A DNA stretch of 33,871 nt from positions 1 to 33,871 of the forward strand of contig JAJZVB010000008.1 of the NCBI GenBank assembly GCA_021845885.1, written 5' to 3'. Origin of the DNA: Pseudomonadota bacterium. Lineage in GTDB: Bacteria; Pseudomonadota; Gammaproteobacteria; Burkholderiales; JABEVD01. Shown here piece after piece: positions 1-33,871 of this stretch. Position 1 is the first letter of the stretch; every line of letters starts with the position of its first letter. The notes beneath the pieces were generated by a model. The model had not been told where the DNA came from. It searched no databases and was given only the letters and a program-made list of their open reading frames with translations. Both the position numbers and the translations under genes were made by a program.

Positions 1-1945
1 CACCGATTTCCTTGGCGATCAGCGAAGCGTAAGCCGGACCTTCATTATAAATCACGCCAGCCGTTGCCGTATTCTTGGCAACATCCGGGAGAAAGCCACC
101 GGCATTGCTCATCGTGTAGTTGTTGATGGCGTAGTTGCCGTAGAGGCTGAACCCTTCGCCGACGTAATAGGTCGCTTCGCCTTCGATGCCATTGTACTTC
201 ACCCCTCCGGTGTTCTGGTAGCAGGTATATACGCCACAGGCGACCTTCGTGGCCTGGTTGGTGAAGTCGATCTTGTAGACGTCGCCCGAAACCGTCAGCC
301 TCTTGCTCTTCCAGGTCGTGCCGATCTGGTAGTTCTGCGTGGATTCAGGATTCAGCTCGCCGGGCAGGGGTGCTGTGGTGCCTTTGGCAGGAAAGAACGC
401 GTTGAGGTTGGGGGCAAGGAAGCCTTGTGCATACTGGGCATACGCGCTCCAGTTGGGCTGGATCATGTAATGGGCAACCAGGGCGGGAAGCGCCTTGGCC
501 CACGATTGCTCTGTATTCAGCGGCGCGCCGGTTGCGCCCTGGTTGACCGCTGCGTCCATGGTCCTTCTGAAGTAGGCGTATTTCACGCCGGGCGTGACGG
601 TCAACGCGTCCGTCACTTTCCATTCGTATTGGACATAGGGCTGGATGGTGGTCAGGGAATCGTTCATCAACCGCCCACCTGCAAACGCGTTATCAACCAT
701 TGCGCCGCCCAGCGTGGCATCCGTATTCCATGCCGCACGGACGTTGTTCTGGCGGTCCATCCAGACGCCGAAGTCCAGGCTGTCCTTGCCGAAGTCTTCG
801 GACGCCTTGAGAATGTCACCCCAGGAACGGTAATTCATGAACATCTGGTTGCCAGGAACGTCGTTCGGGAAAGCGACCCCGCCGATGGTCGTGCCGTTGG
901 GCTGGTTGACACCGAGATTCAAGCCGTAATAGCCGTTGTGGTAATAGGCATAGGTATAGGCCTTGTTATCGATCTTGAGGCTGCCCTGCGTCGTGTTCAG
1001 GCCGATATATTCGAAGTCGCTGTGGATATTGTCATAATTGTAGGCATAATAATCCTGGCTCAGAGGATTGGCGCTGAGGCCATAATTCTTGCCGTATTGA
1101 GCGATGGTTGAGAGCGTGGCGCCATTGGGAACGTTCTGATGCAGGGTGTTCTGCATGGTCACGAAGGTGACCACGGTGTTGTCGGAAACAGGCTTCACGT
1201 ACTTGACGAACAGGTTGCCGCGCTTCTGGTTGGAGTTGGTGAGATAACCGTCGGTGCTGACCTGCCTGTAGTCGATGAAGGCAGAGGCGTCGCCGAAATT
1301 CTTCATCACGCCGGTATCGAATTCGCCGCCGACCATCCTGGTGTTCCAGCTTCCCACTGTGGCGTAGGGGGTGAAGGTTCCGGAAGCAAGCGGATCCTTG
1401 GATTGCACGGCGATGGTGCCGCCGAAGGTCGCATCGCCGATGTTGCTGGCATCCCCGGGACCGCGGTCGACCACGATGCCGCCAAGATCCTGGGCCATGA
1501 AATAGGAAGTGGAGTGATGCGTGAAGTCGTTCGAATCGCCCCAGGGAATGCCGTCAAAGGTCACGTTGTATTGCCCATCGCTGAATCCCCTGATGAAAGG
1601 ACCGCCGTCCTGGGATTCCATCATGCCGGGGCCGTTTGGATCGACGCTGTAGACGGATGGCGCGATATTGATGATGTCGGTGTAGTTCGAAGTCGCCGAG
1701 GCGTTTTCCTGGATGTAATGCTGGCTGATGATGGACTGGGGCTGGGTCGAAACGAGCGAGCCCTGGGTCGGCGCCTGATAGGGCGCGGATTCCTTCCCGT
1801 AGGACGCCCCGTTATCGCCGCCCGCGCCGACCTGGGCCGTGCCCACGTCGATCGCGTCCTGAGCGGAAGCCGTTCCCGCCACGAACAGGCTTCCCAATAC
1901 TAACTGAGTGATCAATTTTTTCCTGAAGCCGAATGCCTTGCGCAT
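1..1945 (-). CDS. TonB-dependent outer-membrane receptor, N-terminal part (3' end beyond left edge)
   Basis: Read by hand on the minus strand from ATG (rc of CAT 1943-1945), SD-like aggggaga upstream: MRKAFGFRKKLITQLVLGSLFVAGTASAQDAIDVGTAQVGAGG...QPQSIISQHYIQENASATSNYTDIINIAPSVYSVDPNGPGMMESQDGGPFIRGFSDGQYNVTFDGIPWGDSN...VVDRGPGDASNIGDATFGGTIAVQSKDP. Signal peptide plus plug-domain-like features. Frame is still open at position 2 (GPAYASLIAKEIG), so it is missing from the ORF track. Confidence 0.9.
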   Translation of the reverse strand, partial: MRKAFGFRKKLITQLVLGSLFVAGTASAQDAIDVGTAQVGAGGDNGASYGKESAPYQAPTQGSLVSTQPQSIISQHYIQENASATSNYTDIINIAPSVYSVDPNGPGMMESQDGGPFIRGFSDGQYNVTFDGIPWGDSNDFTHHSTSYFMAQDLGGIVVDRGPGDASNIGDATFGGTIAVQSKDPLASGTFTPYATVGSWNTRMVGGEFDTGVMKNFGDASAFIDYRQVSTDGYLTNSNQKRGNLFVKYVKPVSDNTVVTFVTMQNTLHQNVPNGATLSTIAQYGKNYGLSANPLSQDYYAYNYDNIHSDFEYIGLNTTQGSLKIDNKAYTYAYYHNGYYGLNLGVNQPNGTTIGGVAFPNDVPGNQMFMNYRSWGDILKASEDFGKDSLDFGVWMDRQNNVRAAWNTDATLGGAMVDNAFAGGRLMNDSLTTIQPYVQYEWKVTDALTVTPGVKYAYFRRTMDAAVNQGATGAPLNTEQSWAKALPALVAHYMIQPNWSAYAQYAQGFLAPNLNAFFPAKGTTAPLPGELNPESTQNYQIGTTWKSKRLTVSGDVYKIDFTNQATKVACGVYTCYQNTGGVKYNGIEGEATYYVGEGFSLYGNYAINNYTMSNAGGFLPDVAKNTATAGVIYNEGPAYASLIAKEIG

Positions 1946-2124
1946 CTGTTTCTCCCCTAGTTTTAAAAATGGAAACGAACCATGGAGACGCAATGTACGC
2001 AGGTAGACTTAGGATAACGTGAAAGAATTGTGATGGATTTGTTACAGCGGCCTCCCGTTTCCTATACTTGGAGTTGAAGACCATTTGGAACGGGCCTGTG
2101 GGGAGCGAAGACAAGACCAGGAAA

Positions 2125-4338
2125 ATGATCTATGCCGGTTTGGCGCTGATGCTCCTCGCCATCCTGCTGGCGCTGATTCCCTTCAACAGGTTCCTGATCG
2201 CGTTGCTGGTATTTTTCGCCGGATTCTCGACCATGCTGGTCGCGCGCAGTTCGTCCGACGTCATCGAGAAAGCTAACAGGGAGGCGGCAGCGAATTACAA
2301 GACTTTGCTCGAATGCACGTCCGACGGATTCTGGGTGGTCGAACTGGAAAGCGGAAAACTGGCCGAGGTCAACGACGCCTACGTCAGGATGAGCGGTTTT
2401 GCAAGGGAAGAGCTGCTTTCGATGAAGGTGGCCGACATCGAAGCCAACGAGAATCCCGAAGAAGTCATCAAGCATATCCTGAAGGTCGTCAGGGAAGGCA
2501 ATGATCTTTTCGAGAGCCGGCACAGGACAAGAAGCGGGCGCCTCATCGACGTCGAAGTCAGCGCCATATACCAGCCTGAACCCAATCTGATCATCTGTTT
2601 TCTCAGGGATATCACGGAGAGGAAATTCACGGAAAACCGGCTCCGCCTTTTCGCCAGCGTGTTCGAAGCGAGCGGCGAGGGCATCATGATCACAGACAGC
2701 GGAAACAAGATAGAGAAAGTCAATCAGGCCTTCACCAGGCTGACCGGCTACGAGCCCGAAGAAGTCATGGGCAGGAACCCGAGCATGCTTTCCTCCGGCC
2801 TGCAAGGCAGGGAGTTCTATAGTGCGATGTGGGAGCGACTGCTGAGCGAAGGTTTATGGCAGGGGGAAATCTGGGACAGGAGGAAGGACGGCAATACCTA
2901 TCCCAAATGGCTTTCCATATCCGTGGTCAGGAACGGGCATGGGGAAATCGTGAATTACATCGGCAGCTTTTCGAACATCGCAGAACTGAAGAAGGCCGAA
3001 ATGGAAATAGAGCAGCTGGCCTACCACGATCCGCTCACAGGGCTACCCAACCGCTTCAGCCTGCTCGCCAAGCTCGAACAGGCGCTCGCCAGATCGCGGC
3101 GGGATCGGAGCAGGCTCGCCCTGATGTTCATCGACCTGGACCGGTTCAAGATCATCAATGATACGCTGGGACATCACATCGGGGACCAGCTCATCGCCCA
3201 GGTCGGAAACCGTCTGCGCAAGGCCGTCAGGGAAAGCGATGTGGTGGCGAGACTGGGGGGGGACGAATTCGTCGTGCTCATCGCCGAAATACCTTCCCCC
3301 ATGGAAGCCGGGCTCGTCGCGGAGAAGATACTCAGGGATTTTTCCCAAGCCTATCTCGTCGACGGCTTCAGTCTTTTCACTTCTCCCAGCATCGGCATCA
3401 GCATTTATCCCGACGACGGGGACAGCATGAACGTCATTCTGAAGAACGCCGACACCGCGATGTATCATGCGAAAAACGACGGCGGCAACGGATTCCGGTA
3501 TTTCGAGACAGCCATGATGCAGAGGAGCTCGGAACGGCTCAATTTCGAGAACGGCTTGAGAAGCGCGCTCGAGAAAGGAGAGTTCGAGCTCCATTACCAG
3601 CCCCAGGTGAATGCCGGGGGAAGGGTGATCGGCCTGGAAGCGCTTTTGAGGTGGCGTCATCCTGAATTAGGGCTCAATCCGCCCGACAAATTCATCCCGA
3701 TAGCCGAGGAAACCGGCCTCATCCTCGGTATAGGAAAATGGGCCCTGAGGACAGCCTGCAGGCAGATGAAGCAATGGATGGAAGCGGGTTTTTCCCCGAT
3801 GCGCATTGCCGTCAATGTCTCCTCCCAGGAGTTTCTGCAGAAGGGCTTCCCGGAATTCGTCATGACAGCCGTACGGGATGCCGGGATCAGGCCTGAACAG
3901 CTCGAACTCGAGATCACCGAAAGCGCCGCGATGATCCATCCCGAAAAAATCATCGGCATCATGCAGGCCCTGAAATCCGCTTCGATCAGGCTTTCCATAG
4001 ACGATTTCGGCACGGGCTATTCCTCTCTCGCCTACCTCAAGCTCTTCCCCATAGACCAGATCAAGATAGACCGCTCCTTCGTCAAGGACCTGGTCATTGA
4101 TTCGAACGACATGGCGATCGCTGTTTCCACCATAGGCCTTGCCAGGAAACTCGGCCTCGAAGTGGTCGCGGAAGGCGTGGAGAGTCATCGCCAGTCCGAT
4201 ATGCTATTCTCGCACGGCTGCGACCTGATTCAGGGACATGCTTTCAGCAGGCCGCTTCCCGCCGAGGAACTCGCCTCTCTGCTTGCCTTTCCTATTCTGC
4301 TGCCAAAAGCGTCTTCTGGAGGGAATCGGACATCCTGA
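2125..4338 (+). CDS. Membrane-anchored PAS-PAS-GGDEF-EAL c-di-GMP turnover protein
   Basis: ORF 2068..4338; ATG at 2125 (MIYAGLALMLLA...) is likelier than the TTG at 2068. N-terminal hydrophobic segments, two PAS-like domains, RESDVVARLGGDEF (I-site RxxD and intact GGDEF), LEALLRWRHPE (EAL) and DDFGTGYSSL. Confidence 0.92.
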   Translation: MIYAGLALMLLAILLALIPFNRFLIALLVFFAGFSTMLVARSSSDVIEKANREAAANYKTLLECTSDGFWVVELESGKLAEVNDAYVRMSGFAREELLSMKVADIEANENPEEVIKHILKVVREGNDLFESRHRTRSGRLIDVEVSAIYQPEPNLIICFLRDITERKFTENRLRLFASVFEASGEGIMITDSGNKIEKVNQAFTRLTGYEPEEVMGRNPSMLSSGLQGREFYSAMWERLLSEGLWQGEIWDRRKDGNTYPKWLSISVVRNGHGEIVNYIGSFSNIAELKKAEMEIEQLAYHDPLTGLPNRFSLLAKLEQALARSRRDRSRLALMFIDLDRFKIINDTLGHHIGDQLIAQVGNRLRKAVRESDVVARLGGDEFVVLIAEIPSPMEAGLVAEKILRDFSQAYLVDGFSLFTSPSIGISIYPDDGDSMNVILKNADTAMYHAKNDGGNGFRYFETAMMQRSSERLNFENGLRSALEKGEFELHYQPQVNAGGRVIGLEALLRWRHPELGLNPPDKFIPIAEETGLILGIGKWALRTACRQMKQWMEAGFSPMRIAVNVSSQEFLQKGFPEFVMTAVRDAGIRPEQLELEITESAAMIHPEKIIGIMQALKSASIRLSIDDFGTGYSSLAYLKLFPIDQIKIDRSFVKDLVIDSNDMAIAVSTIGLARKLGLEVVAEGVESHRQSDMLFSHGCDLIQGHAFSRPLPAEELASLLAFPILLPKASSGGNRTS

Positions 4339-4657
4339 AGTAGCACAAGCCCAAAGCCGAATGAATTTCGGTCAGGCCGACCTGTATTTCGTCTATGAAA
4401 TCGTGGAGGCCGGTGATTGCGAGCGCCTCCCCTTCCGCCTTGTCGAGCATTTGCCTTGTTTTGTTCACGGCTTCGAGAACGGGTTCGGAATGGGGTAAAT
4501 CATGGAGCACGCCGGAAATTTCGTTCAGGCAATGGGCGATGGTGCGGAGGAAGGCTGCATCCTTGAGGAGAAAACTGATGATGCTGGCGCTTCCCGCGTG
4601 CACGCCGACATGGCGTCGGTACATCTGGTAGGCCGAAAGCGATTTGAGTATGTTCAT
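4292..4657 (-). pseudogene. C-terminal fragment of an alpha-E (DUF403-like) domain protein
   Basis: ILKSLSAYQMYRRHVG...SIISFLLKDAAFLRTIAHCLNEI...LHDFIDEIQVGLTEIHSALGLCYF resembles the C-terminal third of alpha-E proteins (SxxAYxxYRR, FLLLDxxFPRS, LHxFLDELQxxLxxIxxAI). The N-terminal two-thirds are absent. Confidence 0.6.
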
Positions 4658-4659
4658 CC

Positions 4660-5318
4660 AAGATGCACACCTTCATCTGGCCGGGGGAACGCTATTTCGC
4701 ACTGCTTTCCTCCGGCAACCTCGCGACCACCCAGGCCATGGTGAAGCGGCTGAGGGATGAAGAAGGTTTGCGCAACGTGCCGAATATGGATGCTGCGGCG
4801 AGCTTCATAGGCAGGGTACGGACATCCAGAGGGAACAGCGGGAGCGGGCGAGCACGGATTTCGAGGCGACCTTCATCCTTGGCGGACAAATATCCGGGCA
4901 GTCGCCCTCGATCTTCCTGATTTATCCGCAGGGGAATTATATCCACGAATCCCCGGAGCATCCCTATCTGCAAATGGGGGAAACTAAATACGGCAAACCC
5001 ATACTCGACCGGGTGATCCGCTCCGATGTATCCCTTGAGCTTGCTGGAAGGTGCGCGCTCGTCTCGATCAATTCCACGATAAGGAGCAACCTGACAGTGG
5101 GGCCGCCTGTCGAGCTGCTGCTCTACCGCAAGGGGAGCCTCGGGAATGCCCGCCTCCTCGTGCTCAACGAGAATGATCCTTTCTACCGCTCGCTCAACGA
5201 GGCCTGGAACGAGGGATTGAAGCATGCGCTCAACAACCTTCCCAAATTCGAATGGGAAGGGGATCTGAAGCTTGCCCAGTATGTCCAGGAAACAGGAAAT
5301 TCCCGTCCCATGCGCTAG
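4660..5318 (+). pseudogene. Anbu / proteasome-type protease remnant: N-terminally truncated and frameshifted
   Basis: Frame 1: KMHTFIWPGERYFALLSSGNLATTQAMVKRL...DAAASFIG. It continues from ~4812 in frame 0: GTDIQREQRERASTDFEATFILGGQISGQSPSIFLIYPQGNYIHESPEHPYLQMGETKYGKPILDRVIRSDVSLELAGRCALVSINSTIRSNLTVGPPVELLLY...NENDPFYRSLNEAWNEGL. Matches the Anbu pattern, but the first ~35 residues with the N-terminal catalytic region are missing. Confidence 0.75.
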
Positions 5319-5353
5319 AAAGATCACCGCAGGCACTCAGGATTCTTCATCAG

Positions 5354-5387
5354 TTGTCATAAAACAGTAATATTGTGACGGTATGCT
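5354..5387 (+). promoter_or_regulatory. Putative Pho box and -10 upstream of the EAL-GGDEF gene
   Basis: TTGTCAT-AAAA-CAGTAAT (5354-5371), 11/14 to CTGTCAT-N4-CTGTCAT, followed 10 bp later by TATGCT (5382-5387). Confidence 0.35.
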
Positions 5388-5437
5388 CCGCGGAAGAGTC
5401 GGGCCCAGTCGAGGCGCGCTTGGACAGAAGAGGAATC

Positions 5438-7279
5438 ATGAGCGAAAAGCCGTTGGGCATAGATTCACCCCTGGCTCATTTTGGCGCGAGCGTTCTGAGA
5501 AACGCAATGCCATGGATGAACGATGCTGAACGCAGCAGGAAAAGCCAGCTTCTTCAGGACATCATCGAGAACTGCGCTCTCACGGCAGTATACCAGCCCA
5601 TCATCGACATGAACAGCGGCGGCATCATGGGCTATGAAGGCCTGATCAGGGGACCTTCCGACAGTCCGTTGCATGCTCCGATCGCGCTTCTCCAGACGGC
5701 TGAAATGCACGGCAGGCTTTTCGAGATGGAATGTCTTTGCCGGAAGGTGACGCTCGAAAGCTTCGTGAGGCTCAACCTGAATGGCAGGCTTTTCCTCAAC
5801 ATCAGCCCTGAGTGCCTGATCGAGCCGCTCTTCAAGGATGGGGAAACGCTCAAACTGATCCACAGCCTCGGCATCAATCCGGACAGGATCATCATCGAGC
5901 TCACCGAAGCGCATCCCACTTACGATTATGCGCTGCTCAGGGAGGCCGTGAATCACTACCGGAAAATGGGCTTCAGGGTGGCGATAGACGATCTGGGTGA
6001 AGGATTCTCCAATCTCAGGCTCTGGTCGGAATTGAGCCCGGATTTCGTCAAGATCGACATGCATTTCGTTCAGGGCATCAACCAGGATTCGGTCAAGCAC
6101 CAGTTCGTCAGTTCCATTCAGCAGATCGCTGACAGGACCCAAACCAAGGTTATCGCTGAAGGCATAGAAACTTTCGCCGAACTGGCCGTCATCAAGAACC
6201 TGAACATTGCGTTCGGCCAGGGTTACCTGATCGGAAGGCCGAATGCCAATCCCATCGTTTCCGTCCCGACCGAGATCGTCCAGGCCCTGACGAAATCCTT
6301 CAAGGGCAGGGGGCTTTTCCAGAAAAACGCCGTCGCCAGGAAAATCCTCAGGAATATCGCCCCCGTTCCATCCGGTGCGCCGAATCAGAGCGTCTTCCAG
6401 ATATTCACCGAGAACCCGGACCTGCATTCCCTTCCCGTCGTCGACGCCCTGATGCCTGTGGGACTCCTGAAGCGCCATCATGTCATAGAGAATTTCGCCA
6501 AACCTTTCGTCCACGAGCTTTTCGGAAGGAAGCCGTGTTCGACCATGATGGATGCTTCCCCGATGATTGTCGACCAGAACATCAGTCTGCACGATTTGAG
6601 CAATCTGATCGTTTCATCCGGAAGGCACCATCTTCTCGACGGATTCATCATCACCGACCACGGGAAATATGTTGGCATGGGAACGGCGCACGACCTGATG
6701 CGGGAAATCACGGAAATCCAGATCAATACGGCGAGATATGCCAATCCGCTCACCCTGCTTCCCGGCAACGTGCCGATCAACGAGCATATCGACATGCTGC
6801 TCGAAACGTCCATCCCGTTCTGCGCATGCTATTGCGACCTGGACAACTTCAAGCCCTTCAATGATGTCTACGGCTACAGGAAAGGGGACGATATGATCCA
6901 GCTATGCGGAGAATTGCTGTCCGACATCTGCGATGCGGAAAGGGATTTCATCGGCCATATCGGCGGGGACGACTTCATCATTCTTTTCCAGAGCCAGGAC
7001 TGGCAGAAGCGGTGCAATGAAGCGCTGGTCCGCTTCGACATGATGAGCATCCAGTTTTTTTCCGAAGAGCACAGAAGGGAAAAGGGGTATACGACCCAGG
7101 ACAGGCGGGGGGAGCGGGTTTTCGTTCCGCTCACCAGCCTTTCCATCGGCGCAGTCCCGGCCTCTCCCGGAACCTACGACTCGCATCACGAGATTTCTGA
7201 AGCGGCCGCCATCGCGAAGAAAAATGCGAAAAGAACGCCGGGAAGCTCCCTGTTCATTGAAAGGCGCAAACAGATCTGA
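5438..7279 (+). CDS. EAL - CBS-like - GGDEF protein (divergent catalytic motifs)
   Basis: ORF 5375..7279; ATG at 5438 preceded by agaagagga. N-terminal EAL (YEGLIRG, ELTEAH, DDLGEGFSNL, VIAEGIET), CBS-like middle (SPMIVDQNISLHDLSNLIVSSGRHHLLDGFIITDHGKYVGMGTAHDLM), C-terminal GGDEF (HIGGDDFIILF) without an RxxD I-site. Confidence 0.85.
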   Translation: MSEKPLGIDSPLAHFGASVLRNAMPWMNDAERSRKSQLLQDIIENCALTAVYQPIIDMNSGGIMGYEGLIRGPSDSPLHAPIALLQTAEMHGRLFEMECLCRKVTLESFVRLNLNGRLFLNISPECLIEPLFKDGETLKLIHSLGINPDRIIIELTEAHPTYDYALLREAVNHYRKMGFRVAIDDLGEGFSNLRLWSELSPDFVKIDMHFVQGINQDSVKHQFVSSIQQIADRTQTKVIAEGIETFAELAVIKNLNIAFGQGYLIGRPNANPIVSVPTEIVQALTKSFKGRGLFQKNAVARKILRNIAPVPSGAPNQSVFQIFTENPDLHSLPVVDALMPVGLLKRHHVIENFAKPFVHELFGRKPCSTMMDASPMIVDQNISLHDLSNLIVSSGRHHLLDGFIITDHGKYVGMGTAHDLMREITEIQINTARYANPLTLLPGNVPINEHIDMLLETSIPFCACYCDLDNFKPFNDVYGYRKGDDMIQLCGELLSDICDAERDFIGHIGGDDFIILFQSQDWQKRCNEALVRFDMMSIQFFSEEHRREKGYTTQDRRGERVFVPLTSLSIGAVPASPGTYDSHHEISEAAAIAKKNAKRTPGSSLFIERRKQI

Positions 7280-8407
7280 TCACCACTTGTGGTGGTCTGG
7301 CGTATCGGATTCGAAATAATCCAGGTGGTCGATCAGGGCCGGCTTGGAATGAGCGGGATTGAGGTACTGGTCGAGCAGTGCATCCTGTTCCGCTTTCTTC
7401 TTCATGAAATACCAGTAGACGATCCCCCCGATGCCCATCAAAACGAGCAGGACGACTATCCAGACCAGGTTGGACAGCGGTTTTGCCTCCTCCCTGGGCT
7501 GAGGCTTCGCTGCGTTCATCCCGGCAAGCAGTTTGTTGGTGGTGGCGATACGGCTCTGCAGCTCGACGAGCTTTCCTTCGAGCGTCTTGATCTGCGCCTT
7601 CAATTGCAGCATCTGCACCGCCTGGTCGTCAGCCCTTGAAATGATCTGGGTTTCCGTCCGCTTCAGATCATCGCTCGGTGCGGATTTGGCTTCCCCGGAA
7701 ACAATGTCGAGATGGAACGCGGGCTTCACCTTGGCAGGCTTAGAAACCTTCCTGGCAATCGATTCGCTTTTTCCCGGCGCGCCTGTCGATTTGAGGTCGG
7801 GGATGTTGAGCAGGGAACCGACCTGGATAAGGTCGGGGGAAATTCCCGGGTTTTCCTTCAGGATGGAGGCGATGAAACGCTTTCTGGCTTGCCCGTCATC
7901 CGGAAAGAAGGCATGGGCGATGCCGGTAAGGGTATCGTGAGGCTTGATTTTGAGGGTGGTTCCGCCCGAAGGCTTTTGCGCAGGCTTTTCGGGAACGGCC
8001 TTTTCCACCGGGCTTTCGGGCGGGGCGGCCGAGGTTGGCGGATCGAGGAACACGGTGAACGATTTTTCGATTTCTCCGCCGCAATGGATGCCGAGCTTCA
8101 GGGTGAGGATGGGTTCGTTGATGCGCTGGTCCGTCGTAATCCTGATGCGCCTTCCGGAATCCTCGAGCTCGAGCTTCGCATGCTTCAGCTGGAAGATGCC
8201 GGCGTCATCCTGGGCGGGATCGAGCGAAACGCAGGAAGCCTCCAGCGTTTCTTCCGGGGAGAGCGCGATCCTGACAGAAGCTTTGAATGCTTCGCCGAGA
8301 TGAGAATCGACCTGCAATGCGCCTATCCCGAGCGCCATGGCATGGCCGCTTAAGGCCAGCAGGACGATAGCGACCGGTTTTTTCAATTCAGTCAAGCCTG
8401 TATGCAT
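7280..8407 (-). CDS. FimV/TspA-like protein with LysM domain and one TM
   Basis: N-terminal signal, MALGIGALQVDSHLGEAFKASVRIALSPEE (FimV N-terminal-like), LysM-like region (LKIKPHDTLTGIAHAFFPDDGQARKRFIASILKENPGI...LIQVGSLLNIPDL), TM LVWIVVLLVLMGIGGIVYWYF. Confidence 0.75.
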   Translation of the reverse strand: MHTGLTELKKPVAIVLLALSGHAMALGIGALQVDSHLGEAFKASVRIALSPEETLEASCVSLDPAQDDAGIFQLKHAKLELEDSGRRIRITTDQRINEPILTLKLGIHCGGEIEKSFTVFLDPPTSAAPPESPVEKAVPEKPAQKPSGGTTLKIKPHDTLTGIAHAFFPDDGQARKRFIASILKENPGISPDLIQVGSLLNIPDLKSTGAPGKSESIARKVSKPAKVKPAFHLDIVSGEAKSAPSDDLKRTETQIISRADDQAVQMLQLKAQIKTLEGKLVELQSRIATTNKLLAGMNAAKPQPREEAKPLSNLVWIVVLLVLMGIGGIVYWYFMKKKAEQDALLDQYLNPAHSKPALIDHLDYFESDTPDHHKW

Positions 8408-8470
8408 ATTCTATTGAGTGGCCGTCAATCCGTTATTCTAATGAATAGTCGGCCCAATTGAAATATGCCT

Positions 8471-10099
8471 TCAGACCTTGAATCTCGAAACCGATTCCTG
8501 CAGTTTGGACGCGAGTCGTTCCAGATGCTGCAGCGCTTGGGAAGTCTCGCGTATGGATGAGGAATTTTCCATGGCGAACCCGGCGATCTTCTCGACGCTC
8601 AAAGCGATTTCCTGGCTGGCCAGGCTCTGTTCCCGGGTTGCGCCGACCATGGAGCGGATCTTCTCCAGCGTGTTGTGCGCGCCTTCGTTGATCTTGGCGA
8701 GCGATTGAGCCGCCTCGTTCGTGAGGCTGACGCCCGCCGACACTTCCCGGCTGCTCTCGTCCATGATGGATACCGCCTGGTCTATTTCCTTGCAGAATGT
8801 TTCGATCATCACGGCCACATCGGTCGTCGCATGGGCGGTGCGCTCGGCAAGTTTTCTGACTTCGTCAGCCACCACGGCAAAACCTCTTCCCTGTTCGCCG
8901 GCTCTCGCCGCCTCGATGGCCGCATTCAGCGCGAGAAGATTGGTCTGGTCTGCAATTTCCTTGATGACCATCACGATCTTGCCGATCTCGGCCGAGCGCA
9001 ATTCGAGTGAGGAGACGAGCTTTGCGGAATCGCTGACGGAGACCGAAACCCTCGTCAATTCCTGGGCCGCGTCGACAGCGACTTTCTGACCGGCTTTGGA
9101 CAGTTCCTGCGCAGTGTTGGCGATGATTTCCGTTTCCGCCGCATCCTTGGCCACCTGTCTGATTCTGGCGCTGATATCGTCCACGCCTGCGGAAGTGGAT
9201 GAAGCTGCGGTGCTCTGCTGCTGCGAACCTTCGGCTATCCTGGCCGAAGCCTGCGCAAGCTGGGTCGCGGATTGCGACACTTCGTCGGCATAGCCGTGAA
9301 CCTGATGCACGATCTCCTGGAAATTGTCGGCCAGTGCGTTGAAGGCTCTGGCCGCCATGCCGATCTCGTCGTTGCTTTCGACTTCCACGCGCTTCGTGAG
9401 ATCGCTGTCATGCTGCATGCGCGTCATGACGGCCTGAAGATTTTTGGCCGGCTTGATGATGGTTCTGATGAACCAGCCGATGACGAAGAAAAGCAGGATC
9501 TGGAGGACGAGCTGCCCGATCCAGAGGCCCATGTCGACCCGTTTCAGCCCATCGTAATCCTCGGAAAGGTCGAGCAGGATGCTGGCTGCGCCGTTCGAGC
9601 TGCCCACCTTCACCTGGTGGCACATCAGGCAGTTCGTGCCGCGGAAATTGGTGCTCTCGATGAAGGGAATCACCGCCCTCAGGCCGGGCTTGCCGCCTTC
9701 AAGGGTCGTCTTCAGGAAAATGGGTTTTTCAGTGGAAAGCGCAGCCCGGTCCAGTTCATCTTTGGCCTGCTCTTCAGGAAGCCCTGGGCCGAACTGGTCG
9801 GAGACCTGCTTCGCCCTGATGATCCTGAGTTCGGCCACGCCCTGCGAGTCGCCCATTTTCTTGACCATCAGCGTCCTGTTCGCGGGATCGCTGATCATGC
9901 CGGTGACCATCAGCATGTTCATGCCGTTCAAGAGGCCGTCGGCCGATATCTGCGCGCGGATCTTGGCTTCTTCGATCATCCTTTGCTCGAAACGCGCCAT
10001 GGTCCAGCGCTGGGATGCGGCCAGCACGACGATCAGGAATCCCTGGATCAGGATCTGCAGTTTCGCCTGGATACTCAAAGAGTTCCATGTCGTTTTCAT
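8471..10099 (-). CDS. Methyl-accepting chemotaxis protein with periplasmic CxxCH haem-binding motif
   Basis: Two TMs, HAMP-like region, and MCP signalling hairpin [49 protein letters not shown] in the periplasmic domain. Confidence 0.95.
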
Positions 10100-10109
10100 T
10101 TTTCCCCCT

Positions 10110-11924
10110 TCAGGCTGCCGCCTCCAGCTTGATCGGCTCCCGCTTGAACAGGCTGGCCTTTGTCGAAGATTCGCCGGAAAGCAGCTCTTCCATGTCGAGA
10201 ATCAGCACGATGGAGCCGTCCCCGGAAAGCGTGGCGCCCGCCACCCCCTTGGGCTTGATTCCCTTCAGCGGCTTGATGACGACGTCCTCCCGGCCGACGA
10301 AATTGTTCACGGCCAGGATGAAGTCCTTTCCTCCCGCCTTCATGAGCACGCCGTAAGTGGGAGGGACATCCTGAGGCCAGTTGATCATTTCGGAAAGCGC
10401 CCTGATGGGCAGCACTTCGTCCCTCACCACCATGGTGGCGCGCCCGGAAACGGACTGCACCTCTTTCGGATCGATGGGGATGATTTCCCTGACCATGGCC
10501 AAAGGCACGGCGAAAGATTGTCCGCTGATCTGGACGATCAGGACGGGGAGAATGGCGAGCGTCAACGGGAGATAAATCGAGAAGGTCGATCCCTTGCCGG
10601 GGACGGATGCGATTTCTATCCTGCCGTTGAGCTTCTGGATGTTGGTCCTGACGACATCCATGCCGACTCCCCTTCCGGAAACATTGGATATCTTGTCCTT
10701 GGTCGAGAAGCCGGGCATGAAGATGAGCCCCAGGCTTTGCTGCTCGTCCATGTTGTTGATCATTTCCTCGTCGACGATGCCTTTTTCAAGCGCCTTCCGC
10801 TTCAGGGTATTCGCGTTCATGCCGCGCCCGTCGTCGGTGATTTCGATGACGATATGATCCCCGGCCTGAATGGCGGAAAGCCTGACGGCCGCTTTTTCAG
10901 GTTTGCCTGCCGCGCGGCGCTCTTCAGGCGTCTCGATGCCGTGATCGACCGCATTCCTGATGAGGTGGACGAGCGGATCGGAAAGCTCCTCGATCATGGT
11001 TTTGTCGAGTTCGGTTTCCTCCCCTGAGATTTCAAGCTCCATTTCCTTGCCGAGTTGGCGGGCGAGATCGCGCGCCATGCGCGGATATTTCTGGAAAAGG
11101 CGGCCCACGGGCTGCATGCGCGTTTTCATGACCGCGTTTTGCAATATGCCGACGAGGAGATCGAGCTGATTCACGGCCTCGTCAAGGTCGCGCAGCGTCT
11201 GCTGGTCGTTCTTCCCCTGCAGGATATTGTTTTTCAGGCAGTTCAGGCGGTTTTTCGTCAATCCGATTTCGCCTGAGAGATTGAGCACCTGGTCGAGCCT
11301 GGTCGTATCGATCCTGATCGTGGTTTCCTTTTCCACCGCAGCCTTGTCCGATTCCCGCCTTGGGCTTTTTTCCCTGACGGCATCGGTTTCACGCCGCTGC
11401 CGCGCCGCCTCGACGGGGGGGGGCACCGGATGAGTCTGCGCTACCGGCTGAACTACAGGCTGGGCCAGGCTGTGGTAAAATTTTTCCCAGTCCGGGCCTT
11501 TTTCGGCAGCCCTGGCCTCAACTGCCAGCGCCTCGCCCTTGACCGCGCTGGAAAGCTTTTCCAGGAGGACCGCATCGGCAGGAGAAGGCTGGGTGGCATG
11601 GGCGAGCGATCCGAACATGTCCCTGACTGCGCCTGTCGCCGCGAAAATCGCGTCCATGATGCCAGGCGTCATGACGAGTTCACCGTTCCTGAGCTTGTCG
11701 AAAAGATTCTCGGTGAGATGGCAGAGCTTCACCATCTCCGTGGCATTGAGGAAGCCAGCCCCCCCCTTGATGGTGTGGAAATTCCTGAAGATGTCGTTGA
11801 GCAGCTTCTTGTTGCCGGGATCCTTCTCAAGGTCGACCAGCTTGTTGTCGACATCCGAAAGCAGGTCGCCTGCTTCCTGCAGGAAATCCTGGAGCATTTC
11901 TTCATTGCCGGCAAAGTCGTTCAT
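10110..11924 (-). CDS. cheA: Chemotaxis histidine kinase CheA
   Basis: HPt site [14 protein letters not shown], dimerisation/ATPase motifs ([34 protein letters not shown]), C-terminal CheW-like domain. The linker looks too short for a P2 domain. Confidence 0.95.
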
Positions 11925-11936
11925 TCCGCTCCTCCC

Positions 11937-12638
11937 TCAAAAACCCAGACTTTCCAGGAGCTCGTCCACCTGAGCCTGATTACTTACGACATCCATTCTG
12001 CCATCCGCATTGATGACAGGACCGTTCATCAATCCTGTCGGCGTTTCTGCCTGCGGCGAATTCTCGATCAGCAGCTGGAGAAGCTGGGATTCGACGCCTC
12101 TCACGATTTCGACCACTTTCTTGATGACCTGACCGGTGAGGTCCTGGAAATCCTGGGCCATCATGATTTCGGTGAGCTGGCTGTTCGTGGCTTTCACCTG
12201 AACCGGAATGTCGTTGAGGTAGTTCCTTGTTTTTTCGACAAGTTCCTTGAATTCGTCGACGGATAGGCTGTTTTCGAACACTTTCTGCCATTGGGTGGAA
12301 AGCGCCTGGGCGTGGTCGGACAATTTTTCCTGTATGGGTCTTGCGATTTCAGTCGCGTTAAGCACGCGCTCGGCGGCCTGCTGGGTCAAATTGGCGATGT
12401 AGGCGAGGCGATCGTTCGCATCGGGGATGGAGACAGCCACTTTTTCAAGGGATTTGTCGAAGCCCAGTTCGTGCAATGCGTCGAAGAGATCCCGTGTCAA
12501 ATGGCCGATCTTCGAAACCACGGGTTCCTGCGCCTCATGCTGCACTTCCTGGCGCTTCACAGGCGCTTCGGGTTCGCTTTCCATGTTCGATTGAACTATG
12601 GAATCGAACAGTGCCTCCAGATCCTCGGTGTCTTCCAT
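11937..12638 (-). CDS. cheZ: Chemotaxis phosphatase CheZ
   Basis: Between cheY and cheA; MAQDFQDLTGQVIKKVVEIV (CheZ active-site helix) and C-terminal QAQVDELLESLGF (CheY-binding tail). Confidence 0.93.
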   Translation of the reverse strand: MEDTEDLEALFDSIVQSNMESEPEAPVKRQEVQHEAQEPVVSKIGHLTRDLFDALHELGFDKSLEKVAVSIPDANDRLAYIANLTQQAAERVLNATEIARPIQEKLSDHAQALSTQWQKVFENSLSVDEFKELVEKTRNYLNDIPVQVKATNSQLTEIMMAQDFQDLTGQVIKKVVEIVRGVESQLLQLLIENSPQAETPTGLMNGPVINADGRMDVVSNQAQVDELLESLGF

Positions 12639-12640
12639 GT

Positions 12641-13030
12641 CTATCCTCCCATGGTCTTGAAGATTTTTTGGAGTTTCTCGTCGAGCGTCGCGGCCGTGAA
12701 GGGCTTGACGATATAACCGCTCGCCCCCGCCTTGGCCGCCTCGATGATGTTCTCCTTCTTGGCTTCGGCCGTCACCATCAATACAGGCAGATGCTTGAGC
12801 ATCGGATCGGACCGGATCGACCTCAGCAGGTCGATTCCGCTCATGTTGGGCATGTTCCAGTCGGAAACGACGAATTCGAAATTGCCGCTCTGCAATTTTT
12901 TCAACGCATCCACGCCGTCCTCGGCTTCCGTGACATTGGGAAAGCCCAGCTCCTTGAGCAGGTTGCGGATGATCCTGCGCATTGTCGAAAAATCGTCGAC
13001 CACCAGAATTTTCAAATCGGCCTTCGCCAT
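12641..13030 (-). CDS. cheY: Chemotaxis response regulator CheY
   Basis: [30 protein letters not shown]...[17 protein letters not shown]...[26 protein letters not shown]. Start placed at ATG 13030 rather than 13069. Confidence 0.97.
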
Positions 13031-13105
13031 AACATCTCCATAATCAATCCATTCGAATGCAGCGCTCAATCCGTGGATTATTCCGAATAGGATCTATTTG
13101 GTCAA

Positions 13106-14032
13106 TTATCTTTCCAGATACTGCCTCATGGTTTCGGCCAGGATGCTCGGGTTGAATTTCGCGACATAGTCGTCCACCCCGACGGCCTTTCCCATCGACC
13201 GATTCGCTTCCGAGGAAAGGGAGGAATGCATGACTACCGGAATCCCGGCGAATCGCGAATCTGACTTGATGTTCCGGGTGAGGACATAGCCGTCCATCTC
13301 GGGCATTTCGGCGTCCACCAGGATCAGCCTTATCCTTTCGTTGAGCGGCGCTTCCATGCCCTGGGCGGCCATGGCCTGAAGTTTTTCCCAGGCTTCCCTG
13401 CCGTTGTTCGCCTGATAGTATTTCACGCCGAGCTTGTCCAGCACCTGCATGATTTCCTTCCGGGCCACCATGGAATCGTCGGCGAAGAATATCGTGGTTT
13501 CCCCTTCAGCCTGGACCGGCGTGACATCGGGAATGTCCGATTCACCGAAAGCCTGGACCAGGATCTGTTCCACGTCCAGGATCGAAACCAGCCTGCCGTC
13601 GCCGAGTTCGGTCACCGAGGTGATCAAGCCTTCATTGCCTGTCAGCATGGATTCAGGCGACTTCACCTTTTCCCAGTCCACCCGGATGATGCGGTCGACG
13701 CTCTCGACCAGAAATCCCTGCGTCTGCCTGCTGTATTCGGTCACCATCATGGTTTCACCGATTTCCCCGTTTTCGATGTTGAGGAAACTCGAAAGATTGA
13801 GCACGGGGATGATGTTGCCCCGCAGCGAAATGATGCCGACGACGCCGGGATGCATGTTGGGCGTTTTGGTGATGGGCGGGGTCTTGGTCACTTCCCTGAT
13901 CTTGAACACGTTGATGCCGAAAGTTTCGCTCGTGCCGAGGGAAAAAAGCAGGATTTCCATCTTGTTCGATCCGGCGAGCGTGGTGCGGGCATCTATGCTG
14001 GCCAGAAGCGTATTGTTTATTCCGGATTCCAT
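13106..14032 (-). CDS. cheV: CheV-type coupling protein (CheW-REC), second copy
   Basis: CheW-like N-terminus (KMEILLFSLGTSETFGINVFKIREV) plus REC domain (FFADDS, LVDAEMPEMDGY, VDDYVAKF). Confidence 0.93.
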   Translation of the reverse strand: MESGINNTLLASIDARTTLAGSNKMEILLFSLGTSETFGINVFKIREVTKTPPITKTPNMHPGVVGIISLRGNIIPVLNLSSFLNIENGEIGETMMVTEYSRQTQGFLVESVDRIIRVDWEKVKSPESMLTGNEGLITSVTELGDGRLVSILDVEQILVQAFGESDIPDVTPVQAEGETTIFFADDSMVARKEIMQVLDKLGVKYYQANNGREAWEKLQAMAAQGMEAPLNERIRLILVDAEMPEMDGYVLTRNIKSDSRFAGIPVVMHSSLSSEANRSMGKAVGVDDYVAKFNPSILAETMRQYLER

Positions 14033-14041
14033 CAGTTTCTC

Positions 14042-14980
14042 CTAGGCGAGCAGGCGCCTGAGCGTCGCTGCAAGCTTGTGCGGCTCGAATTTCGATACAT
14101 ACTCGTCAACCCCCACGGACTGTCCGAGCTGCTGGTTGGAAGTGCCTGAAAGGGAGGAATGCATGATCACGGGGATGCCCGCGAAGCGGGGATCGGACTT
14201 GATTTTCTTGGTCAGGAGATAGCCGTCCATTTCGGGCATTTCCACATCCGTGAGGACGAGCTGGACGAGTTCCTTCAGCGGAGTGTGCATTGATTCCGCC
14301 CGGTTGGCCAGCGCAAGGAGTTCTTCCCAGGCCTGCTTTCCGTTCACTGCGCTCATGTAATCGATGTTCATCGCCTTCAGGGTGGTTTCGATCTGATGTC
14401 TCGCCACGGAAGAGTCGTCGACGAAAAAAATGGAGCGCCTGGCCTCGAGCGGTTCTATGCCGACGAAGAGATGGCTGTCGTCGAAGCGGCTGGTTTCGGA
14501 AAGAATCTTTTCCACATCGAGCAGCATGACGAGTCGGCCATCGGCGAGTTCCGTGACCGCCGTGACGAGGCCGCCCATCTTCGCGGTCAGCATTTCAGGT
14601 GGAACCTTCATGGCAGACCAGTCGAGCCTCAAGATGATGTCGACCGCTTCGACCAGGAAACCCTGAGTATGTCCGTTGTATTCCGTGACAATCAGGATTT
14701 CCGGCTTCTTGCCGGTTTCAATCCCGGCATATTTCGCAATGTCCACGACAGGAACAAGCACGCCCCTGAGGCTTACCATACCTTCCACGGCGGAAGGCAT
14801 TTCCGGCGCCCGGGTGATTTCGGGGGCGCGCATGACTTCGCGCACCTTGAAGACATTGATGCCGAAACTTTCGTTCCTTCCGCTCCTGAGATCCGTTCCA
14901 AGGGAAAAAAGCAGGATTTCCAGCTTGTTTGTCCCTGCCAGCTTGGTGCGGGCATCGATGTTTTTTAGAAGTTCCGACAT
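14042..14980 (-). CDS. cheV: CheV-type coupling protein (CheW-REC), first copy
   Basis: MSELLKNIDARTKLAGTNKLEILLFSLGTDLRSGRNESFGINVFKVREV plus REC domain (FFVDDSSVARHQIE, LTDVEMPEMDGYLLT). Paralog of the adjacent ORF, separated by 9 bp. Confidence 0.93.
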   Translation of the reverse strand: MSELLKNIDARTKLAGTNKLEILLFSLGTDLRSGRNESFGINVFKVREVMRAPEITRAPEMPSAVEGMVSLRGVLVPVVDIAKYAGIETGKKPEILIVTEYNGHTQGFLVEAVDIILRLDWSAMKVPPEMLTAKMGGLVTAVTELADGRLVMLLDVEKILSETSRFDDSHLFVGIEPLEARRSIFFVDDSSVARHQIETTLKAMNIDYMSAVNGKQAWEELLALANRAESMHTPLKELVQLVLTDVEMPEMDGYLLTKKIKSDPRFAGIPVIMHSSLSGTSNQQLGQSVGVDEYVSKFEPHKLAATLRRLLA

Positions 14981-15041
14981 GCGGATCGCCTTTGATGATT
15001 ATTTCGATACGAATCTGCGATGGTCTTGTCTGGAGAACGCA

Positions 15042-15209
15042 TCAGCATTGCTGCAAAGCATACATTCTGCAAAGAAATGCGTCTATATCGGCATCAAGCA
15101 AATCAGGCGGAATGCATCGCGCTTCCCCGTGGGTCGAGGCGACTTCCCGGGGCCATTCGACTTCCTGACATTCCCATTCCAGCGAATCCATTTGCATCGT
15201 CACGATCAT
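15042..15209 (-). CDS. 55-aa Cys-containing small protein, putative first gene of the che operon
   Basis: Below the ORF-track length cut-off. Read by hand: MIVTMQMDSLEWECQEVEWPREVASTHGEARCIPPDLLDADIDAFLCRMYALQQC*. Strong SD (GGGAGG, 5 nt before ATG), co-directional with cheV 61 bp downstream, sigma28-like promoter just upstream. Confidence 0.55.
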   Translation of the reverse strand: MIVTMQMDSLEWECQEVEWPREVASTHGEARCIPPDLLDADIDAFLCRMYALQQC

Positions 15210-15242
15210 GATCGCCTCCCTTTCAACGTCAGTCTTGATACT

Positions 15243-15269
15243 ATAACGGACGAGCGGGATAAAAGTTTA
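15243..15269 (-). promoter_or_regulatory. Putative FliA (sigma28) promoter for the che operon
   Basis: Minus strand: TAAACTTT-N11-TCCGTTAT versus TAAAGTTT-N11-GCCGATAA (7/8 and 5/8, correct spacing), ~33 nt upstream of the small ORF start. Confidence 0.4.
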
Positions 15270-15279
15270 GGTGGAGCTT

Positions 15280-16338
15280 ATGGAAAAGAAAAAACGCATT
15301 CTGATCGACATTTCCGCCCACGGCTATGGCCATATTGCCCAGACTGCGCCTGTCGTCAACAGGCTGTTCGGGCGGCAACCGCTGGAAGTGACCATCCGGT
15401 CCGGCGCCCCCGAAAATGTCCTGAGGGAGCGCTTCGATTGTCCTTTCGAATGGATAGACCGGTCCGTGGATTTCGGCATGAGGATGAAGAACGCGGTCGA
15501 CGTCGATGTGGCTGCGACGGCTTCGAATTATCGGGTCTTCCATGAAAACTGGAAGGGGAGGATTGAAGCCGAGGCAAAATGGCTGGCATCCGCTTCATTC
15601 GATCTGATCCTCTGCAACGTGCCCTATCTTCCCCTGAAGGCGGCAAAACTGGCCGGGATTCCTTCCGTGGCCATGTGTTCGCTCAACTGGGCCGACCTTT
15701 ACCGTCATTATTGCGGGGAAGGCGCCGTTTATGAAGAGATCCTGGATGCCTACCGGAGCGCTGCAGCTTTCCTCACGATCGAGCCGGCCATGCCGATGGA
15801 AGGGCTCGATACGGTGAGAGTCGGGCCTGTCGCGGAAACAGGAAAAAGAAGGAGGGAGGAACTGCGCGAACTTCTGCGCCTGGGAAGGGATGAGAAAATA
15901 GCCCTCGTTTCGATGGGCGGGATGGCCTATTCGATTCCCTTCGAAAAATGGCCCTTATTCGAGCATGTACACTGGCTTGTGCCCGAAAATGTTTCCCGCC
16001 CGGACATGACGGCTTTCGGGGCGCTTGCCATGCCCTTTGCCGATCTGCTCGCATCATGCGATGTGCTGGTCACGAAGCCGGGCTACGGCAGCTTCGTCGA
16101 AGCGGCGCTTTGCGGCGTTGCCGTGCTCTATATTTCAAGAGGAGACTGGCCTGAAGCGCCTTTTCTCGTGAAATGGCTGGCAGGAAACGCAAGATGCCTT
16201 GAAGTGGAGAGGAAAGCGCTAGAAGAAGGCGATATCGGCGAACCGCTGAACAGGCTTCTTGCCATGCCCGAAAAACCATTGCCCCTTGCGACAGGCATTG
16301 GGCAGGCGTCGGATTTCCTGGCGGCGCTCTTTACTTGA
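15280..16338 (+). CDS. Glycosyltransferase-like protein (MurG/GT28-like fold)
   Basis: ILIDISAHGYGHIAQTAPVVNRL N-terminus (nucleotide-sugar glycosyltransferase-like) and C-terminal DVLVTKPGYGSFVEAALCGVAVLYISRGDWPEAPFLVKWL. Confidence 0.65.
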   Translation: MEKKKRILIDISAHGYGHIAQTAPVVNRLFGRQPLEVTIRSGAPENVLRERFDCPFEWIDRSVDFGMRMKNAVDVDVAATASNYRVFHENWKGRIEAEAKWLASASFDLILCNVPYLPLKAAKLAGIPSVAMCSLNWADLYRHYCGEGAVYEEILDAYRSAAAFLTIEPAMPMEGLDTVRVGPVAETGKRRREELRELLRLGRDEKIALVSMGGMAYSIPFEKWPLFEHVHWLVPENVSRPDMTAFGALAMPFADLLASCDVLVTKPGYGSFVEAALCGVAVLYISRGDWPEAPFLVKWLAGNARCLEVERKALEEGDIGEPLNRLLAMPEKPLPLATGIGQASDFLAALFT

Positions 16339-16651
16339 ACACTACCCTGGCGACCACGCCATGTTCGAAAACGACCGTGGCGAACTGATCCTGTCTGCCC
16401 GTGGCGGAATCGAACGTGAGGTTCTGGTACACCCAAAGGATGCCGAACTGCTCCGCATAATCGTTGACGAGATAGGGCTTGCCGAATTTATCCTGGATTG
16501 CGTTTTCAGGTTTTCCCATGACGGCCTTGCTGAATGCTTCCCGGGAAATTTTTTTCTGCACTTCCGTTTTCGGGGCGGGAGGAGGGCGATGGTCGCAGCC
16601 GGATAACGCCAGCATCGCGGCGAGCGCGGAAATGATGAGCTTGAGTTTCAT
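16331..16651 (-). CDS. Small putative lipoprotein
   Basis: MKLKLIISALAAMLALSGCDHRPPP: signal peptide with lipobox LSGC. Tail overlaps the preceding gene by 8 bp. Confidence 0.7.
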   Translation of the reverse strand: MKLKLIISALAAMLALSGCDHRPPPAPKTEVQKKISREAFSKAVMGKPENAIQDKFGKPYLVNDYAEQFGILWVYQNLTFDSATGRQDQFATVVFEHGVVARVVFK

Positions 16652-16750
16652 GATGCTTCCGTATCCCGTGAAATGCTTCATTATACGCGGATTATTCAAG
16701 GCAATCCCACGTAGCCTTTTTTCCCGGCGGAGGAATCCCGGCTAACTGAC

Positions 16751-17584
16751 TCAATCGGGGAATAGATTGAGCAATCCGTCGAGACCCGCGTAATTCAGCG
16801 AGTAGGCCGCCTTTTCCCTGACGACGGGTTTGGCATGATAGGCGATCCCGACCCCGGCTTCGGCCAGCATCCTGAGATCGTTCGCCCCGTCCCCGATCGC
16901 GATGACCGCCTCCTTTTCGAGATTCAGGCTTTCGCGTACCCTGTTCAGCCAGTCGGCCTTTCCCTTCGCGTCGACGATTTCACCGAGCACACGCCCGGTG
17001 AGTCTTCCTGCGGCGATTTCCAGGGTGTTGGACGCGGCGAAATCGAGCTTCAGCCGCTCCTTAAGCCTGTCCGTGAAGAAGGTGAAGCCGCCCGATACGA
17101 GCAAGGTTTTGATTTGCAGCGATTTCAGCTTCTCCAGCAGGATCTCCGCACCCGGGCTCAATTTCAGCCTTTCATCGTACACCCGCCCGAGCGCCGCTTC
17201 TTCGAGCCCGGCAAGCAGGGCGACGCGCCGCTTCAGGCTTTCAGAAAAGTCGATTTCGCCGCGCATTGCCGATTCGGTGATGGCGGCGACCTGGGGCTTG
17301 ATGCCCAGCATGTCGGCTATCTCGTCTATGCATTCTATGGTGATCAGGGTTGAATCCATGTCCATGACGATCAGGCCGAAATCCGAGAGCCTCGAAGATT
17401 CGGGCACATAGGCATGATCGAGGCGATTTTCCTCGCAAAGCGTTGCAATGTTCGCGTCGCATGAAGCTTTTTTCAGCCTGAAGGCATTTTCTGAAATGAC
17501 TTCGATTTCTTCGGGCCTGGCCAGCCTTTCTATTTTTTCCAGGATGTCCCGGGATATTGCCTTGCCCTGCAGGATCAGGTTCAT
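16751..17584 (-). CDS. serB: Phosphoserine phosphatase SerB
   Basis: FGLIVMDMDSTLITIECIDEIADMLGIKPQVAAITESAMRGEIDFSESLKRRVALLAGL...LLVSGGFTFFTDRLKE...GKADWLN...AIGDGANDLRML. ATGA overlap with the upstream HAD gene. Confidence 0.93.
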   Translation of the reverse strand: MNLILQGKAISRDILEKIERLARPEEIEVISENAFRLKKASCDANIATLCEENRLDHAYVPESSRLSDFGLIVMDMDSTLITIECIDEIADMLGIKPQVAAITESAMRGEIDFSESLKRRVALLAGLEEAALGRVYDERLKLSPGAEILLEKLKSLQIKTLLVSGGFTFFTDRLKERLKLDFAASNTLEIAAGRLTGRVLGEIVDAKGKADWLNRVRESLNLEKEAVIAIGDGANDLRMLAEAGVGIAYHAKPVVREKAAYSLNYAGLDGLLNLFPD

Positions 17585-18330
17585 GCGTGCCATCTTTCGA
17601 AAAGATCGATATCGGCATGGGTCTTGCCGTGGGCTTCCCCCTTCAACACGCTGAAAGGGGAGCCGGGTTCGCCGAGATCGGAAAGGATGGCTGCCGCGCC
17701 TTCGAAATCCTGGTCTTTCGTGTAGTCCGTGACCGTGATCAAGGCCTTCACGCCGGCAGACCGGCTCGCCCTGAATCCGTTTTCCGAATCTTCGACGGCC
17801 ATACAGGATTCGGGATTCAATCCCAGCCTTTCCATCGCCCAGTGATAGATGTCCGGGGCGGGCTTCTTGGCGGGAACGATGTCCCCGGCCGCGATGACGT
17901 CGAACCATTTCTCGGAATCCGGGGAAAGGCTGCATTTCAGCAGCGTGGTGACGTTCTCCGGAGTGGTGGTCGTGACGATGGCGAGCTTGAGGTTGCGCGC
18001 CATGGCTTCTTTCAGGATTCTTTCAATTCCGGGGCGCATCGGGATCTTGCCGCTTTCGAGTATTTCGCCGTAGCGCCTGGTTTTTTCCCTGTGGATCTCG
18101 GACACCAGTTCGTCGAAATTCGAAGGCTTCTCCTTGTCGAACTGGTCGACGTAATGCCTGATGCGCTCCTTTCCGCCTGTCACGGCAAGGAGTCTGCCGT
18201 AAAGCTCGACATCCCAATGCCAGTCGAGGCCGAATGCCTCGAAGGTCTGGTTGAATGCGATCCTGTGCCCGTCGCGTTCGGTATCTGCGAGCGTACCGTC
18301 CACGTCGAAAAGAATGGCCTTTAATGTCAT
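17581..18330 (-). CDS. HAD-IA hydrolase, CbbY-like
   Basis: LKAILFDVDGTLADTERDGHRIAFNQTFEAFGLDWHW...IVTTTTPENV...KPAPDIYHWAMERLGLNPESCMAVEDSENGFRAS. ATGA overlap with mfd. Confidence 0.85.
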   Translation of the reverse strand: MTLKAILFDVDGTLADTERDGHRIAFNQTFEAFGLDWHWDVELYGRLLAVTGGKERIRHYVDQFDKEKPSNFDELVSEIHREKTRRYGEILESGKIPMRPGIERILKEAMARNLKLAIVTTTTPENVTTLLKCSLSPDSEKWFDVIAAGDIVPAKKPAPDIYHWAMERLGLNPESCMAVEDSENGFRASRSAGVKALITVTDYTKDQDFEGAAAILSDLGEPGSPFSVLKGEAHGKTHADIDLFERWHA

Positions 18331-21300
18331 GCTGTCTCCTGGTTCAACGATTTGAAAAATTTCTTGAGCGCAACGATGCGGCTTTCCACTTCCTGGAAAT
18401 GGCCTTCGATCTTCAGCCTATCCGGCCCGCTCAGCTTGATATTCCTGTCGCGCTGGACGAGACTGATGATCCTGCCCGGATCGATGGGGGGTTTGGGCAC
18501 GAACTGGATGCCGATGCCGTTTTCGGCTGCATCGATCTTGAGAATGCCCAGAATTTTTCCCTGTATCCTCAGCCTGTGGGAATCGATCAGTATCCTGGCA
18601 GGCAGGGGAGGCAGGCCGAAGCGGTCGACGAGCTCCGCGACCATTTCGTCGATTTCTTCAGGTCTTTCGCAGCTCGCCAGCCGCTTGTACAGCACGAGTC
18701 TTTCGTGAATGCTTTCGCAGTAATCCTGGGGAAGGAGCGCCGGGGTGTGCAGATTGATTTCCGTTGTGACGCCGAGGGGATTCGCCATGTCGGGTTCGAT
18801 GCCCTGCTGCAGCGATTTGACTGCCGAATCGAGCATCGCATTGTAGAGCGAAAATCCGATCTTCTGCATTTCCCCGCTTTGCGATTCGCCGAGCAGTTCC
18901 CCGGCCCCCCTGATCTCCAGGTCGTGCATGGCGAGGAAGAATCCGGCGCCGAGTTCGCCCATCTGCCTGATGGCGTCCAGCCGCTTCTTCGCCTGGGAAG
19001 AAAGCGCTTCGTCTTCCGGAGTCAAGAGATAGGCATAGGCCTGATGATGGGACCGGCCTATCCTTCCCCTCAATTGATGAAGCTGGGCGAGCCCGAAACG
19101 GTCGGCCCGGTTGATGAGTATGGTGTTCGCCGTAGGCACGTCTATCCCGGTTTCGATGATGGTGGTGCAGAGCAGGATGTTGAAGCGCTGGTGGTAGAAA
19201 TCCCTCATGATCCGCTCGAGCTCACGCTCGGGCATCTGGCCGTGGGCGACGTGGATGCGCGCCTCGGGGAGCAGCTTCTTCAGCTTCTCGTGCATCGACG
19301 CTATGGTTTCGATCTGGTTGTGCAGAAAATAGATCTGCCCCCCCCTTTTCAGTTCCCGGGTGCAGGCTTCCCTGATGATGCCTTCGCTGTAGCTGCAGAC
19401 GAAAGTCTTGATGGCGAGGCGTCTGGCAGGTGCCGTCGTGATCATGGAGAAATCCCGAAGGCCCTCCAAGGACATGGCGAGCGTTCTCGGTATGGGCGTG
19501 GCAGTGAGGGTCAGCACGTCGATTTCGGCCCTGAGGGACTTGATCTGCTCCTTCTGTCGCACGCCGAAGCGGTGTTCCTCGTCGATGATGACGAGCCCCA
19601 GGTTCCTGAATGCGACATCCTTCTGGAGCAGCTTGTGGGTGCCGATAATGATGTCTATTTTTCCTTCCCTGAGCCCCTTCAGGGTGTCAGCCTGTTCCTT
19701 CGCCGAGCGGAAGCGAGAAAGCTCCGCCACCTTGACCGGCCACTGCGCGAACCTTGCCGAGAAATTCTGATAATGCTGTTCGGCGAGCAGGGTCGTGGGC
19801 ACGAGCACGGCGACCTGCCTGCCGTCCGTGACGGAAACGAATGCGGCGCGCAATGCGACCTCGGTCTTGCCGAACCCGACATCGCCGCATATCAGCCTGT
19901 CCATGGGCTTGCCCGCTTGCATGTCATCGATCACCGCATTGATGGCGGCCATCTGGTCCGGCGTTTCGTCGAAGCCGAAGCCTTCGGCGAAGGCATCCAG
20001 GTCGTGCTGACTGATTCCGAAGGCATGCCCGCGCCTTATGGCGCGCTGGGCATAAAGATTGAGCAGTTCGGCCGCCGTGTCTCTGACCTGCTCGAGCGCA
20101 CGTCTCCTGGCCTTTTCCCAATGGCCGCTGCCGAGCTTGTAAAGCGGCGCATTTTCGGCGCCGCTGTAGCGGCTGATGAGGTGGAGCTGCGAAACGGGGA
20201 CATAAAGCTTGTCGTCGTCGGCATAGCTCAGCATCAGGAATTCGGTTTCCCCTTCCCCGAGATCGAGCGTGACCAGCCCGAGATAGCGCCCGACGCCATG
20301 CTGTTCGTGGACGACGGGATCCCCGGGGTTGATTTCCGAAAGATCGCGAAGCAGCGTGTCCGTGAGGGTTTTGCCCTTGCGCTCGCCCCTTGCCCTGGAA
20401 TGGGTGGCGTAGAGCTCGGTTTCGGTGACGACGGCCATTTTTCCCTCGTCGAGCCGGAAGCCGTTCAGGACGGGCCCGAAACCCAGCATGAAGCGGTCCT
20501 TTTTCGAGAGGAAATCGGAAAAGCTTTCAGAGGGATACGGATGGAGCCCGTATTCCCTGAAATAATCCATCATGATCTCTCGCCTGCCCAGGCTTTCGGC
20601 GAGCACCAGCACCCGGCCTTCAAAATTGTTGAGGAATGCCTCGAACCGGAAGAGCGGATTGTCAGCCCTTCTTTCAACCTGGACGGGCGGAATGGGAGAA
20701 CTGGTCATGGCGGATGCTTCCCGCCCTTCGGAGATCTCAATCCTGGAATAGGGTGAAATGGCGGAGAAGAAGGCCTCGAAGCTCAGGAATATTTCTTCGG
20801 GGGGCAATACGGGATGGAGCCTGTTTCCCCTGAAGAGCGCATATCTCGATTTCGTCTCCTTCCAGAAATCTTCCATTGCACCCCTGACGTCATGGTGCAG
20901 GCAGACCGTTGCATTTTCCGGCAGGTAATCGAAAATCGTCGCCGTCTTTTCGAAAAAGAGCGGAAGATAATACTCGATGCCGGAAGGGGCGAGACCGTTG
21001 CTGACATCCTTGTAGAGCCTGGTTTTGGATGGGTCTCCCTCGAATTTTTCCCTGAAGTTGCGGCGGAACCGGCTCATGCCCGCATCGTCCATGGGAAACT
21101 CGCGGGCCGGAAGCAGCCTGATTTCCTTTACCGGATAGATGCTGCGCTGGGTGTCGACGTCGAAGGTTCTGATGTTGTCGATCTCGTTGTCGAAAAGATC
21201 GATACGGTAGGGAAGGGGGCTGCCCATCGGGAAAAGGTCGATGACCCCTCCCCTGAAGCTGTATTCGCCCGGGCTCACGACCTGACTCACGTTGGAATAG

Positions 21301-21710
21301 CCCGCGACATTCAGCTGATGCCTCAGTTGATTGGGGTCGATGGCCTTCTTCTGCTCGAGCATGAAGGTGTAGGCTGCGAGGAATTCGACGGGAGGAAGCC
21401 GGTAAAGCGCGGTGCTTGTCGGCACGATGACGACATCGAGGCTGAGCTTCATGATCCTGTAAAGGGTGGAAAGCCGCTCCGAAATCAGGTCCTGGTGAGG
21501 GGAGAAGCTGTCGTAGGGCAGGGTTTCCCAGTCGGGAAAGAGGCCCACCTCGAGCGTCGGGTCGAAAAATTTGATTTCATCCTGAAGGCGCCGGGCATCC
21601 AGCGCCTTTTCCGTGATGACGACAAACGGTTTTGACCCTGCTGCGATTCTCGAAAAAAGGAGCGAGTCGCATGAGCCGCTCGGGGCGGAATATTTCAATG
21701 CTGATGCCAT
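18327..21710 (-). CDS. mfd: Transcription-repair coupling factor Mfd
   Basis: ~1127 aa from MASALKYS. CarD-like RNAP-interacting region (GDPVVHEQHGVGRYLGL), helicase motifs LICGDVGFGKTEVALRAAF, IIIGTHKLLQ, IIDEEHRFGVRQKE, LTATPIPRTL, QLRGRIGRS. Confidence 0.97.
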   Translation of the reverse strand: MASALKYSAPSGSCDSLLFSRIAAGSKPFVVITEKALDARRLQDEIKFFDPTLEVGLFPDWETLPYDSFSPHQDLISERLSTLYRIMKLSLDVVIVPTSTALYRLPPVEFLAAYTFMLEQKKAIDPNQLRHQLNVAGYSNVSQVVSPGEYSFRGGVIDLFPMGSPLPYRIDLFDNEIDNIRTFDVDTQRSIYPVKEIRLLPAREFPMDDAGMSRFRRNFREKFEGDPSKTRLYKDVSNGLAPSGIEYYLPLFFEKTATIFDYLPENATVCLHHDVRGAMEDFWKETKSRYALFRGNRLHPVLPPEEIFLSFEAFFSAISPYSRIEISEGREASAMTSSPIPPVQVERRADNPLFRFEAFLNNFEGRVLVLAESLGRREIMMDYFREYGLHPYPSESFSDFLSKKDRFMLGFGPVLNGFRLDEGKMAVVTETELYATHSRARGERKGKTLTDTLLRDLSEINPGDPVVHEQHGVGRYLGLVTLDLGEGETEFLMLSYADDDKLYVPVSQLHLISRYSGAENAPLYKLGSGHWEKARRRALEQVRDTAAELLNLYAQRAIRRGHAFGISQHDLDAFAEGFGFDETPDQMAAINAVIDDMQAGKPMDRLICGDVGFGKTEVALRAAFVSVTDGRQVAVLVPTTLLAEQHYQNFSARFAQWPVKVAELSRFRSAKEQADTLKGLREGKIDIIIGTHKLLQKDVAFRNLGLVIIDEEHRFGVRQKEQIKSLRAEIDVLTLTATPIPRTLAMSLEGLRDFSMITTAPARRLAIKTFVCSYSEGIIREACTRELKRGGQIYFLHNQIETIASMHEKLKKLLPEARIHVAHGQMPERELERIMRDFYHQRFNILLCTTIIETGIDVPTANTILINRADRFGLAQLHQLRGRIGRSHHQAYAYLLTPEDEALSSQAKKRLDAIRQMGELGAGFFLAMHDLEIRGAGELLGESQSGEMQKIGFSLYNAMLDSAVKSLQQGIEPDMANPLGVTTEINLHTPALLPQDYCESIHERLVLYKRLASCERPEEIDEMVAELVDRFGLPPLPARILIDSHRLRIQGKILGILKIDAAENGIGIQFVPKPPIDPGRIISLVQRDRNIKLSGPDRLKIEGHFQEVESRIVALKKFFKSLNQETA

Positions 21711-21792
21711 GTCCGGATTGCGGATCGTCCTGCTGTCAATCCGCGCATAAATTGGTTTATTATAAAATATTTCGGCGTTCTTTAGGTTGGGT

Positions 21793-22275
21793 ATGGATAT
21801 TAGCGTAATAGTAACCTTTCTCGGCATCACTGTTGCGATCGCAACCCTTGTTTACATGATCGGATCGAAATTGCTCAAGAGGCCTGGAAAAAACAAGGAC
21901 TTGAAGAAAGTGGCGGATGTCACCACGGTCTATTTCAGGGAAAGCGATGTCGACGCGAAAGTGGATTGCGTTTTCGTTGAAGGCCGCGGCGTGGTGGTGC
22001 TGATCGAAGTGGATCCGCAAATCAGGTTCAGGAGTTCCTATATCATCGAGCAGACCCTCAAGGAGCAGATTCAGCGCCTCACCGGAAAACAGCTTGCCGG
22101 GGTGTTCTGGAGATTCCCCATGGTCGACAAGATTGCCGATGCCGCCCATGCCGGGCCTGCCTATGCCGCCTCCAAAGCCAAGGTTGAAGACCTGCATTAC
22201 GACGTCGGCGAGGTTTCATGGGAGGAATACGAACGCGCGATGAAGGAAGAAAAAATCAGGCAAGGTGAAGCTTGA
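21793..22275 (+). CDS. Small membrane-anchored protein of unknown function
   Basis: MDISVIVTFLGITVAIATLVYMIGSKLL N-terminal TM, then a soluble domain. Divergent from mfd. No family recognised. Confidence 0.6.
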   Translation: MDISVIVTFLGITVAIATLVYMIGSKLLKRPGKNKDLKKVADVTTVYFRESDVDAKVDCVFVEGRGVVVLIEVDPQIRFRSSYIIEQTLKEQIQRLTGKQLAGVFWRFPMVDKIADAAHAGPAYAASKAKVEDLHYDVGEVSWEEYERAMKEEKIRQGEA

Positions 22276-22891
22276 ACCATTGCCTCGCCTCGAAGGCCAC
22301 CTTTTCCAGCGCTCCCGTTTCCTCGAAGAGATGCGTGGCGCCGGGGATGATCTTCATTTCCCTCCTGCAGCCAAGATGAAGATATGCGGATTTGTTGAGC
22401 TCGATGACGACGTCGTCCAGTCCCCCGACGATGAAAAGCGTGGGGCAGAGCACTTTTGCAAGCTCCTGGGGGCTCGCGAGATCCGGGCGTCCGCCCCGGC
22501 TGACCACCGCTGAAATCTTTTTTCCCAGCGCGGAAGCCGCCTTGAGCGCAGAAGCTGCACCCGTGCTGGCGCCGAAATAGCCGATTTTCAGATGCTTCGT
22601 ATCCTCCCTTTCCTGCAGCCAGGCTGTCGCATCGATCAGCCTTTTCGTGAGGAGCGCAATGTCGAAGCGCATGTCGTAATCCCTATCCTCCTCGCGAGTC
22701 AACAGATCGAGCAGCAATGTGCCGATTCCCGCTTCGTTCAGTATCCCCGCAACATAGTTGTTCCTGGGGCTGAAGCGGCTGCTTCCGCTGCCGTGGGCAA
22801 ATGCCACGATTCCCAAGGCCTCTTCGGGCAGGACGAGCAGGCCTTCCAGGTCCGCTTCCCCTGTCCTGATGACGACTTCGCTTTTGACCAT
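22256..22891 (-). CDS. Alpha/beta hydrolase (dienelactone hydrolase-like)
   Basis: VKSEVVIRTGEADLEGLLVLPEEALGIVAFAHGSGSSRFSPRNNYVAGILNEAG...YFGASTGAASALKAA...TLFIVGGLDDVVIELN...IPGATHLFEE. Confidence 0.8.
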   Translation of the reverse strand: MVKSEVVIRTGEADLEGLLVLPEEALGIVAFAHGSGSSRFSPRNNYVAGILNEAGIGTLLLDLLTREEDRDYDMRFDIALLTKRLIDATAWLQEREDTKHLKIGYFGASTGAASALKAASALGKKISAVVSRGGRPDLASPQELAKVLCPTLFIVGGLDDVVIELNKSAYLHLGCRREMKIIPGATHLFEETGALEKVAFEARQWFKLHLA

Positions 22892-22892
22892 G

Positions 22893-23951
22893 TCATGCTC
22901 CGATCCTGACGGGAATGCGCTTTCTTCCGAAATTCCCGGGTTCATCCCCAAATCTTCCGGCTATGCCCGCTCCGCAATCCGGGCAATGGCCATTGGAAAC
23001 CCTGTATTCGAGCACTTCGTGCCAGTCCCTGACGACGAGGCTCGAATCGCATTGCGGGCAGTTCGTCGTCCCGCCCGCGGCGTCATGCACGTTTCCAGTG
23101 TAGACGTATTTGAGCCCGGCTGCCTGCGCAATCTTCCTTGCATTCCGGAGGGTTGGTGCGGGCGTGCCCGGAATGCCTTTCAGCTTGTAATCGGGATGGA
23201 AAGCGGTGAAGTGGATGGGGATATGGTCGCCGAGATTGTCCAGGATCCATGCCGACATGGAGGCAATTTCCTTATCCGAATCGTTCATTCCAGGAATCAG
23301 CAGCGTGGTGATCTCGAACCAGACATTTGTTTCATGCCCGAGGTAGACGAGGGTGTCGAGAATGGGCTGCAGCCTTGCCCCGGTGAGCTTGAAATAGAAT
23401 TCGTCCGTGAAGGCCTTGAGGTCGACATTGGCTGCATCCATTACGGAATAGAAATCCCTTCTCGCCGCATCATGCATGTAGCCCGCCGTCACTGCGACCG
23501 TTTTGACGCCTTGTCGATGGCAGGCTTCCGCCACGTCCATCGCATATTCCGCGAAGATCACGGGGTCATTGTAGGTGAATGCGACGCTCTCGCACCCGTG
23601 ATTTTTCGCCGCATCGGCGATCGCTTCGGGGGAAGCGCTGTGCATCAGTCTGTCCATGTCGGCCGACTTGCTGATGTCCCAGTTCTGGCAGAACTTGCAG
23701 GCCAGATTGCATCCCGCCGTGCCGAATGAAAGCACGCTTGAGCCCGGAAGAAAATGGTTGAGCGGCTTTTTCTCGATGGGATCGATGCAGAATCCCGACG
23801 AGCGTCCGTACGTGGTAAGCACCATCCTGTCTTCCAGCCTCTGCCTGACGAAGCAGGCGCCGCGCTGGCCCTCTCGCAATTTGCAGTCGCGGGGGCAAAG
23901 GTCGCACTGGATGCGTCCGTCTTCGATGAAATGCCAATATCGCGCGCTCAT
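22893..23951 (-). CDS. amrS: AmmeMemoRadiSam system radical SAM enzyme
   Basis: GTAGCNLACKFCQNWDIS (CxxxCxxC), N-terminal CDLCPRDCKLREGQRGACFVR, C-terminal Cys pairs (CPQC, CPDC), and linkage to AMMECR1 and MEMO homologues. Confidence 0.93.
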   Translation of the reverse strand: MSARYWHFIEDGRIQCDLCPRDCKLREGQRGACFVRQRLEDRMVLTTYGRSSGFCIDPIEKKPLNHFLPGSSVLSFGTAGCNLACKFCQNWDISKSADMDRLMHSASPEAIADAAKNHGCESVAFTYNDPVIFAEYAMDVAEACHRQGVKTVAVTAGYMHDAARRDFYSVMDAANVDLKAFTDEFYFKLTGARLQPILDTLVYLGHETNVWFEITTLLIPGMNDSDKEIASMSAWILDNLGDHIPIHFTAFHPDYKLKGIPGTPAPTLRNARKIAQAAGLKYVYTGNVHDAAGGTTNCPQCDSSLVVRDWHEVLEYRVSNGHCPDCGAGIAGRFGDEPGNFGRKRIPVRIGA

Positions 23952-24484
23952 GATTCCAGCCATTTCGATACGGTATAGCGGGAAAGCCTGATTTTTTCGG
24001 ACCAGAAGCGCCTGGGCAATCCCGCCTTCAGCTTCAGTTCCCCGAGAAAGGCTTCGGGTTCCGGCAGGCTTTCCCATACCTGGGGAAGAAAAGTGCTTCT
24101 TTTCGAATCGCATTCCAGAATGACGCCGTCCATTCCCGGACGCAGGGCCAGGATCGCTTCTTTTTCGTTCGAAAAGACAATGGGCTCGGAATCGGAAAGA
24201 AGCGAAACCGCTATTTTGATCGATGCGCATTCGGCCTCGATCAAGGGCGGGAACCTGGGGTCGCGGAAAGCCGCCATCAGCGCATTTTGCTTGATGTCGA
24301 TAGGGATGGGGCGGCGGGCTTCCAGCGACCCGATGCAGCCGCGCAACAGGCCTTGCTTCGTCAACGTGACGAAAGTCGCGCCGTCGGCAAGAAATTCGTC
24401 GGGGCATTCGGGTTCGGGATAATCGAGTCCGAAGCAGCTCGATATCGAGGCCCTTGCTATTTTGGGAAGAATTTCGCCTTTCAA
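23948..24484 (-). CDS. amrA: AmmeMemoRadiSam system protein A (AMMECR1-like)
   Basis: FVTLTKQGLLRGCIGSLEARRPIPIDIKQNALMAAFRDPRFPPL is the AMMECR1 core pattern (LRGCIG). ATGA overlap with the radical SAM gene; TTG start overlapping the MEMO gene stop. Confidence 0.93.
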   Translation of the reverse strand: MKGEILPKIARASISSCFGLDYPEPECPDEFLADGATFVTLTKQGLLRGCIGSLEARRPIPIDIKQNALMAAFRDPRFPPLIEAECASIKIAVSLLSDSEPIVFSNEKEAILALRPGMDGVILECDSKRSTFLPQVWESLPEPEAFLGELKLKAGLPRRFWSEKIRLSRYTVSKWLES

Positions 24485-25254
24485 GAGATTTCGCCGAAGG
24501 AAAAGGAGGCATAGCCGACCACCCGGCTTTTTTCGCCGGCCGTATCGCCCGAATTCCTGATATCGAGGAGATCGGGTTTCAAATTGAAACGCCTTGCCGA
24601 AATCAGCAGGCCGTTGATGGGTGTCGCGCCGCAGGCCCGGTTGTGATCCAGAACCGGGTCGAGGGCAAGGATGGATTTCGCGGTCGACAGGTCAATCGCT
24701 TTCGCCCTGTCGTAGGGATGGAAATGGGAAAGGTCCGAACTCACCAACACCAGCGTTCTCGGTTCATTCATGAAGCGGTCTATGACGAGGGAAACGGATT
24801 CCGGGCTCGTTTCCCCCACGAGCAACGGAATCAAGGAAAAATCCCCGAGAACCGTCTGCAAGAAGGGGAGCTGGACTTCGAGGGCATGTTCTCCATCGTG
24901 AACCGCATCGCTTTCCATGATGGAGGGCAGGGAGGCGAGCTGAAGGCAGGCTTCCCTGTCGACCGGCACGCTTCCCAATGGCGTTTCGAAACGGCTGGCA
25001 CGGGGCATGGCGATCCCCTTGAACCAGACCCGGTGAGCCGGCCCGAGCAGAGCCACGCGATTGAAGCGGCTTTTCCCGAGGCGCGCATAGGCGCATCCCG
25101 CCGTACTGCCGGAATAGACATAGCCGGCGTGCGGCACGATCATCGCGCAAGGCGCTGCCGCTTCGACTTGCGGCAGCATCGAAGCAATGGCCTTCTCGAG
25201 GTCCAGCCTTGTTTCAGGGTAAAATGATCCTGCGCAGGCTGCAGGTCTATGCAT
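24481..25254 (-). CDS. amrB: AmmeMemoRadiSam system protein B (MEMO-like)
   Basis: MHRPAACAGSFYPETRLDLEKAI...CAMIVPHAGYVYSGSTAGCAYARL...LLGPAHRVWFKGIAMP...LVLVSSDLSHFHPYDRAKAID...CGATPINGLLI. Confidence 0.93.
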   Translation of the reverse strand: MHRPAACAGSFYPETRLDLEKAIASMLPQVEAAAPCAMIVPHAGYVYSGSTAGCAYARLGKSRFNRVALLGPAHRVWFKGIAMPRASRFETPLGSVPVDREACLQLASLPSIMESDAVHDGEHALEVQLPFLQTVLGDFSLIPLLVGETSPESVSLVIDRFMNEPRTLVLVSSDLSHFHPYDRAKAIDLSTAKSILALDPVLDHNRACGATPINGLLISARRFNLKPDLLDIRNSGDTAGEKSRVVGYASFSFGEIS

Positions 25255-25409
25255 GAGGTTTTCTCCAATTTCAAGATTGGACAGGAAATAGTCCAATTGA
25301 TTCAATTGAAGAAGACGGGCTTGTGATTAATTGAAAAAACGCTTATTCTTGAACCGGATTTTCAAGGCTTCTGTCGCGCGAGTTGAAGCACTGAGGACGA
25401 AATAAAAGC

Positions 25410-28400
25410 ATGGATGTCACTCGATCGCTTCTAGGAACGCTGGTTCTCCTGACCGCATTCTTGATCGCCTCTATTTTCTTTCCCCTCCTTCCAGAAACGT
25501 TCTATTTCCAGGATGGGGCGGTGCATGTCATCGTCGTCATATTGGGCACAGTGTCTTCCCTTTTCTTTGCTGCAATCATGCTCATTCAGTGCCGGGAGGG
25601 CGTGCGCGATCCCGATTTTTACCCTATTGCGCAGGGTTTTCTGGCCATGGGGATCCTCGACGGCTTCCATGCGATCGCCAATGACGCCACGCCGGGTTTC
25701 ATCTGGCTGCACAGTCTTTCCATTTTTTCAGGCGGATTTCTTTCCGCATTCGTGTGGACTGGATGGGGCGGGAGGATGCAGCGCCTGCACCGCTACGTCG
25801 CCCTGGCTGCATTCGCGATCGGCTGCTTTTTCCTGGCCTATCCCGACCTCTTGCCTGCACTCGATGCGCAAGGCGGATTCGTTTTGCGGCTGGACTACAT
25901 CGATTTGGCAGGCGGGGCGCTGTTTTTCCTCACCTCCGTCCATTTCATGCTTCGATACTGGCGGGAAGGGGAAAAGGAAGCCCTGGTTTTCGCCACCCTC
26001 TATCTGATTTTCTGCAGCGCGGCCGTGCTTTTCCCGATGTCGAAAATGTGGAACGGGGAATGGTGGCTCTGGCACATGCTGATCCTGCTCGCCTACGGCA
26101 CCGCCATCCAGTATGTCTTTGCCGATCATGTCAGTCTTCTGGACAACATGAAAAAGGAGATTGCCGATCGAAGCCTTGCCGAAGCGCGCCTCAGGGTGAT
26201 GGTCGAAATGGCGCCTGAAGCCATCGCTGTCCTGGATGAAGATAGCAAAATATTCATCGACGCCAATGCCAATGCGGAAAAGCTTTTCGGCTGCGACCGC
26301 GAAGAATTGCTCAAGCATTCCCCTTTCGACTTCTATCCCCCGGAGCAGCCGGACGGCTTGCCCCTCGAGGAAAGCATCGGCATCCACGATGACCAGGTCG
26401 CGGGCGGGATGCAGGCGGTATTCGAGAGAGACATCAGGAACAAGGCCGGCAGCCTTGTCCATTGCGAAATGCGCCTGGTCAGGCTTCCCGATGCCAAACG
26501 CAGGCTGGTCCGAGCCAGCATGACCGACATCACCGAGAGGAAGAAGGCGGAAGCCAGGATAGAAAGGCTCACGAAGCTTTACAGGGCGCTCAGCGAAGTC
26601 AATCAGGCCATCGTGCGCATGCACGACGAATCCGAGCTTTTCCCCCTGGTCTGCAGGGCCGCAGTCGATTTCGGCGGCGTGAAGATGGCCTGGGTCGGGC
26701 AATTGAGGGAAGGGCGCATCGAGCCTGTCGTGCGCTATGGAAAGGGCACAGAATATCTCGATCGCATCCATGTTTCGGCGAACGGGGAGGTGCCTGAAGG
26801 GCGCGGCCCGACCGCCATCGCTTTCCGCGAGCATCGCAATGTCGTGGTCAACGATTTCGGGGCCGACGAACTGACCAAGCCATGGAAGGGGAATGCGGCC
26901 GGTTTCGGACTGAATGCGAGTGCAACCTTTCCCATTCCCAGGGGTGGCAAGCCTTATGCCGTGCTGACGGTCTACCACGACATTCCCGGCGCATTCGATG
27001 CGGAAATGGTCAATCTTCTCGACGAGATGGCGCGCGACATCGCCTTCGCCCTGGAAAGTTTCGACAGGGAAAGGCAGAGGAAGGAGGCGCAGGAAGCGCT
27101 GATTGCGGGCGAACGCCATTTCAGGGCCTATTTCGAGCGCGCCATGGTCGGCATGGCCGCAATCAACCCGGAAAAAGGATGGATCGAGGTCAACGACGCG
27201 CTTTGCAAAATGTTGGGCTATCCCAGGGAGGAATTGGTCAACATGACCTGGGCCCAGCTGACCCATGCCGATGATCTGCCCAAAAACGAGATCATGTTCA
27301 ATCAGGTCCTGGCGGGCGAATCGGAGGAATACGAGTACGACAAGCGCTTCATCCGCAAGGACGGCGAAATCGTGTACGTCCATATTGCAGTGTGCGCAGT
27401 GCGAAAGCCCGACGGTTCTCTCGACTATACCGTCGCCATTGTCGAGGACGTCAGCGCCCGCAGGCGGGCCGAAAACAGGGAACACTTGCGAAATCGGGTG
27501 CTGGAGCTGATCGCCAGGGGGTTGTCCTTGCAGGAAATCATGGATTTCGTGGTGCAGGCGGTGGAGGCGGAAAACACCAGCATGCTTTGCTCCATACTGC
27601 TGCTCGACGAAAGCGGGCATCATCTTCTGAAGGGCTCGGCCCCGAACCTGCCTGCATTCTACAGCGCAGCCATCCACGGCGCGGCAATCGGGCCTTCCGA
27701 GGGTTCGTGCGGCACTGCGGCCCATACCGGAAAGCGGGTGATCGTCGAAGACATTCGCACTCATCCCTTCTGGAAGGATTACAGGGAACTGGCAGCCAGG
27801 GCCGGACTGGCTTCATGCTGGTCGGAGCCGATCTTCGGCTCGTCAGGCAAGGTGCTCGGCACTTTCGCCGTTTACCACGGGAATCCCGGAGCGCCCAACG
27901 AGACCGACATTGCATTGATCGAGAGCGTGGCCAATCTGATCGGCATCGCCATCGAGCGCAAGCGCATCGAAGAGGAGCTGCAGCTCGCTTCCATGGTTTA
28001 CCGCAATACCAGCGAGGCGATGATGGTGACGGACGAGCACAACCGCATCATCGCCATCAATCCTGCCTTCACGCAAATCACCGGCTACAGCTTGAACGAA
28101 GTGTCGGGGAAGGATCCCAAAATCCTCAGCTCCGGGCGGCAGGACGTGGATTTCTACAGGGTCATGTGGAGCGAGATCCTGAACACGGGGCTCTGGCAGG
28201 GCGAAATATGGAACAGGAAGAAGAACGGCGAAATCTACCCGGAATGGCTCACCATCAACACGATTTTCAACCAGGACGGCTCGATATACCGCCATGTCGC
28301 GCTCTTTTCCGACATCACCGACAAGGTGAGGACGGACGAACTGATATGGCGGCAGGCCAATTTCGATTTGCTCACGGGGCTTCCCAACCGGCGGATGTTC

Positions 28401-29636
28401 TATGACAGGCTGGAGCAGGAAATCAAGAAGGCGCATCGCGCGGGACTGCTGCTCGCATTGCTCTTCATCGATCTCGACCGGTTCAAGGAAATCAACGATA
28501 CGCTGGGGCATCAGACCGGCGACATTCTGCTCGTCGAGGCGGCGGGAAGGATCGTTTCATGCGTGCGGGAATCGGACACCGTCGCGCGCCTGGGCGGCGA
28601 CGAATTCACGGTCATCCTGTCCGAGCTCTCCGAAGGCAATCATGCGGAGAAGATCGCCCAGAACATCATCGCGAAGCTCGTCGAACCTTTCGTTCTCGGC
28701 AACGAAATGGCCTACGTATCCGCGAGCATAGGCATCACGTTCTATCCCGCCGATGCGCTCGACGTCGAGCATCTTCTGAGAAATGCGGACCAGGCGATGT
28801 ATGTTGCAAAGAATGCGGGGCGCAACCGTTTCAGCTATTTCACGAGATCGTTGCAGGAAAAGGCGCAATCCAGGCTGAGGTTGCTCAATGACTTGCGCGC
28901 GGCGCTTGGCGCCGACCAGTTCATGCTCTATTTCCAGCCCATCGTGGAGCTCGCCACAGGCAGGATCGTCAAGGCGGAAGCCCTGCTGCGCTGGACGCAT
29001 CCGGAGCGGGGGCTGGTCAGCCCCATGGATTTCATCCCGCTCGCGGAGGAAACGGGATTGATCCACGACATCGGGGACTGGGTATTCAGGGAAGCCGCCC
29101 GTTGGGCGAAGCGCTGGATCGCTTTTGGCAACGGCAGTTTCCAGGTCAGCGTGAACGAATCCCCCTCGCAGTTCCAAAGCGAAAACAGGGACATAGACGC
29201 CTGGCTGGGTTGCCTGAAGGAATTCGGCCTTTCCGGACAGAATGTCGTCATCGAAATCACCGAAGGGCTCCTGCTCAATGCGGACAGCCATGTCACGGAC
29301 AAGCTGATCCACTTCAGGGATGCCGGCATACAGGTCGCGATAGACGATTTCGGCACCGGCTATTCGGCCCTTTCCTACCTCAAGAAGTTCGACATCGATT
29401 ACCTGAAGATCGACCAGACTTTCGTCAGGGATCTCGCCACCGATCCGAGCGACATGGCGCTTTCGGAAGCGATCGTCATGATGGCGCACAAGCTCGATCT
29501 CAAGGTGATCGCCGAAGGCGTGGAAACCGATGAGCAAAAGGCGCTGCTTGTCCAGGCGGGTTGCGATTATGCGCAGGGTTACCTGTTCTCCAAGCCGCTT
29601 CCCCCTGCAGAATTCGAGGCGCTGCTCAAGGCATGA
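25410..29636 (+). CDS. Large membrane PAS/GAF multi-sensor GGDEF-EAL protein
   Basis: About seven hydrophobic segments (MASE-like) in the first ~240 aa, then PAS, GAF, PAS, GAF, PAS, GGDEF (RESDTVARLGGDEF, I-site present) and EAL (KAEALLRWTHPE, DDFGTGYSALSYL). Confidence 0.92.
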   Translation: MDVTRSLLGTLVLLTAFLIASIFFPLLPETFYFQDGAVHVIVVILGTVSSLFFAAIMLIQCREGVRDPDFYPIAQGFLAMGILDGFHAIANDATPGFIWLHSLSIFSGGFLSAFVWTGWGGRMQRLHRYVALAAFAIGCFFLAYPDLLPALDAQGGFVLRLDYIDLAGGALFFLTSVHFMLRYWREGEKEALVFATLYLIFCSAAVLFPMSKMWNGEWWLWHMLILLAYGTAIQYVFADHVSLLDNMKKEIADRSLAEARLRVMVEMAPEAIAVLDEDSKIFIDANANAEKLFGCDREELLKHSPFDFYPPEQPDGLPLEESIGIHDDQVAGGMQAVFERDIRNKAGSLVHCEMRLVRLPDAKRRLVRASMTDITERKKAEARIERLTKLYRALSEVNQAIVRMHDESELFPLVCRAAVDFGGVKMAWVGQLREGRIEPVVRYGKGTEYLDRIHVSANGEVPEGRGPTAIAFREHRNVVVNDFGADELTKPWKGNAAGFGLNASATFPIPRGGKPYAVLTVYHDIPGAFDAEMVNLLDEMARDIAFALESFDRERQRKEAQEALIAGERHFRAYFERAMVGMAAINPEKGWIEVNDALCKMLGYPREELVNMTWAQLTHADDLPKNEIMFNQVLAGESEEYEYDKRFIRKDGEIVYVHIAVCAVRKPDGSLDYTVAIVEDVSARRRAENREHLRNRVLELIARGLSLQEIMDFVVQAVEAENTSMLCSILLLDESGHHLLKGSAPNLPAFYSAAIHGAAIGPSEGSCGTAAHTGKRVIVEDIRTHPFWKDYRELAARAGLASCWSEPIFGSSGKVLGTFAVYHGNPGAPNETDIALIESVANLIGIAIERKRIEEELQLASMVYRNTSEAMMVTDEHNRIIAINPAFTQITGYSLNEVSGKDPKILSSGRQDVDFYRVMWSEILNTGLWQGEIWNRKKNGEIYPEWLTINTIFNQDGSIYRHVALFSDITDKVRTDELIWRQANFDLLTGLPNRRMFYDRLEQEIKKAHRAGLLLALLFIDLDRFKEINDTLGHQTGDILLVEAAGRIVSCVRESDTVARLGGDEFTVILSELSEGNHAEKIAQNIIAKLVEPFVLGNEMAYVSASIGITFYPADALDVEHLLRNADQAMYVAKNAGRNRFSYFTRSLQEKAQSRLRLLNDLRAALGADQFMLYFQPIVELATGRIVKAEALLRWTHPERGLVSPMDFIPLAEETGLIHDIGDWVFREAARWAKRWIAFGNGSFQVSVNESPSQFQSENRDIDAWLGCLKEFGLSGQNVVIEITEGLLLNADSHVTDKLIHFRDAGIQVAIDDFGTGYSALSYLKKFDIDYLKIDQTFVRDLATDPSDMALSEAIVMMAHKLDLKVIAEGVETDEQKALLVQAGCDYAQGYLFSKPLPPAEFEALLKA

Positions 29637-30316
29637 AATTCGCGCTCGTTCCAGCGGCAGGGTCGGGTTCCAGAATGGGCACATCGATTCCCAAGCAATA
29701 TGCCATGCTTTGCGGTGAGCCCATGATCCGTCATTCGATTGAAACGCTATGCGGCTTTTCCGCGATATCCAGGGTCTATGTGGTCCTGGCGGAAAACGAT
29801 GTTCGCTGGAAAGAATACGACTGGTCGGCATTCGGCGACAGGCTCGTTGCCCTCAACTGCGGGGGGAAGACGAGGTTGAATAGCGTAATGAACGGCTTGA
29901 GGGCGATGGACGCAGGCGACGACGACTGGGTATTGGTGCACGATGCGGCGAGACCCTGCATCGATCACGAATCGTTGCAGAGGCTCATTGAAGGCACTGA
30001 AAATGAGGCCATAGGCGGAATACTCGCTTTGCCCGTCGCGGATACGCTCAAAAGGGAAGACGGAAAAGGGAGAATTGCAGAAACGGTGCCCCGCGCCAAG
30101 CTATGGCAGGCGCAAACGCCCCAGATGTTCCGCAAGGGTAGGCTGCTGGACGCGCTGTCGAAGGCGCCTGCCGACCAGACCGACGAGGCGGGCGCCATGG
30201 AAGCGCTGGGCTATTCGCCCCGGCTCATTCTGGGCGACCCCGGAAACTTCAAGGTGACCTATCCGGGGGACATGATGCTGGCTGAAATGATTTTGAAAGG
30301 CAGGATGGGAAAATGA
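29633..30316 (+). CDS. ispD: 2-C-methyl-D-erythritol 4-phosphate cytidylyltransferase
   Basis: [66 protein letters not shown] overlap with the upstream gene. Confidence 0.97.
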
Positions 30317-30786
30317 GGGTTGGACAGGGTTTCGACGTGCATGCCTTGGTCGAGGGGCGAAAACTGATCATAGGGGGCGTGGAAATCCCTTTCGAGAAGG
30401 GGCTGCTCGGGCATTCCGATGCGGACGTGCTGCTGCACGCGATTTGCGATGCGCTGATCGGGGCGGCGGGATTGGGTGACATAGGCAGGCATTTTCCGGA
30501 TACCGATGGGAATTTCGAGAACATCGACAGCAGGATACTCCTGAGGAAAGTGGGCAGCCTGATCGGTGAGGCGGGTTATAAAATCGCGAACATCGACGCC
30601 ACGATCGTGGCCCAGAAACCGAAGATGATGCCCCATGTGCCGCTCATGGTCGAGCGGATTTCATCCGACCTCGGCCTGAATTCAGGAGACGTCAACATCA
30701 AGGCCAAGACCACGGAACATCTCGGCTTCGCGGGCCGTGGGGAAGGCATCGCTGCCGAAGCGGTGGCGCTCATAGAAAGGCTGTGA
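30313..30786 (+). CDS. ispF: 2-C-methyl-D-erythritol 2,4-cyclodiphosphate synthase
   Basis: [70 protein letters not shown]. Confidence 0.98.
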
Positions 30787-31286
30787 TGCGGCTCTTTTTC
30801 GCCATCTGGCCTGACGAAACAGCGAGAAATCGCCTGAATGAACTGGCAAAACGGCTGCACGGTGCATGCGGCGGAAAGGTGACGAGAAGCGATTCGATCC
30901 ATCTCACCCTGGTATTTCTCGGTGAAGTCGAAAAAACGGAAAGTCTGCTCGAAGCGGCTTCGGTCATTTCCGCCAATGCCTTTGAAATCAGGGTGGACAG
31001 GGCAACTTACTGGAAGCACAACCGCATCGCCTGGGCAGGAACGAGTGCCATCCCCGAGGAACTTGCGAAACTCGTCGACGCGCTGAAAAGGGCACTGGAG
31101 CAAAGGGGATTTTCTTTCGATGAAAGGAATTATGTTCCCCATGTCACCCTGGTGAGAAAAGCCGGGATGGCCGAAAATCTTCCGGAATTCGAGCCTTTTT
31201 CCTGGCGCGTATCGGAATTCTGCCTCGCCGCCTCTTCCGAATCCGGCTACAGGATCCTCGAAAAATGGCCGTTAACAGGCTGCTGA
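30786..31286 (+). CDS. thpR: RNA 2',3'-cyclic phosphodiesterase (2H family, ThpR)
   Basis: [17 protein letters not shown], two HxTx motifs (HLTL, HVTL). C-terminal LTGC* is encoded inside the inverted-repeat element at 31274. Confidence 0.92.
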   Translation: MRLFFAIWPDETARNRLNELAKRLHGACGGKVTRSDSIHLTLVFLGEVEKTESLLEAASVISANAFEIRVDRATYWKHNRIAWAGTSAIPEELAKLVDALKRALEQRGFSFDERNYVPHVTLVRKAGMAENLPEFEPFSWRVSEFCLAASSESGYRILEKWPLTGC

Positions 31287-31416
31287 AAAAGGTCATGAGC
31301 GCAGCCGAGACAAGGCGAAAAATGGTGAAAAGCGGAGTTTACACGGAGTAAATGAGCATTTTTAGCCGTTTTTCAACGCCGTATCGGCAAGCGCAATAGT
31401 TTTTCAGCAGCCTGTT
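31274..31416. mobile_element. MITE-like / nested inverted-repeat element (~143 bp)
   Basis: Perfect 17-bp terminal inverted repeats AACAGGCTGCTGAAAAA (31274-31290) and TTTTTCAGCAGCCTGTT (31400-31416). Internal imperfect repeat GCCGAGACAAGGCGAAAAA / TTTTTCAACGCCGTATCGGC and central TTTAC-ACGGA-GTAAA (31338-31352). No coding capacity. Confidence 0.7.
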
Positions 31417-31856
31417 CAAAGGTAGATGCAGCAGGCGAGATGACCGGCTAGGGCTTTCTCGTCGATCTTGGTGTAATCCTTTTCGAAATGGTCTGAAACC
31501 AGGCTTTTCAGCACGGCGCTGGCATTGCCCTTGATCAGCCCCATGAACTGCGCAGGCGCGACGATGATCAGTCTCTGGAACGCATTGGCTGTCCTGCCCT
31601 GTTCCAGGTCCCTCGTCAATTCCATGGCGAACTGCTGAGCCTCGTTCTGCTTCGGGTCGGTGGGAGGCACATAGGCGCCGTGGCCGTTTCCGGCGCTCTT
31701 GTAGTGCCCTGGCCTGTCGGAGACGAGATCGGATGCCTTTTCCCGGCTTGCGGCATGATCGTATTCCCTGATTTTCTCGAGCCCCTTTTTCGGACCCCGG
31801 TTCATGTAAAGAGAGGCGGAGCTGGCATTGGCGACGAGAATCCATGTGTTCATCAT
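31416..31856 (-). CDS. Host attachment (Host_attach) family protein
   Basis: MNTWILVANASSASLYMNRG...REYDHAASREKASDLVSDRPGHYKS...FAMELTRDLEQGRTANAFQRLIIVAPAQFMGLIKGNASAVLKSLVSDHFEKDYTKID. Confidence 0.85.
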   Translation of the reverse strand: MMNTWILVANASSASLYMNRGPKKGLEKIREYDHAASREKASDLVSDRPGHYKSAGNGHGAYVPPTDPKQNEAQQFAMELTRDLEQGRTANAFQRLIIVAPAQFMGLIKGNASAVLKSLVSDHFEKDYTKIDEKALAGHLACCIYL

Positions 31857-31891
31857 ATTCTCCCGATTTTGGAATGCATGTGTGCAATTCC

Positions 31892-31899
31892 ATTATAAT
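31892..31899. promoter_or_regulatory. Palindromic -10 (ATTATAAT) between divergent genes
   Basis: Contains TATAAT on both strands (plus 31894-31899; minus 31897-31892) between the Host_attach gene (-) and tsaB (+). Confidence 0.4.
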
Positions 31900-31923
31900 A
31901 CAGCCTCGATTCGGACCTGCGCC

Positions 31924-32595
31924 TTGAACATACTCGCCTTCGATACTTCCAACGAATACTGCTCGATTGCCCTGTTGTCGGGCGGGAGCGTGATCGAGCG
32001 CGAAGAACTCGCAGGCCAGAATCATTCCGAAATGATCCTGCCCATGATCAGAGATGTGCTTCTCGAGGCCGCCCTTTCCCTGAAGGAACTCGACGGCATC
32101 GCCTTCGGTTCGGGGCCGGGCTCATTCACCGGACTCAGGATTGCCTGCGGCGTCGCCCAGGGCCTGGCGTTCGGAGCAGGGCTCCGGGTGGCGGGCATCG
32201 GGACGCTTGAAGCGCTGGCCGAAGCGGCCTCTTTCCCCCGTATTTTGGCATGCCTGGATGCCAGGATGGGGGAGATTTATCATGCCGCGTTCGAAAGGAT
32301 AGAGGGTGTGCTCCATTGCGTGAGCGAGCCCGGACTCTATTTTCCCGAAGATGCGCCGCTTCTTCCGGGAGAGGGCTGGAAGGGCTGCGGAAGCGGCTTC
32401 CTGGTTCACCAGGAGGCATTGGCTGCGCGTTATGCGGGAAAGCTTGGTTGCCTCGAATCCGAAAGCCGCCCGCATGCCAGGGAAATGGCCAGGCTTGCAG
32501 CGCTCGAGTTCGATGCGGGAAGGGCCGTCGATCCCGAATTCGCAATGCCCCTTTACGTCAGGAACAAGGTCGCGCTCAAGGAGAAGGAACGTTGA
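31924..32595 (+). CDS. tsaB: tRNA threonylcarbamoyladenosine biosynthesis protein TsaB
   Basis: NILAFDTSNEYCSIALLSGGSVIEREELAGQNHSEMILPMI...DGIAFGSGPGSFTGLRIACGVAQGLAFG. Likely TTG start. Confidence 0.95.
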   Translation: MNILAFDTSNEYCSIALLSGGSVIEREELAGQNHSEMILPMIRDVLLEAALSLKELDGIAFGSGPGSFTGLRIACGVAQGLAFGAGLRVAGIGTLEALAEAASFPRILACLDARMGEIYHAAFERIEGVLHCVSEPGLYFPEDAPLLPGEGWKGCGSGFLVHQEALAARYAGKLGCLESESRPHAREMARLAALEFDAGRAVDPEFAMPLYVRNKVALKEKER

Positions 32596-33035
32596 GCGAA
32601 GGCTTCAGGATGATGGGCTTCATTGATCTCGATCGCGTCATCGAAATCGAAAGAAGGAATTACGATTTTCCCTGGACCAGGGGCAATTTCGCCGATTCCA
32701 TCGAATCGGGCTATTGCTGCCTGGTCATGGAAAGGAGCGGGTTCGTCGCAGGATACGGCGTGATGATGCAGGTTCTTGACGAAGCGCATCTGCTCAATTT
32801 GAGCGTTGCGGTCAACTGGCAGGGCATGGGAATGGGCAAAAAGCTGCTCATGCATTTCATCGATACCGCGAAAGGCATGGGCATGAACTCCTTCCATCTC
32901 GAAGTGAGGCCGTCGAACAGCGTGGCGCTCAATCTTTACAGGCGTGCAGGCTTTTCAGAAATCGCGGTGAGGCCCGATTATTATCCTGCGGAAAAGGGCA
33001 GGGAAGATGCGGTATTGATGAGGATGGATCTTTGA
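32592..33035 (+). CDS. rimI: Ribosomal-protein-alanine N-acetyltransferase RimI
   Basis: GNAT fold: IEIERRNYDFPWTRGNFADSIESGY, LLNLSVAVNWQGMGMGKKLL, LEVRPSNSVALNLYRRAGF. Sits between tsaB and UDG; TTG start overlapping the tsaB stop. Confidence 0.93.
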   Translation: MSEGFRMMGFIDLDRVIEIERRNYDFPWTRGNFADSIESGYCCLVMERSGFVAGYGVMMQVLDEAHLLNLSVAVNWQGMGMGKKLLMHFIDTAKGMGMNSFHLEVRPSNSVALNLYRRAGFSEIAVRPDYYPAEKGREDAVLMRMDL

Positions 33036-33670
33036 ACAAAATGATGCTCGAGGAACTGGGCCTTCAGCCGGTCTGGAAGCTCAGGGAACGGGAAAGGGAA
33101 GTGCCGGGAGTCGCTGCAATGGGCTGGGAAGAACTCGGGAAAACGATTTCATCCTGCACGATCTGCCCTCTGCACAAGGGAAGGAACAAGGCCGTGGTCG
33201 GGGCAGGCAACCCGCATGCCGACTGGCTTTTTATCGGGGAGGCCCCGGGGGCGGAGGAAGACCGGACGGGGGAGCCTTTCGTCGGGCAGGCCGGGAAGCT
33301 TCTAGACAACATGCTCGCGGCGATAGGCCTTTCCAGGAAAAGCAACGTCTATATCGCCAACACCGTGAAATGCAGGCCGCCCGGAAACAGGAATCCGGAG
33401 CCTTCCGAAATGTCGGCATGCCGCCCTTATCTGGAAAGGCAGATCGAACTCGTCGGCCCCAAGCTCATCGTGATCCTGGGGCGGATCGCCGCGCAGTCCG
33501 TTCTGGATTCCGATGCGTCGATCGCGTCCCTCAGGGGGAAGCGCCATGCCTGCAGGAACGTTCCGGCAATCGTCACCTACCATCCAGCCTATCTGCTCAG
33601 GAATCCGGAGGACAAGGCGAAAGCCTGGGAAGACCTGTGTTTCGCCAGGAGGTTCATGAAGGAACTCTAA
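33032..33670 (+). CDS. Family 4 (4Fe-4S) uracil-DNA glycosylase
   Basis: CTICPLHKGRNKAVVGAGNPHADWLFIGEAPGAEEDRTGEPFVGQAGKLLDNML, NTVKCRPPGNRNPEPSEMSACRPYLERQIE, ATYHPAYLLR-like C-terminus (VTYHPAYLLRNPEDK). Confidence 0.95.
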   Translation: MNKMMLEELGLQPVWKLREREREVPGVAAMGWEELGKTISSCTICPLHKGRNKAVVGAGNPHADWLFIGEAPGAEEDRTGEPFVGQAGKLLDNMLAAIGLSRKSNVYIANTVKCRPPGNRNPEPSEMSACRPYLERQIELVGPKLIVILGRIAAQSVLDSDASIASLRGKRHACRNVPAIVTYHPAYLLRNPEDKAKAWEDLCFARRFMKEL

Positions 33671-33758
33671 CCCGGAAATTTCATGATTGAGGTATCGGCA
33701 CAAGCTTGAAACCCGCATACAATCAGCTTGCGAGAAGATTATGTGAGGGGTTGTGCCG

Positions 33759-33871
33759 ATGCCAGATTGTACCGCAAGTGAAATTGATTTTGGGCGTCTT
33801 GGGCGCCGGGTTGTGGAAGCGAATTTTCTGGGAGGTTCGATCAGTTCCGACGGGGGGCTGATGCTGCTCGA
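33759..33871 (+). CDS. IS1380-like transposase, N-terminus only (truncated by window end)
   Basis: Hand translation: MPDCTASEIDFGRLGRRVVEANFLGGSISSDGGLMLL, resembling IS1380-family N-termini (F..LGxRxVEAxFDGGxITSDGGxLLL). Absent from the ORF track because it is open at the edge. Confidence 0.75.
   Translation, partial: MPDCTASEIDFGRLGRRVVEANFLGGSISSDGGLMLL

Follow-up and report, generated by a model that had tools for sequence, protein, structure and literature searches.

Introduction

The catalogue of flagellar and chemotaxis regulons is considered all but complete. Among their described interactions, the EIDALL peptide of FliM docks in the alpha4/alpha5 groove of phosphorylated CheY (CheY-P) (PMC9126983), and in E. 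coli the sigma28 promoter consensus is TAAAGTTT-n11-GCCGATAA (PMC2859248). FlgV, a small flagellar protein of Borrelia and other bacteria, is reported to have been overlooked once and then spotted by conservation (PMC11607428).

We analysed a stretch of 33,871 nt (the window) in which a first-pass annotation had proposed an unannotated 55-residue, Cys-rich open reading frame (ORF) leading the chemotaxis operon and encoding either a small chemotaxis accessory protein or a leader peptide. Compared with FlgV by description only, the protein family to which this ORF belongs is likewise small, overlooked and found by conservation, and putatively flagellar, but it occupies another clade and matches no Pfam model, and Borrelia lacks sigma28. 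With FlgM and other small sigma28-regulated proteins it shares its small size, a sigma28-type promoter and a probably cytoplasmic location, which we infer because no signal or membrane segment was seen; unlike them, it has no Pfam or NCBIfam profile match.

The small gene and its conservation in the genus

Translation of the minus strand reproduced the proposed ORF exactly in sequence, strand and coordinates (Table 1), and Pfam confirmed that it lies ahead of genes in the order cheV-cheV-cheY-cheZ-cheA-mcp. The strong Shine-Dalgarno sequence ascribed to it is also present, as GGGAGG 5 bases ahead of the ATG at 15209.

Table 1. Features of the small gene, its upstream signals and the che operon in the window.
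Feature	Position	Strand	Basis and remarks
Small protein gene, 55 aa	15042..15209, stop codon included	-	First gene of che operon; translation
C-terminal helix segment DIDAFLCRMYALQQC, ~residues 42-55	15045..15086	-	Alignments A2-A4; AlphaFold helix 42-54
Shine-Dalgarno GGGAGG	15215..15220	-	Sequence; GGAGG context recurs in relatives
sigma28-type -35 element TAAACTTT	15262..15269	-	Kept in congeners, constant 15-nt spacing
sigma28-type -10 element TCCGTTA (consensus GCCGATA)	15244..15250	-	Sequence
cheV (CheW + receiver)	14042..14980	-	Pfam PF01584 + PF00072; 61 nt after the stop of the small gene
Second cheV	13106..14032	-	Pfam
cheY	12641..13069	-	Pfam PF00072
cheZ	11937..12638	-	Pfam PF04344
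cheA	10110..11924	-	Pfam
Methyl-accepting chemotaxis protein (mcp)	8471..10099	-	Pfam PF00015

A six-frame search of related genomes found the frame directly upstream of cheV in 7/8 other genomes of the genus, the sole congener without a match (G002) being a fragmented bin that is 89% complete. Amino-acid identity among congeners is 40-69% for the small protein versus 88-92% for CheV, and the substitutions are mainly synonymous, with a dN/dS of ~0.1-0.4 among the genus copies. For the C-terminal tail, dN is 0.00-0.16 versus a dS of 0.15-1.14. The close pair L003/L004 has a dN of 0.07 versus a dS of 0.63, and its C-terminal 22 residues show no amino-acid change versus six synonymous ones. Judged by its conservation and this pattern of substitution, the ORF is a genuine coding gene, and its frame is under purifying selection, strongest at the C-terminus.

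The four Cys residues noted in the first-pass annotation are present in the window copy, but they do not characterize the family: in alignment A3 the first three are found in 2/24, 1/23 and 1/24 sequences, and of the four only the last is common inside the genus. A Cys-based function (metal or redox) was dropped because these residues are not conserved. The acidic middle attributed to the protein did not hold up either, the middle being variable and the conserved acidic part being the C-terminal DADIDAF.

An uncatalogued protein family

No significant relative of the small protein was found in Pfam, NCBIfam, PHROGs or PDB sequences, nor of other family members in Pfam, NCBIfam or PDB, and the small protein matched no profile of FliM (PF02154) or CheZ (PF04344) in Pfam or of FlgM in Pfam and NCBIfam. 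The earlier statement that no family is recognised is correct as far as curated libraries go; the protein nevertheless belongs to a wide family that they do not hold. A match outside the genus, in G032, is a 71-residue ORF that has a strong ribosome site and the same two ends, and searching named genomes with a small alignment yielded relatives in Gallionellaceae, Sideroxydans and Nitrosomonadales bins. Profile searches detected members in 36/399 genomes of the order, and in 48/399 with a broader profile, falling in at least eight taxonomic families. Class-wide, 3/369 and then 14/308 genomes matched, counting the window's own and including weaker matches that are uncertain; the spread is sparse, and the family also reaches other orders. 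A match in L039, a Microbacterium record, sits inside an 844-residue frame and was dropped as chance, and weak matches in G264 and G405, which sit in long frames, were not relied upon. A search of open-access papers found no description of the family.

Members are usually 66-80 residues long and follow the pattern M..VMDMSTG.IE - DEVL.AGW.P.L..LQEV - P..LA..DVDAFL.RMY..Q, in which the conserved parts are the N-terminal M..VM.M.S.E, a predicted beta hairpin, and the C-terminal helix P..L...D.D.FL.RMY, the latter segment being the most conserved of all. The ORF in the window's genus is so short because the middle block (DEVM.AGWNP) is absent there. By this alignment, the small protein is a shortened form of the uncatalogued family. 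Some genomes have the gene twice: G022 (L070, L080), with one copy near fliR and the other stand-alone without an evident sigma28 site, and also G159, G245 and G274.

A sigma28-type promoter ahead of the gene

The sigma28-like promoter proposed for the operon is present as TAAACTTT-N11-TCCGTTA at 15244-15269 and was set against the E. coli consensus; as a promoter of the TAAA-N15-GCCGATAA type it agrees with 13/15 consensus positions at a spacing of 15. For each gene, the highest-scoring sigma28-like site in the 140 nt upstream was compared with dinucleotide shuffles. The site is kept in each of the seven genus members scored, among them the window's (shuffle p ≤ 0.017 in each). Among 33 mutually related order members, 27 have a significant site at 0.05, nearly all with the 15-nt spacing and 55-80 nt ahead of the start codon; class-wide, ~10/13 matches have a sigma28-type site, mostly with exact spacing, some of them weak. 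The site reads TCAA...CCGTTA in some lineages and TAAA...TCCGTTA in the window's genus. Since the sites played no part in finding the genes, the promoter is independent evidence, from members that are nonetheless related. FliA itself scored above the cut-off in 7/9 genus genomes but not in the window's own (G000) or in G005, bins that may lack the gene cluster.

Genome neighbourhood and co-occurrence with FliM

The fliM-fliN-fliO-fliP-fliQ-fliR cluster has the gene at its end or close to it in families f15, f29 and f45; in several cases a single methyltransferase-like gene intervenes. In f25, f50 and the gammaproteobacterial members it usually stands alone beside housekeeping genes. The neighbouring genes in other genomes were named by eye from their translations; the exception is FliM, which a Pfam search located in G052, G069, G022 and G036. 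FliM is present in 41/48 genomes with the gene versus 226/351 without it (p = 0.002, shared ancestry ignored), and with the window's genus excluded in 36/40 versus 225/350 (p = 0.0004, shared ancestry likewise ignored). Most motile genomes of the order thus have no detectable member (226 genomes with FliM have none), implying that the gene is dispensable for flagella in general.

Seven gene-bearing genomes lack a FliM match, the window's own among them. The window's assembly (96% complete, 169 contigs) gave no match to FliM, FlhA or rod proteins and none above threshold to FliA, and the same holds for G005; in G006, FlhA and FliA were found, and FliM and rod proteins were not. The window's assembly nonetheless keeps the full che operon (8471-14980). 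One binning gap could explain its absences because the genes share one contig cluster in some congeners (G008 C19, for one); the alternative is a real flagellar loss with the che operon retained. G250 and G321, both of high completeness, have family members and no FliM match, and retention outside flagellar motility is possible there.

Predicted structure and the C-terminal tail

AlphaFold, run with the family alignment, predicted a beta hairpin (residues 2-5 and 12-15), a loose middle and a C-terminal helix (residues 42-54), with a low pTM of 0.30 overall and a block pLDDT of 77-88 for the helix. The predicted helix bears the conserved D(V/I)DxFLxRMY; in congeners the tail reads LADADVDAFLRRM, the window copy reads DIDAFL, and FliM of the same genus starts LSQDEVDALLKGV. 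The family tail and the FliM peptide show a modest resemblance: each has a short helix, predicted in the family, with an acidic-aliphatic-Asp-x-(L/F)-Leu core, which is DVDAFL in the family and EVDALL in the FliM of this genus. They differ in that the FliM peptide is at the N-terminus of a C-ring protein and the family's ends a free-standing small protein, and in that the family consensus has FL or FI and a conserved (R/K)MY; statistically the likeness is modest. In ungapped scoring of the tails, with 1,824 open-frame fragments for comparison, 10/24 members fell in the top 0.05-2% for FliM-peptide likeness and the window's copy no higher than the top 9%; in many wider members the residues are xxF(I/L) and not DALL.

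CheZ also ends in a short acidic C-terminal helix and is encoded in the same operon, the window's CheZ ending in NQAQVDELLESLGF. The family tails, however, scored mostly at chance level for CheZ-tail likeness and the CheZ domain is absent, and a CheZ-like tail was rejected on these grounds.

Candidate function and its alternatives

We suggest that the gene probably encodes a small trans-acting accessory protein of the late (sigma28/FliA) flagellar and chemotaxis regulon, a reading of the sequence data to which the conserved frame, the promoter, the che and fli neighbourhoods and the co-occurrence with FliM all point. Made along with the chemotaxis apparatus, such a protein would serve as a small adaptor or modulator, its conserved C-terminal amphipathic helix docking on a chemotaxis or switch protein and its N-terminal beta hairpin and variable linker offering a second surface. 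Because the tail resembles the CheY-P-binding EIDALL peptide of FliM, a CheY-type receiver (CheY or the receiver domain of CheV) is our tentative candidate for the partner, and since that likeness is modest we hold docking on CheY as a weak lead and not as a result. It is rather more doubtful that the free small protein might bind CheY-P or the CheV receiver via its FliM-like helix and so compete with the motor or sequester CheY-P. If true, CheY-P would have a further type of target, the third alongside the switch and the phosphatases, conserved across many beta- and gammaproteobacteria and overlooked because it is short.

The promoter could also serve a FliA-switched protein that acts in a process other than the flagellum or chemotaxis, such as stress, adhesion or the envelope. 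That most members stand alone beside housekeeping genes and that the gene is missing from most of the order's motile genomes would fit this account, but its recurrent location next to fli genes and within the che operon and the co-occurrence with FliM speak against it, and we consider it unlikely. Feedback regulators can also have a sigma28-type promoter of their own, and a small protein with a predicted helical C-terminus could regulate the late flagellar regulon itself, for example as a small FlgM-like anti-sigma factor or an export-linked feedback protein. No FlgM or other Pfam or NCBIfam match was found even at permissive thresholds, however, and the family tail is, we take it, unlike the sigma28-binding part of FlgM, which counts against an FlgM-like regulator; such a role seems quite improbable.

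Of the two readings offered in the first-pass annotation, the accessory protein stands better than the leader peptide. A cis-acting leader governing cheV translation or attenuation would suit the distance of just 61-68 nt from the stop codon to cheV in most congeners and the short conserved element CATCGCAGA in that spacer. It is nevertheless disfavoured because relatives in many families are stand-alone genes, most of them upstream of no che gene; both ends of the protein keep their amino-acid sequence class-wide, and the spacer in G004 is a mere 6 nt, so that we regard a leader as very improbable. A spurious open frame, which the short length and the absence from curated libraries might suggest, is refuted by the conservation data, and the dN/dS, the promoter with its ribosome site and the wide family leave it scarcely conceivable.

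For the preferred reading, an accessory protein of the late regulon, a family kept under a sigma28-type promoter over many lineages of the class and having no Pfam or NCBIfam entry would point to an unstudied step in motility. The family profile lets gene callers that discard short ORFs recover the gene.

Sequences around the small gene

A scan for sigma70 promoters and terminators found none. In 7/7 genus members compared, the element CATCGCAGA is conserved in the spacer that leads from the small gene to cheV (14981-15041), and all seven end in CAG CAA TG(C/T) TGA TGC. The tandem cheV pair (13106-14980) is ~52-57% identical between its two copies, and its order is kept in all operon-bearing congeners. 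On the other side, a divergent gene (15271-16338, ~355 residues) has no Pfam match and looks glycosyltransferase-like by eye; congeners keep it at 52-64% identity.
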